Positions 1-64,000 of a stretch of DNA of 64,000 nucleotides are shown piece by piece (position 1 is the first letter of the stretch; every line of letters starts with the position of its first letter). Under the pieces are notes generated by a model. It had not been told where the DNA came from. It saw nothing but the letters and a program-made list of their open reading frames with translations, and did no database searches. Where the stretch lies: assembly GCA_026014565.1 (NCBI GenBank), contig JAOZIB010000001.1, positions 1 through 64,000 on the forward strand, read 5' to 3'. A program made the translations under genes and the position numbers. This stretch comes from Candidatus Bathyarchaeum sp. GTDB taxonomy: Archaea; Thermoproteota; Bathyarchaeia; Bathyarchaeales; Bathyarchaeaceae.

Positions 1-22
1 AAACAAATAGTTGAAAGAAACG

Positions 23-166
23 GGGTTTGCTGAGGCACATGCACAGACAATAGAGGAAGAAAAAAACCGTCTACAACCGCGTCAGGTTAATTTCAATTTT
101 TGTGCTTGAACCTTTTCAGCCCGCGTTATCTTTCAGGGGTTTCTCCCAGAAAAAAGAGGGAGAAAA
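23..166 (-). terminator. Conserved 3' UTR hairpin element, copy 1
   Basis: This stretch lies just downstream of the propeller gene that ends at 177. Positions 140-147 (TTTCTCCC) pair with 158-165 (GGGAGAAA), giving an 8-bp stem with a 10-nt A-rich loop that begins 11 nt after the stop codon. Farther downstream the block holds a GCTTGAACCTTTTCAGC motif (plus-strand reading, about 104-120) and a TTTGCTGAGG motif near 27. The same arrangement follows two other propeller genes in this window. A terminator or a post-transcriptional element is inferred; the hairpin itself is directly visible. Confidence 0.6.
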
Positions 167-176
167 GAAGTTGGGT

Positions 177-2726
177 TTATTTTCTTTTCAAGAACCAGTA
201 AGCGGCTACGCCGATTACTGCTAAGACTGCAACTGCTGCGATGATTGCAACTTCTGTGCTAATTACAAATCCTGCGGGTTCTTCAGTGTCTGGGTTGTCT
301 ACGGGTTCGTTGTCGATTGGAGTTGATGCAGAGATTGCTGGATCAACAGTCACGTATGTTGAGGTTGTTGAGCCATAGTATGCTTCAGAGCCTTCAAAGG
401 TTGCGATGATTTGGTATGTGCCTTCCATTTCTGGTTTAAAGGCCAATGCCCAGTTTCCATACATGTCGCTGGTTGTTCGGTCGATATCCATGTAGCTGCC
501 ATCAGGAGCAATTGCACAAAGGATTACTTCAACACCATCTACCATTGGTTCTTCGAATTGTTTGTAAACATAGAGCATCCATTCGCTCATGTCTTCATCA
601 GCTATTGCGGGAACGCCATTGGGGAATCTTGTAGTCAAAGAGATGTCTTGTGTTCCTGGAGAAACGTCCATAATTGTTCCAGTGATTTGCACACTTGAGC
701 CAACTGTTACACCAGACATTGGTGCTTGAGCGGTTAGTGCGCTTGGACCTTTACCAACTGCATAGATTTGTTGGTCGTAAGTATCCATTCCTACAATTAT
801 GCTGTCACCGATGATTGCGCGTCCTCCCCATCTAGTGGTTCGGAAAGCACCATCAATTCTCCAGATTACGTCACCAGTCATAGCGTCAAGGCATACGAAA
901 GGTGCACCTCTTGGTCGCGGATCGACTGCAGAGTGCTCAGTGTGAGCCACATAGATTTTGCCGTCAGTTATGAACAATGGTTTAACCCACCAGTCGTTTG
1001 ACCACAGCATTTCAGAGTAAGGATCGTTCACCTGATAAGTCCATTCGATCTCACCAGTTAGAACGTCATAGCAGTAAACTGTTCCACCAATACTAGCAGA
1101 ATAGAAGTTGCCATAAGCAATGTGTCGAACGTTCGCAGGAGAATCTTCCAATGCATTTAGATAGTGCTCAGATGGAGTTGGACCCCACATGTATTTACCA
1201 GTTTCAGTGCTGAATCCATAGTGCTCGCGAAGTTCGCGGATGTATAGGACAATTGCGCCGTCTTCAATACTTGAGGCAACAAATCCACCCATAGCACCAG
1301 ATACTGTTACGTTAGCGTTATACCAGTAGTCGGGTGCATCATAGGTTTCGTCGAATAGAACGTCACCTTCGTCGCCAGCTTTTAGGCTTAATCCAACTAG
1401 GGTAACTTCTTCAGTTGAAGATGAACCCAAGATTACACGATCGCCATAGCCTACAGTGACAATACTGGTAGGTGCACCTGTTGGAATTGATGTATTAACG
1501 ATCCAACCAGCTGGAAGTTCGTTCACGTCATAAACTCCTTCACTAGCAGCGTTGTTGTTTGGACCTTCAATGGTGTTTCCCCAGCTACCGTCACCATAAC
1601 CGGTGTAGGTGCTGATGAGGGCGTCGTTCATTGACCATACGAGCAGCCTGTTGTTGGTAGTGTCAACTCGGGCGATGTAGATTTCATTGTGTGGACCATA
1701 GAAAGTAGTTCCTGAAGGAATGTTTTCTATTGTGAATCTCCAATCACCAGTGTACGCATCAAATGCATACCAGTTGCCACCAGCAGACACATACAAGTAT
1801 GAGAATCCACCGTGGTAGTTCATTCCATCCCAGTATAGGTTCTGAGCAAAGGCAATTGATCGATTGTCCATGAAAGTTTTGCGCCAAATTTCTTCACCAG
1901 TTGAAAGATCAACACAAACGGTTTCGTGTTTTGTTAGCGGTCTTGAGCCACCAGTTTCGTAGTAGAGTCGTCCATTTACAATGAATTTTGTTGGGAATTT
2001 ACCTTCATATGCATCTCCTGTTCCCATACTGAGGCCGCCTAGTTCGCCACCAATAAGTCCACCGAAAACATCTAGTTCTTTGTTCCAGAGGATGTGTGCG
2101 GTTTCTGGACCATCGTTGTATGGTGCATAAACGTTCAACAGTTCAAGATCGTGTGTCCAGCTTCCTGAAACTGTAGACCATTCTCGAAGTTGTGCATCTA
2201 TTGGGCGATCCCAATAAAATGTTGGTAATGAGTGCCCAGGATGATAGTCGATGGGGTCGTCGAGTACTTCTAGTTCTAGTACTTCACTATAGCTTTCTAG
2301 GTAAGTGATGTTACCTTGGTATTGCGAGAAAAATCCAGTTACTACTGCCCATTGTGTTGGGAAGTGAGTTTGCAGAGTGTATGTTCCAGCCATGGTAGGC
2401 GTGAAAACATCACCAGTTCCACCGGTTGAGTCGGTTTTGTATGGACCAAGGGTTTCAGTGTGACCGTCTGGTGCTGTTACTTCTACAGTGATATCTTCCC
2501 AGCCGTCTTCGGCAGATTGAAGATAGTCTGTAATACCAATGTGCAGCAATACTGCCTGACCAACCCCTACAGGGTTAGGCATTGCACCAATGTAAGCAAC
2601 AGTTTCTTTAGTTCCAGCAGATTCTTGTGCAGATACGCCAGGTAAAACAACAGCAATAGCAGAAATCGTTAGCAACAGAGCCAAAGTGATAGTAGCAATT
2701 TTTGAATTTACATTCAAGTTTTTCAT
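177..2726 (-). CDS. Secreted membrane-anchored PQQ-like beta-propeller protein (copy 1)
   Basis: An 849-residue surface protein. Residues 1-33 form a Sec signal peptide ending VSA. Residues about 40-150 look like an Ig-type beta domain. From about 170 to 660 there are repeated PQQ/WD-like blades with the pattern D-x-x-T-G-x-x-x-W (DLSTGEEIW, DVLTGEIEW, DAMTGDVIW). A second beta domain at about 690-795 precedes a Pro/Glu/Asp linker, one C-terminal membrane helix (about 825-845) and a basic KRK end. The blade pattern is typical of PQQ-like propellers, but nothing indicates PQQ binding or enzyme activity; a structural, adhesive or cell-surface binding role is inferred. ATG is preceded by AGGTGA at good spacing. 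The full-length paralogue lies at 6528-9032. Confidence 0.85.
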   Translation of the reverse strand: MKNLNVNSKIATITLALLLTISAIAVVLPGVSAQESAGTKETVAYIGAMPNPVGVGQAVLLHIGITDYLQSAEDGWEDITVEVTAPDGHTETLGPYKTDSTGGTGDVFTPTMAGTYTLQTHFPTQWAVVTGFFSQYQGNITYLESYSEVLELEVLDDPIDYHPGHSLPTFYWDRPIDAQLREWSTVSGSWTHDLELLNVYAPYNDGPETAHILWNKELDVFGGLIGGELGGLSMGTGDAYEGKFPTKFIVNGRLYYETGGSRPLTKHETVCVDLSTGEEIWRKTFMDNRSIAFAQNLYWDGMNYHGGFSYLYVSAGGNWYAFDAYTGDWRFTIENIPSGTTFYGPHNEIYIARVDTTNNRLLVWSMNDALISTYTGYGDGSWGNTIEGPNNNAASEGVYDVNELPAGWIVNTSIPTGAPTSIVTVGYGDRVILGSSSTEEVTLVGLSLKAGDEGDVLFDETYDAPDYWYNANVTVSGAMGGFVASSIEDGAIVLYIRELREHYGFSTETGKYMWGPTPSEHYLNALEDSPANVRHIAYGNFYSASIGGTVYCYDVLTGEIEWTYQVNDPYSEMLWSNDWWVKPLFITDGKIYVAHTEHSAVDPRPRGAPFVCLDAMTGDVIWRIDGAFRTTRWGGRAIIGDSIIVGMDTYDQQIYAVGKGPSALTAQAPMSGVTVGSSVQITGTIMDVSPGTQDISLTTRFPNGVPAIADEDMSEWMLYVYKQFEEPMVDGVEVILCAIAPDGSYMDIDRTTSDMYGNWALAFKPEMEGTYQIIATFEGSEAYYGSTTSTYVTVDPAISASTPIDNEPVDNPDTEEPAGFVISTEVAIIAAVAVLAVIGVAAYWFLKRK

Positions 2727-2764
2727 TCTTTTTCACCTTTTGATGGCATAGTAATAAAAGAGAA

Positions 2765-2775
2765 GCTTATTTAAG
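2765..2775 (-). promoter_or_regulatory. Probable TATA box for propeller gene copy 1
   Basis: On the minus strand the sequence reads CTTAAATAAGC, centred about 44 nt upstream of the ATG at 2726. An archaeal start site about 26 nt downstream would leave a leader of roughly 18-20 nt containing the AGGTGA ribosome-binding site. No BRE was assigned. Confidence 0.45.
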
Positions 2776-2958
2776 ATTTGTTGCAAAACAGATAAAAAAA
2801 GAAAGAAATCAAAAAAATCGTTTTTGATTAAACAATTCATAAATCATATTTATGTGATTCGTCTATAGCCATAGTCTAAGAGCAACGCAATGTTAAAAAT
2901 TGCTTTTCAGAAAGATTCAACACAACTTGTTATGAAACTAAATTGTTTTTGAACAACT

Positions 2959-3747
2959 TTAAAAAAGAAATGAACCCAACACCAACCAAATTATGTCACC
3001 AAATGCCAAAGCAACAATCAAACCTACAGTAATAAAAATCAAAAGGGGTAAACCAGGAGTTGCCCACATCCATCCGTTGGGTTTGTTTTCTTTGAGGCGG
3101 TTAATTATGTCTTCTCGTTCATCATAATCGGGAAAAACTAAAAGTTTTGGTGATTTTTCGCCATCCTCATTTATTTCAAAGTCTTCAAGAGGAAACATAT
3201 GACTGTTCTCTAATTTGGATAATTTTATTTTGTAACCACTAACAAGGACGAGAATTTTTCGTACAACAGGTTCGGCTTTCATCCCTTCGAACAGGCCTTC
3301 TTTGTTTTGGGTGATCCATAATAAATTGCGGAAAATCGCGAAAAAAACACTAAGTGCACCCAATAAGACGCCGTTACTAAAGATAGTTATTGGAAACAAG
3401 GGCGAAACAAACCCAACATAATGAGAAAGAAGATTACCAGGGTAAACAGGCAACGCCAAGGCTATGCACATCAGAGCTTTTGCGTCTGCACCTCCAAATC
3501 CTCCAAAATAAAATATTGCGACAGCCAGCCCAGAAGTTATAGCAAAAGATAGGACATAAAAGGTAACCATTTGAAATGGTTGAGAAGAGAAAAATAAAAT
3601 CTGTACTCCAGTTAACAGAAGGGCCAAAGGACCAAAAAGTGCCCAAACCTTGTCACTCACTTCCCTGCTTTTGTAATCACTCCATGACGCGTAAACTAGA
3701 AAAATTAAACAAATAATTATTCGAGCGCCATCAAGTATCTGATTCAA
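2959..3747 (-). CDS. Archaeal type IV prepilin peptidase (A24 family, FlaK/PibD-like)
   Basis: A 262-residue polytopic membrane aspartic protease that would cleave class III signal peptides of pilins. The two catalytic aspartates expected for A24 peptidases are visible: D24 in WSDYKSREV and D88 in GGFGGADAK, the archaeal form of the GxGD motif. A cytosolic charged segment (about 140-215) and a final membrane helix follow. The start is TTG at 3747, 7 nt after GAGG. It lies just downstream of a pilin gene on the same strand (28 nt from that gene's TAA), so the two form a substrate/protease pair. No other prepilin peptidase was seen in the window, so it may also serve the pilus operon at 13.5-22.7 kb. 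Confidence 0.85.
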   Translation of the reverse strand: MNQILDGARIIICLIFLVYASWSDYKSREVSDKVWALFGPLALLLTGVQILFFSSQPFQMVTFYVLSFAITSGLAVAIFYFGGFGGADAKALMCIALALPVYPGNLLSHYVGFVSPLFPITIFSNGVLLGALSVFFAIFRNLLWITQNKEGLFEGMKAEPVVRKILVLVSGYKIKLSKLENSHMFPLEDFEINEDGEKSPKLLVFPDYDEREDIINRLKENKPNGWMWATPGLPLLIFITVGLIVALAFGDIIWLVLGSFLF

Positions 3748-3775
3748 ACTAAATCCTCGGGCTAGTTTTACACTA

Positions 3776-4225
3776 TTAAAAAAATGGAGTATAAAAACTA
3801 TGGTGATTAATTAAAAATGGGAAATCTTCAGTTGTAATTTTGAAGTAGTATGTAGGCCCATTAACCCACTTGTAATCCCCTTTAATGGTAAGAGTTCCAC
3901 CTGCTGCAACAATTTGATTCTTTGGAGCATAATCCACATCACTTTGTGTTATTAGATTTGAGGATAAAGTCCCCATATAGACAGCGTCAACTTCTGCGTC
4001 TCCATTCTAGTGTTTCTCACTAAATTCAATGTATTGTATAGATCCATCCACGTCGAATCTGACGTTTTCTTGTTTTAACAGAGATCCATCGTTACTTGTT
4101 GCAGACTCCGTGAAGGTAATTACCCAAGCGCATGTGGCGAAAACTGCAGCTACACTGATGACGATTAAGAATGGCGTTGCAAGGTTTGGTGAGATTCCAT
4201 TTTTTGATTTTATTATGCTTTTCAT
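3776..4225 (-). pseudogene. Archaeal type IV pilin with an in-frame TAG codon
   Basis: The ATG at 4225 follows a GAGG site and opens a protein with a classic archaeal pilin N terminus: basic KSKNG, then ISPNLATPFLIVISVAAV, as in the Pilin_N/DUF1628 family, with cleavage expected after the glycine. The reading frame meets TAG at 4009-4007, after 72 residues. The same frame stays open afterwards for 76 codons to TAA at 3776. That continuation (GDAEVDAVYMGTLSSNL, then NGPTYYFKITTE) matches the usual second half of the pilin beta domain, so the TAG interrupts a single fold. Possible readings are a nonsense mutation, a base error (AAG Lys or CAG Gln would restore it), or amber read-through. TAG is a clean stop elsewhere in the window. 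Confidence 0.7.
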
Positions 4226-4288
4226 TATTAGACTTCCTCTACTCAGAAACGTTGAATTTATTGAATTTAATACATATGAAATCAAACT

Positions 4289-4303
4289 ATATATTATAAA
4301 TAA
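4289..4303 (-). promoter_or_regulatory. Probable TATA box for the pilin/prepilin peptidase pair
   Basis: The minus strand reads TATTTATAATATATA here, about 70 nt upstream of the pilin ATG at 4225. A start site near 4270 would leave a leader of about 45 nt holding the GAGG ribosome-binding site. This is the strongest AT-rich promoter-like match upstream of the pair. Confidence 0.45.
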
Positions 4304-4426
4304 GCATTTAGAGAGTTAAATTTGACAAAACAGAAAAAATTAACAGATTATTAATGTAATTTCTTTATTCTTGCAGTTTTTTAGGGCCATAATTTATTAA
4401 AAGTCAGTTTAGTTAAAAATTTTAAG

Positions 4427-4937
4427 TCACTCAACAAGCTCAAAAACAAGTAGAAGAGACGCAGTACGGACTTCTAAAATTTCTCCAATTAAAATCTCAA
4501 TGAAGTCCCATAAAAATTTTGAATTACTAATTAATAGAGTTCTGGTAATTATGAATTTGTCTTTAAGGCAAAAGTCTCCAAATCCTTGAATCCGCAATCG
4601 TTTAAACACATCGACCCATTTCTCTTTGTTTGATGTTTCAATGTCCATACTGGCTTCCAGTGAAACTATAGCCATTTTTTCAATTTCTTGTCCAACTTCT
4701 TTCCATTTAGTTTCAGGTATGAACTTGAAGAAAACGTCAAGGAATTCGACGTTGATAAAGGCTACCCGACTAATACAGGTATAGTATTCACCAAGGATTT
4801 TGCAATCATAAATCCGCATATTACGGTAAACATCAAACATCTTGGATGCTAAAGACTTGATTCCAAGTTTCTCTTCCTGGGGCTATGAGGTGTCAATGTA
4901 TTCACGTTCATCCTCATCTAGAATTATTGTTGTTCAT
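4427..4937 (-). pseudogene. Decayed hypothetical gene with two visible lesions
   Basis: The intact part (ATG at 4840 to TGA at 4427, 137 codons) has protein-like composition, but its N terminus is missing. Upstream in the same frame, 14 sensible codons (PQEEKLGIKSLASK) run back to a TAG at 4885-4883, and before that the frame reads TTIILDEDEREYIDTS, a ribbon-helix-helix-like or acidic start. An ATG at 4937 reaches that stretch only if one A is removed just after the start. Two separate lesions suggest a decaying gene more than a single sequencing error. The family is not recognised; the C-terminal part is mixed alpha/beta without motifs I can name. Confidence 0.5.
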
Positions 4938-5172
4938 TTAACTGAGCACTCCGTTGGGTGATGTTTCTTAGGATATACTGTTACCTTCAGAAACATATTT
5001 TATAGGTCTAGATTCCGAATACTCAAACGACGATTAATCTGTTGTTTCAAAAAAGACAAAAAATCACAATAATTACAATCTAGAACACGAAAACGGATTT
5101 TGAGTTCATAAACGTTATTTATCAAAAAATAGAAGAACAAAAAGCATCCACATTCAAAGGAATGTTAAACAA

Positions 5173-5391
5173 ATGCAGCCACCTCTAGTGTATAAAATGA
5201 GCTTAACAGAGCTTCAAGGGGAAGGAGAGTTCGCCTGCCCATGCTGTGGAATAATCATATCACCTGAAGACGAAACAAATGATGTCTACACAATAGTTGA
5301 CACAAAAGTTTGCGACGGCGAACTAGAAGAACTAGAAATCCAATGCAACAAATGCCAAAGCAGAATCAGATTAACTGGATTCAACAATTAA
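5173..5391 (+). CDS. Small zinc-ribbon-like protein
   Basis: A 72-residue cytosolic protein with two knuckles, CPCC near residues 22-25 and CNKC near 58-61, separated by an acidic beta-rich stretch. Four cysteines in two CxxC pairs of this kind usually bind one zinc. The start is ATG at 5173, with an alternative ATG at 5197 (MSLTELQ). No neighbour is close enough to form an operon. Function unknown; a nucleic-acid or protein-interaction role would be typical of such ribbons but is not shown. Confidence 0.65.
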   Translation: MQPPLVYKMSLTELQGEGEFACPCCGIIISPEDETNDVYTIVDTKVCDGELEELEIQCNKCQSRIRLTGFNN

Positions 5392-5669
5392 AAGTGGATT
5401 AAACCAAACCAACAACCTTTGCATTTCCCTTTTTAGCATCATAACATAGGTTGATAACCGAATTTAATGTTATTTTAATTAATAGGTGATATACTATAGA
5501 CAAAAAAAATAACTTTGCTTTTTAGGCTTCCTTATTCTAGCCTAATTCTGGTTTGGGGTTAATATTAATTAAAAATAATCTAATTTTAATCTATTACGTT
5601 TTCTTGGTTGAGATTTAAATTAATGTCATTCCACTCGCTAGCAACTGTTGGTTATTGTAAAAAACGCAT

Positions 5670-6221
5670 TCAAGTCTTAATCTGGTATTTGTAGATTTTG
5701 TAGCCGATGTATCCTCCGATTATTGCTTCAGTGATTATTATGGGCAACAGAAATAAAACTACGTTACTGAAACTTTCTACAAATTCGGGGGTATAAAAAA
5801 TACTAGACACGCCTATTTTTAAGAATGGTGTCATGATCCAATATAGTGTACTTGTTATTATCGTCCACCCCAACAACTTGTTATGTTGTTTGAAAAATCC
5901 ATATAGACTGTTGATTATAACATCTATCAAAAATGCAGTTGCCAAACTACTCAATCTCGGTGTGGGATTAAATGGCGTTCCACCTATTGTCGTCGGCATG
6001 GCCAACAAAGTGAACAATGTTAATTGAATAAATATTCTCCATCTTCGACCTTCATAGATAAGTACTGAAAAACTGATTGGAATCGCCAAAAGTATTGTGA
6101 ACAAAAAACTTGCTCCAGCAATACCTGTCATCAGAGTCCCCATCTGTACAACCGATGCGGCTAAAACAAACTGCAAAACCGCCATAACAATAATCGTAGT
6201 AATGTCTCTAGTTTGTATCGT
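5670..6221 (-). CDS. Polytopic membrane protein, possibly an ECF-type S component
   Basis: The protein has five to six hydrophobic segments and a conserved-looking N terminus QTRDITTIIVMAVLQFV, which resembles substrate-binding S components of ECF transporters (typically STRDIALIAVFAAL). That identity is tentative. The first ATG in frame, at 6185, would remove the TRDI motif and has no ribosome-binding site. Upstream in frame the sequence AGAGGGG (6230-6236) sits 8 nt before an ACG codon at 6221, which I use as the start. Alternatively, adding one A to the A5 run near 6257-6261 joins the frame to an ATG at 6268. A TATATAAAA box lies near 6281-6292. No transporter ATPase is adjacent. Confidence 0.55.
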   Translation of the reverse strand, partial: TIQTRDITTIIVMAVLQFVLAASVVQMGTLMTGIAGASFLFTILLAIPISFSVLIYEGRRWRIFIQLTLFTLLAMPTTIGGTPFNPTPRLSSLATAFLIDVIINSLYGFFKQHNKLLGWTIITSTLYWIMTPFLKIGVSSIFYTPEFVESFSNVVLFLLPIIITEAIIGGYIGYKIYKYQIKT

Positions 6222-6367
6222 AAAAGCTACCCCTCTTTCTTCGATTAGATGCCGTTTTTCGCTTCCATTGTTATTGTGGTTTTTATATAAAAGTAACTAG
6301 AAAATTTGAAGAGCTTACAAAAAACGTATGTTAGAACAACTTTACTGTAAAAAAGAAAATATTGAAA

Positions 6368-6516
6368 GAAGGAGTTTGCTGGGGTTCTTGCACCATTTTG
6401 AAGGTGAACAAATGAAAATCCATACTACTATCGCTTTTGGTTATTTTCATTTTGTGCTTGAGCCTTTTCAGCCCCGTTTCTTTCAAGGTTTTCTCCCAAA
6501 AAAAAGAGGGAGAAAA
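6368..6516 (-). terminator. Conserved 3' UTR hairpin element, copy 2
   Basis: Positions 6489-6497 (TTTTCTCCC) pair with 6508-6516 (GGGAGAAAA), a 9-bp stem with a 10-nt A-rich loop starting 11 nt after the stop codon of the propeller gene ending at 6528. The flanking GTGCTTGAGCCTTTTCAGCC (6454-6473) and GTTTGCTGGGG (6372-6382) match copy 1 in order and spacing. The similarity runs over about 140 nt, well beyond the hairpin. Confidence 0.6.
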
Positions 6517-6527
6517 ATGATGGAACT

Positions 6528-9032
6528 TTATTTACGTTTTAGTATAAAGTAGGCGGCAACACCAATTACGGCTGCTGCTGCAACTGCTGCGATGATGGTT
6601 GTTTCAGTTGTGAGTAATGCTGTTGACTCTTTTGCGTCAATGGGTGTTTCTGTATCTACGGGTTCTTCGGGTTCAATTGGTGATGCTACTGTGGCTACAG
6701 GGTCCACGACCAGTGCTGTTTCTGCGTATGAACCGTAGTATCCTCCAGATCCGTCAAAGGTTGCTATGATTTTATATTTGCCTTCAAGTTCGGGGACAAA
6801 ATCGAAACTGTAGAATCCACTTGCATCGGTTGTTGTTGTTCCTAGATCTTGATAGTTACAATTAGGGTCGATTGCTTCTAGTTTTACTGTTACACCTGTT
6901 GCATCTTCCGGGCGTTCGAATTGCATATGCACATAAAGCATCCACTCGCTCATGCACTCATCTGCTACTGCAGGAACACCATTTGGAAAGCGTAATGCAA
7001 TATCGGTGTGTTCTGTTCCGGGCGAAACGTCCATTATTGTTCCTGTAATTAAAGCGCTGCTTCCAAGAGATATTACGTCGTTTGCAATTGTTGCTGTTGT
7101 TTGGCTTGGTCCTTTACCTATTGCATATATTTGTTGATCATAGCTGTTGTATGTCGCAATTATGCTGTCACCAATAATGGAACGACCACCCCAATCAGTT
7201 ACACGGAATGCGCCGTCAATTTCCCAAACGACTTCTCCTGTTTCTATGTCAAGACAAATATATGGTGCACCTCGTGGTTTAGGATCAACTGGAGAGTGCT
7301 CACTGTGTGCAAGATAGATTTTTCCGTCACTCACAAACATTGGTCGAATTGGCCAATTATCTGACCATAACATTTCTGAGTATGGGTCTGTTGCTGAATA
7401 GCTCCACTGTAGTTCACCGGTAGTCACATCGTAACAGTATACTGTTCCGGCCATACGTGCTGAAAACAGATAACCATCTGCAATGATGTTGTGTATGCCA
7501 TACATGTCTAGATAGCCTTGTGACTCTGTTGGCCCCCAGATGTTTTCGCCAGTGTCAAGGTTAAATCCGTAGTGTTGTCGGGTTTCTTTTGCAGTAAGAA
7601 CAAAGACACCATCTTCAATGCTTGGAGCTCCGCTATAACTGGTTCCCCAAATAATGGTAAGATCTCCGGCTGGAGGTGTCCATGTTGTATCAAACAACAT
7701 TTCGCCTTCGTGTCCAGGTTTTAGGTTAATTGCCCATAGAGCAACTGGATTATCTCCCATGCTGGCCCAGCCTGCTACGTCTGAACCTATCAAACGGTCT
7801 TCAAGGAAGAAGTTTTTAACAGAACCTTTCAAATCCGTTGGTATAGTAAGGTTCCATTCGATTCCTGTTGTGGCATCTAACGTTGAACCCATACTGAATC
7901 TGATCCAGCTTCCTTCACTTGAAACCACTCTGCTTGAGTTCCATAATGTCATCCATCCATTGGTTAGATCAACTGTATATCGGTAAATTTCGCCGTCGGG
8001 ACCGTACAAATTAGTTCCCGAAGGGACGTTCTCCATTGCATAGACCCAATCTCCACTAAAAGCGTCATAAGCATTCCAAGTGGTACCTGTAACGGTCCAC
8101 AAGTAATCAAATGCACCGTGGTAGTTGTAGGAGTCCCAGTACATAGTTTGACCAAAGGATAGCCTTTCGTTAGTTCCTAAAACTTTGCTCCATTTTTGTT
8201 CTCCAGTATGCAAGTCAACTGCGACAACTTCTTGATTGACTGAAGCTGCTTTGTATTTGTTGTAATATAGCACTCCATTGATAATTACTGAATCTATGAA
8301 GAAGCCTTCATACGCATCTCCACATTCGTAAGCGTGTTCTCCCAACTCACCTCCAACTAATCCTCCCGTAGTTAGTTCGTTGGTCCATAGAATATGAGCA
8401 GTGTCGGGAGCATCATTGTATGGTGCATACAAATTAGTTGGGTCATCTAACCAATTTCCAGAAATAACTGACCATTCCCGAAGCTGTGCATCAATTGGAC
8501 GGCTCCAGTATTCCTCGGGTAATGAGTGCCCAGAATAGTAGGTTATTGATTCGTCTTGCACAGTTAATTCTAGTACTTCACTTTCGCTGGCTTCATACAG
8601 GATCGTACCATAAATGTTAGTGGAACTGTATGCAGGACTCGCCCACGTGTATTCTTGTGCAGGAAAAATTGTTTGCAAATAATATGTACCGGTCATAGTG
8701 GGTATGTATATGGCTCCGGTCCCACCTGTTGAGTCAGTTCTAAGTGGCCCCAATGTTTCGATTTCTCCGTCAGGTTTTGTTACAGTTACAGTCAACCCTT
8801 CAAAACCATCAGCTGCTGTTGCCAGATAATCTGTAATTCCAACATGCAAAAGAACTTCTTGATTAACTCCGACAGTAGAAGGTATGGCGCCTATGTATGC
8901 ATAAGTTGTCTTTGATCGCACTTCGTCTTGCGCTGTTACTGTTGGCAACACTGCGCAAGTCATTGAGGTAACAAAGATTATTACACAAAAAAATGCAAAT
9001 AGTCTTTTTTGAATTTTATTTTGTTTTTTCAT
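6528..9032 (-). CDS. Secreted membrane-anchored PQQ-like beta-propeller protein (copy 2)
   Basis: About 834 residues with the same plan as the protein ending at 177: signal peptide (hydrophobic core ending TVTA), Ig-like domain opening with AYIGAIPSTVGVNQEVLLHV, propeller blades (DLHTGEQKW, DVTTGELQW, DIETGEVVW), a carboxypeptidase-regulatory-like beta domain, a Pro/Glu linker, and one C-terminal helix followed by KRK. Identity with copy 1 is high throughout, so this is a tandem-type duplication with other genes in between. Of two candidate ATGs (9038 and 9032) I prefer 9032, because AAGGAT lies at a normal distance from it but touches the first. No enzymatic residues are recognised; a surface role is inferred. 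Confidence 0.85.
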   Translation of the reverse strand: MKKQNKIQKRLFAFFCVIIFVTSMTCAVLPTVTAQDEVRSKTTYAYIGAIPSTVGVNQEVLLHVGITDYLATAADGFEGLTVTVTKPDGEIETLGPLRTDSTGGTGAIYIPTMTGTYYLQTIFPAQEYTWASPAYSSTNIYGTILYEASESEVLELTVQDESITYYSGHSLPEEYWSRPIDAQLREWSVISGNWLDDPTNLYAPYNDAPDTAHILWTNELTTGGLVGGELGEHAYECGDAYEGFFIDSVIINGVLYYNKYKAASVNQEVVAVDLHTGEQKWSKVLGTNERLSFGQTMYWDSYNYHGAFDYLWTVTGTTWNAYDAFSGDWVYAMENVPSGTNLYGPDGEIYRYTVDLTNGWMTLWNSSRVVSSEGSWIRFSMGSTLDATTGIEWNLTIPTDLKGSVKNFFLEDRLIGSDVAGWASMGDNPVALWAINLKPGHEGEMLFDTTWTPPAGDLTIIWGTSYSGAPSIEDGVFVLTAKETRQHYGFNLDTGENIWGPTESQGYLDMYGIHNIIADGYLFSARMAGTVYCYDVTTGELQWSYSATDPYSEMLWSDNWPIRPMFVSDGKIYLAHSEHSPVDPKPRGAPYICLDIETGEVVWEIDGAFRVTDWGGRSIIGDSIIATYNSYDQQIYAIGKGPSQTTATIANDVISLGSSALITGTIMDVSPGTEHTDIALRFPNGVPAVADECMSEWMLYVHMQFERPEDATGVTVKLEAIDPNCNYQDLGTTTTDASGFYSFDFVPELEGKYKIIATFDGSGGYYGSYAETALVVDPVATVASPIEPEEPVDTETPIDAKESTALLTTETTIIAAVAAAAVIGVAAYFILKRK

Positions 9033-9065
9033 TTTCATCCTTGGGCAAAGGAATTATTGTAAAAT

Positions 9066-9076
9066 GTTTATAATAT
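9066..9076 (-). promoter_or_regulatory. Probable TATA box for propeller gene copy 2
   Basis: The minus strand reads ATTATAAACAT within an AT-rich run about 40 nt upstream of the ATG at 9032, which predicts a short leader carrying the AAGGAT ribosome-binding site. A separate plus-strand CATTATAAAA near 9192-9201 probably serves the divergent regulator gene. Confidence 0.4.
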
Positions 9077-9255
9077 TTTTGGTAAAAACAAAAAAAACAT
9101 GAAAAACGTTAAAAAAAACATTAAAAAATACACAAAATTCACATAAAATGACCAAATATTAAAAAAACATTCCAGATCAAAAAAGAATAAACATTATAAA
9201 AAAGTTGGTTATGATACATCAACGAAGGAATAATGATTGAAGGGGCGTCAAACTA

Positions 9256-9720
9256 ATTCAAAGCCAACTAGATGAAATAGACAAACAAATTCTAGTGGCC
9301 CTACTGAAAGATGGCCGTAGAAAGTTTACTGATATTGCGAAAGAATGTAATGCAACGACTTCGAAAATTAAAAAACATTATTACAAGCTGAAAAAACTTG
9401 GCATAATAAAGAAATCAACTACTTATGTGAACCAAAAAAAGATAGGATACCAATGTCACTTGAGTCTTTATGTTGATGTGAAGTTTGGTGAAGTAGAGCG
9501 ATTCATGAATTATGCGAGAAAAATCAAAGGCACAACAACGTACCATGTTAAACTCAATGGTAACTACAATGTGCATGTGTTGATTCCCCTTAGAAACATG
9601 AATGAAATTGAAGAAAAAACACAAAAAATTAAGGACCATCCAACGGTTATTAAATTCAAATCAAACATTTGGACAGGGGTGGAATTTTTTCCAGAAAATT
9701 TGTCAATACTACATTCATAA
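9256..9720 (+). CDS. Lrp/AsnC-family transcriptional regulator (first of two)
   Basis: A winged-helix protein with an N-terminal HTH (LDEIDKQILVALLKDGRRKF, then DIAKECNATTSKIKKHYYKL) and a C-terminal RAM-type alpha/beta domain (YHVKLNGNYNVHVLI). Such proteins bind DNA as dimers or octamers and often sense amino acids; the ligand is unknown. No ATG, GTG or TTG in frame precedes helix 1; the first, GTG at 9295, falls inside it. ATT at 9256 lies 10 nt after AAGGGG. Alternatively an ATG at 9232 with AAGGA at 5 nt joins the frame if the G4 run at 9242-9245 were G5. It is followed closely by a second regulator. Confidence 0.7.
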   Translation: MQSQLDEIDKQILVALLKDGRRKFTDIAKECNATTSKIKKHYYKLKKLGIIKKSTTYVNQKKIGYQCHLSLYVDVKFGEVERFMNYARKIKGTTTYHVKLNGNYNVHVLIPLRNMNEIEEKTQKIKDHPTVIKFKSNIWTGVEFFPENLSILHS

Positions 9721-9734
9721 TTATTGGTGTCTAC

Positions 9735-10223
9735 ATGGATAAATTAGATTTTGAAATAATGAAAAGACTAATTGATAATTGTAGAATTCCCTTTAGTAAA
9801 ATTGCAGATGAACTTGGAGTTTCAACGGAAACAATAATTCGAAGATATAACAAACTCAAAAATGATGGGGTAATAAGGCCAACAGTTTATGTAGACATTT
9901 TTCAACTGGGATATGGAATCCGTGTTTGGTATATGATTTCATTAATGAGTCAAATCGACAAATCAGCTACCCTTAAAAAAATAGCAAAAATTCCAGATGT
10001 TGTCAGGATAATAAAAGCGGTTGGAGACTATGACCTGTTGGCGATTGCATCAGTCAAAGACTTTAAGCATATGTTTGAAATTGGTGAAAAAATTGAAAAA
10101 ATAAATGGGGTGCTAAAAATTGAGGCCCGTCAATATTTGCCTTTAACTGATAAAAACGTACCAACATCTGCTACTTCTGGATTTTTTAATCCTAACCTCC
10201 TAGAAAACGACAAAAACAAATAA
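9735..10223 (+). CDS. Lrp/AsnC-family transcriptional regulator (second of two)
   Basis: A 162-residue regulator with an N-terminal HTH (MDKLDFEIMKRLIDNCRIPF, KIADELGVSTETIIRRYNKL) and a RAM domain (IKAVGDYDLLAIASVKDF) ending in a flexible tail. The ATG at 9735 follows GGTG by 6 nt and lies 14 nt after the stop of the preceding regulator, so the two are co-transcribed and may form a heteromer. Paired Lrp-like proteins also occur as siroheme decarboxylases (AhbA/AhbB), but no haem-pathway gene is nearby, so regulation is the better reading. Confidence 0.8.
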   Translation: MDKLDFEIMKRLIDNCRIPFSKIADELGVSTETIIRRYNKLKNDGVIRPTVYVDIFQLGYGIRVWYMISLMSQIDKSATLKKIAKIPDVVRIIKAVGDYDLLAIASVKDFKHMFEIGEKIEKINGVLKIEARQYLPLTDKNVPTSATSGFFNPNLLENDKNK

Positions 10224-10576
10224 TATCTCCAACTGGTCACCTAATTGGGATTTGAGTTTTTAGTCTTAAATAAAGAATTAGCATATTTTGAATTCAGCTA
10301 AATTTTATTCAGCAAATTTATTGAAGTGAAATGTCAAATTTGAACGCGTATGCGTTTATGGTTAATTTCAAAAAATAGTTTATAGAATTCAAATAAGAGC
10401 AATTTTGTTGTTTGCCACAGAATAAAACTGACATTAACAAAATGGCTCAAATTTTAAGATTCTATAGAATTAAATCCAATTTGATAACAAATTAAGTTCT
10501 AACACTCAACACAATATGTGCGATTACAGCAACCCACACATAAAAAAGAACAGCTTTCTCTCAATTCTTTGTTTAA
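10224..10576. other. AT-rich intergenic region with a perfect 12-bp palindrome
   Basis: No gene is seen here; both flanking genes end at its borders (convergent). It contains a perfect palindrome ATTCTATAGAAT at 10459-10470, a related half (TATAGAATTC) near 10381-10391, and a short inverted repeat AACGC-GTAT-GCGTT at 10343-10356. These could be protein-binding sites or transcript ends; nothing decides between them. Confidence 0.4.
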
Positions 10577-11152
10577 CTAAACCGTTGTAGCTGGAGCGTC
10601 AGGATTTTTTTCTTGAGTTTTTTCTCGAATAATGGGCTGAGTTACGATACCAAAAACGGTTTCGGGAAAATCGCTTTTTTCTTCTGTATTACGCATTAGT
10701 TCCATGCTTTTGCGTTTTCCTCTAATGTCAAACCACGCCATCATGGCATAAGGTAAGGACAGGTACACAGTAGCAACCAGAGGATTTCTAAACAAAGGTG
10801 CCAATCCCAGAATCTGATCTAAGGGGCCACCACTGGCATCAGCAACAGCTCCTTGAACTACGTTTGCTAAAACAGCCAAAGTTAAACATACGCCAAATTG
10901 CACTAGTACACCTCGTTTTTTGCCTAAAAGTACTCCTGGAATAAAAGATGATAATAAAAATATCCAAGCAAAAGAGTGAATAAATACAATCAAGTCAATT
11001 CGAGCCAGCATCCATTCACCGACGATGGGAACCACACTTACAATAAAATTAGTAATTGTGTTTACTGTTATTTCTGTAAATAATTGATACGTAGTCATTA
11101 AAGTCCATGCAACGGACATGTACACGGGCGTGAGTAATGTGGCTTTTCCCAT
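10577..11152 (-). CDS. Membrane protein of unknown function, about four helices
   Basis: A 191-residue protein with about four hydrophobic helices between residues 5 and 135 and a charged cytosolic tail (RGKRKSMELM, then EKTQEKNPDAP). No family is recognised. The ATG at 11152 follows GGGGAA by about 5 nt, and the stop is TAG. It stands alone: the neighbour upstream is Alba on the same strand with a gap of about 210 nt, and the regulator pair ends convergently downstream. Confidence 0.7.
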   Translation of the reverse strand: MGKATLLTPVYMSVAWTLMTTYQLFTEITVNTITNFIVSVVPIVGEWMLARIDLIVFIHSFAWIFLLSSFIPGVLLGKKRGVLVQFGVCLTLAVLANVVQGAVADASGGPLDQILGLAPLFRNPLVATVYLSLPYAMMAWFDIRGKRKSMELMRNTEEKSDFPETVFGIVTQPIIREKTQEKNPDAPATTV

Positions 11153-11362
11153 GCAGGTTCCCCTGAGTTATTAATGTAATATCATATCTTAAATATTACG
11201 GTATAACAGTACATATTTTTTAATAAAGAAAAGAAGAAAAAAAAATAAAAAGAAAAAATTCGAAAGTGGATTACAACTATCAGCCAACAACAAACCATCA
11301 GGTTTGTACAAGTTTGCTTTTAGTCAAAATCCCATACGTAGAGAATTGGCTAGCCTTGTTGT

Positions 11363-11659
11363 TTAGCTTCGTTTCAAGGTGATTTCAATTGTAGAAATCA
11401 TTCTTGAGTTGGTTTCACCTTCTCGGGGGGGCATCTCTTCGGTTCCGATTGCGATGTTGCCGACTTTCATTTCTTTGACGAATCTGCGTCTTGCGATTTC
11501 GACTGCGTCAACTGCTGTGGTTATTGCCTGTCCGCGTGCTTTTACGGTTACGTCCTTGGTTTCGGTTCCGCTGAAAGCGGTTACGATGCCTAGCACATAA
11601 TTCATGGGAGGTTTTCTACCTACGTAGATTATATTTGAGTCGCTAGATTTTTTGCTCAT
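11363..11659 (-). CDS. alba: DNA/RNA-binding protein Alba
   Basis: A 98-residue chromatin and RNA-binding protein. The family core is clear: NIIYVGRKPPMNYVLGIVTA near the N terminus, including the lysine before PPMNYV that contacts nucleic acid (an acetylation target in Sulfolobus), then VTVKARGQAITTAVDAVEIA and the IGTEEMP hairpin. Alba is an abundant dimeric nucleoid protein in most archaea. It lies about 100 nt downstream of aIF1A on the same strand; whether they share a transcript is not clear. Confidence 0.95.
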   Translation of the reverse strand: MSKKSSDSNIIYVGRKPPMNYVLGIVTAFSGTETKDVTVKARGQAITTAVDAVEIARRRFVKEMKVGNIAIGTEEMPPREGETNSRMISTIEITLKRS

Positions 11660-11757
11660 TTTGCGATTCTCCGTAGTTTTGTGCTGTTATTGTTGGATGG
11701 ACTGGCTTTTAAATCCTCCTGTCCAAATAAAAATAAAAAATGAGTGAGTTTTTCGTC

Positions 11758-12060
11758 TCAAACTTTCAGGTAGCCCTTTCTTCGCAGCCAGTCAACTTGG
11801 TTGCGTTTGTATCTCCAGATTACATCGCCACGGTCGTCAGTTTGAAAATCCCAAGGAGAAACTAAAACAATGTCACCGACACGGATCCACATTCGACGTT
11901 TCATCTTGCCACGTATTCTGCAAAGGCGTTCATGACCGTCTTGACAGCTAACCATAAGGCGGTCACCGCCTAACATTTGCTTGACCACACCTAAGATGTC
12001 GTTTGCTTCAGGTATTTTGATTGCGTTGTAGTCTTCGCGTCTGACTTTCTTTTTGCCCAC
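11758..12060 (-). CDS. eif1A: Translation initiation factor aIF1A
   Basis: A 100-residue archaeal homologue of eIF1A/IF1 that occupies the A site of the small subunit during initiation. The OB-fold segments are conserved: GVVKQMLGGDRLMVSCQDG, RLCRIRGKMKRRMWIRVGD and VSPWDFQ, followed by the C-terminal RNQVDWLRRKGYL helix typical of the archaeal form. The N-terminal tail GKKKVRRED is basic, as in the family. The ATG at 12060 opens the gene and the stop is TGA. Confidence 0.96.
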   Translation of the reverse strand: MGKKKVRREDYNAIKIPEANDILGVVKQMLGGDRLMVSCQDGHERLCRIRGKMKRRMWIRVGDIVLVSPWDFQTDDRGDVIWRYKRNQVDWLRRKGYLKV

Positions 12061-12176
12061 GGTATTCCCTCTGTTTTCCTTTTCCTTAACTGTTTACATA
12101 ACTTAAATAGGTTAGTCTTCTTTTAGGCACAAAAAGTTTTACACGCAAATATTTTTCAGAAATCCACACAAAAATT

Positions 12177-12953
12177 CTACCAAATTAGAGTAAACGCAAC
12201 AATTGCGATTCCAACTCCCCAACAGTAATATGCAAACAGGTGAAATCTTTCATTCATAACAATTTTTTGTAGCAACGTCAGAGAAGCATAACCAACCAGC
12301 ATTGAAACAATGACTCCTACAACAATTGGTAACACATCAACATTTCCTACAACCAAGTCTTTTACTTCTACAATTGTTGCTCCAAGTATAGCAGGTATAG
12401 ATAACAGAAATGAGTACCTAAAAGCGGTATTTTTGTCGATTTTTCTCAAAAGTCCTGCAGATATGGTTAATCCACTTCGGGAAATTCCGGGAATTATGGC
12501 GATTCCTTGAGCCAAACCAACAAGTAAAGAATCAAGGGAGGTCATCTTTTTTGCTCCTGATCGTTTTTCGGAAATAAACAACACACAACCAGTAATCAGT
12601 AAAGCCAATCCAGCTGCAAGCAAATTAGAAAATAATGATTTGATAAATCCGTAGAATGTGACACCAATGATTGCTATGGGTATGCTTCCGATAATTAGGT
12701 GTAATGCAAGTTTTCCTTCTTCGGAGTTGAAGTTGCCTTTAACCAAAGCCTTGAGTATGTCCAGAACGTCATTTCTAAACATCACGAGTACAACAATTAA
12801 TGTGCCAAAATGCAACATAACATCAAAGATTAACGGGGGATTTAAACCAAGAAAATGTTGGGCAATCACCAAATGAGCAGAACTAGAAACAGGTAACCAT
12901 TCAGCTAATCCCTGAATCACCGCCAAAATCACTGCTTCAATTAAGGTCACCAT
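12177..12953 (-). CDS. uppP: Undecaprenyl-diphosphatase family protein (UppP/BacA)
   Basis: An integral membrane phosphatase of about 258 residues that removes a phosphate from polyprenyl diphosphate, recycling the lipid carrier used in glycan assembly. Both family signatures are present: QGLAEWLPVSSSAHLVIAQH near the N terminus and PGISRSGLTISAGLL in the middle, with about eight hydrophobic helices. In archaea the likely substrate is a dolichol-type diphosphate used for N-glycosylation; this is inferred. The ATG at 12953 is preferred over TTG at 12968. A TTTATATACT box lies near 13000 on the minus strand. The stop is TAG. Confidence 0.9.
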   Translation of the reverse strand: MVTLIEAVILAVIQGLAEWLPVSSSAHLVIAQHFLGLNPPLIFDVMLHFGTLIVVLVMFRNDVLDILKALVKGNFNSEEGKLALHLIIGSIPIAIIGVTFYGFIKSLFSNLLAAGLALLITGCVLFISEKRSGAKKMTSLDSLLVGLAQGIAIIPGISRSGLTISAGLLRKIDKNTAFRYSFLLSIPAILGATIVEVKDLVVGNVDVLPIVVGVIVSMLVGYASLTLLQKIVMNERFHLFAYYCWGVGIAIVAFTLIW

Positions 12954-13461
12954 CAAGCTGCATCTCAAATCTATAAGTCCAGAAAAAGTAACGTACCTGA
13001 GTATATAAAATGCATTAGTAAACTGGTGTACTACAATAATTATACAAAATTGTTTTTCTAGCTAGCATAACCAGCTACTAATACAGGCGCTATCTTGAGT
13101 AATTCAGGCGTGTTGCACAAAGATGTTCAGAAAAAAGTAATCTTCAACACAGAACTATTATTAGCATACTACATGCAACATAAACTTGAATTGTGGAACA
13201 TTGTCATTTAAAAAAAAACTGTTAACTCAGTGTGCAGTAGCGTTAAACCAATTGTCCAGTAGTCTTTGATGTTGGTTCCAGTTTCTGTGGCTCCGACAAA
13301 CAGTACAGTGAAGGTTGAAAAGGCTAAATATTATGAGCTGGTGCGTTGTTTCAACAAGTATGAAAGCTAGACATCACAGGTCCCCATGTGGATCAGGTCC
13401 AAACTTTGTCGAATGGACAATTAAAAGAATTCTAAAACAGACCCTTCAGTGGAGTACTAAC
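12954..13461. other. Intergenic region upstream of uppP and downstream of the pilus operon
   Basis: No convincing gene. The part next to uppP holds its promoter (minus-strand TTTATATACT near 13000). A 33-codon plus-strand ORF (ATG 13269 to TAG 13370) has sensible codons but no ribosome-binding site and was not called. The rest is AT-rich without recognisable RNA structure. Confidence 0.4.
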
Positions 13462-15438
13462 TTATTCGTCCATTGAAACAGTTGGAGGGTCTTCGACCAT
13501 AACCCAAAGACCATTATCACCAAAAGTAGGATGAATTGGTTCAGCAGTAAAAGTTACTACAGCCCCAGACCAAACTAAGTCCAAAAAATAATCAAAGTCA
13601 TCAACTGAAGCTAATTCTACAGAATTGACTTCAATAATCCGATTGAATGAAGGATAACCAGTTTGCTCCACAACTATTGCCCCAGTATCAGAACCAATGA
13701 TTTTATCAAAAGTGTAAAGATTGCTAGCAACATCTCGGAACATGACCCCAGTCCCTGATGAACCAGCTATAAATTCACTCCAATGATGGTCTTCACTGGA
13801 TGCAGACTGGTTATAATAGGAGCCTGTAGAATCATCAACTACAGGATAGCCGCTAATTGTTCCGTTTTCAGTTAGTGCCGCACCAGTAAATGCTGTATGT
13901 TCTATGATATTGAGATTTGTTAAACGCCTATTCAAACTAGTATCAGAATCAACAAAAATCAGTCGTGATGTGTAAGTATAATAATTTGTGTTCAAAGGCA
14001 AAGTGAAATAAAGTTGGGCATAAAAGTTGGGACAGTTTGTTGCTCCACCGCTGTATTCAGGTTCTTGTTGCAGTATTGTCCTTACACTTCCATCAGCAAT
14101 AACAACAGATGTGCCTGCACCAAAAACAGGAGATTCACTATTAATTCGCAAAAATTCTGCAGCACCACGTATACTTCCGGCAGTTGAAGTGGCTACCAAG
14201 GTTTCCCCAGTAATTCGGACATTTAAACGAATGTTTCCATTGTATAATGTTATATCTGAAGTGTCAGAAACATCACCACTGAAATTATTTTGCCATGCAA
14301 AAGGTGATGTTGTTGCAGTGTCATTTCCGTCCCACCACAAAGTAATTTCACTGATTTCGTTATTAACCATAAAAACCAGCATGTTAGTGTCACTAAACAG
14401 AGTGTCATTACTGGATAACCCTAGGGGTACCATATAATCAGATGCCCAATCTTCTATCTGAAAAGGAACTTCTTGACTGACATCATTAATAGTTGCGTTA
14501 ATACGAAATGCCTTAACAGAAACAGGTGGAATAGGCTGAGTAGAAGCCATTTCGAGAGGTTGACCAAGCCATTTAAGGGTGCCATTTTGAAGAAGTTCGA
14601 TGACAAAATTGTCAGTAGATAAAGAATTGTAGATATTTGATACACCTGTAGACTCCCAATCGAAAGTGTAACTGTAATGAGGAATTTGAGATTCTGATTG
14701 AACAGAAGCTTGGGAATAAAAAGCAGAAACTACTATGCCGCGGTTGTCTTCAATTTGAACGGAGTAAGAGTCTGGGCCTACTCCATTAGGAAGGGGCATT
14801 GTGTAAACGCCATTTGAAGAAATTAGAATATTTGTTGGATTAACTAGCTCCCATTTTGAATCTGCGTAACTGTAATTGTAGAACCAAAAGTTGTCAACTG
14901 TTAACCCTAATTCAGGTTCAGACTCATCACGCATAACACTTATTTCAGCGTGGCCAGACGAAGACACTAACGTGGTTACGGTCAAAGCTGAAGAAGTTTT
15001 GTAAGTTACACCTTCTATTCCAAGAGCACCTAAAGAGTAAGTAACAGATATGTCTCCCATGCTTGAACTCTTAGGCATAAACCAAGAAGTTAAAATGTCA
15101 GCGTCAGAATCAACCGTAAAAGATGGATTCCATTCAGGATGAGAACGAGCAATATTAACTAAGCCACTTGAAAGATAACTTGCTGTCAGTCCCTGAGCAT
15201 AGGACGAATTTCCTGTGACTTGCAAAATTGAACCGTAATAACCTACAGTAAAGTCTAAAATGCTCTTGATATCAGCATTCATTTCACCGATGGCGCCTAA
15301 AACGTCAGGTGAATCGTCTACAGAAGAGTGACGAACTAAAGTATAAGTGGATATTACACCACCAACTAATACTACAGAAACAAGTAATGCCGCAATTACA
15401 AAGAATTGCCCGTTATTTGCTCGACGGTTTTTTCGCAT
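13462..15438 (-). CDS. Large pilin-like subunit of the pilus operon (658 aa)
   Basis: Last gene of the pilus operon and its largest subunit. The N terminus is prepilin-like: basic MRKNRRANNGQ followed by one hydrophobic helix FFVIAALLVSVVLVGGVIST; cleavage would fall after the glycine. The remaining 620 residues are extracellular, beta-rich and Ser/Thr/Asn-rich, with no named domain. A size of 658 aa is far above usual pilins (100-200 aa) and suggests a tip or adhesin-like subunit; that is inference. The ATG at 15438 directly follows the TAA of the preceding gene (15441), so translation is probably coupled. Confidence 0.75.
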   Translation of the reverse strand: MRKNRRANNGQFFVIAALLVSVVLVGGVISTYTLVRHSSVDDSPDVLGAIGEMNADIKSILDFTVGYYGSILQVTGNSSYAQGLTASYLSSGLVNIARSHPEWNPSFTVDSDADILTSWFMPKSSSMGDISVTYSLGALGIEGVTYKTSSALTVTTLVSSSGHAEISVMRDESEPELGLTVDNFWFYNYSYADSKWELVNPTNILISSNGVYTMPLPNGVGPDSYSVQIEDNRGIVVSAFYSQASVQSESQIPHYSYTFDWESTGVSNIYNSLSTDNFVIELLQNGTLKWLGQPLEMASTQPIPPVSVKAFRINATINDVSQEVPFQIEDWASDYMVPLGLSSNDTLFSDTNMLVFMVNNEISEITLWWDGNDTATTSPFAWQNNFSGDVSDTSDITLYNGNIRLNVRITGETLVATSTAGSIRGAAEFLRINSESPVFGAGTSVVIADGSVRTILQQEPEYSGGATNCPNFYAQLYFTLPLNTNYYTYTSRLIFVDSDTSLNRRLTNLNIIEHTAFTGAALTENGTISGYPVVDDSTGSYYNQSASSEDHHWSEFIAGSSGTGVMFRDVASNLYTFDKIIGSDTGAIVVEQTGYPSFNRIIEVNSVELASVDDFDYFLDLVWSGAVVTFTAEPIHPTFGDNGLWVMVEDPPTVSMDE

Positions 15439-15440
15439 GT

Positions 15441-16736
15441 TTAGCTACCTCCTTGTTGACCTAGCTGTAATGTTACAAGTCTTGAAGTGCCACTAGCTCC
15501 AAATTCACTACGATAAACTGTTGGCTGATAGTACATAAGAAGAGCCAAAGCAGTAACTCTGACATCAGGAATTCGTGTAAGACCTATTGCAGTAAATGCC
15601 CCACGACTCTGTTGCTTAAAAGTTGCACCTGCAACATAACCATTTTTGGGGTCAAACACTGTAGCACTATCAGAACGTTCAAGATTGTAATCGGCTTCTA
15701 TGTCGTCAGTTAATGCCCGTGATGCTGTTTGAGCTAAAGCAGGATAAATACCGTAATAATTACATTTTTCAAGTGCGTCAGAAGACAACTGGACAACACC
15801 TACATCATCCTTGATATTACGGTCATCATAAACGTAATCAAGACCGCCTAATCCTTGAAGAAAAGCTCTAACTCCAGCTTGCCCAAGCTGGTTCATTCCA
15901 TAGATGCCCCATCCATTACTGCTTGAGAAATAATCAGTGTTACTAACATAATAACAAGGATAACCTACAATGCTGGCCCAAGTCCAGTTATAATTACTAA
16001 CTCTTTGACCTAGAAAATAGAAGTAACGAGCATAACCACCAGAATACATATGTGCGTAAGTTGAAGGAATGGGTACACATTCCCCAAAAGTGTTTATGAC
16101 GACAGCATTTTCTAAACGCTCTGCATCATCAGTTGTGAGCAAGTTACCAGTTAAAAGCAATTCTAACTCTAAGGTGCTATTCACAAGAACAGTAGTTGCA
16201 AAATAAGGTGAAAGCAGGTCATAAAAATCTGCAGCCAGACTTTGACCAGTATAACCTGTAATCCACCACCCATTTGCGTCCTCACAATTCAAGATATAAA
16301 GCGTAATGCTTTCTCCGTTACTTTCACCTACTTTTTGTGGATCTTCAATGAAAGTAACATCAGGAGAAGAAACCATAACCGATGCAGAATCAGAATCTGC
16401 TCCAAAAAGACTGTTAGAAATAGTATTACTCAATTGGTAAGTTACTACACCAAAATCTTCAGAAAGGTCGTAAACAGTCAAATTATAAACTACATTAACA
16501 GGCAAAGAAGCAGACAAAGCTTTTTGCAGAGCACTCCATGAAACATCATCATCCTCATTAAAGACAGTTGCACTTAGCACGCCTTTAGCATCTAAGGTTT
16601 CAAGGGTAGATTGAGCTAATCCATCAAGATTGGTGCCAAAAGCTTCTGTTGCTGAAGGTAAAACAGCAAACTGAGTCGCAATAGTAAAGGATGTTAAGAG
16701 TATCATAATTACAAACAAAACTTCTACTGTTCGCAT
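15441..16736 (-). CDS. Pilin-like subunit of the pilus operon (about 431 aa)
   Basis: The N terminus MRTVEVLFVIMILLTSFTIA is a short basic start followed directly by a hydrophobic helix with an early glutamate, as in pseudopilins. The rest is a long extracellular beta-rich region with many Tyr, Ser and Asn residues and a few cysteines; no named domain is recognised. The ATG at 16736 is chosen over the TTG one codon earlier. It begins 17 nt after the TAG of the preceding gene. A structural or minor-subunit role in the pilus is inferred from position and N terminus. Confidence 0.7.
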   Translation of the reverse strand: MRTVEVLFVIMILLTSFTIATQFAVLPSATEAFGTNLDGLAQSTLETLDAKGVLSATVFNEDDDVSWSALQKALSASLPVNVVYNLTVYDLSEDFGVVTYQLSNTISNSLFGADSDSASVMVSSPDVTFIEDPQKVGESNGESITLYILNCEDANGWWITGYTGQSLAADFYDLLSPYFATTVLVNSTLELELLLTGNLLTTDDAERLENAVVINTFGECVPIPSTYAHMYSGGYARYFYFLGQRVSNYNWTWASIVGYPCYYVSNTDYFSSSNGWGIYGMNQLGQAGVRAFLQGLGGLDYVYDDRNIKDDVGVVQLSSDALEKCNYYGIYPALAQTASRALTDDIEADYNLERSDSATVFDPKNGYVAGATFKQQSRGAFTAIGLTRIPDVRVTALALLMYYQPTVYRSEFGASGTSRLVTLQLGQQGGS

Positions 16737-16753
16737 CAACGCTCATTCATCAC

Positions 16754-17962
16754 CTAGTTCCCCAACTTCCACACAGAAACTTTCACCTGATAGGAGATAT
16801 CATCAATAGTAACTTGCCTAATTTCAGTGGCAACAAAATTGTAATCCTTAGAACCAAATTCACTTTTGAACATTGCAGGAACACCAACAGTGCCAACACC
16901 CCAAGGAACAATAACGCTTCCAACTTTGTTGGTGTCTTTTACATATGAAATAACTAGAATTCCCACTTCATCTTCCGGAATGTCCAACGTAAAATAGGGT
17001 TGACTTTCACCATAATTCAAAGGTCCAGTTGGACAAACAACTTCAACTTCTTGAAAATGAAAATCAGAAGTCAAAACAAAGAAACTAGCATCACAATGCA
17101 CAATATCAGTTATACTGTCATCTTTGAATATGTCCCAAGCATGCGCAATTATTACTTCTCCAGTTTCATAATCTTCGATCAAGGGAACAACAAATGGAAG
17201 ATTACCCACAAGAGCATCTTGAGCATAGTATCCAACACCTGTAACGCCACCTAATTCAGCATAAACAACAAAAGAAAATGCATCATCAGAAAGAATTGAT
17301 GTAAAATCCAAAATAGCTTCACCATAAGGATTCGTCTGAACAACTCCCAGATCAGGTGGAGGTATTATTTCGCCATCTCCAGCAATGTGAAAAATATAAT
17401 ATTTCAAAGTGGCTCCACTTAAAGGCAAACTTAATCCAGTAACGTTAACTTTAAGGGAAACATAAGACTCAGAAAGTTTCTCAATATTAACATTCAAAGT
17501 TGGTGTAATGTCAATACTAAAATCATACTCACCAGTTAAGCCTAAAAAGTCTGAAACTTCTTCATGGGTAAGACATTCACCGACTGAAGTGTAAACGCCA
17601 CTACCAAAACCAGCAGTAAGATTGTTATAATAAGCACCAGGCCCCTTTGGATATTCAATTAAATCATTTTCATGAGTCTGTAGTCGCATTACAGAATATG
17701 GACTTAGTGTGTACCCGCTGGCATCAGGGTCTTGAAGACCAAAACCTAACACATCATCATCTGTTTCGCCCCAATCGACAGGGCTTCCGGGGGACAAACA
17801 AATGCTGTTCATGACATCAACTGCTTTGTTGGCTATTTGACGGTTAGTGTCATATTCTAGTGCTTGAGCAAATAAGCCGTTAAAGGTCATCATTGTTAAC
17901 AACATAGCAGTTAGAAGAATTGTTACTGCAATTATGTGGTCTATCGTCGCGCCGCTAGCCAT
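16754..17962 (-). CDS. Pilin-like subunit of the pilus operon (402 aa)
   Basis: The N terminus MASGATIDHIIAVTILLTAM is a single membrane helix with an acidic residue near its start, similar to the neighbouring subunits. Residues from about 60 on form an extracellular beta-rich domain with Ig-like strands (LSESYVSLKVNVTGLSLPLS). No enzyme motif is seen. The ATG at 17962 touches the TAA of the upstream gene (17963), indicating translational coupling. The gene ends in TAG, followed within 20 nt by the next start. Confidence 0.7.
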   Translation of the reverse strand: MASGATIDHIIAVTILLTAMLLTMMTFNGLFAQALEYDTNRQIANKAVDVMNSICLSPGSPVDWGETDDDVLGFGLQDPDASGYTLSPYSVMRLQTHENDLIEYPKGPGAYYNNLTAGFGSGVYTSVGECLTHEEVSDFLGLTGEYDFSIDITPTLNVNIEKLSESYVSLKVNVTGLSLPLSGATLKYYIFHIAGDGEIIPPPDLGVVQTNPYGEAILDFTSILSDDAFSFVVYAELGGVTGVGYYAQDALVGNLPFVVPLIEDYETGEVIIAHAWDIFKDDSITDIVHCDASFFVLTSDFHFQEVEVVCPTGPLNYGESQPYFTLDIPEDEVGILVISYVKDTNKVGSVIVPWGVGTVGVPAMFKSEFGSKDYNFVATEIRQVTIDDISYQVKVSVWKLGN

Positions 17963-18445
17963 TTAGCTACCTCCAAACGAAAACACAATTGTGTGGTCAG
18001 CATCATCTAGTTTTTGAACCATAATCGATGCATCAACAGAAGTACTTCTGAAACTTGAGTCAACCCATTGCACATTTGTACCTAATACAGCTGACGCAGT
18101 AACTGTGTTACCGACATCATCCAAAGTCAAAAATGCGGTGAAAACTTTAGCAGACCCATCTCCAGGATCATAAAGTGAACCTTCTACTGTGTATGGATAA
18201 AACGCAACGGTTACAGGAACAGGAGATTCTTGAGTAACTGTTCCAGTTAAGATTTCTTCACTGTTTACTGACAAATATAACTGCTGAATTGTACTAGCCA
18301 TATGATCAGCAACATCCTGCAATTCTATTCTGAGTTGAGCTTCTTGAGTTTCAGTAGTAATTCTGTTTGCAACTAACGGAAACACTATAACCGTAGAAAA
18401 CAACAGCGGAATCATGATAACATACTCAATTGTTATATTAACCAA
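17963..18445 (-). CDS. TadE-like pseudopilin subunit (160 aa)
   Basis: A small subunit whose N terminus, MVNITIEYVIMIPLLFSTVI, closely resembles the TadE/pseudopilin pattern (acidic residue, aromatic, three hydrophobics, proline, then a leucine-rich helix). The rest is a compact beta-rich extracellular domain. TTG at 18445 is the start, about 10 nt after GGGAGG. It is the size of a typical major or minor pilin and is one of two plausible filament-forming subunits in this operon, the other being the gene just upstream. The exact role cannot be read from sequence. Confidence 0.7.
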   Translation of the reverse strand: MVNITIEYVIMIPLLFSTVIVFPLVANRITTETQEAQLRIELQDVADHMASTIQQLYLSVNSEEILTGTVTQESPVPVTVAFYPYTVEGSLYDPGDGSAKVFTAFLTLDDVGNTVTASAVLGTNVQWVDSSFRSTSVDASIMVQKLDDADHTIVFSFGGS

Positions 18446-18472
18446 ACATGAATGCCTCCCAACTCACATGTT

Positions 18473-19378
18473 CTAACTAACTCCAAAGCCAACGGACACC
18501 TCACTCAGATAAAGCTCCAAAACAACATTAGCGTACTTATCCTCTTCAGGAGGAATTACAATAGAAGGAATATCAATCACTTGACGATGAGCAGGAAAGT
18601 TGAAAAAGTCAGAATCAAAACCATACGCAGCATCTGGGAATTCGACCGTAACAGTGATACTAGCAACTCGATTCAAAGTTTTCGCAGTAACGGATTCTCC
18701 AGTCAAAGTTATGGACTGATATAACCTAGGAGACTCCCCGGCAGTCAAAACAGGAAGATACATCCGTACATAACGCGTGTTTGTAGAAGAGTTAATCGAA
18801 GAATACAAAACCCTAATCGCAGGTGCAACAACAACTCGTATGTAATCACCATCAAGCATGGGAACTTGCTCAACCTCAAACACACGAGCAACCGGAGCAG
18901 AAGTGCCAGTCAACGTAAGGGAAGTGTCTTGATTGGGCTCAGGATACAGTTTTACCCAGTAATCATCACTAATAGAAAACTCGTAAGTTGGCATATTAAA
19001 CATAAGAGCCCCAGTTGTGTTTATGAAATCGTGCTTGACGTTATCAGACACCACAGACACATTGTAAGTTATCACACCTGGTTCGAATTCAACATCTCCA
19101 TACTGGGTCGCATAAGTGAGGGTTTCTGTGCGACCTGCAGTCCAAGCTACGTCATCAATCTGAAGCCCAACAGACTGCATCAACTGTTTAGAAGAAGCAT
19201 AGTCGCTTTCAGCGACTCGGGTCCACAAAAAATCATTAGCAAACCCTAACGCAACACTGAGGATGGCAATCATGGCACCAGTCATGATTACTGAAGAGAT
19301 AGCCGGACTAATCGCTAGTTTGTCCGAACCTTTCTTATGCAACTTATTTAGCAACATTGACAGTTTCTCCTTTTTCAT
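18473..19378 (-). CDS. Archaeal pilin-like subunit with class III signal (301 aa)
   Basis: The N terminus MKKEKLSMLLNKLHKKGSDK leads into LAISPAISSVIMTGAMIAIL, matching the ISPAIATIL pattern of archaeal type IV pilins, with cleavage expected before ISPA. A beta-rich extracellular domain of about 240 residues follows. The ATG at 19378 overlaps the end of the platform gene (TAG at 19382-19380) with an internal GGATGAAAA context; longer in-frame starts would read into the platform gene and were rejected. The stop is TAG. It sits directly after the assembly machinery, as major pilins often do. Confidence 0.75.
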   Translation of the reverse strand: MKKEKLSMLLNKLHKKGSDKLAISPAISSVIMTGAMIAILSVALGFANDFLWTRVAESDYASSKQLMQSVGLQIDDVAWTAGRTETLTYATQYGDVEFEPGVITYNVSVVSDNVKHDFINTTGALMFNMPTYEFSISDDYWVKLYPEPNQDTSLTLTGTSAPVARVFEVEQVPMLDGDYIRVVVAPAIRVLYSSINSSTNTRYVRMYLPVLTAGESPRLYQSITLTGESVTAKTLNRVASITVTVEFPDAAYGFDSDFFNFPAHRQVIDIPSIVIPPEEDKYANVVLELYLSEVSVGFGVS

Positions 19379-19379
19379 C

Positions 19380-21086
19380 CTACAATAACATTGGAACAAT
19401 CTTTGATGCAACAATAGCAATGAGCACCAGCAAAGCAGCATGTTTAAAACCAGCAGACAAAGACTCTTCACTGATTTTGCCACAGACCAAGCCAATCAAG
19501 TAACAATGAGTAATTACAGACACAGTAAAAATCAAAGTAAGATAATCCGTATTAGCAGTAGATGTGGAAACTTCAGCACCCATAGCAACAGTGTTTGTAG
19601 TAAACAACAGAGTCATCAGAGTGGTTGCTACCAACAATATTCCACCAAAGTAGGGCATAATCATGTAAGGTCGAATGCTCATTTTCTTCTCTTTTTCAAC
19701 TTCTTGGGTCATATTGTTGAATCGTGCAAGTGATTCAATCATGGAGATTGTACCACCACCTACGTCGACAGCTTCCAACAGCAAGAACATTACAATCTGC
19801 GACATCCAACTCCTGGTTTTTTTCACGAAATCCATGATAACATTTCTCATTGGAATACCCCAACTGATATCCGAAGCCATCTTACGGAGTTCAGGTGAGA
19901 ATGCACCATAGTCTCGTGTTGAAAGATTTTTAATACAAGCTTCGGGAGAAAGCCCAGTCTTACGAGTTTCAGTCATGTCCCTAAGAAAGTTGGACACACC
20001 ACGTTCTATGCTGGCTTTTCTACCTGCAATTTTTTGATGAACAATAGCAGGCGGCACAACAGACACAATCAAAGTTATAGAAACTGCAATGGGCAAATCA
20101 ACAAATCCCTCAAAAGGAGTTGCAACGTATCCAAAGAATCCAGTAAGAAGCAAAAGAATTACAACGCCTACAACCAAAGAAACAACATATACTTTATACG
20201 GCCGCATTTCGCTGATGGGACTTTTTGGTTGCATAGAATGAGACATCCATATGAAAACAACAGATAGCAACGGAGTGAAAACGTAGGTATACATGATTAC
20301 ATTAGCGCCCATGTCCATTCCTGTGCTGTATATGGATTCAACACTGAAGAGGATGTAGAAACAAAGGGACATCAAAACCATTACAATAATGAAGGTTTCA
20401 AGAAGCATTCCCATTCGTTCTGCTGCGGCTTTGACTTGCATGGATCCTGACTTGAAGATTTCTTGGGCTTTTGTTTCAAGGAAGTGAATAACGTCACCTC
20501 CAATGATGACGGTAGAAGCATAACCAGAAAGGAAGTCTCTAAAAATATCCAGTGGGTTGTTTTTTGCTGCTTTTTCAAGAGCACTAAGGGGATCTACTCC
20601 AAAAATTTCTACGTCCCGTATTAGACCTCTAGATTCTTTTCGGGTAGCAGGTAATAATTCAACTTCGGTAAGACGTTTGAAACTCATGTAAGGTGGAATG
20701 CCACCGGATGCCATGACCGTAACGTAGGTTGCTGCGAAGGGCATTTCCCGTTCTAAAGCAGCTGCTCGTTCACTGGCTCGTGAACTAGGTATAATCATGA
20801 ACCCAATCATAACGTAGATGGGCATGGGAACCAGCAAAATTAATGGAACAAATTGGGTAAAGTAAATCAGAACAAGAGAAATAACAGACACGGGCAGGGT
20901 CAGAGTTGCAACCAAAAACATCAATGAAATATAAGTTTCAGGATAGATTTTGATATCTGCTCGAGTTAGGTGCTCTTTGAATTCAAAGATGCCACTTAGG
21001 AATTTGGGGGCGATTCCACCGAAAAGGCGGTAAGAAATGCCCTCAAGTGTTTTTAGCAGTGGCAGAAGCAAGAACCTCCTTTTCAT
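19380..21086 (-). CDS. Type IV pilus/type II secretion platform protein (FlaJ/TadC/GspF-like)
   Basis: A 568-residue polytopic membrane protein with two T2SSF modules, each a cytosolic helical bundle followed by membrane helices (first module about 100-210, second about 340-450), as in archaeal FlaJ-type platform proteins that receive torque from the secretion ATPase. The start at 21086 overlaps the end of the ATPase gene by 44 nt, so the two are translationally coupled. The C terminus has three to four helices. Nothing is missing relative to the family. Confidence 0.9.
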   Translation of the reverse strand: MKRRFLLLPLLKTLEGISYRLFGGIAPKFLSGIFEFKEHLTRADIKIYPETYISLMFLVATLTLPVSVISLVLIYFTQFVPLILLVPMPIYVMIGFMIIPSSRASERAAALEREMPFAATYVTVMASGGIPPYMSFKRLTEVELLPATRKESRGLIRDVEIFGVDPLSALEKAAKNNPLDIFRDFLSGYASTVIIGGDVIHFLETKAQEIFKSGSMQVKAAAERMGMLLETFIIVMVLMSLCFYILFSVESIYSTGMDMGANVIMYTYVFTPLLSVVFIWMSHSMQPKSPISEMRPYKVYVVSLVVGVVILLLLTGFFGYVATPFEGFVDLPIAVSITLIVSVVPPAIVHQKIAGRKASIERGVSNFLRDMTETRKTGLSPEACIKNLSTRDYGAFSPELRKMASDISWGIPMRNVIMDFVKKTRSWMSQIVMFLLLEAVDVGGGTISMIESLARFNNMTQEVEKEKKMSIRPYMIMPYFGGILLVATTLMTLLFTTNTVAMGAEVSTSTANTDYLTLIFTVSVITHCYLIGLVCGKISEESLSAGFKHAALLVLIAIVASKIVPMLL

Positions 21087-22668
21087 AGAATTCTTCAGGT
21101 TTCGCGTTGTATTCTGTGATTACTCCTGCGACGTCTCGGTAACTTCGAATGTTACGGTCACGCATCCACTTCAGAACATTTTCACGTTGTTTGATTTGAT
21201 CAACTAATTCTTTCCAAGTCAAACCTCGGCGTTCACAAATCTGGTTCATCATTATACCAGCTTTGAAGTTCGATTTATGAACGTCACCAACAGCTTTCCA
21301 CGTAAAGGTCTCTCGATAATCTTCGTAATCTGCGATTTCATTAACGTTGAGCACTCGTCGATAGGCAGTCATTTCACCAGTTTTTGATTGAGGTAAGTGT
21401 ACTCGTTGGATGGATACAACAATGTTCATCAGGGGCATGTATGAAGGGGCAATGTCCATTGGCTTTTGGATTAAACGTTTAACAGCAGATTCAACCGAGT
21501 CGGCGTGCATTGTCGCCATACCACCATGGCCTGTTGCCAAAGCCTGGAACAATGTATATGCTTCGCTACCTCGAATCTCACCGACCATGATCAAGTCAGG
21601 GCGGTGTCTCATGGAGGTTTTGACCAGATCGAAAAGGGTTACTTCTCCAGTGAGGTTTTCTCCTAGGCCGTAACTTCTCCTTGCAATAAGCGATACCCAG
21701 TTCTCATGGGGCAGGTTCAATTCCGCAGTCTCTTCAATGGTGATTACTTTACTTCCTGGTTTGAGCAAACAAGCAACCGCGTTAAGGAAAGTGGTTTTTC
21801 CGGATGCTGTTCCACCCAAAACCATCAAAGAGGCACGGTTTTCGAGACAGGTCCAGAAATAAGCAGCCATTTCCTCGGACAAAGTCCCCAGATTTATTAG
21901 GTCGATGATCGAGTATGGGTCGTCTCGGAATTTTCGGATTGTGAATGCTGTTCCGAAGGGTGTAATTTCGCGTCGATAACATACAGCGAGCCTGTGTTTT
22001 CCAGGCAAAGAAGCATCCACAATTGGGAATGCTGAACTGACGTGTTTTCCAGCCATGTGAACTAGTTTTACTACGGCGTCGTCTACTTCTTGGTCGTTGT
22101 GAAAAACTAGGTTAGTTTCAAGGTTTTCGTATCGACGGTGCCAGATGTATACAGGTTTTTCAACACCGTCACAGGAAATGTCTTCGATGTTTGGGTCTCG
22201 CATCAAAGCGTCGATTCTACCAAAACCAACCAAATTTCTTTGAGCGTGATAAAGGATTTTTGACCATGAAACGTCAGGTAACCAACCTAAACTGATTCGG
22301 TATTTGCCGACAATTTTTTCAGCTTCATTAACGAAAAAATGTCGGGGGTCTTCAATTTCTGCTTTGGGGGAAGCAATTTCGGCTAGAAGAATTTCTAATA
22401 TGCGGTCGTAAATATTCCTCTCAAGTATGTCAAGACGCAATTCGTCTAGAATGTATTTATACTCCCCAGTTACAGGGTTTTTTGCAATGGCAGCATGGGC
22501 AAAAGGTTCGTAAAGTGGATACCGTTCAACAATTCGGTACCCTTTAGGTAAAGGCTTAGGAGGGGGCGCAGGAGGTGATGCTTTCACTGTTGGTGTTTTC
22601 TTGAAGATCTTAGCAGGTGACTTTAATGCTGCTGAGATTCTCTTGTTAAAACTCTTAATCCTCTGCAT
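21043..22668 (-). CDS. Type II/IV secretion system ATPase (FlaI/TadA/GspE superfamily)
   Basis: A 541-residue hexameric motor that powers pilus assembly at the inner face of the membrane. Visible motifs are Walker A GGTASGKT (285-292), the Asp box ITIEETAEL (309-317), Walker B DLIMVGEIRG (358-367) and the His box GHGGMATMHADS (380-391). The N terminus carries a basic stretch and a Pro-rich linker (about 25-42). It is the first gene of the operon; ATG at 22668. No FlaH, FlaF/G or flagellin-like gene is present, so this is a pilus-type system and not an archaellum. Confidence 0.93.
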   Translation of the reverse strand: MQRIKSFNKRISAALKSPAKIFKKTPTVKASPPAPPPKPLPKGYRIVERYPLYEPFAHAAIAKNPVTGEYKYILDELRLDILERNIYDRILEILLAEIASPKAEIEDPRHFFVNEAEKIVGKYRISLGWLPDVSWSKILYHAQRNLVGFGRIDALMRDPNIEDISCDGVEKPVYIWHRRYENLETNLVFHNDQEVDDAVVKLVHMAGKHVSSAFPIVDASLPGKHRLAVCYRREITPFGTAFTIRKFRDDPYSIIDLINLGTLSEEMAAYFWTCLENRASLMVLGGTASGKTTFLNAVACLLKPGSKVITIEETAELNLPHENWVSLIARRSYGLGENLTGEVTLFDLVKTSMRHRPDLIMVGEIRGSEAYTLFQALATGHGGMATMHADSVESAVKRLIQKPMDIAPSYMPLMNIVVSIQRVHLPQSKTGEMTAYRRVLNVNEIADYEDYRETFTWKAVGDVHKSNFKAGIMMNQICERRGLTWKELVDQIKQRENVLKWMRDRNIRSYRDVAGVITEYNAKPEEFYEKEVLASATAKNT

Positions 22669-23005
22669 CGGATTCGCCTATACTTAAAAAATCATAGCCC
22701 AGTATTAAATCTTATGTCTTACTAAAGCATAGTAGTGATAAATTATCATAGTAATTAAACAAAAAACATAATTCAAACAAAGTATTAAACAATACAAAAT
22801 AAATATAAATAGTGCAAATTCAAAGCTAAATTTAAAAATGTTTTCTTCAGTTTCCGAAACGGAAGAAAAACAACAATATGAAAATAAGAAAAGGCAAGTT
22901 TTTCATTTGTGTAGCAAATTTATAAACGCTACAATCATTTTTTATGTAAAAACACCTTGAGAAAAAAGCATCAGTATTTTTCTTGAGGGGGTATGAGGGA
23001 TAGGT
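22669..23005. other. Divergent promoter region between the pilus operon and an ABC exporter
   Basis: No gene is seen. The region is very AT-rich. A plus-strand AATATAAATAG lies near 22800-22810 and TTTATAAACG near 22918-22927. GAGGGATAG ending at 23004 is the ribosome-binding site of the exporter ATPase. The minus-strand promoter of the pilus operon should lie within the first 100 nt, but no single box stands out. Confidence 0.4.
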
Positions 23006-24085
23006 TTGACCAATAACAACAGTGACGAAGCGTTCAGCATTCATACAGCTAATCTAACTAAACGTTTCTCAAAAAAAAGACATAAACACTTTTTTGGGTT
23101 TTTACGAAAGAACAAATCAAGCAAGGAACATAATGAAAGCAGTAACGTTACTGTTGCTTTGAATGGCATTGATTTGGCGATTCGTCCAGGAGAGTTGTTT
23201 GGACTTTTGGGTCCGAATGGTTCAGGAAAGACTACTACGATTAAGTGTCTATCTACTATTTTGATCCCGGATGAGGGCACAGTTACGGTTAACGGTTTTG
23301 ACGTTCAGAAAGAGACATCATTGGTTCGTGCCAGTTTGGGGATGGTTGTTGGGGGGGAACGGACATTGTATTGGAAGCTTACGGCTCGGGATAATTTGTT
23401 GTTTTTTGCTTCGTTGTACAAGATGAAAAAAAGCTATGCCAAGAAAAGAGTTAACGAACTTTTAGAGACCTTTGAATTGTCGGACCGGGCAGATGAAAGA
23501 CTGGAAGATTACAGTACCGGTATGCGGCAAAAGGTTACGATTGCGCGGGCGTTGTTACATGACCCTCCGATTTTGTTGTTGGATGAGCCGACGTTGGGTT
23601 TAGATCCTGGGTTTTCACGTCAGCTTCGTAAACAGATCAAGTCCCTTTCAGAAGAGCAAGGAAAAACGGTTCTATTGACCACCCATTACATGGCTGAGGC
23701 GGATCAGTTGTGTGATCGGGTTGCGTTCATAAACAAGGGTAACATCGTTGCAGTTGATACTCCCAGCAGACTCAAGGCAAGGGTAAAAGAGAAAGAAGTT
23801 GTCGAAGTTTCAGTTTACAGTCCTCCAGCAGATGTTGAAGGCTATGTTCGTTCGTTGTTGCCGGACTCAGAGGTTGTCAAGTTTATTGCAGGCAACGAAG
23901 CGGAGGGTTGTCCTTCAAGAATCAAGGTAATAGGGGGAACCGCGGAAGATCACATCGGAACAATTATTGATGGTCTTCGTAAACGGGGGGTTCGTATTGG
24001 GGGGTTGAATGTTGGAGTGCCTACATTGGAAGATGTTTTTATCAAGTTAACGGGGACAAAACTTTCGGAGGGACAATGCCAATAG
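23006..24085 (+). CDS. ABC-2 type exporter ATP-binding protein (DrrA-like)
   Basis: A 359-residue ATPase of an ABC-2 (drug or polysaccharide-type) exporter. It has Walker A LLGPNGSGKTTTIK, signature STGMRQK, Walker B ILLLDEPTLGLD and switch histidine LLTTHYMAEA, then the C-terminal DrrA-type domain ending in PTLEDVFIKLTGT. An unusual Lys/His-rich insertion (about residues 18-45) precedes the first strand. TTG at 23006 follows GAGGG. The gene ends in TAG immediately followed by the ATG of the permease, and a second permease comes next, so the transporter is probably ATPase plus a permease heterodimer. The substrate is unknown. Confidence 0.92.
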   Translation: MTNNNSDEAFSIHTANLTKRFSKKRHKHFFGFLRKNKSSKEHNESSNVTVALNGIDLAIRPGELFGLLGPNGSGKTTTIKCLSTILIPDEGTVTVNGFDVQKETSLVRASLGMVVGGERTLYWKLTARDNLLFFASLYKMKKSYAKKRVNELLETFELSDRADERLEDYSTGMRQKVTIARALLHDPPILLLDEPTLGLDPGFSRQLRKQIKSLSEEQGKTVLLTTHYMAEADQLCDRVAFINKGNIVAVDTPSRLKARVKEKEVVEVSVYSPPADVEGYVRSLLPDSEVVKFIAGNEAEGCPSRIKVIGGTAEDHIGTIIDGLRKRGVRIGGLNVGVPTLEDVFIKLTGTKLSEGQCQ

Positions 24086-24940
24086 ATGACGCAAACGGTC
24101 TATGAGAGTTCACCCTTGCAAAGTAACTTGTTTGTTGTCTGGAACGAGCTCAAAAAAAACATGAAGTTCCTGACAGCATATCCAGTAATTTTTGTGTTCT
24201 GGGCAGTTTTTCCGATTTTTTGGTTTATTCCCTTTATTTTGCAAGGACAGGCTTTTGTTGGCGGTTTGGAAAGCCCAAGTTTTGGGTTGGTTGCAGGCAC
24301 TGAAGAGTATATTCCATTTATTGTTATTGGCGCCATTTTGAACAGTTACGTGAATACGTTGCTGTATGGCGTGGGAGAAAGCATCAGGCGAGAAGCCCTG
24401 CAAGGAACCCTAGATTACGTGTTTGCGGCGCCAACTAACAAGGTCTTTGTGTTAATTGGAAAAGCCATAAGTGAAAGCGTATCCAGCACCATTTTTGCAG
24501 CGAGTCAGCTTATTTTGTCAGTGGTTTTGTTTGGGTTGAATCTTACCTTTGGAGTGGTGCTTCCAGTGTTTTTCATTGTTATTTTGTTGATTGCGGGCTT
24601 GTATGGTTTGTCCTTGGTTTTGGCTGCGGTTTCCCTTATGTACAAACAGTCCCACGACGTTTCCGAAACCATCGGTTACATTTTTTATGTGTTTTCTCCG
24701 GTACGGTATCCCATTGAAAGTTTGCCAAGTTGGGCGCAGGTTATTGGTAAACTTATTCCTCTCACGTATGCTTTGATTATTGTAAGGGGCATTGTGTTGA
24801 TGGGGACACCGTTGTCTGAAATGTATTTTGAGGTTTTAATGCTGCTAATTATTGACGCGGTGTTGATTTTTGCTGGTTTTTACATGTTCAATTGGATGGA
24901 AAATAAAACAAAAAGGTCTGGAACAATCAGCCACTTTTAG
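24086..24940 (+). CDS. ABC-2 type transporter permease (first)
   Basis: A 284-residue membrane protein with about six helices and the ABC-2 permease layout: cytosolic N-terminal amphipathic segment, early re-entrant helix, and the conserved coupling region near SIRREALQGTLDYVFAAP before helix 3. The SPVRYPIESLPSWAQ loop before the last helices is typical of DrrB-like permeases. The ATG directly follows the ATPase stop codon (24083-24085). It probably pairs with the next permease. Confidence 0.9.
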   Translation: MTQTVYESSPLQSNLFVVWNELKKNMKFLTAYPVIFVFWAVFPIFWFIPFILQGQAFVGGLESPSFGLVAGTEEYIPFIVIGAILNSYVNTLLYGVGESIRREALQGTLDYVFAAPTNKVFVLIGKAISESVSSTIFAASQLILSVVLFGLNLTFGVVLPVFFIVILLIAGLYGLSLVLAAVSLMYKQSHDVSETIGYIFYVFSPVRYPIESLPSWAQVIGKLIPLTYALIIVRGIVLMGTPLSEMYFEVLMLLIIDAVLIFAGFYMFNWMENKTKRSGTISHF

Positions 24941-24952
24941 GGGACCAACAAT

Positions 24953-25846
24953 TTGGAGAAAAATGAAAAAACCTACAAGTTGCGGCAGGTTAAATGTCCG
25001 TCAGGTTACAGTTGGGCTAACTTGAAGGCTGAGCTTCGGGCGGTCTGGGAAGGTAACGTTAAGGCGTGGAAGATTGATTTTGCGTATCCGGTGAGTTTTG
25101 TTCGGCAGTTGATTTCTCCGGTTGTTTTCATGTTGCCGTATTTGTTGTATGGATTGGTTTTGATTGGAGGCAGATACAGCGAAAACTTGGCCCAGCTTGT
25201 GGGCACAGGAGATGTGGTTGCGTTCATTTTTACAGGATACATCATGATGGGCTTTATTGGAACTGCAGTTTGGGCCATAGGTTTTAGCATGCGACGTGAG
25301 CAATGGTTTGGAACTCTGGAGGCAATCTATGTTGCACCTGCCAGTCGTTTGGGGCAGGTTATGGGAATGGCACTGCACAGTACGGTTCATCAGGGTTTGG
25401 GAACTTTGATGCAGTTTTTTTTCATTTATGTTACCTTCGGGTTAACCATGAACGTTTCCGGAATTTTGCCGGCTCTGGGAATTTTTGCGTTGATGATGCT
25501 AGCGTTGTATGGATTTGGAATAGTAATCGCAGCCTTTAGCTTAATTTTAAAAGAGGGCTGGATAGTTTCTGACAGCTTTTACAGTGTTATGTCTATTCTT
25601 TCGCCGGTGGCGTATCCGTTAACTGTGCTTCCAACGTTGGCTCAGCAAGCAAGCGCCATATTTCCGACGACTCCTGCGTTGATTGGGATACGAACCTTTT
25701 TGATAACAGACTACATCCCAGAGGTAGTAGAGAACGTGTTTTTGCATCTGGTAATTCTGTGCGTGGTTTGGATTTTGTTTGGAGTCTTTATTTTTCACAT
25801 AACAGACAAATATGTAAGAAAAAGAGGAGTGCTCAAAAAGTTCTAA
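24953..25846 (+). CDS. ABC-2 type transporter permease (second)
   Basis: A 297-residue permease with six predicted helices and the same features as its neighbour: the coupling segment SMRREQWFGTLEAIYVAPAS and the SPVAYPLTVLPTLAQ loop. TTG at 24953 follows GGGG with a gap of about 9 nt, 12 nt after the preceding stop. The N-terminal 40 residues are hydrophilic and cytosolic. Two different permease genes with one ATPase suggest a heterodimeric exporter; the substrate cannot be inferred. Confidence 0.9.
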   Translation: MEKNEKTYKLRQVKCPSGYSWANLKAELRAVWEGNVKAWKIDFAYPVSFVRQLISPVVFMLPYLLYGLVLIGGRYSENLAQLVGTGDVVAFIFTGYIMMGFIGTAVWAIGFSMRREQWFGTLEAIYVAPASRLGQVMGMALHSTVHQGLGTLMQFFFIYVTFGLTMNVSGILPALGIFALMMLALYGFGIVIAAFSLILKEGWIVSDSFYSVMSILSPVAYPLTVLPTLAQQASAIFPTTPALIGIRTFLITDYIPEVVENVFLHLVILCVVWILFGVFIFHITDKYVRKRGVLKKF

Positions 25847-25866
25847 CATAAAAAAGGGTGTTTTTG

Positions 25867-26445
25867 TTGATAATTGGATGTTACACAAAAAAGGACAATG
25901 TTTGGTATGGGGTTGCGTTACAAGATAAACAAGTTGTGGCGACTTGTCTTTCTACGGGTGAACCCTATTTGCAAAGATTGTTAAAAAGGCTACCGCGGGA
26001 TACTGGTTTTTATGTTACGGACAATCCCAATGAGAGCCTAATTGAGGTCTTGAAAAAGTTACATGAAATTTTTAACGGAAAAGACTGCAATGTCAAAGGT
26101 TTGAAAATAAACATTGATGGTTTGTCGGATTATACTCAGAAGGTTCTTAGGTGTACAAGTTTGATTCCGGTTGGGTATGTGGCAACTTACGGGGGGATTG
26201 CTAAGGTTGCGGGGGGAATTGCGCGGTCGGTAGGTCGGGTAGAAGCGTCTAATCCGGTTCCGTTGTTGATTCCGTGTCATCGGGTTGTAAAGTCGGATTT
26301 GGGAATTGGAGGTTATGGTTATGGAAAGCAAACAAAATGGGAGATTTTGCAACGAGAAAACCAAGGCTACGAAGAGTCAAAGACCATAAAAGTAGATGGT
26401 AAAGACTTGGTTGTTTTTCCGGTAAGTTGGGTTAAGCAGCAATAG
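25867..26445 (+). CDS. ogt: Methylated-DNA-protein-cysteine methyltransferase
   Basis: A suicide repair enzyme that moves alkyl groups from O6-alkylguanine to its own cysteine. The active site PCHRVV is present, preceded by the HTH-like segment TSLIPVGYVATYGGIAKVAG and followed by GIGGYGYGKQTKWEIL; the arginine-finger helix ARSVGRVEASN is intact. Of three possible starts (GTG 25858, TTG 25864, TTG 25867) I choose the last, because AGGG lies 8-9 nt upstream of it. The N-terminal domain is degenerate, as is common in archaeal forms. Confidence 0.93.
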   Translation: MIIGCYTKKDNVWYGVALQDKQVVATCLSTGEPYLQRLLKRLPRDTGFYVTDNPNESLIEVLKKLHEIFNGKDCNVKGLKINIDGLSDYTQKVLRCTSLIPVGYVATYGGIAKVAGGIARSVGRVEASNPVPLLIPCHRVVKSDLGIGGYGYGKQTKWEILQRENQGYEESKTIKVDGKDLVVFPVSWVKQQ

Positions 26446-26504
26446 GTTTTAAGAGGTCAACATGTTTTCATAAGTATAATGAAACAAAACTTGGAGGAGA
26501 AGAC

Positions 26505-27032
26505 TTGAAGCGTGGTGTTTTTGTGGGAAGGTTTCAACCAGTTCACAAAGGACATTTAGAGTACATCAAAAAAGCCGTGCAAGAAGTTGATGAACTGGTC
26601 ATAGTTATCGGCAGTTCCCAGTACAGCCACAAACTAGACAATCCCTTCACTGCAGGAGAGCGTAACACCATGATTCGCCAAGCCATCGTAGAAGCAAAAA
26701 TTGAGCTTTCTAAGGTTTGGATTATTCCAGTTCCGGATGTTCATGAACATGCTTTATGGGTTTCTCAACTGGTTGGTTACTGTCCAAAATTTGATGTGGT
26801 CTACGCCAACGAGCCCCTGACCAGCAGGTTGTTTATTGAGTCAGGCTTTGAAGTCAAGCCCATGCCTTTCATTAACCGTAAAGAATACTCAGCAACAGAA
26901 ATTCGCCACCGCATGGTCACCAACCAAAACTGGGAGCAACTCGTCCCAAACAGCACTGCCAAATACATCAAAGAAATCGATGGTGATGTGAGACTGCGGG
27001 ACTTGCACAAAACAGATAAAATGAACTGCTAA
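26505..27032 (+). CDS. nadM: Nicotinamide-nucleotide adenylyltransferase, archaeal type
   Basis: A 175-residue nucleotidyltransferase that makes NAD+ from NMN and ATP. The family motifs are GRFQPVHKGHLEYI near the N terminus (HxGH-type nucleotide-binding site) and the C-terminal YSATEIRHRM corresponding to ISSTxIR. The archaeal NadM start MKRGVFVGRFQPVHKGH is recognisable. TTG at 26505 lies 5 nt after GGAGGAG, an excellent ribosome-binding site. It stands alone between the alkyltransferase and a second ABC exporter. Confidence 0.95.
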   Translation: MKRGVFVGRFQPVHKGHLEYIKKAVQEVDELVIVIGSSQYSHKLDNPFTAGERNTMIRQAIVEAKIELSKVWIIPVPDVHEHALWVSQLVGYCPKFDVVYANEPLTSRLFIESGFEVKPMPFINRKEYSATEIRHRMVTNQNWEQLVPNSTAKYIKEIDGDVRLRDLHKTDKMNC

Positions 27033-27277
27033 GATGTGCGGTGCAGAAAAAAGATAGTTTTGTGGATGTTTGATTTTCAGGCTTGTTTCATAAAAGAAAG
27101 CAACAGATGGGTTTAGGTTACGTCTCTATTCGGGTACGAAAAGGCGTTAAAAGGTTGGATTCATCTGGAAAAGGCAGTGGGTTTGTGTTTTTTGTTTAGT
27201 TTTGTTGTTGTTTTTGTAACAAGAAACTGTTTAATATTTGCGCACAGAATCTACTGTAAATACAAGAGTTCGCAGCT

Positions 27278-28231
27278 ATGAAAGATTATATGATATCTGT
27301 TAACGGTCTTTGTTACAGTTATGGAAATCTTGTTGCAGTTGATGATGTGAGTTTTAATGTTAAGCAAGGGGAAATTTTTTCGTTTTTGGGGCCAAACGGT
27401 GCAGGCAAAACAACTACTATAAACATGTTAACCACACTTTTGCCGATACAAAAAGGCAAAGCAACCATAGCAGGATTTGATGTAGCTAAAAATCAAGACA
27501 ATGTACGTAGGTCTATTGGTATTGTGTTTCAGGATAAACGGCTTGATCGTGACCTTACTGTTTGGGAGTCATTAGAATTTCATGGTTGGATTTATTCTCT
27601 TCCAAAAGATGTTCGAAGGCGCCGAATTGATGAGTTGCTAGAAATTGTTGAGTTATCAAAACGAAAAAATGAGTTTATTCGTAATCTCAGTGGAGGGATG
27701 CAACGTTGTGTTGAAATTGCGAGGGGGCTTTTAACTCGTCCTAAGGTTCTTTTTCTTGATGAGCCCACACTGGGGTTAGACACCAAATCTAGGCGCAATA
27801 TTTGGTCGTACATAAACAAGGTAAAAGAGGAAGGTGTTACGATTTTTCTTACTACTCATTATATGGATGAAGCAGACCAGAACAGCGACACAGTATGTAT
27901 TATTGACCACGGCAAAATTATGGCCAATGGGACTCCAGAAAGTTTGAAGAATTCCCTTGGGAATGAAACCGTTTTTCTGGTAACTGATGACGACAAAAAA
28001 GCAAAAACGGTTATTGAAAATAAAAACTTGGCGGGATTGGAGTCTGTTCGTGTGTCTTCTGAGGGACTTTTTCTGTATTTGAAGGAAAATTCACGTTTTG
28101 TTCATAGGCTTATTGAGGTTCTTCGTGAGGCAGGTATTGAGATAACTAATGTTTCTTTGCAGAAGCCAACATTAGATGATGTTTTCATTCACTACACTGG
28201 ACGACAAATAGAAGACTTGTCAAAACAATAG
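27278..28231 (+). CDS. ABC-2 type exporter ATP-binding protein (second system)
   Basis: A 317-residue ATPase with Walker A FLGPNGAGKTTTIN, Q-loop VFQDKRLDRDLTVWE, signature LSGGMQRCVEIAR, Walker B LFLDEPTLGLD and the switch TTHYMDEADQ. The C-terminal extension ends with KPTLDDVFIHYTG, typical of DrrA/NodI-like exporters. ATG at 27278 has no clear ribosome-binding site; TTTAATATTTG near 27229-27239 may be the TATA box, giving a leader of about 20 nt. One permease gene follows. It is not a close copy of the exporter ATPase at 23006. Confidence 0.92.
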   Translation: MKDYMISVNGLCYSYGNLVAVDDVSFNVKQGEIFSFLGPNGAGKTTTINMLTTLLPIQKGKATIAGFDVAKNQDNVRRSIGIVFQDKRLDRDLTVWESLEFHGWIYSLPKDVRRRRIDELLEIVELSKRKNEFIRNLSGGMQRCVEIARGLLTRPKVLFLDEPTLGLDTKSRRNIWSYINKVKEEGVTIFLTTHYMDEADQNSDTVCIIDHGKIMANGTPESLKNSLGNETVFLVTDDDKKAKTVIENKNLAGLESVRVSSEGLFLYLKENSRFVHRLIEVLREAGIEITNVSLQKPTLDDVFIHYTGRQIEDLSKQ

Positions 28232-28246
28232 ATTTGATTTTGGAGG

Positions 28247-29092
28247 TTGAGGTTAACGAAAAATGAATTTCTAGCAATTTATTGGAAAGACATGGTGAAG
28301 TTTTCGCGTTCTAAAGCTATGCTTTTTTCGTCTTTGATTCAGCCTATACTTTGGTTAATCGTTTATGGCTTGTCAATGTCAAACAACATGAACATGTTTT
28401 TTCCCGTGAACCCTGACCTAACAGACACCCTTTCTTTGAATTACATGACCTTCATTGCTGCAGGCGTAATTGGCATGACCATCCTGTTTACTTGCCTTTA
28501 TGCTGGACAACACCTTCAGTTTGACCGCCATTACGGTTTGATGAAAGAAATGATGCTTTCCCCTATGCCGCGGTTACAGGTGTTGGCAGGAGTTACTTTA
28601 AGTGGTGCAACAAAAGCGCTGATTCAAACCGTAATCATTATGGTATTTGGATATTTTGTGGGAGTGCAATTCTTTAGCGGCTTTACAGTTGTTGAAACCG
28701 TTGTTTCACTTCTTGGAATTTTCTTGTTTGCAATACTGTTCTCTACTAGCTTGTTGTTTATTTCTAGTTCCATTGCAATGAGAATAAACAACCACGAAAC
28801 AGTTCAAGCTCTAATCACTTTACTGACTTTGCCCCTGTTTTTCGCCAGTAACGCTTTATATCCCATCGAGTCATTGCCTGCCGCAATCAAAATTGTCAGC
28901 TATTTTAATCCACTGGCATATTTCATAAATGGGGTACGCTACTTTAGTGTCGGCTCAGACTTTTATTTTCAAGGCATCCATTACTCCTACAACAGCAACC
29001 AACTTTTGTTATCACTTGGTTTTCTTGTAGTCTTCAATTTAATTACATTTCTTTGTGCTTATTGGGTCTTCAAAACAGCCAAAGATTTCTAA
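28247..29092 (+). CDS. ABC-2 type transporter permease (second system)
   Basis: A 281-residue permease with six helices; the coupling segment is DRHYGLMKEMMLSPMPRLQV and the late loop SNALYPIESLPAAIK. It should form a homodimer with the preceding ATPase, since no second permease follows. The start is uncertain: TTG at 28247 directly touches the strong GGAGG site (zero spacing), while ACG at 28256 lies 9 nt downstream in the same frame. The next ordinary start is about 15 codons on and would remove the conserved FLAIYWKDMVKF segment. Confidence 0.88.
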   Translation: MRLTKNEFLAIYWKDMVKFSRSKAMLFSSLIQPILWLIVYGLSMSNNMNMFFPVNPDLTDTLSLNYMTFIAAGVIGMTILFTCLYAGQHLQFDRHYGLMKEMMLSPMPRLQVLAGVTLSGATKALIQTVIIMVFGYFVGVQFFSGFTVVETVVSLLGIFLFAILFSTSLLFISSSIAMRINNHETVQALITLLTLPLFFASNALYPIESLPAAIKIVSYFNPLAYFINGVRYFSVGSDFYFQGIHYSYNSNQLLLSLGFLVVFNLITFLCAYWVFKTAKDF

Positions 29093-29208
29093 ACACCTTG
29101 GCAATTTGTCAGAAAAAAGGTAGTTTTTAACAGTCTACTGCTATTAGACTACTAATATGCCACACAAACATATGAATAAACAAGCTTTTGTAGGAAACAA
29201 AAATTAAG

Positions 29209-30303
29209 CTAAAGCCAACTTTTCTTTTTGAAATATAGTAGCATAATTAGGCTCAGTAAAAACATGCTTAACAGGACAACTGGGTAAGCCATTGGGATTT
29301 CTAGTTCGGGCATGAACTTGAAGTTCATTCCGTAAATGCCGGCGATTAAACTAAGGGGGATGAATATGGTAGTGATTATGGTTAGCACTTTCATTACTTG
29401 GTTCATTTTGTTGCTGATGCTTGAAAGGTAAATATCCAGCATCCCCGAAAGCATATCCCGAAAAGTTTCCACAGTGTCAATGACCTGAATGGTGTGGTCA
29501 TAAACATCCCGTAGATAAATTTCAATAGATTTATCAATTAAGGGTGAATCCCACCGGTCCAGTTTGCTGATTACTTCTCGCAAAGGCCAAACAGATTTGC
29601 GCAAAAAAATCAGTTCTCGTTTTAGTCGATGAATGGCCTGCAAAAGCTCAGAAGTTGGATTTTTCATTAATTCTTCTTCGATGTCTTCAATTTTTTCTCC
29701 AATTTTTTCCAATGTTATGTAATAATTGTCAACAACTGCATCTATCAAAGAATACCCCAAATAATCCACCCCCATCTTTCGGATTTTTCCACGGTTACTC
29801 TTTAGGCGCTCTCTGATGGGGTTAAATACGTCGCCTTCAGTTTCTTGGAAGGAAATCAAATAATTGGAACCCAAAACAAGGCTTACTTGTTCAGTTTTTG
29901 TTTCATTTAGCTGTTCATCAAAATGAAGCATCTTCAAAATGATATACAGATAATTTTCAAAATCTTCTGCTTTTGGGCGTTGACCTGTGTTCATTATGTC
30001 TTCTAACACTAGGGGATGTATCTGGAACTGTTCTCCAATTTTTTGGATCACATCTGGATTATGAACTCCATCAACGTTAATCCAAGTTGAAGAACCAGTT
30101 TCTGGTTTTGGAAAACATTCACTAGAAGATTCAAGTTGTTTTTCCCCAAGAGTAAAAGAATCATATTCAATGCAAGTAATTTTGATTTGTTCTTCCCTAG
30201 TTTTTCCAACATAAACCGGAGTTCCAGGAGGAAGACCAACCTTTTTACTAGATTTTCTTATGTGGCGATGTATACAAATCCCTTTTTTGAAATATGGCTG
30301 CAC
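29209..30303 (-). CDS. corA: CorA-family magnesium/divalent cation channel
   Basis: A 364-residue pentameric cation channel. The large N-terminal cytosolic alpha/beta domain is followed by the long stalk helix and two C-terminal membrane helices; the signature YGMNF lies at the end of the first, and a basic KKKSWL tail closes the protein. A MPEL-type loop follows GMN as in CorA. The GTG at 30303 could be leaderless, given a TTTAAAATTTA box about 25 nt upstream. Alternatively an ATA codon at 30273 lies 6 nt after AAAAAAGGG. The first 10 residues are therefore uncertain. Confidence 0.93.
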   Translation of the reverse strand: MQPYFKKGICIHRHIRKSSKKVGLPPGTPVYVGKTREEQIKITCIEYDSFTLGEKQLESSSECFPKPETGSSTWINVDGVHNPDVIQKIGEQFQIHPLVLEDIMNTGQRPKAEDFENYLYIILKMLHFDEQLNETKTEQVSLVLGSNYLISFQETEGDVFNPIRERLKSNRGKIRKMGVDYLGYSLIDAVVDNYYITLEKIGEKIEDIEEELMKNPTSELLQAIHRLKRELIFLRKSVWPLREVISKLDRWDSPLIDKSIEIYLRDVYDHTIQVIDTVETFRDMLSGMLDIYLSSISNKMNQVMKVLTIITTIFIPLSLIAGIYGMNFKFMPELEIPMAYPVVLLSMFLLSLIMLLYFKKKSWL

Positions 30304-30368
30304 TTGGTTAATAAATTTTAAACAAGGGGCAGTCTGCTTATTCGTAATTAAACCAAAAAAATCTGGCG

Positions 30369-30833
30369 TTATTTGCTTAAAATAGATGTTGCTTTTAGTT
30401 CTTCGGCGCCATGGGTGTGATAAAGAGTGAAACAGCAGGTGATTTGCTTTTTGGGTAAATCACTAAATCGGGTTAGGGCAATTTGAGTAACATGGATTGT
30501 TTCGTGGGGCCGTATCCATTTTAAGTTGGTGTTTTGGTTGTCTTCATCTTGGCTGATGGTTTTGATGCCATATTCTGTTTTTTTGTAATCAAATTTGAGG
30601 TCTACACCTAGAATGTTGGTTCCGCGGTCCCCGACGTTTCGTATTTCCAACTCGCATAAAAAGGACAGGGCTTTGGTTTCCTTTTCGTATTCGTGAACGC
30701 ACCTGATGTTTCTTAGAACCAGATTGGGTTTTTCTCGTTTCAAACGCCACAAGTGAACCGCAAGAGAAACAATACCCGCCGTGGTACCAACGATACCCAA
30801 AGTCAAATTAATTAAATCCATAGGCATTGACAT
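30369..30833 (-). CDS. Single-pass membrane protein of unknown function
   Basis: About 154 residues with an N-terminal membrane helix (LINLTLGIVGTTAGIVSLAV), a basic junction (WRLKREK) and a soluble beta-rich domain containing LCELEIRNVGDRGTNILGVD, similar in feel to immunoglobulin-like modules. No family is recognised. Several starts are possible; ATG at 30833 is preferred because a TATA box at 30872-30879 predicts transcription start near 30850, inside the longer TTG-started version. Other ATGs at 30827 and 30821 are also possible. Confidence 0.6.
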   Translation of the reverse strand: MSMPMDLINLTLGIVGTTAGIVSLAVHLWRLKREKPNLVLRNIRCVHEYEKETKALSFLCELEIRNVGDRGTNILGVDLKFDYKKTEYGIKTISQDEDNQNTNLKWIRPHETIHVTQIALTRFSDLPKKQITCCFTLYHTHGAEELKATSILSK

Positions 30834-30871
30834 CAAATTTTCATCAGAAAGCAATGCAGTAAGTGCAGTTG

Positions 30872-30879
30872 TATATAAA
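30872..30879. promoter_or_regulatory. Symmetric TATA box, possibly bidirectional
   Basis: The sequence TATATAAA within GTATATAAAG reads as a TATA element on both strands. On the minus strand it is placed to drive the gene starting at 30833; on the plus strand, a start near 30902 would fall just before an ATG at 30907. The element itself is clear; activity in both directions is a guess. Confidence 0.4.
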
Positions 30880-30906
30880 GTTTAACCATATCCTTCCACA
30901 GAATAA

Positions 30907-31092
30907 ATGACATTAACAATCACACATTCACCTTTTGGAAAAACAGTTAACATACAATCAGTAACCATACCAGAGTTCACTTCTGGCTTCATTTCGGTTT
31001 TTGTTATAGCACTTTTGCCATTTCGTTCTAGTAAGAAAAAAGGGAAAGGAAAAACAGAAGTTAATGCACTGTTCGTTTGTTGTAGATTATAA
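30907..31092 (+). pseudogene. Possible remnant or short ORF ending in a surface-protein anchor-like segment
   Basis: This 61-codon ORF contains VTIPEFTSGFISVFVIALLP followed by a basic cluster (RSSKKKGKGK). The IPEF-hydrophobic helix-basic layout is the usual C-terminal membrane anchor of secreted archaeal proteins, as in the SIPEYPELTLLTL end of the beta-helix protein on the opposite strand. Here it lacks a signal peptide and a body, and continues past the basic cluster into non-protein-like sequence overlapping the neighbour. I read it as a truncated remnant; a genuine small membrane protein is possible. Confidence 0.3.
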
Positions 31093-32128
31093 CCAATAAA
31101 GTTACAGCAAGAAACAGGGTTAACAGGGTCAATTCTGGATACTCTGGAATTGATACGATGTTGATGTTAACTGGATTGGTTAAGGGATAGTTGTCTTGGT
31201 TGGTTTCAGTTAAAACGTACGGAACCTCACCGATTCCATCGCCGTTGTTGTCTGCGCCGTTGTAGCTGCTCCAGTAGTTACCTTCTGAACCGTTATCCCA
31301 ACTATTTACATATGTTTTTTCAAGCCAAGGCATCGACGATTCTTGTTCAGTTACATCTTGTTGGATATTAAGAAAGTTGTTATGGTAAATCGTGTTATTG
31401 GAAGATTCGTTAAACTTTAATCCAATTTGGCTGTTTTCAAAAACATTTCCAAATATCTTGTCGTATTCGCAACTATCCAGAAAAACACAAGTTCCACAGT
31501 TTGAAAAAGTATTTCCAGAAAGGGTGCTTTTTGTGCTGGCTATGTTATGGATAGCACACCCAAGATTGGAAAATTTGTTTTTCAACAAAAAGTTTCTTAC
31601 CGAATCAACTCGTAAATAAAAATTGTCAATTAAAACCCCGCACCCCAAGGCGCTCTTAGATATGAAAGCGTTCTCAATAATGTTAATTCGGTAACAACTA
31701 AACAAGTATATTCCCCCAGAGCTAGGAGAATTAACGTAAATGTAGTTTCCTAGCATGTCGATGTTTGAACACCCTTTGAGGTCAAATCCACGATTAAAAT
31801 TTAGTATTTGCAAATTTTTCACTGTAACATTGGAGCGACCTGAAAGCACAATCCCATAACTATCCAACTGGGAACTGGTCAACACATTATGTAAAGAATA
31901 ATTTGATCCATCAATCACTATGTCGTCTCGCTCAACTACTATGCTGTTAACAGTGATATTTTCCAAAAAAGTGTACATGTTACCCTCACGAACAATTTTA
32001 TCGGTTCCCTCAATAGTTCCGTCGGCCTGTATTGTTATAGCGCCTTGGGCGTTCGCTAAGCTAACTTTTGGAAAAACAATTAGAATGAAACAAAAAAGAA
32101 TTAACAAAGTTACAAGGGTATTGCGCAC
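31061..32128 (-). CDS. NosD-like right-handed beta-helix surface protein
   Basis: A secreted protein of about 355 residues: signal peptide (TLVTLLILFCFILIVFPKVS), then parallel beta-helix repeats of the PbH1/NosD type with recurring N-rich turns (NVTVKNLQILNFNRGFDL, NIIENAF, GNTFSNCG, NTIYHNNFLN), a NYWSSYNGADNNGDGIGE calcium-loop-like segment, and a SIPEYPE plus hydrophobic helix C-terminal anchor. The start is GTG at 32128, 5 nt after GGTGG; a longer TTG-type start at 32200 would add a poor leader. Such helices bind or process polysaccharides; the target is unknown. Confidence 0.85.
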   Translation of the reverse strand: MRNTLVTLLILFCFILIVFPKVSLANAQGAITIQADGTIEGTDKIVREGNMYTFLENITVNSIVVERDDIVIDGSNYSLHNVLTSSQLDSYGIVLSGRSNVTVKNLQILNFNRGFDLKGCSNIDMLGNYIYVNSPSSGGIYLFSCYRINIIENAFISKSALGCGVLIDNFYLRVDSVRNFLLKNKFSNLGCAIHNIASTKSTLSGNTFSNCGTCVFLDSCEYDKIFGNVFENSQIGLKFNESSNNTIYHNNFLNIQQDVTEQESSMPWLEKTYVNSWDNGSEGNYWSSYNGADNNGDGIGEVPYVLTETNQDNYPLTNPVNINIVSIPEYPELTLLTLFLAVTLLVIIYNKRTVH

Positions 32129-32351
32129 AATAACCACCAAGTAGATACTAAACAATTCAAAACAAAAAGGATTTTTGTCAAAAAACCTTGACAAACCCAC
32201 ACGTCAAAGGAATTGAGGGAATCCTAAGCTTTGGAAAACAGTTCAAAAAATGTAGATTATTGAGAAGTTATGATTCCAATTTTGAAAAAAGATGGATTTG
32301 AAAAATCAAATACCATAAGGGGTTACAAGCACAAGAATTGAAAGTTTTGTT

Positions 32352-32780
32352 CTACTTTTCACTCATTACTTTTTTTGCCATAAGTACTGCTTCTTCTTTT
32401 GATTCTCCGTACATTGCACCGATTTCTTCTGCATCCTCATCGTCGACTGCGTCCCCGCCAATCATGAGGGTTACTTTGTCTGTTATTCCTTCACTTTCCA
32501 TGGCAGAAACTACTTTTGGAAGATTTTTCTTCGCAGCGGTGAGCAAAACAGAAATTACTATTATGTCTGCGTTTGTTTCTTTCGCTTTTTTTGCAAAAGC
32601 TTCGGGAGCGGCTCCGCGTCCAACGTCTACGACTTTAAACTGTGCCCGCTTCAGAGCTTTTCTGACCATCTCTTTTGCAGTAGTCATTAAATCTGGATCA
32701 AGAGTGCCAATCACAACAGTTCCAATAGGATTGTCGGGTTCAGGCGGCTCCTTGTCCATCATACCTTTTAACCAAGCCAC
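32352..32780 (-). CDS. Corrinoid-type B12-binding domain protein lacking the cobalt-ligand histidine
   Basis: A single Rossmann-like domain resembling the B12-binding half of MtbC/MtmC-type corrinoid proteins. The order of landmarks is kept: IGTVVIGTLDPD, then VVDVGRGAAPEAFAKKAKE, VISVLLTA (the SxL motif) and MIGGDAV (the GG motif). The DxHxxG motif that supplies the histidine ligand is replaced by DLMTTA, and the N-terminal helical cap is absent. It may bind cobamide weakly, bind another ligand, or only keep the fold. The GTG at 32780 follows GGTGA by 5 nt and is preferred to ATG at 32792. No methyltransferase lies next to it. Confidence 0.75.
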   Translation of the reverse strand: MAWLKGMMDKEPPEPDNPIGTVVIGTLDPDLMTTAKEMVRKALKRAQFKVVDVGRGAAPEAFAKKAKETNADIIVISVLLTAAKKNLPKVVSAMESEGITDKVTLMIGGDAVDDEDAEEIGAMYGESKEEAVLMAKKVMSEK

Positions 32781-32907
32781 AAAAATCACCATAAATATTA
32801 TGCCAATAATTCTATTTAAACATGGCAGAATTACAAAAAGGATAAAACATCTTTAAAATTCAAAAGATATAAAAAATTAATAAATCAAAACAAAATTATT
32901 AAACTTT

Positions 32908-33690
32908 TCAATTAGTTTTCCACATCAGTTCATAATACTCCCGAATCAACGAAACCAAGGCTACATTATAGATTTGCAAATATGGCGTTTCTAAAGGTTC
33001 AGTTGGGGAGCTGCTCATCAAGATTTCTTTGTTATCACGCATAAGCAAAAAAGCTGGAATCTTTGAATCAATATATTTAATTTCACAATACGGACTCTTT
33101 ACCAAGGGTTTGATTGCAGCTTCAAACTGTTCTTTTTCTGGGGGCACATCCATAATCATTCGAAATTTTACCCCATTCTCTAAAAGCCGCAGATACTGAT
33201 TAGGAGAATGCTCAAAGGCAATTAAAGTTCCCCGCCAATTAATCAAACAGTCAACAGTAGTTTGAGCTCTATCATGCAAAGCCCCAATTTCAGCAACAAT
33301 AGGTTTAATTCCAGAAATAAGCGCTAAATCAGGTTGTTTAGTGCCACTAACAGGTTTTGGACTCGCAAATTTTATTGTTTCAATCAAGTCCTGGGCATTT
33401 TTCATTGTTTTCTTGTGTTCGATGCTTTTTTTCTCCATCAACATGGAAAGCCCAATTTCGGGAGAACTAGCTTTTAGTTTTAGTGGATTTTCTAACAGTT
33501 TTTGTACTAAACCCATGTTGTGGAGAGCTTCAATTATTTCATATAGATGTTGACGAGCGATTTTTGTGCCTTTTGAGATCGCATTTACAGAAGAAACCCC
33601 TGACATTGCAAGATACAAATATACACTGGCTTGTCGGTGTGTTAATCCCATATTGATTAAAGTTTGAAGTTGCACGTCGTCAAGATTCAT
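32908..33690 (-). CDS. TrmB-family transcriptional regulator
   Basis: A 260-residue regulator with an N-terminal winged helix (MGLTHRQASVYLYLAMSG, then NAISKGTKIARQHLYEIIEA) and a C-terminal phospholipase D-like sensor domain (GVKFRMIMDVPPEK, EILMSSSPTE), the usual TrmB layout. Family members often sense sugars; the ligand here is unknown. The ATG at 33690 opens the gene. It lies upstream of the corrinoid-type gene on the same strand, with a gap of about 130 nt. Confidence 0.88.
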   Translation of the reverse strand: MNLDDVQLQTLINMGLTHRQASVYLYLAMSGVSSVNAISKGTKIARQHLYEIIEALHNMGLVQKLLENPLKLKASSPEIGLSMLMEKKSIEHKKTMKNAQDLIETIKFASPKPVSGTKQPDLALISGIKPIVAEIGALHDRAQTTVDCLINWRGTLIAFEHSPNQYLRLLENGVKFRMIMDVPPEKEQFEAAIKPLVKSPYCEIKYIDSKIPAFLLMRDNKEILMSSSPTEPLETPYLQIYNVALVSLIREYYELMWKTN

Positions 33691-33883
33691 ATTTTTTCCA
33701 TCACTACTAAAACTTGAACCAGAGTAAACAAATCACGGTTATTAATTACTTTTTTTCCAAATTGGTTTTGGTCTTAAAATTATGCAACACCAACTCTTTT
33801 TTACTTATTGAAAAATCAAATCGGTAACTCTTTTCAAGTTATGATTAAATATTGCCAGACAGATGTTGTGTAAGGATAAACAA

Positions 33884-34474
33884 ATGATGAGATTTCAGTT
33901 GAGACTATCGCCAACAACGTTTCTGATTGCAGTTAACATTGCGGTTTACATTTTCACTTCGGTGATTGGGGGGAACCCCTTTGAAACTAACATCTATGTT
34001 TTGCGAGAGTTTGGACAGTACAACTTTTATGTTCTTAACGGCGAATACTGGCAACTGTTAACATCCATTTTTGTTCACGTAGACATAATGCACATAACAC
34101 TAAACATGCTGTTCTTGTTTATTTTTGGATTAAGGGCAGAAAAATTTTTCAAAACAGAAGAATACTTTACAGTTTACATGCTCTCCGGACTAACAGGCAG
34201 TCTACTGACCCTGTTTTTCATGTCAGCAAACACCCTGTCCGCTGGAGCTTCAGGTGCAGTCTTTGGGATGTACGGAGCAAGCCTGATATACATGCGAAAA
34301 AGATTTGGACAATCCATAGCAGGAGCACTAGTGTATTCCTTTCTGTTTTTGATGCTATCCACAGGCTCCGGAGTTAACGTAATCGCCCATTTTGGAGGAC
34401 TCGCAACAGGATTAGTTATCGGCTATATCCTTGCCAAGTCTCGCCAAGAAGTTTACTGGTTCGAAAACTACTAA
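33884..34474 (+). CDS. Rhomboid-family intramembrane serine protease
   Basis: A membrane protease of about 196 residues with six helices. The catalytic serine is in GASGAVFG and the catalytic histidine in VIAHFGGLATG; the L1 loop element (GEYWQLLTSIFVHVDIMHI) and the helix-2 HITLNMLFL motif are also present. The ATG at 33884 lies 7 nt after AAGGA and is preferred over the ATG at 33863. It would cleave membrane proteins within or near the bilayer; the substrate is unknown. Confidence 0.93.
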   Translation: MMRFQLRLSPTTFLIAVNIAVYIFTSVIGGNPFETNIYVLREFGQYNFYVLNGEYWQLLTSIFVHVDIMHITLNMLFLFIFGLRAEKFFKTEEYFTVYMLSGLTGSLLTLFFMSANTLSAGASGAVFGMYGASLIYMRKRFGQSIAGALVYSFLFLMLSTGSGVNVIAHFGGLATGLVIGYILAKSRQEVYWFENY

Positions 34475-34496
34475 CATCATAAACCCAGAAAATAGT

Positions 34497-35297
34497 TTAG
34501 CATCCAATAATAGACAAACAGAACCTATCCCCAACCGTTACATCAAAAAGTTTTGAAGCACTACCTTGATTAACTGCAACTTCAATAAATCCGGTGCCCC
34601 CGACCAAAACTAAACAATCATTTTGGTTAACGTCTCCATAGGCCAAAAAAACAGGTAAATCCAAAGTTTTGTCGCCCACCTCAGCACAGACAATGGAACC
34701 TGAATGAATATTTGCTTGGTTTAGTTGTTGGGCAGAAATGTTGCTGATTATGTTGCCAAAATCGTCAATGTGCAAAACTTGTCCAACTATTGTGCCCTTT
34801 TTTGTTTGGGGTTTAGCAAAATTTGGAACAACATAATCATGTATTTCAGGTCCAAACTCACAAGGTTTTACCCCAGTTGTCAAGTGTGCGGCAACAGGAG
34901 CAAAAATGTCACGCCCATGAAAAGTATTAGACACCTTAGACAGCATGTAATCAGGGTTTTCGATGCAATATACGTGGGTTATTGTTTCGTTTTGGGTAGC
35001 TAGCATTAAAACTCCGTTGTCAGGTCCAACGTAAAGGTTGTGTTTTGTCTCTACGAGGATTGAACGTCGTTTTGTTCCAACTCCGGGGTCCACTACTGCG
35101 ACGTGAACTGTTTGTAAAGGAAAATGTGGGGCAGCTGAAGCTAAACAGAAAGCACCCATGTATATGTTAAATTTTGTTACTTGATGAGTTATGTCCACAA
35201 CGCGGACGTCGGGGTTAATGGACAAGATTACGGCTTTCATTTGTGCGACGTAGGAGTCTGTTTGACCAAAATCAGTAAGTAAGGATATTATGGACAC
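34497..35297 (-). CDS. S-adenosyl-L-methionine hydrolase (adenosine-forming), DUF62 family
   Basis: A 266-residue trimeric enzyme of the SAM hydroxide adenosyltransferase family, which converts SAM to adenosine and methionine; fluorinases and chlorinases are relatives. The conserved blocks are LLTDFGQTDSYVAQMKAVI, VVDITHQV, HVAVVDPGVGTKRR and GPDNGVL. The halogenase-specific insertion is absent, so simple hydrolysis is expected. GTG at 35297 follows GAGGGG by 6 nt. It faces the small kinase gene divergently. Confidence 0.92.
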   Translation of the reverse strand: MSIISLLTDFGQTDSYVAQMKAVILSINPDVRVVDITHQVTKFNIYMGAFCLASAAPHFPLQTVHVAVVDPGVGTKRRSILVETKHNLYVGPDNGVLMLATQNETITHVYCIENPDYMLSKVSNTFHGRDIFAPVAAHLTTGVKPCEFGPEIHDYVVPNFAKPQTKKGTIVGQVLHIDDFGNIISNISAQQLNQANIHSGSIVCAEVGDKTLDLPVFLAYGDVNQNDCLVLVGGTGFIEVAVNQGSASKLFDVTVGDRFCLSIIGC

Positions 35298-35360
35298 AAT
35301 TGACCCCTCAAAAGGATTGATGAATTGCCATATTTAATAACTGTTCCTTGAGTAGTTTGT

Positions 35361-36140
35361 GTGGGAAAAACGGTGCAAACAAAACAAACAATCCCCACAG
35401 AAAATCTGGCCGAAACAAAACAAGGACAGGTTCTGTGTTATCCCAGATGTGAACAACCTGAACTGGAAAGGCGCATTGAAGAACTGAAAAGTCTTGGAGT
35501 AACAGCATTAGAGTTCACTGGAAACAGAAGGGTGTTTGACGTTCCGGTTCTAGGAAAAGGTTGTGTGGGCATTGTTGTAATAGCGCATACAGGATCTCAA
35601 AGGGCTGCGCTGAAGATTAGAAGGATTGATGCAGATCGAAAAGAAATGTTCCATGAAGGCGAAATGCTGCAAAAAGCAAACAGTATAGGTATTGGACCAA
35701 AACTGGTTGGAATCAGTGACAACTTTCTGTTAATGGAACTGATTGAAGGCACCCATTTCCCGGAATGGACACAAACCATAGAAGAGCCAAAGGCTGAAAT
35801 GCGGATTCGTATGGCAATAAAAAAGGTGCTGGAGCAATGTTTTCAGCTTGACCAACTGGGTTTAGACCATGGTGAATTAAGTAATGCTTCAAAACACATC
35901 ATCATTGATGCTAGAGAGGTTCCCCATTTGATTGATTTTGAGACATCCAGCATAAACCGTAAAGTTTCTAACGTTACATCTGGTTGCCAGTATCTTTTGT
36001 TAGGAAGCAAAACCGCAAACGAAATCAAAGACAGAATTGGCAAAGTTGACAAAAAACAAATGATAAAAGACTTGCGAGTTTACAAACAAAAAAGAACAAA
36101 GGAGAATTTTGAAAAAATTCTGGAGCAAATAGATCTGTAA
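35361..36140 (+). CDS. Small archaeal serine/threonine kinase-like protein (COG2112 type)
   Basis: A 259-residue protein kinase-like fold. The glycine-rich loop is VLGKGCVGIVVIA, the ATP lysine lies in ALKIRRIDADR, a hinge-like LMELIEGTHF follows, and the catalytic-loop equivalent is LDHGELSNASKHIIID; the metal-binding DFG is DFE (LIDFETSS). These changes match the archaeal COG2112 predicted kinases. The N-terminal 50 residues are an extra segment. The start (GTG 35361 or the in-frame GTG at 35373) is uncertain. Substrates are unknown. Confidence 0.8.
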   Translation: MGKTVQTKQTIPTENLAETKQGQVLCYPRCEQPELERRIEELKSLGVTALEFTGNRRVFDVPVLGKGCVGIVVIAHTGSQRAALKIRRIDADRKEMFHEGEMLQKANSIGIGPKLVGISDNFLLMELIEGTHFPEWTQTIEEPKAEMRIRMAIKKVLEQCFQLDQLGLDHGELSNASKHIIIDAREVPHLIDFETSSINRKVSNVTSGCQYLLLGSKTANEIKDRIGKVDKKQMIKDLRVYKQKRTKENFEKILEQIDL

Positions 36141-36143
36141 AGG

Positions 36144-36746
36144 TTACTGTTTACCGAAAACTAGGCGGTCAGTGACTACGGAAACTGCGTAGAATATGTC
36201 GTCGGGGTCTAGGTCGTCGGTGGATAAAACCAAGTTAAATGGTGTGAGGTCGTGACCAAGGTCAAAGCCATACAGGTTTTTGTAGATTTGTCGGGTTTCT
36301 GCATCTTTTTCTGTTAAGGCTTTAAGGGCTTCTTCTGCGGTCATACCGTCCCGTTTTACAACTCGTGTTGCCCGGACTTGAGGAGAAGCTTCCAACCAAA
36401 TTTTAAAACCTTTATCTCTTAAAAGCCAAGGCACAGTCCAACTGTCAAGGACTACGTTGCCTTTTTCGGCTAGTTCTAGTAGTTTTTCGTCAATTTTTTT
36501 GTCAAAGTGGGGGTCTCCTTTGCGTTTTTGCAAAAACGCCAAGCCTTCTTTTGATTCCCACCAGCCGTTTACCTCTGAGTGGTAGCCTTCTTCTTTTGCC
36601 AGAATTCGCATTGCGTTTCCGCCAGAAAAATAATTTAGCCCATATTTTTCGGCTAATTTTTTTGCTACTGTGCTTTTGCCTGAACCAGTCATACCACTGA
36701 CACATATGATTACTTTTTGATTTTTATCGTTACAACTATTCTCCAC
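36144..36746 (-). CDS. cmk: Cytidylate kinase, archaeal type
   Basis: A P-loop nucleotide kinase of 200 residues that phosphorylates CMP and dCMP. Walker A is VSGMTGSGKSTVAKKLAEKY; the NMP-binding region FSGGNAMRILAKEEG and the lid-like RVVKRDGMTAEEA follow. Position supports the call: in archaeal genomes cmk often follows secY and DUF106. The GTG at 36746, about 10 nt after GGGGG, is preferred; the longer version adds a poor leader. An alternative is a generic AAA_33 kinase. Confidence 0.85.
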   Translation of the reverse strand: MENSCNDKNQKVIICVSGMTGSGKSTVAKKLAEKYGLNYFSGGNAMRILAKEEGYHSEVNGWWESKEGLAFLQKRKGDPHFDKKIDEKLLELAEKGNVVLDSWTVPWLLRDKGFKIWLEASPQVRATRVVKRDGMTAEEALKALTEKDAETRQIYKNLYGFDLGHDLTPFNLVLSTDDLDPDDIFYAVSVVTDRLVFGKQ

Positions 36747-36810
36747 GTTTACTGAACCCCCAAGTTCCTGTTTAAAATGTCTTGTCAAAAACAAGGCTAG
36801 AAACTGACAT

Positions 36811-37332
36811 CTAGTCAGTTCCTCCAGTTATTCCGAAGATACGTTGGAAGAATGAACCAAATGTAAACGAGCAAATAAGATACCAGTAAAACAGGCTAAG
36901 GGGCATGACACCACCAAACCATGGCAGATATGCAACGGGATCAGGTCCAATGAAGGGGCTGTCAAATAGTTTCATGCCAAGTATACTTCCAGTCAGCAAC
37001 AGCCAAACTACAAAGAACACGCCCATTGTAATTGGCATTACTTTAAACTGTTTTGTGGATAACGAAATCTGTTGAGACTGAAGCTGGAGAAGCTGTTTTT
37101 CTTGTTTTTGAGCTTTCTTTATGAGTTTTTTGTCTCCAGTGGCTTTGCCTTCTTTCATGTTGGTGTTTTTTTCTTTAGTTAAAGCAGCAATTTTTTGCTG
37201 CAAGTTTCTGAGCTGTTGGCGGTGTTCTTTAGGCATAAACCGCGTGTTAATGAAAGAAGAAGAAAAAGACATCAGTATAGAAACACATAGAACAATAATT
37301 GTAATAAGTGGAGCTTGAGCTAAAGAACTCAT
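36811..37332 (-). CDS. EMC3/TMCO1-family membrane protein insertase (DUF106)
   Basis: A 173-residue archaeal Oxa1-superfamily protein that helps insert membrane proteins. Layout: N-terminal helix (LITIIVLCVSILMSFSSSFI), a charged cytosolic coiled coil (QLRNLQQKIAALTKEKNTNM and following), then two hydrophobic segments and a Phe-rich C terminus. The ATG at 37332 lies 8 nt after GGAGG and is preferred to TTG at 37350. It follows secY on the same strand, consistent with joint action at the translocon. Confidence 0.9.
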   Translation of the reverse strand: MSSLAQAPLITIIVLCVSILMSFSSSFINTRFMPKEHRQQLRNLQQKIAALTKEKNTNMKEGKATGDKKLIKKAQKQEKQLLQLQSQQISLSTKQFKVMPITMGVFFVVWLLLTGSILGMKLFDSPFIGPDPVAYLPWFGGVMPLSLFYWYLICSFTFGSFFQRIFGITGGTD

Positions 37333-37427
37333 TAGTTTTTCCTCCAGCAAAGTGTACCTTTGGCACTATGAAAGGCTTTTCCAGTTTCAGGCACATTTGT
37401 TATGTTTATTGTTCTACTCAATGTTTT

Positions 37428-38867
37428 TCATCCCAAGACTTTACCCAATGCAGGATACATTTCTGCGACTTGTTCTTGCACAAGCAATTGATAATACTGA
37501 TACAGTATACCCACAGCGAGCAAGATACCTGTCCCAGTTCCAAATACACCAAAGAAACCTGCAACAGCAGCAATAAGTCCAATTATTGCACCACCCAGCA
37601 CGGTAACTACTGGAATGTATCGTTGAAGTATCAGTTCTATGGATTTTCCTGACCTGCGGAATCCTGGAATCTGCATTCCAGAATCTACAAGCTGTTTTGC
37701 TACAGTGCTTGCTCCCAAGCCACCAACTTCTAGCCAAGTCAACGAAAAGATTACAGCAAATACAACCATAATCACTGCATAAATGCCAGCCCGCAGAGGG
37801 TCTGCAACAAGACCTGCTATACCGTTAGGTGCAGTTAGATAATAGGCTAAACCACCAGTTAGCTGAGGTGCAACACCAGCGTCAGTAGGAACAGAATACG
37901 TTCCAATAAGCTGAACAAACCAGTTGTCTGGTCCCCATGATTGACTGTATAGTATTTGAGCCAACACCGCAACGTTTGCGAAAAGTGCTGAGGCAAAAAT
38001 TACAGGCAAGTTAGAAACATAAAGAAGCTTAATTGGGTATTTACCCCGGAAGCCTCGATAGTTTGCGTGTGAAATTGGAAGTTCAACACGGACGCCTTCC
38101 ATGTAAATTACTAAAACGAATACAATAACGGTTGCTATCAGCCCTATCATACTTGGATAAGTTGTAAGAGCACCAGACTCTAAGTCAAATCTCAAGAAGG
38201 CGTCAACTATTGGATGCCCTCCAGCAATTACTTCACCAAGGGCGATAAAAGCACCATAGTTGTGACCATCAGCTACTATTGCAGAAATTCCAAAGCTGTC
38301 CCACATGATTCTTTGGGCTACTCCACCCAATATGAAAAGGCTAATTCCACTTCCAAGTCCCCAGCCTTTTTGCATCATCTCATCCAAAAGCATCAGGACA
38401 ATTCCTGCAAAGATTAACTGAAGAAATATGATTACTGAAGTAACGGTGTCCAGTTGCCCGAAAACACCTCCAAGGAGGTATGCAGAAGCCTGAACAACAG
38501 TAAGTAAAATAGAAAAGAATTTAGTTGCTGCAGTGAAAAGGGCACGATCTTCAGGATGTCCTAAATCAGCTTTGATTATACTGGATCCAATCAGAAGCTG
38601 TAGGATCAAACCACCAGTTACGATAGGCCCAATACCAAGGGTTGTAAGTGAACCTTGGTTTGAGGCAAAAATTACTTGATATGCATCAAAGTTCTGGTTT
38701 CCGCTGTTAACGTTGAAGAGGTTTACTTGACTCATGACAAGGTAAATTATCAGCGCCATTGCGGTCCAGAAGAGCTTTTCGTTGAAGCTTACTTTTCGGG
38801 TTGGTGAACCTACTTCGGGCATAAAGCGTGAGAGTGGCCCAAACATTGAAAGGAATTTGCCTGCCAT
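37428..38867 (-). CDS. secY: Protein translocase subunit SecY
   Basis: A 479-residue channel subunit of the Sec translocon with ten membrane helices. Archaeal SecY hallmarks are the GSSIIKADLGHPEDRALFTA segment, the cytosolic loop ANYRGFRGKYPIKLLYVSNL and RRSGKSIELILQRYIPVV near the C terminus. The plug region is in NVNSGNQNFDAYQVIFASNQ. The ATG at 38867 follows GGAAG. It is placed downstream of uL15 in the usual spc-type order. No adenylate kinase gene follows it, unlike in many archaea. Confidence 0.97.
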   Translation of the reverse strand: MAGKFLSMFGPLSRFMPEVGSPTRKVSFNEKLFWTAMALIIYLVMSQVNLFNVNSGNQNFDAYQVIFASNQGSLTTLGIGPIVTGGLILQLLIGSSIIKADLGHPEDRALFTAATKFFSILLTVVQASAYLLGGVFGQLDTVTSVIIFLQLIFAGIVLMLLDEMMQKGWGLGSGISLFILGGVAQRIMWDSFGISAIVADGHNYGAFIALGEVIAGGHPIVDAFLRFDLESGALTTYPSMIGLIATVIVFVLVIYMEGVRVELPISHANYRGFRGKYPIKLLYVSNLPVIFASALFANVAVLAQILYSQSWGPDNWFVQLIGTYSVPTDAGVAPQLTGGLAYYLTAPNGIAGLVADPLRAGIYAVIMVVFAVIFSLTWLEVGGLGASTVAKQLVDSGMQIPGFRRSGKSIELILQRYIPVVTVLGGAIIGLIAAVAGFFGVFGTGTGILLAVGILYQYYQLLVQEQVAEMYPALGKVLG

Positions 38868-38998
38868 GATACTTCCTCAATTCTTCAATCTAACAGTGTC
38901 TAAACTGATTTGTTAAGTTGCGTATGTTGAACACAAATATAAACACTTTGACATCGTAAGGTAGCCTAAAGGGGCCACCCAAAAAATAAAGGGAAAAT

Positions 38999-39448
38999 TT
39001 ATTCAGCTTCCGCTTCTTGGAAGATTCCGCCGCCTGCTTCTTCGAGTTTCTTGGAAGCAGACTCAGAATAAGCTGAAACTTTAACCAGAACAGGCTTTGC
39101 TATTGTGCCAGTTCCTAGAAGTTTGTCAAAACCAAGGGTTTCTAGGTCTAAAACAACCTTGTTTTCTTGGCGTTCAAGTTTTTCAACTGCATCTAGGTGG
39201 TCAACTAAGTCATCAAGTTTTCCAACATTGATGATTTTAACTTTAGAGTTAAGAGTCTTAGTGGAAACAAAGCCGTGTTTAAGCCAGTAGGTAGGATCGT
39301 GTTTTACGACATAGGTCCACTTGTGTTTATCAAGACCGGCTTTTCCTGTTCCACCTCGTCCACCTCGTGAACGGTGCTGACCGATCTGACCATATCCATG
39401 TGTTCGAGAACCTCGATATTTTCTTACTTTTCTTGCTTTAGTTGGCAA
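38999..39448 (-). CDS. rpl15: Ribosomal protein uL15
   Basis: A 149-residue large-subunit protein. The basic Gly-rich N terminus (RKYRGSRTHGYGQIGQHRSR) and the C-terminal VLVKVSAYSESASKKLEEAG match archaeal uL15. A short acidic tail (EAEAE) ends the protein. TTG at 39448 lies 8 nt after GAGG. Between it and uL30 lies an inserted Hsp20 gene. Confidence 0.97.
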   Translation of the reverse strand: MPTKARKVRKYRGSRTHGYGQIGQHRSRGGRGGTGKAGLDKHKWTYVVKHDPTYWLKHGFVSTKTLNSKVKIINVGKLDDLVDHLDAVEKLERQENKVVLDLETLGFDKLLGTGTIAKPVLVKVSAYSESASKKLEEAGGGIFQEAEAE

Positions 39449-39458
39449 ACGTTAAACC

Positions 39459-39989
39459 TCACTTTTTAATTGAAATTTTATTATCTATTTTCTTTGATTT
39501 TTCTATTTTAACTTCCAACACACCGTTTTTGTAAGATGCCCGCGCAGATTTGGGGTTAACTTTAGTGGGAAGTTTTAGTTCATCATACAACTCAAGGTCT
39601 TCCGAATCAACGGAAAGAGTTAGACAAGTATCAGTTACCCGAAGGTCAATGTCATCCTTGCTGATTCCCGGAAGTTGAGCCAAAACCACAAGGACTTTGT
39701 CCTCTTCAAGAAAGTCAATTAACGGCTCAAAATCGTCTTCTTCAAAGTCTGCATCTTCAGACAATGATTGATTTCGGTTGATTTCTCGAATTTTGGGTTT
39801 TCCATCAGGTCCAACTCGTATGGAAAATCCACGGAAATTGTTTTTAGCAGATGATCCATCTTTAGAGGAGTTTTCAAAGGCGCGTTGCATTGTATCGTCG
39901 ATTAGGTCGCCTAGCTTCTCTAGTTCATCATAGATGTCGTTAAGCCAAGGTGCCTTCTTTTTTCGGCGTTTCCACCATGGGTCGCTCAT
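39459..39989 (-). CDS. Small heat-shock protein (Hsp20/alpha-crystallin family)
   Basis: A 176-residue chaperone. The C-terminal 80 residues are an alpha-crystallin domain (VLVVLAQLPGISKDDIDLRV, LTLSVDSED, then ASYKNGVLEVKIEK); the usual A-x-x-x-n-GVL signature is complete. The N-terminal part is basic (WWKRRKKKAP) and then acidic. The IxI-like end is IDNKISIKK. It lies inside the ribosomal protein operon between uL30 and uL15, 10 nt upstream of the uL15 start, so it is co-expressed with ribosome synthesis. Confidence 0.92.
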   Translation of the reverse strand: MSDPWWKRRKKKAPWLNDIYDELEKLGDLIDDTMQRAFENSSKDGSSAKNNFRGFSIRVGPDGKPKIREINRNQSLSEDADFEEDDFEPLIDFLEEDKVLVVLAQLPGISKDDIDLRVTDTCLTLSVDSEDLELYDELKLPTKVNPKSARASYKNGVLEVKIEKSKKIDNKISIKK

Positions 39990-40058
39990 CGCAATTCCTC
40001 TGTAACTCTGAATTGTGCTAACACGGTAACGGATAAAGATTATCTCGCTAAAACGAGA

Positions 40059-40538
40059 TTAAATCATACGTTTTAGCAAAGCGTTAATTGCTTCTCCGCG
40101 ATATCCAGCTTCGCCGCCTGCAGCATAACTCTTTTTGACTTTGCCTTTGAATCCTTTACTTGGTGGACTAAGACGAAAAACAGGTTTAACTTCAGGCAGA
40201 CTACCAAAATCGACTTCAACGTTTACTATTGCTTCAGCTAAAGCATCCAAGGAATCGTATCCTAATTCTTTAGCGACTTCATCAGTTAGTTTTTTGTCGC
40301 CTGAAAGTCTTCCACGTTTCTTGAGGAGAGCAGCTACTGTTTCTTTGGTAGCTTCACCCCAAGTAATGCAGTTTTTGCTTTTCTGTAACATACCTTTGTA
40401 TGCAGGACGATCATCAAGTATAGTTGCGTGACAGTTTCGGGTTAACCGCAACATCATCATTGTGTCACGGGTTTCCTGAGCAATGTCACTTAAACCGCGT
40501 ATTCGGACTGCAACAAAACATTTTCTTTGTTCTGCCAT
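40059..40538 (-). CDS. rpl30: Ribosomal protein uL30
   Basis: A 159-residue protein of the archaeal long type. The N terminus CFVAVRIRGLSDIAQETRDT and the NCHATILDDRPAYKGMLQKS segment are conserved; the C-terminal RLSPPSKGFKG KVKKSY region corresponds to the archaeal/eukaryotic extension. ATG at 40538 lies directly downstream of the uS5 stop with an almost touching boundary, indicating a shared transcript. Confidence 0.97.
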   Translation of the reverse strand: MAEQRKCFVAVRIRGLSDIAQETRDTMMMLRLTRNCHATILDDRPAYKGMLQKSKNCITWGEATKETVAALLKKRGRLSGDKKLTDEVAKELGYDSLDALAEAIVNVEVDFGSLPEVKPVFRLSPPSKGFKGKVKKSYAAGGEAGYRGEAINALLKRMI

Positions 40539-40539
40539 T

Positions 40540-41175
<636 letters not shown>

Positions 41176-41190
41176 GTTTATCCCTCTCTA

Positions 41191-41793
41191 TTATTTCTCC
41201 TTTTTTTCAAACGATGCTGTAATTTTGTCTTTGACGTTCTCGAAATGTTCAGGCAGTTTTTCTGGTTTGACCTTCTTTTCCAGATATTTTGCGAACTTTT
41301 GTTGGTAAACTTCGGGTTCTTCAGCCAATTGATTTGCATATTCTGCAATGTGTTCGCCGCTTATTCTAGAGTCGTCAGGGAGAACTTCTTCACTGTGAGG
41401 AACTTCAACACCTGCGTCAACTAATCCCTTTAGGGCAGCAAAGATTCGTGTTCCTTGAACTGGAAGGTGCAAACCAATATCTAGGAAAGCGGTTTCCACT
41501 CCGTTGGCTAGTGCTTTGTAGCCACACAGTAAACCAGTTAGGTATGCTGAGGGAATGTTTCCACCGTTACATTTCCAGCCATAAGTTTTTGCTAACTCAT
41601 GAGAGTGAGCAGAAACAATAACTTTGTCTCCGATTGATTCCGCTTCAATGACCTGAACAATCACATTTTTCAGACTAAGACGAACAACAGCTCTAGGCAC
41701 ACGTGAAAGTACAAGGGCTCTACGTGTTCGGTAGTTTGTTTTTCCTTCTCGTCTTCGACGGAAGGCTACTCTGTATCTGGGACCAGTTGCCAT
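41191..41793 (-). CDS. rpl18: Ribosomal protein uL18
   Basis: A 200-residue 5S rRNA-binding protein. The start [20 protein letters not shown] and the segment [20 protein letters not shown] are characteristic of archaeal uL18. The C terminus has a lysine/glutamate-rich tail. ATG at 41793 directly follows the TAA of eL19 (41794), so translation is coupled. Confidence 0.97.
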
Positions 41794-42246
41794 TTAACGT
41801 CTCCTCCACAAATCTTTTGCATTGATGTATCGTTCTAAATCTGCTTTAGATTCGAAAACACCACTTTCTGACATGTCATAAAGCTTTCGGTAATTACTCT
41901 CAGTAATTGCGCGAGTTTCCTTCAAGTCACGAAGTCGGCGTCGTATAGGTCGAATTCTGTTCATCCAAACTTCTTTCTTAGAAACCTTTGAACGCGCAGG
42001 ACCACTTTTTCCTCCAGGTCCTCGTCTCAAACCTTTCTTTCGTTTTTGTGCCAGAAGTCGGGCACGCGAACGACTAACACCGGTAGCAGGTAAGCGTTTA
42101 ACTACTTTTTCGTGAATTAGTTTGCGGATTTCTTCGCGAGTAATAGCTGCTTCTACATAATCTATCCGTTCAGGATCAATCCAAACTCGGGTTTCTCCAA
42201 CTTTCATTATCTCGGCAGCTAACCGTCGTTGACTTTTAAGGCTCAT
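41794..42246 (-). CDS. rpl19e: Ribosomal protein eL19
   Basis: A 150-residue archaeal/eukaryotic-only large-subunit protein. It opens with SLKSQRRLAAEIMKVGETRV, and the internal SRSRARLLAQKRKKGLRRGP and PIRRRLRDLKE stretches are diagnostic. Presence of this gene in the operon is strong proof of archaeal origin. ATG at 42246 immediately follows the TAG of eL32. Confidence 0.97.
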   Translation of the reverse strand: MSLKSQRRLAAEIMKVGETRVWIDPERIDYVEAAITREEIRKLIHEKVVKRLPATGVSRSRARLLAQKRKKGLRRGPGGKSGPARSKVSKKEVWMNRIRPIRRRLRDLKETRAITESNYRKLYDMSESGVFESKADLERYINAKDLWRRR

Positions 42247-42684
42247 CTAATCTTCGTCTCCATTTTCTTTTTCTTCTATATCTTCCCGAGTTTTGCGTGA
42301 GTTCAAAACGTGAATGCCTTTTTCTTCAGCAGTTGCAATGATTTCATATCGTTTTTTTGCACCTACGGTGTGAGCAACTCGAACAGCCTGAATTTCAGGG
42401 TCGATTCCAGCTAGGTCTTCTACATTGAATACACGTGTTTCAACATATCCAGATGGGTGCAAGCCTCGCGTAGCTTTAGGGCTTTGATAACCAACAGTTG
42501 GTGATGCTGGCCAGCCTTTGACTTTTTTGCGCATTTTGCTGTCGATGCCATGAGGTCTTCTCCATCTGTCAGTTACTCGTTTGTACCTCCAGCTTTCTTG
42601 TCTTCTAAATTTGGGCTTTTTGTTTTTCACATAAGCGTTTTTAGAAGAGTTATTTGTGCTAACTTCTCGTTCTTCTGTTGTCAA
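42247..42684 (-). CDS. rpl32e: Ribosomal protein eL32
   Basis: A 145-residue protein of the archaeal/eukaryotic set. The family core [40 protein letters not shown] and the [15 protein letters not shown] segment are visible. TTG at 42684 overlaps the TGA of uL6 (TTGA), and the gene ends in TAG (42249-42247), one base before the ATG of eL19. That tight junction shows TAG working as a normal stop in this genome. Confidence 0.97.
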
Positions 42685-43229
42685 TCTACGAATCCCTCAT
42701 GTTCTTCAAAAACATATATACCGTCCAAGAAGACTCGTGGGTCTTTGGACTTGATTTTGGTACCATCCTGGATGTTTGCAGCTGTTTGGCTAACATCCTC
42801 AAGGCTTATTCCTTGAATTACTATATCGTCACCTTTGATTTGGACATTGCAGGTTCCCATAATCTTAACTTTACGTGGATTACGTTCGCCAGTGAAGTTT
42901 GCAATGGTCAAATATTTTCCTTCAATCTTTACAGTTATTGGAAAGTGAGAGTAAACAATTTTCAACTTGTATGTGTATCCGTTTGTTACTCCTTTGATCA
43001 TGTTCTTAATGTGAGAACTTACGGTTCCAACAATTGCTGCTTCTCGTTTGCGTGGCCAACTTGCACTTACTGTAAAGGTTTTTCCATCAAATTTCATTAC
43101 GACGGGTGCATGTGAAAAGTCTCGGACTAGTTCTCCTTTTTCTCCTTTGATTGTGACTGTTCTGCCGTCTAGAGTGCCCACTACGTTTTCGGGGACTTCA
43201 ACTGTTGATACGGATTCTATTGCACGCAT
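42681..43229 (-). CDS. rpl6: Ribosomal protein uL6
   Basis: A 182-residue protein made of two related domains near the sarcin-ricin loop. The [20 protein letters not shown] segment of the first and the [20 protein letters not shown] segment of the second are conserved. ATG at 43229 follows a GAAAAAT leader with weak complementarity to 16S rRNA. It overlaps the start of eL32 by 4 nt. Confidence 0.96.
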
Positions 43230-43243
43230 TTTTTATTTTTCTC

Positions 43244-43636
43244 CTAATAAACAAAGGCCAAAAGACGACCGCCAATCTTTTTCTCTCTTACCTCTTTGTG
43301 GGACAGAACGCCTTGAGAGGTGGAAAAGACCAGCACACCGATGTCTCGAGAGGGAAGAAACTGTTTTTCCCAGTTCTCGATTTCTTTGGAGCTAACAGGA
43401 ATTCTGGGTTTAATTGCACCACATTTATTAACTCGTCCAAGAAGTTGCACTCGGAATTTTCCAGAGCGGCCATCGTCAATGAATTCGAATTCTCCGATAT
43501 AGCCGTTAAGCTGCATTACTCTCAAAACACGCCCTAGTAACTTGGATGCCTGATTGATTATGCATTCTCGTTTTCGGCGCATTTCGTTATTGATGATTGT
43601 TGTCAAACCATTTGCGAGCGTGTCCATCATTGGCAT
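43244..43636 (-). CDS. rps8: Ribosomal protein uS8
   Basis: A 130-residue small-subunit assembly protein. It opens with the typical [20 protein letters not shown], and the C-terminal [20 protein letters not shown] is the archaeal/eukaryotic consensus STS-G-hydrophobic end that contacts 16S rRNA. It starts at ATG 43636, about 15 nt after the stop of uS14. Confidence 0.97.
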
Positions 43637-43651
43637 ATCTACTACATCTCC

Positions 43652-43816
43652 TTACTCGTATTTCCTAAATCCTAGGTCGCTTGCAATTTCTCGGAAACAT
43701 TGGCGACAAAGGTCTAAGCCATATCTTCGTACAAGGGAACCGTAGGATCCACATCGTCTACAGGGACGACTGCCCTTACCACATTTTCTTTCTACTTTAG
43801 TTTGCTGTTTCACCAT
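43652..43816 (-). CDS. rps14: Ribosomal protein uS14, zinc-binding form
   Basis: A 54-residue protein between uL5 and uS8, as expected for the spc operon. Translation from ATG at 43816 gives [16 protein letters not shown] and, after a basic stretch, [18 protein letters not shown]. The two pairs CRRC and CRQC, plus one upstream cysteine, form the zinc ribbon of archaeal uS14. GGTGA lies 4 nt before the ATG. The stop is TAA at 43652. Confidence 0.96.
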
Positions 43817-43826
43817 GATTCACCAT

Positions 43827-44633
43827 TTATAGTATTTGAACATCAAATTCGTCTTTAATAAACAATATCGCTTCTTCGGCAGTTAGCTGATGGTCTTTAC
43901 CAACTTTAGCTTGGCGTCGGTGTCTGCGCTTTACGCGATAACCGGCCCTGCCAAGAGAAACAGAAACATCCATACCATGAATTCCTAGTTCAGGCAAATA
44001 TTTAGTTCCTGGAAGATTTATATGCTCTTTTATTCCAAACGAGAAGTTGCCTTGAGGGTCAAAAGAGTATTTTGAAATCTTCTTTTCAACAGCATAAAAT
44101 GCTTTGACCAAGAACTCTTTTGCGGGTTCTTCGCGCAGAGTGACTACACATGCGATTGGTTCACCTTTTCGGATACCAAACTCACGTACTGTCTTTTTGG
44201 CGTTTCGTTTGGAGGGTTTTTGGTTTGTTAACTGTTTAATGATTGTTACTGCCTGTTCCAAAGGTGCACCAGACTTTCCTACAGCCATATTGACTGTTAC
44301 TTTCTCAATTATTGGCATAAGCATAGGATTTCCAACCCATTCTTTACGAACAGGTTTAGCAACTTTAGGTTCGGGTTTTTCCTCAACTACTGGTTCTGCT
44401 TTTATTTCTGCGGGTTTTTCTTCTTTAGCAGGAGCAGCTTCAACTTCAGGTTTAGCTTTCGTTTCAGGAGCTTTTGCAGATTCAGTTTTTTTCGTTGGTT
44501 CAGCTTTAGGTTTAGCCTTAACTTTGGCTTTGGGCTTAGTTGCTTTCTTTTCTTTTACTTTGGGCTCTGCATCAGGGGCTTCACTTTTTTCTTCAGTTAC
44601 GACTGCTTCAGGGGTTTTATTTTCTTCGGCCAT
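43827..44633 (-). CDS. rpl5: Ribosomal protein uL5 with a long charged N-terminal extension
   Basis: The C-terminal 170 residues are a normal 5S rRNA-binding uL5 (NPMLMPIIEKVTVNMAVGKS, KKTVREFGIRKGEPIACVVT, HGMDVSVSLGRAGYRVKRRH). The first 95 or so residues are an added Lys/Glu/Ala/Pro-rich stretch (TKPKAKVKAKPKAEPTKKTE and similar), low in complexity and probably disordered. The ATG at 44633 follows the eS4 stop by one base, so the extension is part of the transcript and in frame. Such a tail is unusual for uL5. Confidence 0.95.
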   Translation of the reverse strand: MAEENKTPEAVVTEEKSEAPDAEPKVKEKKATKPKAKVKAKPKAEPTKKTESAKAPETKAKPEVEAAPAKEEKPAEIKAEPVVEEKPEPKVAKPVRKEWVGNPMLMPIIEKVTVNMAVGKSGAPLEQAVTIIKQLTNQKPSKRNAKKTVREFGIRKGEPIACVVTLREEPAKEFLVKAFYAVEKKISKYSFDPQGNFSFGIKEHINLPGTKYLPELGIHGMDVSVSLGRAGYRVKRRHRRQAKVGKDHQLTAEEAILFIKDEFDVQIL

Positions 44634-44634
44634 C

Positions 44635-45393
44635 TTAGGTTTCCTCCGTTACAGATACTGAGGATACAGCGTCTCCTAGAACAAAAACGAAATCAAGTAT
44701 TGTTTGCAACTGGTTTCCGTTTTCATCTTTGATTGTTACGATTAGATCTCTGCGTTTTTTGTCAGCTTGTTCTTCGATTGTATCTATTTTGCCGGTTTTA
44801 CCCATGTTTTTTCCGCCAATTACAATTGCAGATGCACCAACAGCCAATTTTGTGTGATTAAGAAGTTCACGATCAGGGATACTTAGTTTTAGAACATCAA
44901 GAGTAGTATAAACAACCTTTTCAGGAAGTTGAGATTCAATTTCGCCAACAATAAAATTTGAACCATCATGCAAGTCTAGTTCCATTTTGCCTGTTTTTAC
45001 TAGGGTTTTGTCTTCAATTCGGTAAAGCTTGAAGGAAGCTTCACTAGAAGTAATAGACTTCAAAAACAAACCTTTCTCAGAGGGTAAAACTCTATAAAAT
45101 TTGTTATTGCCAGGTACAGAAATGATGTCCATTAAACCAACAAGAAACTTTTCGTCACGTCTTACTTTTCCGTCTACTACTATTTTTCCTGAAGAGATAA
45201 TGTTTCTAGCTTCTTTAGCGGTGTTGGCAAATCCAAGCATGTCCCGTACAATTAATGCCAAAGGCAAAGATCGGGCAGCAGGGTGAGGTCCAGGTTTTGG
45301 TTTAACGGTCCAAACCTTTTCTTTTCTGTGAATAGGCCATAATTTTGGAGCGGGTTTTCGTTTAAGATGTCCGCGTTCGCCTTTTCTTCCCAT
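44635..45393 (-). CDS. rps4e: Ribosomal protein eS4
   Basis: A 252-residue archaeal/eukaryotic protein with an S4-type RNA-binding region (RDMLGFANTAKEARNIISSG) and a KOW-like segment (VGASAIVIGGKNMGKTGKID). It opens GRKGERGHLKRKPAPKLWPI, typical of the family. ATG at 45393; placed between uL24 and uL5 as in other archaea. Confidence 0.97.
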   Translation of the reverse strand: MGRKGERGHLKRKPAPKLWPIHRKEKVWTVKPKPGPHPAARSLPLALIVRDMLGFANTAKEARNIISSGKIVVDGKVRRDEKFLVGLMDIISVPGNNKFYRVLPSEKGLFLKSITSSEASFKLYRIEDKTLVKTGKMELDLHDGSNFIVGEIESQLPEKVVYTTLDVLKLSIPDRELLNHTKLAVGASAIVIGGKNMGKTGKIDTIEEQADKKRRDLIVTIKDENGNQLQTILDFVFVLGDAVSSVSVTEET

Positions 45394-45394
45394 A

Positions 45395-45847
45395 TTATTT
45401 TCCTCCAGTTTCCTTTACTTTAGTTGATTTTTTGGTAGTTTTAGTTGCTTTTTTCTTAGGCTTTTCGTTGGAGGTTTCAGCTTCGTTGCCTGCTGCTTTG
45501 CGCTCCAAGATTTTTTTGCGCCATTTATCATCAAGATTTAGGCGGGTAATCATTACTTTTGAGGGATGAATTGGAACAGGAATTGTTGTTCCATCTACTT
45601 TTTCTCTAGAGGCCCCTTCAATAAAGATTCGATAATTTTTGCGATCAATCTGATTGATTTTTCCTTCAGAGCCTTTACGGTCTCCTCTCATGACCATAAC
45701 TGTGTCACCGTTTCGAACAGGAAGAGAACTGATTCCGTGAGATTCTTTCAATTTATCGGAAAGAGGAGCAGAAAATCGTTGATACCGTTCGGTAGCAGAG
45801 GCAGTATACATCTTTTTTCGTTGTTTAGTGGGTTTAGTTACTTTCAT
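45395..45847 (-). CDS. rpl24: Ribosomal protein uL24 with a lysine-rich C-terminal tail
   Basis: A 150-residue protein whose core carries the KOW motif (VRNGDTVMVMRGDRKGSEGK) and the archaeal segment PIHPSKVMITRLNLDDKWRK. From about residue 115 the protein becomes a Lys/Glu/Thr-rich tail (EKPKKKATKTTKKSTKVKE), which adds about 30 residues to the usual length. ATG at 45847, just downstream of uL14. Confidence 0.95.
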   Translation of the reverse strand: MKVTKPTKQRKKMYTASATERYQRFSAPLSDKLKESHGISSLPVRNGDTVMVMRGDRKGSEGKINQIDRKNYRIFIEGASREKVDGTTIPVPIHPSKVMITRLNLDDKWRKKILERKAAGNEAETSNEKPKKKATKTTKKSTKVKETGGK

Positions 45848-45859
45848 CAGATAAGTCTC

Positions 45860-46300
45860 CTACAAAATGATGCTTGCAGCACTGGCAATTCTGGGCCATT
45901 TTTCAGCTGCTTCTTTTGCGATTGGGCCACGAATTTCTGAACCACGCATTTCTCCTTCAGGAGTCATAACTACAGCAGCATTGTCCTCGAACATAACCCA
46001 AGTTCCGTCTACGCGGCGGAAAGGTTTTCGTTGACGAACAACAACAGCATGGAATATTTTTTTGCGCATATCAGGGGTGCCTTTTCTAACAGATATGGTT
46101 ATCAGGTCACCTACAGAGGCTGATGGAACTCGTCTGAGACGTCCTTTGTATCCTACTACTTGGATGAGTCTGACTTCTCGAGCACCAGAGTTATCTGCAC
46201 ATTTCAACATTGCACCGTTGTTGAGCCCGCGGGAAATTTTGGGTTTCTGACCAACGACACCTTTGGCCATGAAAGCGCGCGACTTAGCTCGTGCTGCCAC
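45860..46300 (-). CDS. rpl14: Ribosomal protein uL14
   Basis: A protein of about 146 residues at the subunit interface. Conserved: LKCADNSGAREVRLIQVVGY, GDLITISVRKGTPDMRKKIF and AVVVRQRKPFRR. The ATG at 46309 touches the GGAGG site directly; the in-frame GTG at 46300 lies 9 nt after it and is preferred. The start overlaps the end of uS17. Confidence 0.95.
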   Translation of the reverse strand: MAARAKSRAFMAKGVVGQKPKISRGLNNGAMLKCADNSGAREVRLIQVVGYKGRLRRVPSASVGDLITISVRKGTPDMRKKIFHAVVVRQRKPFRRVDGTWVMFEDNAAVVMTPEGEMRGSEIRGPIAKEAAEKWPRIASAASIIL

Positions 46301-46622
46301 TTGATCCATCCTCCAGTTTTTCTATTACTACGAAGCCAACTGTCTTGCTTATTGGGCGGCATTCAGCTAGGCGTACTTTGTCTCCTGCTTTGACGTTTAG
46401 GCAGGGGGGGTTGTGTGCGGGTACGTTATTTCGTCTTTTTTCGTATCTTCGGTATTTTGGAACGTAATTAAGGTAGTCACGACGAACAATAACGGTTTTT
46501 TCCATTTTGTTGCTTACGACTGTACCTTCTAGTGCGTGTCCTCTCAATGCTAATGTCCCATGGAAGGGGCAGTTAATATCATCACATGTTTTCTTTGGTT
46601 TTTTTGCGGTTAATGCTGACAT
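46284..46622 (-). CDS. rps17: Ribosomal protein uS17
   Basis: A 112-residue primary 16S rRNA-binding protein of the OB fold. Conserved: CPFHGTLALRGHALEGTVVS, YLNYVPKYRRYEKRRNNVPA and VRLAECRPISKTVGFVVIEK. The ATG at 46622 touches the stop of the Rpp29 gene (46623), so translation is coupled. Confidence 0.97.
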   Translation of the reverse strand: MSALTAKKPKKTCDDINCPFHGTLALRGHALEGTVVSNKMEKTVIVRRDYLNYVPKYRRYEKRRNNVPAHNPPCLNVKAGDKVRLAECRPISKTVGFVVIEKLEDGSSGSTS

Positions 46623-46904
46623 TTACCAAGCTCTCCGTATTCTTTTTTTGAGTCGGTCTTCTGGTCGTCCCATAATGACTTTGCCGTCGATTTCCACAAC
46701 TGTCCCGTTTGACAATGTGAAATCAAAAACGGCAGTGTCTTTGATGACAACCTTTCTCTCACTATTACATGATAATGTAAATGTGTTACGGGTCTCGTCA
46801 ACTACTTGACCCGTTAATCCAACAACAGAAAGGTTTGAACATTTAACTACGTTAGCTTCAAGACCAATAAATTCATCCTGAACTATACTGAGAGAAACAT
46901 TCAT
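46623..46904 (-). CDS. rnp1: Ribonuclease P protein component 1 (Rpp29/Pop4)
   Basis: A 93-residue archaeal RNase P subunit that stabilises the catalytic RNA during tRNA 5' maturation. The SH3-like barrel is visible: EFIGLEANVVKCSNLSVVGL, TGQVVDETRNTFTL, then FDFTLSNGTVVEIDGKVIMG and the basic end RPEDRLKKRIRR. Its position between uL29 and uS17 is standard for archaea. It overlaps the end of uL29 by 4 nt. The aIF1/SUI1 gene often found next to it is absent. Confidence 0.94.
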   Translation of the reverse strand: MNVSLSIVQDEFIGLEANVVKCSNLSVVGLTGQVVDETRNTFTLSCNSERKVVIKDTAVFDFTLSNGTVVEIDGKVIMGRPEDRLKKRIRRAW

Positions 46905-47116
46905 TTCTGTTCACCACTCTGTTGTACTTCTGCTTCGATTGTTAAAATACGAGCAATAGTTTTACGCATTTCCTTAATCTGTGAAGGATTATCAATGGCG
47001 CCTCCTGCTGCAACCATTGTTTTTATGCGTGCGAGTTCAGTTCGAAACTCGTTAACTTTTTCTAAACGTTGTTCAGAAGACATTTCACGGATTTCTTTAA
47101 CTCGTAAAATTGCCAT
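46901..47116 (-). CDS. rpl29: Ribosomal protein uL29
   Basis: A 71-residue two-helix protein at the exit tunnel. The ILRVKEIREMSSEQRLEKVN start and the TELARIKTMVAAGGAIDNPS middle match the family, as does the C-terminal MRKTIARILTIEAE. ATG at 47116, two bases after the uS3 stop region. A glutamine/glutamate-rich end closes the protein. Confidence 0.95.
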   Translation of the reverse strand: MAILRVKEIREMSSEQRLEKVNEFRTELARIKTMVAAGGAIDNPSQIKEMRKTIARILTIEAEVQQSGEQK

Positions 47117-47118
47117 AA

Positions 47119-48141
47119 TTATTCCCCTGCCTCATCTTTTTCTTCAGGAGCAGATTCTGCTTCAGCTACTTTGTCTTCAGATGTCTTCTCTACTTCAACA
47201 GGAACTTCAACTTCAGAGGCTTTTTCCTCTTCCATTGGTTTCTTCTCTTCAGCAGGTTTAGCTTCAACTTCTGGAGCGTTCTCAGTTTCTGGTTCCTTTG
47301 CAGATTCAACTTCCACTTCTGTTTCTTTCTTTGCGTCTACAACTTCTGGTTCAGGAGCAGATACTTCTGCAGGTTTTTCTTCGGCTACAACAGTCTCAGG
47401 TACTTCGGGCACTTCAACAGGTGTCTCACCAACTTCAGCTTCAGGAGCTGGTTCTGCTTCTTCTGCAGGAGCGGTTTCGGGTTCAACTGGTGTTTCTGCA
47501 ACTGCTTCTTCTTGTATTGGTTCGGGTTTAGCTTCACGTTCTTCGGGGATATCGTAGACCTCTAGTTTGTCAGGAAATACTGCATCAGGTGGAAGAAGGC
47601 TTACTTTTACGCCTAATGTTCCCGGTTTTAAGTGAACGTGCAATTCTGCACTTCTCATGTATCTCCGAGGGGGTTCTCCACTTTTAGGTAGGTAACCTTC
47701 AACGAATTTTTCGTAGCGGGCGCGGTCAGTTCGTAGTTTGCCGCTGATAATGATTTCGATTCCCAGTGCGCCTGCTTCCATGGCGTTGGTTATTGCCCAG
47801 AAAGCTGAACGTCTGTAGTGGATACCACGTTTCAAGGCTGATGCGATTCGGGATGCAACTACGTGGGCATTTAGTTCGGGGACTTCGATTTCTGCTACAG
47901 AAATTTGGGGGCTTGGAAGTTGGAATTGTTGTTCTAGAATTTGTGCAAGGGCACGGATTGTTTCTCCGCCGCGTCCAATTACTAATCCAGGGCGCATGGT
48001 ATAAATTACCAAGTGTGTACCTAGGGGAGTTTTGGTTATGCTTACTCCGCCGTATCCTGCGCGTTCGAATTCATTTTGCAAGAATTCTTCGATTTCTATT
48101 TTTTTGATTGAATCTTCGATGAAATGTTTTACTACAGACAT
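47119..48141 (-). CDS. rps3: Ribosomal protein uS3 with a long acidic C-terminal tail
   Basis: The first 205 residues form a standard archaeal uS3 with a KH domain (MRPGLVIGRGGETIRALAQI) and the C-terminal domain (GIEIIISGKLRTDRARYEKF). From about residue 210 to 340 the protein is a Glu/Pro/Ala/Val-rich tail (EEAVAETPVEPETAPAEEAE, VEVPEVPETVVAEEKPAE). Archaeal uS3 is usually 210-240 aa, so the tail adds about 100 residues. It is in frame and followed immediately by uL29. Its role is unknown. Confidence 0.95.
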   Translation of the reverse strand: MSVVKHFIEDSIKKIEIEEFLQNEFERAGYGGVSITKTPLGTHLVIYTMRPGLVIGRGGETIRALAQILEQQFQLPSPQISVAEIEVPELNAHVVASRIASALKRGIHYRRSAFWAITNAMEAGALGIEIIISGKLRTDRARYEKFVEGYLPKSGEPPRRYMRSAELHVHLKPGTLGVKVSLLPPDAVFPDKLEVYDIPEEREAKPEPIQEEAVAETPVEPETAPAEEAEPAPEAEVGETPVEVPEVPETVVAEEKPAEVSAPEPEVVDAKKETEVEVESAKEPETENAPEVEAKPAEEKKPMEEEKASEVEVPVEVEKTSEDKVAEAESAPEEKDEAGE

Positions 48142-48611
48142 TAAATTCCTTCCATTTCTTCCAAAACAAGTTCTACATGAGTGAGAGTGTTATATCTCGG
48201 TGATGAACGACCAAAAGCTCGAGGAATAAACCGCTTAATTTTCATTCCAGGATAAGCTGAAGCGTGAACTATTTTTAGTTGTTCAACATCCAGTCCTTTA
48301 TATTCGGCGTTTGCTTCAGCACCTTCAAGGATTTTCAAAATTTCTGTTGCAGTTTTTACTGGAAATCTGCCAGCATACGCTTTTTCTAATCCATGGCGGT
48401 GAGGTACGTGTTTGTTGAATCGTGCGAATGGAACTGCTTTTTTCTTCAAGATAACCTGTTGAAGGTAATCTTTAGCTTGTTCTAGTTTCATTCCGTTTAT
48501 AGTTTTACAGACTTCTCGGGCATGTTTATGGGACACCCTAAGTTCGCGTCCGCTAGCTTTTGCGGTCTTGTCGGGCTCCATATCGGTTACTGAGTATCCC
48601 CATTTTGGCAT
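48141..48611 (-). CDS. rpl22: Ribosomal protein uL22
   Basis: A 156-residue protein lining the exit tunnel. Conserved: ASGRELRVSHKHAREVCKTI, LKKKAVPFARFNKHVPHRHG and the IKRFIPRAFGRSSPRYNTLT loop that reaches the tunnel. ATG at 48611 (MPKWGYSVTD, the archaeal start) is preferred to TTG at 48635, because the TATA box at 48641-48650 places transcription start near 48619. It is the first gene of the operon here; the usual upstream uS19, uL2, uL23, uL4 and uL3 genes are not present. Confidence 0.96.
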   Translation of the reverse strand: MPKWGYSVTDMEPDKTAKASGRELRVSHKHAREVCKTINGMKLEQAKDYLQQVILKKKAVPFARFNKHVPHRHGLEKAYAGRFPVKTATEILKILEGAEANAEYKGLDVEQLKIVHASAYPGMKIKRFIPRAFGRSSPRYNTLTHVELVLEEMEGI

Positions 48612-48638
48612 ATCTATCGTCCATCTGAGTAACAAACA

Positions 48639-48650
48639 GCATATTTAAGC
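48639..48650 (-). promoter_or_regulatory. Probable promoter of the ribosomal protein operon
   Basis: The minus strand reads GCTTAAATATGC about 34 nt upstream of the uL22 ATG, a good archaeal TATA box. It predicts a leader of only about 8 nt. Downstream, 22 genes on the same strand follow with small gaps or overlaps down to the gene ending at 36144; internal promoters cannot be excluded. Confidence 0.5.
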
Positions 48651-48810
48651 CTTTATGGCGCGAGAAAATATTTGGGGGCTAAAAACCCAACATAAAGGAT
48701 GTTGAATCGACAGTTTAGTACAACATTTGGAGAAGGGGTTGCGATAGAAATTAAAACATTCGCGCAGTTGTCTAAGTGTCAAGTAAGTAACATTATAGGA
48801 TGGAAAAAGA

Positions 48811-49836
48811 GTGGAAAACAAAGTTGCATTACAGAATCAAGTAGTAGAAGCCCTAAAAAAGCCTGAAACATATAAACAAATACCAGAAAAAATTGAGAGA
48901 AAGCAGACCCACATATCCTACGTTTTCCTAACAGATGATTACGTTTACAAGGTCAAAAAGGCTGTAAATTTTGGGTTTTTGGATTTTTCCACTTTAGAAA
49001 AAAGGCGACAGTTCTGTGAAAAAGAGCTAGTTCTTAACCAGCGTTTGTGCGGGGACATGTATCTAGAGGTTGTTTCCATCAACCGGTCAACTTCGGGGGA
49101 AATCAGAATAAACGGAGAGGGCAAAACCGTTGAGTACGCAGTTAAGATGAAAAAAATTCCTGAAGAAAAAATAATGACTCACCTGCTTGAGGAAGGAAAA
49201 ATCGATGAGAAAATCATGGATGAAATGGCAAAAATTATTGCTGATTTTCATGAAAAAGCCCAAGTCTCCAGAACTGATGGCGAGTTTGAGCCCTTATCAG
49301 CCATAGAAACTAACTGGCGAGAGAACTTTGATCAAACCCAAGAATTTATAGGCAGAAGCATTTCTACGCAAACATATCAGTTTATTCAAAAAAAGGTAGC
49401 CCAGTTTATGAAAAAAAGCCAAGGGTTACTGGCAAAAAGAGTTATGGAAAGCAAAATCAAAAACTGCCATGGTGACATGCATTCGGGGAACATCTTTGTT
49501 GCAGACAAAATCTACATTTTTGACGCCATCGAATTCAATGAACGATTCAGCAACTGTGACGTTGCCTCAGAAGTGGCCTTTTTGGCCATGGACTTGGACT
49601 TTAAAAAACGCAAGGATTTGTCGGAGTTTTTTATTGAAAAATATGTGAGCTATTCTGGGGACCAAGAGTTACTGGAGTTGTTGAATTTTTACAAGTGTTA
49701 CCGCGCCTATGTTCGAGGCAAGGTTACAAGTTTTAGATTAAATGACCCCGACATCAAGGAAGAAGAAAAAACAGCAACAAGCAAAGAGGCCTCTGCATAC
49801 TTTGAGTTGGGCTTAGATTATGCAAAACAACTTTAG
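48811..49836 (+). CDS. Aminoglycoside phosphotransferase-like kinase (COG2187 type)
   Basis: A 341-residue kinase-fold enzyme. A nucleotide-binding region (FLTDDYVYKVKKAVNFGFLD) precedes the catalytic loop NCHGDMHSGNIFV and the metal-binding IFDAIEFNERFS, which corresponds to the DFG-like motif; this set is typical of COG2187. In bacteria this domain is often fused to a COG0645 P-loop domain; here that partner is a separate gene 900 nt away on the other strand. GTG at 48811 follows an AGGATGG site. The substrate is unknown. Confidence 0.8.
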   Translation: MENKVALQNQVVEALKKPETYKQIPEKIERKQTHISYVFLTDDYVYKVKKAVNFGFLDFSTLEKRRQFCEKELVLNQRLCGDMYLEVVSINRSTSGEIRINGEGKTVEYAVKMKKIPEEKIMTHLLEEGKIDEKIMDEMAKIIADFHEKAQVSRTDGEFEPLSAIETNWRENFDQTQEFIGRSISTQTYQFIQKKVAQFMKKSQGLLAKRVMESKIKNCHGDMHSGNIFVADKIYIFDAIEFNERFSNCDVASEVAFLAMDLDFKKRKDLSEFFIEKYVSYSGDQELLELLNFYKCYRAYVRGKVTSFRLNDPDIKEEEKTATSKEASAYFELGLDYAKQL

Positions 49837-49841
49837 AAAAA

Positions 49842-50711
49842 TCACATGAACTGTTTTGCCACAAAGTCGGGAACCTTAACTGTTCCCATTATTATGGGGT
49901 TCTGATGACAGTCACTGCCTCCCGTCATTTTTAGCCCATTTTGTTTTGCAAAGTTCACATAATGTTTGGTTGTTTCGGGGCTGCTTCGCGAGTGCCAACA
50001 TTCTACACCATCAAGAAAATCCAACATAGATTCCGCAATTATCCTTGTTTGTTCAGGCAGGGAATCAGTCAACTTAACAAGGGAAGTTCCATAAGGGTCG
50101 TTTGGGTGGGCGAGAACTGCGATTCCTCTAGCATCGTGTAAAAGTTTTGAAGCGTCTTCAAGATAAAGGGGAAACTTGGGAACATTGCACTTCACAAGAT
50201 AAGTAAGGAAGGCTTCTTTGCGGTCTTTTACTATACCTTTTTTGATTAAATAATCAGCAATGTGGGGCCTACCAAGGGCGCCATCAGCAGAGTTTTGTAT
50301 GTTAACCAAGTCATCGTGTGTAAATTTTGGTATGCCTTTGGTTTCAAATTCTGCGTTAAGTTTTTCCAGTATTTTTGCGGCACGTTCCTCCCGGTAGTTA
50401 CTGAGCTGTTTGAGTTTGGCAATTAAGGCTTTATTGTTCACGTCAAAGTTGTAGCCCAACAAGTCCAAAGAAACTTCTTTACCATCCAGAAAATCAGGAT
50501 GAGAAAATGTAATGTTTAATTCAACGCCGCTGATGTAACGGATTCCGTGTTTTTTTGCCAAGTCCATGGCTTGTTGTTGGCAGCCGATGGAATCGTGATC
50601 GCTGATGGACATGACGTCAATGTTTCGGGTTTTGGCTTCTTTGATGATATCTTGAACGGTTAGTTTGCCGTCCGAACAGGTTTTTGAATGAATGTGCAAA
50701 TCAATTATCAT
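49842..50711 (-). CDS. PHP-domain phosphoesterase
   Basis: A 289-residue metal-dependent phosphoesterase. The four PHP motifs are visible: DLHIHSKTCSDGKLT, SISDHDSIG, the GVELN segment, and GIAVLAHPNDPYGT, plus GSDCHQ near the end. The size and motif set resemble the TrpH/5'-3' nucleoside bisphosphatase group. ATG at 50711 begins 13 nt after the AAA-type kinase gene, so the two share a transcript. It ends 5 nt from the convergent COG2187-type gene. Confidence 0.9.
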   Translation of the reverse strand: MIIDLHIHSKTCSDGKLTVQDIIKEAKTRNIDVMSISDHDSIGCQQQAMDLAKKHGIRYISGVELNITFSHPDFLDGKEVSLDLLGYNFDVNNKALIAKLKQLSNYREERAAKILEKLNAEFETKGIPKFTHDDLVNIQNSADGALGRPHIADYLIKKGIVKDRKEAFLTYLVKCNVPKFPLYLEDASKLLHDARGIAVLAHPNDPYGTSLVKLTDSLPEQTRIIAESMLDFLDGVECWHSRSSPETTKHYVNFAKQNGLKMTGGSDCHQNPIIMGTVKVPDFVAKQFM

Positions 50712-50724
50712 GGGGCAGTCCTTG

Positions 50725-51327
50725 TTACTTGACTACTTTTTTGATGATGTACCAAATTTCTGGCTCGTCGTGTTCGGTGTCAACAACTAAGTGAGTGATG
50801 TTAAGGTTTGGATACAACTGTTTAAAGTCCTCTAGATCAGGTTCTTCAAACTTGTTTTTGTTTGCATCATAGGCTTCTTTGGTGAGGGCGTTGGATTCGT
50901 AGTTTTCTTTGGTTCTGCGCAAGATCCTACGAAGGGATGAATCCTCAGTGCAATGAGTCTGCAAAATAACAAAGGGTATGTCTGCGTTTGCAGCTACTTC
51001 TGCTGCTCTTCGACGCAGTTTCTGACTTACAAAAGTGGCATCCAAAATTACGCCTTTGCCTTTTTTTGCCAAGTCTGCGGCTTGACGGAACATTTCGTTG
51101 TATACCATTTCTCGTTTGTTTATGTCTCCGGCTACTTTGACATCGAAGATGTCTTCATTTTTGAGGACTTCTAAACGGATTATGTCGGTTCGTAAAATGG
51201 GATAGCCTTTCATTTTTGCGATTTCCTGGGAAGTTTCTGTTTTGTATGTTCCAGGAAGACCACAAGTAATCAACAAAATGTTAGGAGGCAATTCAGATTC
51301 AACAAACTTTGCAAAGGGTTCTCTCAA
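50725..51327 (-). CDS. P-loop kinase-like ATPase (COG0645 type)
   Basis: A 200-residue protein with Walker A ITCGLPGTYKTETSQEIAKM, a nucleotide-kinase-like region RTDIIRLEVLKNED and VILDATFVSQKLRRRAAEVA (Walker B-like DAT). This architecture is shared with zeta-toxin/AAA_33 kinases and with COG0645. TTG at 51327 lies 5 nt after GGTGA. It is in one operon with the PHP gene and near the COG2187-type kinase, so the three probably act together on small phosphorylated molecules; the exact substrates are unknown. Confidence 0.8.
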   Translation of the reverse strand: MREPFAKFVESELPPNILLITCGLPGTYKTETSQEIAKMKGYPILRTDIIRLEVLKNEDIFDVKVAGDINKREMVYNEMFRQAADLAKKGKGVILDATFVSQKLRRRAAEVAANADIPFVILQTHCTEDSSLRRILRRTKENYESNALTKEAYDANKNKFEEPDLEDFKQLYPNLNITHLVVDTEHDEPEIWYIIKKVVK

Positions 51328-51486
51328 CTAATTCACCAGCGCTAACTGCAACACAAAGAAAAAATAATAATGTTTTGCACAAAAGCAAAGTAGTAAAATT
51401 GTGTAATTGTGATTTTTGCTCCAAGTAGCCTACCCAAACTGCACAATTTATAATATGGCATTGAAGCATTCCTATAACGACACACA

Positions 51487-51677
51487 ATGAGAAAACTAGA
51501 AGGAGCAATCCTAGGGGTACATTTGTTCTAGCAGGAGTATTAATGGTTATCCATCATGTCATAGTTAGTGGCAGATTATTTGACCTTAGAGACATTTTGC
51601 ATCACGAATTTTTTGAAGCAATAGCTTTCACAGTGGGAATTGTTCTTCTTCTAGTTTCATTATTTGATAGAAAATAA
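51487..51677 (+). pseudogene. Small two-helix membrane protein interrupted by a one-base frameshift
   Basis: ATG at 51487 opens MRKLEGAILG and then runs into TAG. If the G4 run at 51514-51517 were G5, the frame continues to TAA at 51675-51677 as TFVLAGVLMVIHHVIVSGRL, then FDLRDILHHEFFEAIAF, TVGIVLLLVSLFDRK, a sensible protein of about 64 residues with two membrane helices. Codon use after the break is protein-like with no stops. Either the assembly lost a G or the gene is truly broken. The family is not recognised. Its end overlaps the gene on the opposite strand by 50 nt. Confidence 0.5.
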
Positions 51678-51948
51678 AACTGGTTTTTGTCATGCTAATT
51701 ACTTTGTTTTTCTGGGCATAACCAACTTTATTTTTTGATTTTGGTACAAGTACAAGAATAAAAGCTACTATCAAAAAAACAATGAATAACGAGCCAACAA
51801 CTGTTTGGGCAAGAATAAATGATGGCTCAGAGTTTAATGTTTCAGTAGAAGGCAAACCCCCAAAGTATGCCGCTAAGAAAATGACCACAAACATGGCGCC
51901 AACTCCTTGGGTGGCGAACAAAAAGGTCTGCAATTGTTTTTTGTTCAG
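51628..51948 (-). CDS. Small two-helix membrane protein
   Basis: About 106 residues with one helix near the start (FVVIFLAAYFGGLP), an acidic loop and a second helix (TVVGSLFIVFLIVAFILVLV), then a basic cytosolic tail. No family is recognised. A CTG at 51948 lies 8 nt after AGGG and keeps the NKKQLQTFLFATQGVGA lead-in; the first ATG in this section, at about 51894, also has AAGGAG 8 nt upstream and would cut that lead-in. The promoter would be divergent from the gene at 52088. Confidence 0.5.
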   Translation of the reverse strand: MNKKQLQTFLFATQGVGAMFVVIFLAAYFGGLPSTETLNSEPSFILAQTVVGSLFIVFLIVAFILVLVPKSKNKVGYAQKNKVISMTKTSFIFYQIMKLEEEQFPL

Positions 51949-52087
51949 TTTATTTACCCTACAATATAGTTGTAAAATTTTGTATTTAAAACTGTCCAAA
52001 CTCCTAAAACGCCATTTTTGAGACTGTGGATTACTTGTTTTAACCATAAGTGTAATATAATTTTCAAAACCATTCAGTAATGAAGGG

Positions 52088-53035
52088 ATGTTGATCACTA
52101 TTTCTTCGAAGTTTTATTCACCACTAAAAATTGGGTTACTGCTGGTTTCTGTAGTTTTTTTCTTGTTTACGTTGCATGGCTTACTAACCTTAGAATGGAT
52201 TGGGGAATGGGAATACTTCACGGGAGAATTTGCTTTTTGGATTTTCATAACAGACATTTCTTCCGCTGTTGGTCTTGTGGTCAGATTCATTGGAAGTTTA
52301 GTTGCAGTTATTGCAGTTGGATACTATTTTGTAAAAAAACAAGCCGCAACAAAAAATGCTTACAGACTTTTCAAAATTGTCCTAATCGCAGAAGCAATCT
52401 ATTGGTTTACCTTTATTACTTCGGGGTTCTGGGGAATTTCTCCCGTTGTTTCCATACTTTTAGGAGACACAACCAGCCAATTAACTGGACTTTCCATGAC
52501 CATCCAATGGATAACCTCCATGGGATTGCCGTGCTTGTTTGAGGCAATTGCCCTGCCATTGGCTTTGATTAAAATCGTTTTCAACGCTGGACCAGACAAG
52601 CCCCAAACTAATGCAATAAAATGGGGATTGATCGCAGGAAGTTTTTACATTTTCACTTGGTGGTTGAATAACATGGGCATGTGGATATACACCGTAATCG
52701 ATGAAGGAACAAGTTACATAACGACGTATCCAGAAAACATGGTTAGTTTTGTTTTCACAATATTTGGGTTAGCCATACTTGGAATATTTTCTTTGGTTTC
52801 TGCAAAGAAAGCCTTTGGAACCCAAAAACTAGAAGACTTGAACCTGAAAACATGGGGAGCCATAGTTATTGTTGCAGGATCATATTTTCTGTGGAATTAC
52901 TTGACATGGATATTTTTTGGGCGACCCGAAATATGGAGCCAGTGGTATGCATGGTTTATGGGGCATAATTTGGATTTGTGGGCGTTGTCACTTCCTTTGG
53001 TTGGTTTGCCGTTACTATTTGAAGATAATTTTTAA
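52088..53035 (+). CDS. Polytopic membrane protein of unknown function
   Basis: A 315-residue protein with about eight hydrophobic helices. Aromatic-rich motifs include EAIYWFTFITSGFWGISPVV and YFLWNYLTWIFFGRPEIW. No family is recognised. The ATG at 52088 directly touches AAGGG; the ATC at 52094 is 6 nt away in the same frame. It is alone in its transcription unit; a Lrp-type or other regulator is not adjacent. Confidence 0.65.
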   Translation: MLITISSKFYSPLKIGLLLVSVVFFLFTLHGLLTLEWIGEWEYFTGEFAFWIFITDISSAVGLVVRFIGSLVAVIAVGYYFVKKQAATKNAYRLFKIVLIAEAIYWFTFITSGFWGISPVVSILLGDTTSQLTGLSMTIQWITSMGLPCLFEAIALPLALIKIVFNAGPDKPQTNAIKWGLIAGSFYIFTWWLNNMGMWIYTVIDEGTSYITTYPENMVSFVFTIFGLAILGIFSLVSAKKAFGTQKLEDLNLKTWGAIVIVAGSYFLWNYLTWIFFGRPEIWSQWYAWFMGHNLDLWALSLPLVGLPLLFEDNF

Positions 53036-53166
53036 TTTTTTGGCAGATTCTGAATATTATGTAGTTTTTCGTAAATATTGTTGTTTTTGATACAATATAT
53101 TATACATTAAGATATACTTCTTTTTTGAAACCTATCACGAAAGATTGAGGCGCAGAAGGTCTGAAA

Positions 53167-53283
53167 ATGATGCTGCAAAGGGGAAAACACACGCGGGTTT
53201 GTGGTTTATTGAGTTTTGTTGCAGTAATTCATGCTATTAAGGATTTTATTGCTGTATTTCTTGACAAAGAATTGTTCTCTTAA
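53167..53283 (+). CDS. Candidate small hydrophobic peptide (38 aa)
   Basis: ATG at 53167 follows AAGGTC by 8 nt and encodes MMLQRGKHTRVCGLLSFVAV, then IHAIKDFIAVFLDKELFS. A basic start is followed by a hydrophobic segment that could span or lie on the membrane. A TATA-like stretch (AATATATTATAC) near 53093-53104 is placed sensibly. No family is recognised and its length is close to chance, so the call is weak. The rest of 53036-53498 holds nothing else. Confidence 0.3.
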   Translation: MMLQRGKHTRVCGLLSFVAVIHAIKDFIAVFLDKELFS

Positions 53284-53507
53284 AATTGTATCCATTTAGA
53301 TCAACAAACATTAACACTCTAAGCTATTTGATGCCACACAATTGGCGCGTCCGTATTGATTGCTGTAATCTTTAGGTTGGCTTTTTCAATCCCGTTGGAA
53401 AGTTATCTTGCTTTATTTGATTAATGAAGCGCTTGAACATGGTCAGGCATTCAGAGAAGTAATTTATAGGGCGCCGTTTACTCCCTTTTTATTCCCCCGT
53501 GGTTTTC

Positions 53508-54788
53508 ATGATTCATGAAATCAATGACCCAATCCCAATGCAGGAAGGCACCGGTTTTGTGTATCCACGCTACGACAAGAACTGCATCGCGAACATCCCA
53601 GGAACAATACTGGATTTTTTCGGGGTCAACCACGATTTGTCTAAGCTCCCCATGGAATTAACCACTAAAGTTGAGGGGGCAAACAAAGTTGTGCTTTTTG
53701 TTTTGGATGGTTTTGGATACAACCAGTTCATTAGATACCACAAAGAACAGAAGTTTTTGTCCAGCCTCGCAGAGAAAAGTGACGTTTTTCATTTAACGAG
53801 CATTTTTCCATCTCAAACAACTAATGCTCTTACATCATTGAATACAGGTTTGACACCTCAAGAACATGGACTGTTTGAGTATTACATTTACATCAAAGAA
53901 GTGGACAGAATAGTCAACACCTTACGTTTTGAGCCCCTTGGTTCCAGAGTCCGAAATGAACTGTTAGACAGAGGGTTTAGCCCAGAAATTTTGTTTAACG
54001 GGCACACAATTCAAAGCAGACTTAAAGAGGAGGGCATTAAATCCTTCACTCACATTTACGCTTCTTATGCGTACAGTCATTATTCCAAGCTATTGTTCAA
54101 AGACAGCGCATTCATTCCGTCGTTGAAGTCTTCGGATTTAATTGTCACTTTAAAAAAGAAACTAGAACAAGAAAAAGGACCGGCCTACTTTTTTGTGCAC
54201 CTAAGCAATCTTGACACGATATCACACGAATACGGCCCCAACAGTTACGAATATGAAGCAGAATTGTCCGCCATTTCCTATCTAATGAACAAAGAATTAA
54301 TACAAAAAATTGATCCCCAAACCGCAAAAGAAACTCTACTAATGTTAACTTCCGACCACGGGGGAGTAAACATCACACCCCAGGACACAACTTACCTGAA
54401 CGGCTTTTGCAACATTTTGGATAATTTGCAAAACGGAAAATCAGGAAACAGAATTTTGCCCACAGGTAGTGCAAGAGATGTTTTTTTGCATATTAAACCA
54501 GATAAGCTTGTAGAAACTCAGGAATCACTCCAGAAAAGAGTTGGCCACAAAGCAAAGATTGTAGAAACAAAGGATGCAATAAACAATGGGTTGTTTGGGC
54601 GAGGAAAACCTAGGAAAAAGTTTGTGGACAGAGCAGGCAACTTGTTGATTTTGCCTTACGACAAAGAAACAGTCTGGTTTGATCACTTCCCAGAAATAAA
54701 TTACAACCCAATTGGACAGCACGGAGGATTAAGCTCTGAAGAAATGATTGTCCCGTTAGCGGTTACCCGGCTGGATAGCATAAAATAA
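53508..54788 (+). CDS. Alkaline-phosphatase superfamily phosphodiesterase/nucleotide pyrophosphatase-like protein
   Basis: A 426-residue metal-dependent phosphoesterase of the type I phosphodiesterase group. The metal/nucleophile region is VVLFVLDGFGYNQ, then FPSQTTNALTSLNTGLTPQE with the nucleophile threonine, HGLFEYY, and the second metal motif LTSDHGGVN. A HDTISHEYGP-like segment (NLDTISHEYGPNS) follows. No signal peptide is seen. The ATG at 53508 or GTG at 53499 starts the gene; AATTTATAG near 53461 suggests a leader of only 10-20 nt. The substrate is unknown. Confidence 0.88.
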   Translation: MIHEINDPIPMQEGTGFVYPRYDKNCIANIPGTILDFFGVNHDLSKLPMELTTKVEGANKVVLFVLDGFGYNQFIRYHKEQKFLSSLAEKSDVFHLTSIFPSQTTNALTSLNTGLTPQEHGLFEYYIYIKEVDRIVNTLRFEPLGSRVRNELLDRGFSPEILFNGHTIQSRLKEEGIKSFTHIYASYAYSHYSKLLFKDSAFIPSLKSSDLIVTLKKKLEQEKGPAYFFVHLSNLDTISHEYGPNSYEYEAELSAISYLMNKELIQKIDPQTAKETLLMLTSDHGGVNITPQDTTYLNGFCNILDNLQNGKSGNRILPTGSARDVFLHIKPDKLVETQESLQKRVGHKAKIVETKDAINNGLFGRGKPRKKFVDRAGNLLILPYDKETVWFDHFPEINYNPIGQHGGLSSEEMIVPLAVTRLDSIK

Positions 54789-55288
54789 CCTGTACCCGCT
54801 ACAGAATTGGTTGGTTTTGATTTCAAATGTAGCTTACATAGTTACAGCATTAAACATAGTTTTTTGTTTGACTTAAAAGTGGCTGAAATTGAGCCGTCAA
54901 AAGGGGTTGAAAACTTTTGTATCGTTTTTTGCAAATAAGATTGTGTGTCGTAGCCAGTAAGCAAAATATATCAATGAGAGAAAGTATTGAAACATATAAT
55001 CCATCTAAAAAAAGACATTTTATATACAAATATAACAATTAAACAGTTCAACAAAAATACAGGCGAAACAAGTGATTAAAGTACTATTTGGAGCAACATG
55101 ACGTGTTTAGAAGTTTATATTGTAGGGTACTTCTTTAAAGCAGAAACTCCTCCCCCCATCGGGCAACGATTTGACCCTAACAGGGCAACTCCACAAAAAC
55201 CAAACAGGATGCACTGCATCAACCATCGAGACAATACACGTAAAAATGACTCATAGTTGGGTTTACATGCAATTGTGGCTACAACTAC
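54789..55288. other. Long intergenic region without a recognised gene
   Basis: This 500-nt stretch holds a TTTATATAC box near 55019-55027 (plus strand) and a GC-richer segment around 55140-55250 containing short inverted repeats (CCC-TAACA-GGG near 55177-55187). An unannotated small RNA would fit the promoter-plus-GC-rich pattern, but nothing recognisable (tRNA, SRP, RNase P, C/D box) could be seen. Confidence 0.35.
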
Positions 55289-55414
55289 ATGCATAAGCGG
55301 ATAATAACACAAAAAACAAACTCAGGCATTCAACCAAAAATCAATGACCTAACAAAATTAGATAAAACAATACAAAAGATGGAGCTAGCAAACGCCCAAA
55401 TTAACAAGCTCTAA
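55289..55414 (+). CDS. Candidate small charged peptide (41 aa)
   Basis: ATG at 55289 to TAA at 55414 encodes a Lys/Gln/Leu-rich peptide (IQPKINDLTKLDKTIQKMEL) that could form a short coiled coil. No good ribosome-binding site precedes it. It could be a real microprotein or the leftover end of a longer gene. Nothing nearby supports a function. Confidence 0.25.
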   Translation: MHKRIITQKTNSGIQPKINDLTKLDKTIQKMELANAQINKL

Positions 55415-55461
55415 GAAATGAAAAGAAGGAAAAAAGACCCTTTTTACGATCTAAAAATTCT

Positions 55462-55707
55462 CTACTGATTTTTGTATTCTTTTGCGACAATCATTGTGGT
55501 TGTCAAGAAAATATCAGATAGAGAGCGGAGTTTATCAGTCAAGAATCTGTCTAGGTCCGCAAGGTCTTTTACTTCAACTTTTGCGATTGCATCGTATTCT
55601 CCGTATAGCTCGTCGACTTGAACAACTTCTTCGAAGTTAGCAACTTTTTCACATACGTCTCGTTCAGCGCCTGACTTCAAAGTAACAAGGATATAACCAA
55701 AGACCAT
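55462..55707 (-). CDS. Stand-alone Lrp/AsnC ligand-binding (RAM) domain protein
   Basis: An 81-residue protein consisting only of the alpha/beta RAM domain of Lrp-family regulators: GYILVTLKSGAERDVCEKVA, VVQVDELYGEYDAIAKVEVK and the final TTTMIVAKEYK. The DNA-binding HTH is absent. Such small RAM proteins form oligomers and may bind amino acids or modulate full-length Lrp proteins. ATG at 55707. It stands alone, 150 nt from the GlpX gene. Confidence 0.9.
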   Translation of the reverse strand: MVFGYILVTLKSGAERDVCEKVANFEEVVQVDELYGEYDAIAKVEVKDLADLDRFLTDKLRSLSDIFLTTTMIVAKEYKNQ

Positions 55708-55856
55708 ATCAATTACCTCTCCACAACTACACCCACACCAAAAACTTAAACCTATCGTTCAAAATTCTCAAACCAAACGATACCAATTGGTCATTATCAA
55801 AAGCAAGAAAAAAGTGACTTGTGGAAGACCCACAAGTTGTCAAATTATCCCACAAA

Positions 55857-56867
55857 CTAAGAAAGGTGAGCTGGATGACCGTTTAGGTCAACTGTCTTGT
55901 AGACAGGGTGATTTTCGAACTTCAAAGTTGTTTCTGAAGTCTCTATGGTTCCGCTAGGCAAACGCATACAAAGAGAACTAACAATTGCACCACTTGAAGT
56001 GAACCGCACACCATCCAAAAGTTCTCCTTTGGTTATGCCTGAAGCTGCAAAAACTAGTTCGTTGCCCTTTGCGAGCTCTTCTTCATTGTAAGTTTTTTCC
56101 ACATCAACCCCAACGTCACGCAGTCTATCTAGTCTGCCGACGTCATCTTTTTTATCATTCCAGACTTTAACAAGCATTGTTCCACCCAGACATTTCACAG
56201 CAGTTGCTGCTATGGTTGCTTCGGGTCCGGCACCAGCACCTAAAAGAAGGTCAACTCCTGAGTCAGGCATACAGGTAACAACAGCTCCAGCGATGTCACC
56301 ATCAGGTAGCAAAATAATTCGGACACCAAGATTTCTTAAAGTTTCCAAAATCTCTTTGTGACGGTCTCGTTCCAACATGATAACAGTGAAGTTTTCAAGG
56401 GACAAACCTTTTGCCTTGGCAACTGTTTTTACTATTTCCTCAACAGACATGTCCAACGAGATTTTTCCTTTAGACTGTTTGTCCGTTGCCACTTTGAAGT
56501 AGTATCCATCGTCAGGCAAGACTTGGAAGCATCCAGCAGGGGCACACGCAAGGGCAGAAATTGCGTCTTTTCTGCCTTTGGATGTTGCTGTTGTTCCATC
56601 CACGGGATCGAAAACGAACTCTACTTGGGGTCCTTTGCAGGTTCCGACGCGCTCCCGAGTCAAAAATGCGGGCGCATTATCTTTGGGTCCTTCACAGGAT
56701 ATTACTTCACCGTCGATTTCGGTTTGATTCAAAACCGCTCGGGAAAAGTCGACAGCGGTTGCGTCTACTAAATTTTTGTCGCCTTTGCCAATGTGCAATG
56801 CAGCGCCAACGGCTCCGGCAACTGTAATTCGAGTTAATGAGGGAGCTAAAGCCCTAAGAGAAGCCAA
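55857..56867 (-). CDS. glpX: Class II fructose-1,6-bisphosphatase (GlpX type)
   Basis: A 336-residue sugar phosphatase of gluconeogenesis. Conserved landmarks: GKGDKNLVDATAVDFSRAVL, EIDGEVISCEGPKDNAPAF (the GEGExDEAPM region), FDPVDGTTATSKGRKDAISA, LPDGDIAGAVVTCMPDSGVD and GAGAGPEATIAATAVKCLGG. The DPxDGTT metal and catalytic motif is complete; the acidic GEGExDE region is partly changed (CEGPKDN). TTG at 56867 with GGTG at 6 nt is the start. Most archaea use the bifunctional FBP aldolase/phosphatase, so this type is less common there. Confidence 0.85.
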   Translation of the reverse strand: MASLRALAPSLTRITVAGAVGAALHIGKGDKNLVDATAVDFSRAVLNQTEIDGEVISCEGPKDNAPAFLTRERVGTCKGPQVEFVFDPVDGTTATSKGRKDAISALACAPAGCFQVLPDDGYYFKVATDKQSKGKISLDMSVEEIVKTVAKAKGLSLENFTVIMLERDRHKEILETLRNLGVRIILLPDGDIAGAVVTCMPDSGVDLLLGAGAGPEATIAATAVKCLGGTMLVKVWNDKKDDVGRLDRLRDVGVDVEKTYNEEELAKGNELVFAASGITKGELLDGVRFTSSGAIVSSLCMRLPSGTIETSETTLKFENHPVYKTVDLNGHPAHLS

Positions 56868-57018
56868 ATTTTACACCGCCTCCTACTAACGTGTAATCTT
56901 TACTAAAACACTTTCGGACAAACCAGAAACATTTCAGGTAAACAAAATATTAAAAAAATAAACATAATCCATATTTAGTTACATCCACTTTTTGTAAGCC
57001 AGAAAGGACGCGCCAAAA

Positions 57019-57519
57019 ATGATTGTTGGAATTATGTCAGACACCCACGATAACCTGCAAATGATTGAGGCTGCAGTAAACAAACTAAATGAGTTGAACG
57101 TTGAAGTAGTATACCATGCAGGAGATTACATTGCACCCTTTGTGGATTCAAAGCTAAGAAACTTGAAAGCTCCTTTGATAGGAGTTTTAGGCAACAATGA
57201 TGGAAGCACAAGTTTACTGAAAAAAAAATTTGCAGAATTCGGAGCAGACCTCAGAGGAAGATTCGCCTTTGACATAATCGACGGCTTAAAAATTGCCGTG
57301 GTTCATGGAGACGACAGGGAACTTTTGCGCTCCCTTCTAGAAGTGGAAAGCCATGACATCCTAATCACAGGTCACACTCATGAAGCAAAAATTTACAGAA
57401 AAGGCCAAACTCTTGTTATCAACCCTGGAGAAACTTGTGGACTCTTAACTGGAAAATCAACAATAGCAATACTAGACACAGAAAAATTTGAAGCAAAAAT
57501 AATTGAACTCAACAAGTGA
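57019..57519 (+). CDS. Metallophosphoesterase (YfcE/MJ0936 family)
   Basis: A 166-residue calcineurin-like phosphodiesterase. The metal motifs are complete: MSDTHDNLQMI, HAGDYI, VLGNNDG, VVHGDD and ITGHTHEAKI. This family hydrolyses phosphodiesters in vitro; the physiological substrate is not settled. ATG at 57019; no close neighbour on the same strand upstream. Confidence 0.93.
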   Translation: MIVGIMSDTHDNLQMIEAAVNKLNELNVEVVYHAGDYIAPFVDSKLRNLKAPLIGVLGNNDGSTSLLKKKFAEFGADLRGRFAFDIIDGLKIAVVHGDDRELLRSLLEVESHDILITGHTHEAKIYRKGQTLVINPGETCGLLTGKSTIAILDTEKFEAKIIELNK

Positions 57520-57593
57520 GTTATTTTTTCATATTTTTTGGTCTAAACTGGTTTTATCACAGTTCACATAACACCGTTATAGTTAGTATTTTT

Positions 57594-57764
57594 GTGTCCA
57601 GAAAGGGGAGAACAAAAGCAGGTTCAACAAACTACAGGGGCGTTGATGGAAATCACATTCATTTACCTTCAGACCCAAGAATCCTAAACTCGCCAGAATA
57701 TGTGCTGTTTTTCTGGATATACTTAGAGCGGTATGGATTAATTGTGCCCACAGTTAATGACTAA
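57594..57764 (+). CDS. Hypothetical small protein (56 aa), weak call
   Basis: A GTG-started ORF reading SRKGRTKAGSTNYRGVDGN, then HIHLPSDPRILNSPEYVLFF and IYLERYGLIVPTVND. The second half has protein-like amino acid content with a proline-bounded helix, which is better than random. There is no ribosome-binding site. It lies in the gap between the metallophosphoesterase and the convergent TraX-like gene. Confidence 0.35.
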   Translation: MSRKGRTKAGSTNYRGVDGNHIHLPSDPRILNSPEYVLFFWIYLERYGLIVPTVND

Positions 57765-57782
57765 AAACAATTTGGTAGTTTC

Positions 57783-58454
57783 TTAGAAATAGACCGTGTT
57801 TATCAGGTAAAGCAAGAGCAGATGCAGGGGATAGTAAACGTAAAAGAAGTATTTTCGCCATAAGGGGATTTTGTAGTCTTCTGCATAGTCTTTCACCATA
57901 GATAAGTAACCAGTGTCATGCAAAACAATCAGGGGAAGTGCTACAAGGGACAAGAATTGGCTGCTAAAGGGGAATAAAAACAAACAATTCAGCAGAACGA
58001 TCAAAACTGCTCCCAATTTTGTGTTTCTTCGCAAAAGTGCCATGCAACCAATCAGGGCTAATCCATAGATGCCATAATCAAAGTGAATCACAAAAGAAAC
58101 AAGCAAAGGAATAAAGGATAAAATTGAGGCTTTTTGGAAATAATACACAAACACAAGCCCCAAGCCCAAGGTGAAAAATATGTTAAGTGACTCAAATGCT
58201 GCATAGTCATGGGCTAAGAAGAAGGGAATTTGGGAAATCACTGCAAATGCGAACAATCGGACGGCGTAGTTTCGAACGTTTTTGGTGTTCTCCATTCCTA
58301 AGATTAGCAGGTAAGCAAATATTGGAAAAGCAATCCTGCCCACAAAACGCAAAATCCGCAGTTCTGGGTATAGTACTGCTCCGATGTGGTCTATGGTCAT
58401 GGTTATGATTGCGACCCATTTGAGAAATTCTCTGCCATAGTCAAAGCCGTACAT
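57783..58454 (-). CDS. TraX-family integral membrane protein
   Basis: A 223-residue protein with six to seven helices and the typical TraX start LKWVAIITMTIDHIGAVLYP, followed by LRFVGRIAFPIFAYLLILGM and YAVRLFAFAVISQIPFFLAH. TraX acetylates pilin in F-plasmid systems; archaeal relatives are uncharacterised. ATG at 58454, 25 nt downstream of the ArgS stop, on the same strand. Whether it acts on pilins here is an open question. Confidence 0.85.
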   Translation of the reverse strand: MYGFDYGREFLKWVAIITMTIDHIGAVLYPELRILRFVGRIAFPIFAYLLILGMENTKNVRNYAVRLFAFAVISQIPFFLAHDYAAFESLNIFFTLGLGLVFVYYFQKASILSFIPLLVSFVIHFDYGIYGLALIGCMALLRRNTKLGAVLIVLLNCLFLFPFSSQFLSLVALPLIVLHDTGYLSMVKDYAEDYKIPLWRKYFFYVYYPLHLLLLYLINTVYF

Positions 58455-58479
58455 GCGTATTCCTTCAGGTAAATGTGAG

Positions 58480-60426
58480 CTACATTTTCTGGGGCGCTTC
58501 TATTCCAAGTAGCATTAAACAGTTGCGCAAAACAATTTGAACTGCATCCACCAGTGCCAATCTAGCAGCAGCTAATTGTTCAGATTCAGCTTTGATTACA
58601 GGAAGCTTTGTGTAGAACTTGTTGAATTTGTCAGCTAAACTGTTAACGTAATCAGCTATGGAGTTTGGCCTAAGGTTTTCAGCACAATCAACAAAAACTT
58701 GAGGGAACCGAGCCAAAGTTAACATTAAATCCTTTTCTAAGGAGTCAACTAACAAAGAATAATCTGCCTTTTCAGTTTCAATTGATGCTTTACGGAGTAT
58801 ACTGCAAGCACGAGCATGAGAATACTGAATGTAAGGGGCACTGTTTTTCTCAAAATCCAACACTCGGTCCCAAGTAAAAACCACAGGTTTGGTTGGGTCC
58901 ACCGCAATTAGTGCGTATTTGACTGCGCCTTTTCCTACGAATTCGGAGATTTTTCGTTTTTCGTCGTCAGACAACATGGGCGAACGTTTAGAAACCTCAG
59001 AATATGCTCGTTCTGCTGCGCCTTCCATTACTTCATCAAGGGTTATGTAACGTCCTCTGCGGCTGGACATACGGTATCCTGGAAGTCTAACTAAACTGTA
59101 AGCAAAATGAGTCAGCCGTGATATGTATTCTGGATGCCCCAAAGCGCTCAGGGCAAGCTTTAGCTGCAGTTGAGGCAGGGTTTGCTCCATTCCAATAACA
59201 TTAACTACACGTTCGGCTTGGGTAAACTTCCACATGTGATAAGCAATATCCCGGGTAGTATACAAAGAAGTCCCATCCGCCCGAGCCAAAGTCAACGGAG
59301 TAATTTCGTGGTCTTCACTGATTCCCAGCTTAGGTTTTAGTTCCAAGTCGTCAGCGACTTTTTCTGCATCAAACTCTAAAACGCCGTTTTCTTCAAAAAC
59401 GTAAGGCGTTTTTTTCAAATCAGCGATTGCTTGTTTAACAGCTCCTCGCCAGATTAGGTCACTTTCCCAGTCCCAGCAATCCATAGAAATTTCAACACTA
59501 GCTAGAGTTTCTTTGAATCCCGAAAGACACAATTCACATACTTCACGAAGCAACTGTTTCGCAGTTTTTTTTTCTGCTTCATAATTTTGTATGAGTTTTG
59601 CAACTTGCTCTTCGGGGTCAGAGTCCTTGTTAATTTCATCCAAAAGTTTCCCAAAAAGTTCAGGAAACCGCTCCTTTATCTCTGCCGAAATGGAAACCCA
59701 CTCATCCAGTTGGTGGTTCAGTTTGGGAAGGTCTTCGGGACAACTTTGTTTGGCTGATTCAACAGCCTTTTTGTAACGCTTGACTTCCATTATACAGCTA
59801 GTTACCGTATAAATTCCGCCAATGAAGCGGTCAGGTTTTTGGTCGGGTTTGGGTTTTCCCAGTTTTGTGTAACCATAGGCGATAACTGCGCTTTGGCGAC
59901 CCACATCATCCACGTAGTAATGACAAGAAACATCGTGTCCTCGTTTTTTCAAAATTCGGGATATTGCATCTCCCAACATGGGGTTTCTTGCTTGTCCGAT
60001 GTGAATGGGGTGCACAGGGTTAACGCTGGTGTGTTCCAGCAGAATCTTTTTTGGTTCATTGGTTTTTACGAAACCATAAGCCTGATTGAGTTCTTTTACT
60101 GAGCTAAGAGTTAAGCGCGAAAACAGTTCAGAGTTTACCTTAAAGTTCACGTATCCTGCTCCAGCTGCAGAAACACAGTCAAGCAATTCAATCTGTGAAA
60201 CATCAAGACTTTCCACGATTTGTTGGGCTATGCTTCGGGGGCTTTTTTTGGCGTGTTTGGCGAGTTCAAAGCATACGGAGGCGGCTAGTTCACCAAATTC
60301 TAGGTTAGGTGGAATGTCAAGTAAATTTGAAGGAATAGAGAAATCAGGATACAATTCAGTTAAAGTTCTTTTTAGGGCATTCTCGCATGCAGCGTAGAAT
60401 TTGGCAAAGGGATTAACTGAACTCAT
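58480..60426 (-). CDS. argS: Arginyl-tRNA synthetase
   Basis: A 648-residue class I synthetase that charges tRNA-Arg. Landmarks: N-terminal Add1 domain (IPSNLLDIPPNLEFGELAAS), the HIGH-type motif NPVHPIHIGQARNPMLGD, the ATP-site region ARADGTSLYTTRDIAYHMWK, MSSRRGRYITLDEVMEGA replacing KMSKS, and the C-terminal DALR domain. Residues after the HIGQ motif resemble the archaeal form. ATG at 60426. A tRNA-Arg gene lies immediately upstream on the same strand. Confidence 0.96.
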   Translation of the reverse strand: MSSVNPFAKFYAACENALKRTLTELYPDFSIPSNLLDIPPNLEFGELAASVCFELAKHAKKSPRSIAQQIVESLDVSQIELLDCVSAAGAGYVNFKVNSELFSRLTLSSVKELNQAYGFVKTNEPKKILLEHTSVNPVHPIHIGQARNPMLGDAISRILKKRGHDVSCHYYVDDVGRQSAVIAYGYTKLGKPKPDQKPDRFIGGIYTVTSCIMEVKRYKKAVESAKQSCPEDLPKLNHQLDEWVSISAEIKERFPELFGKLLDEINKDSDPEEQVAKLIQNYEAEKKTAKQLLREVCELCLSGFKETLASVEISMDCWDWESDLIWRGAVKQAIADLKKTPYVFEENGVLEFDAEKVADDLELKPKLGISEDHEITPLTLARADGTSLYTTRDIAYHMWKFTQAERVVNVIGMEQTLPQLQLKLALSALGHPEYISRLTHFAYSLVRLPGYRMSSRRGRYITLDEVMEGAAERAYSEVSKRSPMLSDDEKRKISEFVGKGAVKYALIAVDPTKPVVFTWDRVLDFEKNSAPYIQYSHARACSILRKASIETEKADYSLLVDSLEKDLMLTLARFPQVFVDCAENLRPNSIADYVNSLADKFNKFYTKLPVIKAESEQLAAARLALVDAVQIVLRNCLMLLGIEAPQKM

Positions 60427-60443
60427 ATTTACTATTCCTCAAG

Positions 60444-60522
60444 TGGCGGGTCCACGGGGATTCGAACCCCGGAACTCCGGCTTCGCAGGCCAGTGTCCTA
60501 ATCCAGACTAGACCATGGACCC
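60444..60522 (-). tRNA. tRNA-Arg (anticodon GCG), CCA encoded
   Basis: The minus strand folds as a complete tRNA: 7-bp acceptor stem GGGTCCA/TGGACCC (60516-60522 with 60448-60454), D arm, anticodon stem CTGGC/GCCGG around loop CTGCGAA, TpsiC arm CCGGGGTTCGAATCCCCG, discriminator G and an encoded CCA (60446-60444). No intron. Anticodon GCG reads CGC/CGU arginine codons. It lies 17 nt upstream of the argS ATG on the same strand, pairing the tRNA with its synthetase. Confidence 0.95.
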
Positions 60523-60641
60523 TTCACAGAGGGGACAACAATCACACATAATAGGTTTTCTTTTACAAAAAACAACCAACTTACAAAAAGTGCACATTAA
60601 CGTAGGTAAAAAAAATAATTGTTAGATTTTTTGGGAAATCA

Positions 60642-62180
60642 TTACTGTGAATTCAGCACATTTTTTTCTTGAATTTTAACAGCAGAAAGTTGTTGGTTCG
60701 CTTGTTTTGAAGGGGTAGAATACATTTTCAACAAATATTTAACAATGCCAAAAGTCTTTTTGGGATGAACCAAAGCTTTCAAAACTTTCTTAGGAGTTAC
60801 AACTCGATTTACTTCATTTGCTTTTATGCAATACTCGCTTACATCTTCAATAGTGAAATCTTTGGTTTCAATCAAAGGTTCAACGCGTGCCAAGGATTCG
60901 TCACTAAAGTCTTCTGTTAAATAACCGCCTTGTTTGGCCTGTGCATACAATTCAGTTCCATAAAGAGGCATAGCAACACAAAAATGAAACATATCGGCGC
61001 CTAAATTTCTCAGTTTATACGCAAAATGTATTGTTTGTTCCATTTCTGTTTTTTTTTCACCAACAAGTCCAAGAACAAAAAACACTCCCACTTTAATGCC
61101 AACTTTTCGAGCTAAAACAAGAGCGTTTTCAACATCCTCAAGTTTCATATTCTTATGGATAACCTCGTCAACAACCCGTTGAACCCCAGATTCAGGAGTT
61201 AAACGAATCTTTTTACAACCAGCATTTTTCATTTTCCGTAAGATATTTTCATCAAGGGTATCAGCACGAAGACCGTCTGGAGTGTACCATTCAAGATCTA
61301 AATTTCTTTCAACCATTAAGTCAGAAATTCTTTCCATTCTTTTTTTGTCATGGGACATGTTGTTGTCAATAAAATCAATTTGCTTAACTGAATACTTGTC
61401 AACAATGTATTCAAGTTCGTCTACGACATTTTCTGGGCTTCTACCCCGCCATTTTCTTCCACTTACAATGTGAACTGAACAAAAAACACAACTATGAGGA
61501 CACCCTCTACTGGTCATCACAGGAGTCCAAGACTTGTTAATGACTCCTCTTAATGGCAGTTCCTTTACATCTCTAAAGTAGTTTTCCATTGGAAGCAGAT
61601 GTCTAGCTGGAAATGGAAGTAAATCAAGATTTTCAATTGGGTCTCTTAGATTGGTTAAAAAAATCTGACCGCTTTTTTTGAAGCCTATCCCATTAGTTTT
61701 TTTCAATTTGCTAAATAGACTTCCATTTTTTAGATTATAAGCTAGCTCATGAAACGAATGTTCACTTTCGCCCCGAATAATATAATCAACATTAGGGTCA
61801 GATAAGCACTGATTTGGACGTGCAGAAGCGTGCAAACCATCAAAAACAGTAATGATGCTTGCGTCAAGGTTTTTAACAAGGGATGCAACTTCGAAAGCGC
61901 TTTTAGACCAACCGGAAAATGGAACATTAATGCCAACTACATCTGGTGACGATTGTTTGATTCTTCTTTGCAATTCTTTATTGGTTAAACCTACTTTGTA
62001 GTTCGATTCATCGATTTCCTCAAGATTTTTCCATCCTTCAGTAGGGGAATCGATTATTGTTACTTTGTAATCATTTTCTAAAACTGCAGCTGTATAAGCT
62101 ATTGCTAAAGGTTGATAAACCGCAGGTTTACCCCAGCCTTTTGGATGAATTCTAGGGGGATTAATTAAACAAACATTCAT
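60642..62180 (-). CDS. B12-binding domain radical SAM protein
   Basis: A 512-residue enzyme with an N-terminal B12-binding domain (LTNKELQRRIKQSSPDVVGI) followed by a radical SAM domain whose cluster motif is SRGCPHSCVFCS (CX3CX2C). A TPESGVQ element and the second Rossmann-like part (KVGVFFVLGLVGEKKTEMEQ) follow. Such proteins perform methylations or rearrangements (BchE/MRE-like); the reaction here is unknown. ATG at 62180 (MNVCLINPPR) is preferred to 62234, because the upstream bases belong to the conserved 3' element of the neighbouring propeller gene. About 120 nt separate it from the tRNA-Arg gene. Confidence 0.88.
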   Translation of the reverse strand: MNVCLINPPRIHPKGWGKPAVYQPLAIAYTAAVLENDYKVTIIDSPTEGWKNLEEIDESNYKVGLTNKELQRRIKQSSPDVVGINVPFSGWSKSAFEVASLVKNLDASIITVFDGLHASARPNQCLSDPNVDYIIRGESEHSFHELAYNLKNGSLFSKLKKTNGIGFKKSGQIFLTNLRDPIENLDLLPFPARHLLPMENYFRDVKELPLRGVINKSWTPVMTSRGCPHSCVFCSVHIVSGRKWRGRSPENVVDELEYIVDKYSVKQIDFIDNNMSHDKKRMERISDLMVERNLDLEWYTPDGLRADTLDENILRKMKNAGCKKIRLTPESGVQRVVDEVIHKNMKLEDVENALVLARKVGIKVGVFFVLGLVGEKKTEMEQTIHFAYKLRNLGADMFHFCVAMPLYGTELYAQAKQGGYLTEDFSDESLARVEPLIETKDFTIEDVSEYCIKANEVNRVVTPKKVLKALVHPKKTFGIVKYLLKMYSTPSKQANQQLSAVKIQEKNVLNSQ

Positions 62181-62218
62181 TTTAATTCCAGCAATCTTGT
62201 TTTCATTTTTTTTGTAAG

Positions 62219-62366
62219 ATCTGCTGGGGTTCATACATCAACAATTGAAGGATTGAAAAAATGAAAAAACCAAGCGCTACTATCACTTTGCTTAATCTAT
62301 TTTTCTGATGCATGAACCCTTTCAGCTCCAAAGTTTTTTGATTTTTACTCCCGAAAAAAAAGGGAG
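62219..62366 (-). terminator. Conserved 3' UTR hairpin element, copy 3
   Basis: Downstream of the third propeller gene (stop at 62379), CTCCC (62348-62352) pairs with GGGAG (62362-62366) around a 9-nt A-rich loop, starting 12 nt after the stop codon. The GCATGAACCCTTTCAGCTCC block (62310-62329) and GCTGGGGTTC (62223-62232) match copies 1 and 2 in order and spacing, though more diverged. It overlaps the upstream end of the radical SAM reading frame. Confidence 0.55.
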
Positions 62367-62378
62367 GGAAAGTTTTGT

Positions 62379-64000
62379 TCATTTTTTCTTTCGCAACTGC
62401 AAAAAGCCAACCACAGTGAGAACTACTGCGATACCGACCAGCACTAGGATTATATTTTCTGTATTGAACAAGGGCACTTCTGCAGGTTCCAGAGTCACCT
62501 CAGAAGGTTCAGAAGTCTCAAGCTCAACAAGACCAAAAGTCATTTCAGAATTGAGGGCAATTGATGTTCCGTAATATGTTGTTTCACCGTAAGGAGTTTG
62601 TTCGTAACAGAATAGCAGCCAATCCACTGTTCCCCAATAGAGCTTATTGTCATAGATACATGGCGAAGACCAGCAAAATGCACCCCAGTTAGCATAATCA
62701 ATTTTTTCTCCAGTTTCAGCGTCAAGAACATAGCATGCTTGCAATTCACTAGCAACATAGATTTTACCGTCAGCATACAAAGGACCACCATGCCAGCTAT
62801 GACCCAAATATTGAGACCAAATCAGTTCGCCATTGGTAGCATTACGACAAAGAATACAGAAGAAGTCCATTACGTATATTTTGCCATTAGCGTAAACTGG
62901 TGTAATACTATAAGGTAACGCCGCTGTAATTATGTGTTCAGAGAGCGTAGTAACGTTAGACCACCACAACTGTTCACCAGTGTCCACATCAATTGCATAG
63001 GTTCCCCAAGCGTTTGAAGCCTGAAAAACAATGCCATCAGCAACTACAGGCGATGCGAGAAGATGTCTACCGACCAACTGGCCACTACCTTCATATCTGT
63101 GGTAAGGAATTTCGGTTTCCCAAATAACAGCACCAGTATTTGCATTGAGCTTGTACAAAGTGCCGCTGTCTCCTCCAGTATCAACCTGTTTCCAAGCCGA
63201 TACTCCACCTACTGAAACATATACAGAACCATCACTTACAGCAAGATTGTTAGAAATCAACCCTCCAGTATCAAAGTTCCAAAGGACATTTCCAGTTGCA
63301 GCATCAAGACAGAAAGCAGTGAAGTTCCTTGAACCAACATATAATTTCCCGTCAACAATTGTCGGTGAAGAACTCCGTCTCTGCAAAGTATGATAGTAGA
63401 ATTTAACATCAGATCCAATATAGGTCTTCCAAACAAGAGTTCCGGCATCTGCATCTAAACAGTATTGATACCCATCATCAGAAACAAAGAAGACATTTCC
63501 GTCATATATAGCAGGATTGTTTTTAATAGCATCACCAGTTTCGTAGGTCCAAACGGATTCACCAGTCAGATGATCAACAGCATGAAAAACTCCATCATTT
63601 GATCCGACAAAGATCTTTCCATTATATGCAGCGGGGGCACCGTAAATTCCAGATCCAGCATCATAAGTCCATTTTACGCTCAATTCTTCAGGTCCACTAG
63701 CAAGGCTTTCACCTGTGTGCTGTGGATTTCCCTGGAAATCAGTCCATGGTATATCTTGGCCATAACAAACAGTTTGACCTCTAACATCACCAAGATACAG
63801 GTTGCCATAAGCAAGTATGTTATATATTCTTGGTGGACCGCCAAACTCTCGGTCACTTCCCAGAACAGACCTTGTTTTCCATAGAAACTCACCAGTATTT
63901 GCATCTAAGCATACGTATTCCTCTTTGTATCGCACTCCAGTCTCAGGATCCGTGTAATCTGAACGACCAGTATATGCATAGACTTTACCATCCCCTGCAA
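62379..64000 (-). CDS. PQQ-like beta-propeller surface protein (copy 3), 5' end outside the window
   Basis: The frame is open to the window edge, so the N terminus is missing; about 540 codons are visible. Blades follow the same D-A-x-T-G-x-x-x-W pattern (LDANTGEFLW, LDADAGTLVW, LDAATGNVLW, NANTGAVIWE, VDVDTGEQLW, RNATNGELIW). A C-terminal segment with EPAEVPLFNTENIILVLVGI leads into one membrane helix and RKKK. The visible part lacks the second beta domain found in copies 1 and 2. It also carries the conserved 3' hairpin, linking it to that set. Confidence 0.85.
   Translation of the reverse strand, partial: AGDGKVYAYTGRSDYTDPETGVRYKEEYVCLDANTGEFLWKTRSVLGSDREFGGPPRIYNILAYGNLYLGDVRGQTVCYGQDIPWTDFQGNPQHTGESLASGPEELSVKWTYDAGSGIYGAPAAYNGKIFVGSNDGVFHAVDHLTGESVWTYETGDAIKNNPAIYDGNVFFVSDDGYQYCLDADAGTLVWKTYIGSDVKFYYHTLQRRSSSPTIVDGKLYVGSRNFTAFCLDAATGNVLWNFDTGGLISNNLAVSDGSVYVSVGGVSAWKQVDTGGDSGTLYKLNANTGAVIWETEIPYHRYEGSGQLVGRHLLASPVVADGIVFQASNAWGTYAIDVDTGEQLWWSNVTTLSEHIITAALPYSITPVYANGKIYVMDFFCILCRNATNGELIWSQYLGHSWHGGPLYADGKIYVASELQACYVLDAETGEKIDYANWGAFCWSSPCIYDNKLYWGTVDWLLFCYEQTPYGETTYYGTSIALNSEMTFGLVELETSEPSEVTLEPAEVPLFNTENIILVLVGIAVVLTVVGFLQLRKKK

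Follow-up and report, generated by a model that had tools for sequence, protein, structure and literature searches.

In Methanosarcina, the mtmB, mtbB and mttB genes contain a TAG that is kept in their homologues, and pylTSBCD are present. For Candidatus Bathyarchaeum tardum, the description records no pili in electron microscopy and mentions neither pyrrolysine nor the pilin gene considered here (PMC10477458). We analyzed a 64,000-nucleotide stretch (the window) from a Candidatus Bathyarchaeum genome of 1.81 Mb (43 contigs, 95.7% complete), in which a TAG interrupts a pilin frame. Comparison with syntenic, intact congeneric orthologues, in protein and DNA alignments, identified the segment at 3776..4225 on the minus strand (fragments 4225-4007 and 4006-3776) as a decaying type IV pilin pseudogene in which the TAG is a by-product of indels and no recoding is involved, a reading that we hold at a probability of about 0.96.

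The minus-strand frame begins with ATG at 4225, where a ribosome-binding-like sequence and the start codon are still present, and reads MKSIIKSKNGISP...IQYIEFSEKH up to TAG at 4009-4007. Past this codon another 76 sense codons (NGDAEVDAVYMG...TYYFKITTED...) follow without a change of frame, ending in TAA at 3778-3776. The next gene downstream is an intact A24 (type IV leader) prepilin peptidase of 262 aa (2959..3747, minus strand) with an archaeal type II C-terminus (Arc_PepC_II). The first-pass annotation, made from the window alone, had described this in-frame TAG, the 76 open codons beyond it and the adjoining peptidase, and all three proved real, with the coordinates it had given being right. 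The frame downstream of the TAG is not mere chance, since intact orthologues have a homologous sequence as their C-terminal half; over the alignable length, protein identity across the TAG is 45–55%.

We searched eight genomes of the genus, the window genome included, and seven of them contained the pilin: the window copy with its one internal TAG, five intact copies, and a fragment at a contig end (G001). The eighth genome of this set (G004) gave no match. Wherever enough flank was read, the order of regulator, pilin and A24 peptidase was conserved in the congeners, and a less closely related Bathyarchaeota genome (L045) has the same order. The window peptidase is 80% identical to the B. tardum enzyme and 65–67% identical to those of other Bathyarchaeum. 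At the TAG site, all five alignable congeneric orthologues carry sense codons. We found no genome of the same species as the window genome in which fixation of the lesions could be seen.

A split pilin gene is absent from all sister genomes compared. This bears on the proposal that fragments 4225-4007 and 3976-3776 each yield a protein of their own, or that a programmed frameshift bypasses the stop. An ATG at 3976-3974 does open a 66-aa ORF (3976-3776), as the proposal would need; this ORF, however, begins inside the beta domain, without the signal and helix that a pilin needs, and the N-terminal signal block of the upstream fragment is itself degraded. We consider the probability of this arrangement negligible.

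The origin of the TAG was resolved by DNA alignment. In a MAFFT alignment, the window copy showed two gaps relative to all aligned orthologues, one of 2 nt ahead of the TAG and one of 1 nt behind it. The 2-nt deletion lies at 4020..4023 (minus strand), its exact position being ambiguous among these bases; the 1-nt deletion, at 4004..4005 (minus strand), restores the original frame. The TAG itself (4007..4009, minus strand) straddles the orthologue codons for Ser and Gly of an N-S-G motif: read in the original register, the site encodes Asn, Thr and Arg, against Asn-Ser-Gly in the orthologues, and the residues FSEKH beside the TAG are not read in the frame of the ancestral gene. The two-gap alignment gave 43/62 identity with every orthologue, and the gain over the best single 3-nt gap was 7, 6, 4 and 8 identities for four orthologues. 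In 180 controls, in which one codon was deleted in silico from an intact orthologue and the gain from two gaps was scored, the gain was 3 identities or fewer throughout. The TAG is therefore present only because the stretch between the −2 and −1 indels is read out of register. Of the nonsense mutation that had been offered as one explanation, the inactivation of the gene stands; the substitution does not, the TAG being an out-of-frame product of the two deletions.

The rest of the pilin gene is also decayed. At its 3′ end (3776..3826, minus strand), 9–10 nt are deleted after the TE(D/E) codons, the native C-terminus and stop are lost, and the frame runs on for about 12 residues; the gap is explained about as well by an in-frame deletion of 9 nt as by a frameshifting one of 10 nt, and the native stop is lost either way. 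The 26-residue signal/helix block GISPILATLLLIVIAVAAVIVTYAWV is identical in the intact congeners and carries 7 changes in the window copy. Constraint was measured as private changes at alignment columns that do not vary among the other four genomes: dN/dS was computed as well and, with dS near saturation, was not taken as evidence. By this count the window genome showed 12 private changes at 51 invariant columns in the pilin versus 8 at 112 in the peptidase (Fisher p = 0.008); the B. tardum values were 2/41 for the pilin and 3/68 for the regulator.

Profile searches gave a consistent picture. The archaellin/type IV pilin N-terminus model TIGR02537 scored 27–31 bits in the intact relatives (cut-off 20) and had no match in the window pilin, even at E ≤ 10. 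Pfam searches returned no pilin family for the window copy, nor for its intact orthologues, and PF07790 had no match anywhere in the window genome, so that assignment to the Pilin_N type, as first proposed, found no support in the decayed copy or in its intact relatives. The description of the domain as conserved likewise did not survive comparison: residues invariant in the orthologues are changed, the last 12–15 residues are non-homologous, and the native stop is gone. The window copy thus lacks both features that mark a functional type IV pilin, a TIGR02537 signal/helix match and an uninterrupted frame, and combines several independent inactivating lesions with relaxed constraint at conserved residues, as a pseudogene does.

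These results also bear on the possibility that a functional pilin gene recently acquired a single nonsense mutation. Such a mutation would leave the reading frame open before and after the TAG, as it is here, with 45–55% similarity to the orthologues. The TAG nevertheless arose from indels and not from a substitution, and decay extends to the 3′ end, to the conserved N-terminal block and to the neighbouring gene, which makes this explanation extremely unlikely.

That neighbouring gene, upstream of the pilin, is a regulator pseudogene (4427..4966, minus strand), intact in the congeners at 178–196 aa. Pfam and NCBIfam searches returned no family for it; its N-terminal pattern, SVKRTTIILDEDEREYIDxLI, suggests that it probably encoded a regulator of ribbon-helix-helix type. 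In the window, a 4-nt deletion accompanies the loss of the start codon, and an Arg codon has become TGA at 4936-4934; with this first part damaged, the frame starts only at 'MFDVYRNMRIYDC'. A second TAG, at 4885-4883, is flanked by a −1 indel on one side and a +1 indel on the other. Allowing two 1-nt indels gained 5–11 identities for the window regulator, versus 0–1 between intact copies. Private changes occurred at 20 of its 85 invariant columns, against the 8/112 of the peptidase in the same genome (Fisher p = 0.002).

With several lesions in two adjacent genes, a single base error is ruled out, and the suggestion that base error had produced the TAG falls with it. That the locus is intact and was garbled more extensively in assembly or base calling is very unlikely: the genome is a draft, and indels are typical of some long-read data, but the lesions comprise an excess of amino-acid substitutions across two genes, a lost start, and deletions of 2, 4 and 9–10 nt, while the adjacent peptidase and the other window genes are open.

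Insertion of pyrrolysine at the TAG, yielding a full-length pilin, would require a corresponding machinery. Within the 95.7%-complete assembly of the window genome, PylS reached at best 30 bits against a cut-off of 178, PylB gave weak radical-SAM matches of at most 35 bits against a cut-off of 348, and PylD had no match. Two sub-threshold PylS_Cterm matches (30 and 25 bits) were set aside as HisRS-like and PheRS-alpha-like on reading their sequences. None of the seven congeners carried PylS above its cut-off, and a tRNA scan of the 64-kb window returned one tRNA-Arg. In favour of pyrrolysine, a genome of the same family and another genus (G017) encodes, at L037:1390-3377, a PylS C-terminal-type synthetase (277 aa, 276 bits) with PylB (407 bits) immediately after it; ARAGORN found no tRNA at this locus. 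Pyrrolysine is therefore not foreign to the wider group, with no sign of a role at the window pilin.

The remaining observations also argue against read-through. TAG terminates 18 of 59 window genes (ORFs picked by hand as likely genes), which bears out the earlier judgement that it is an ordinary stop here and that wholesale recoding is unlikely. The neighbouring regulator is interrupted by a TGA too, and the segment around the pilin TAG is frameshifted. Comparison with sister genomes, proposed at the outset as a check on read-through, went against it: the sister copies are intact and have no TAG, and in the window copy decay is seen both before and after it. The probability of pyrrolysine insertion is thus vanishingly small; as far as the completeness of the assembly allows, this reading is already refuted, barring pylTSBCD in the ~4% of the genome that the assembly lacks.

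Taken together, these data are consistent with the following course of pseudogene formation, in which the loss of function in the cell and the order of the mutations are steps that we infer. In its relatives, the pilin is the middle gene of a conserved trio of regulator, pilin and prepilin peptidase. In this lineage, pilin and regulator would have lost function and gathered indels and substitutions, with the peptidase retained. A 2-nt deletion would have shifted the pilin frame for about 18 nt, so that parts of the former Ser and Gly codons came to read TAG, and a 1-nt deletion would have put the frame back; because of this restoration, the downstream half is still pilin-like.

Two observations count against the pseudogene reading. 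The ribosome-binding-like sequence and the start codon of the pilin persist, and each of the two broken genes keeps its downstream frame (a net change of −3 in the pilin and of 0 around the regulator TAG), a somewhat tidier outcome than would be expected of random decay. The same preserved net frame, and nothing further, supports the idea that pilin and regulator are silenced yet revertible through compensating indels, with the TAG partly read by a non-pyrrolysine suppressor, an idea that we consider exceedingly improbable.

Pilin loss in this lineage may exceed one gene, since TIGR02537 had no match in the whole window genome and 7–8 matches in each of the near-complete congeners G005–G007. 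The peptidase gives the only Arc_PepC_II match found in the window genome, and it was presumably kept as the only such enzyme, with other substrates still to process. The window also contains, at 13462-22668 on the minus strand, a cluster with a T2SSE ATPase (21043-22668) and a T2SSF membrane protein (19380-21086), several neighbours of which have pilin-like N-termini; none of these matches NCBIfam models. Elsewhere in the window genome (contig C10, L053:1501-1920), a 139-aa protein carries a pilin-like signal, KNREAITPVTAAIAVISGMVGVAIIV, and weakly resembles an intact Bathyarchaeum pilin (E = 0.016). The pilin-like proteins of the cluster and this 139-aa protein are possible remaining substrates of the peptidase.

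The locus carries a caution: an in-frame TAG within a homologous frame can stem from two small compensating indels, and DNA-level comparison with relatives is the only way to tell these from read-through. As a biological record, it documents one Bathyarchaeum lineage that lost a pilin and its regulator and kept the peptidase.

Set against known systems, the window copy occupies the same slot between regulator and peptidase as the pilins of B. tardum (JARVGH010000001, L041) and other Bathyarchaeum. Unlike the window copy, those pilins have no internal stop, retain the native C-terminus and an intact class III signal/helix block, and match TIGR02537. As in Methanosarcina mtmB, mtbB and mttB, a TAG lies in frame within a homologous reading frame; the window pilin differs from them in that the TAG is unconserved and that no pylS, pylB or pylD was found in its genome. 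With ordinary prokaryotic pseudogenes, the window pair shares frameshifts, stop codons, a lost start and a lost stop, a decayed neighbour, and raised amino-acid change at constrained sites. Pilin and regulator are an ordinary pseudogene pair, unusual only in the compensating indels that hold the net frame.
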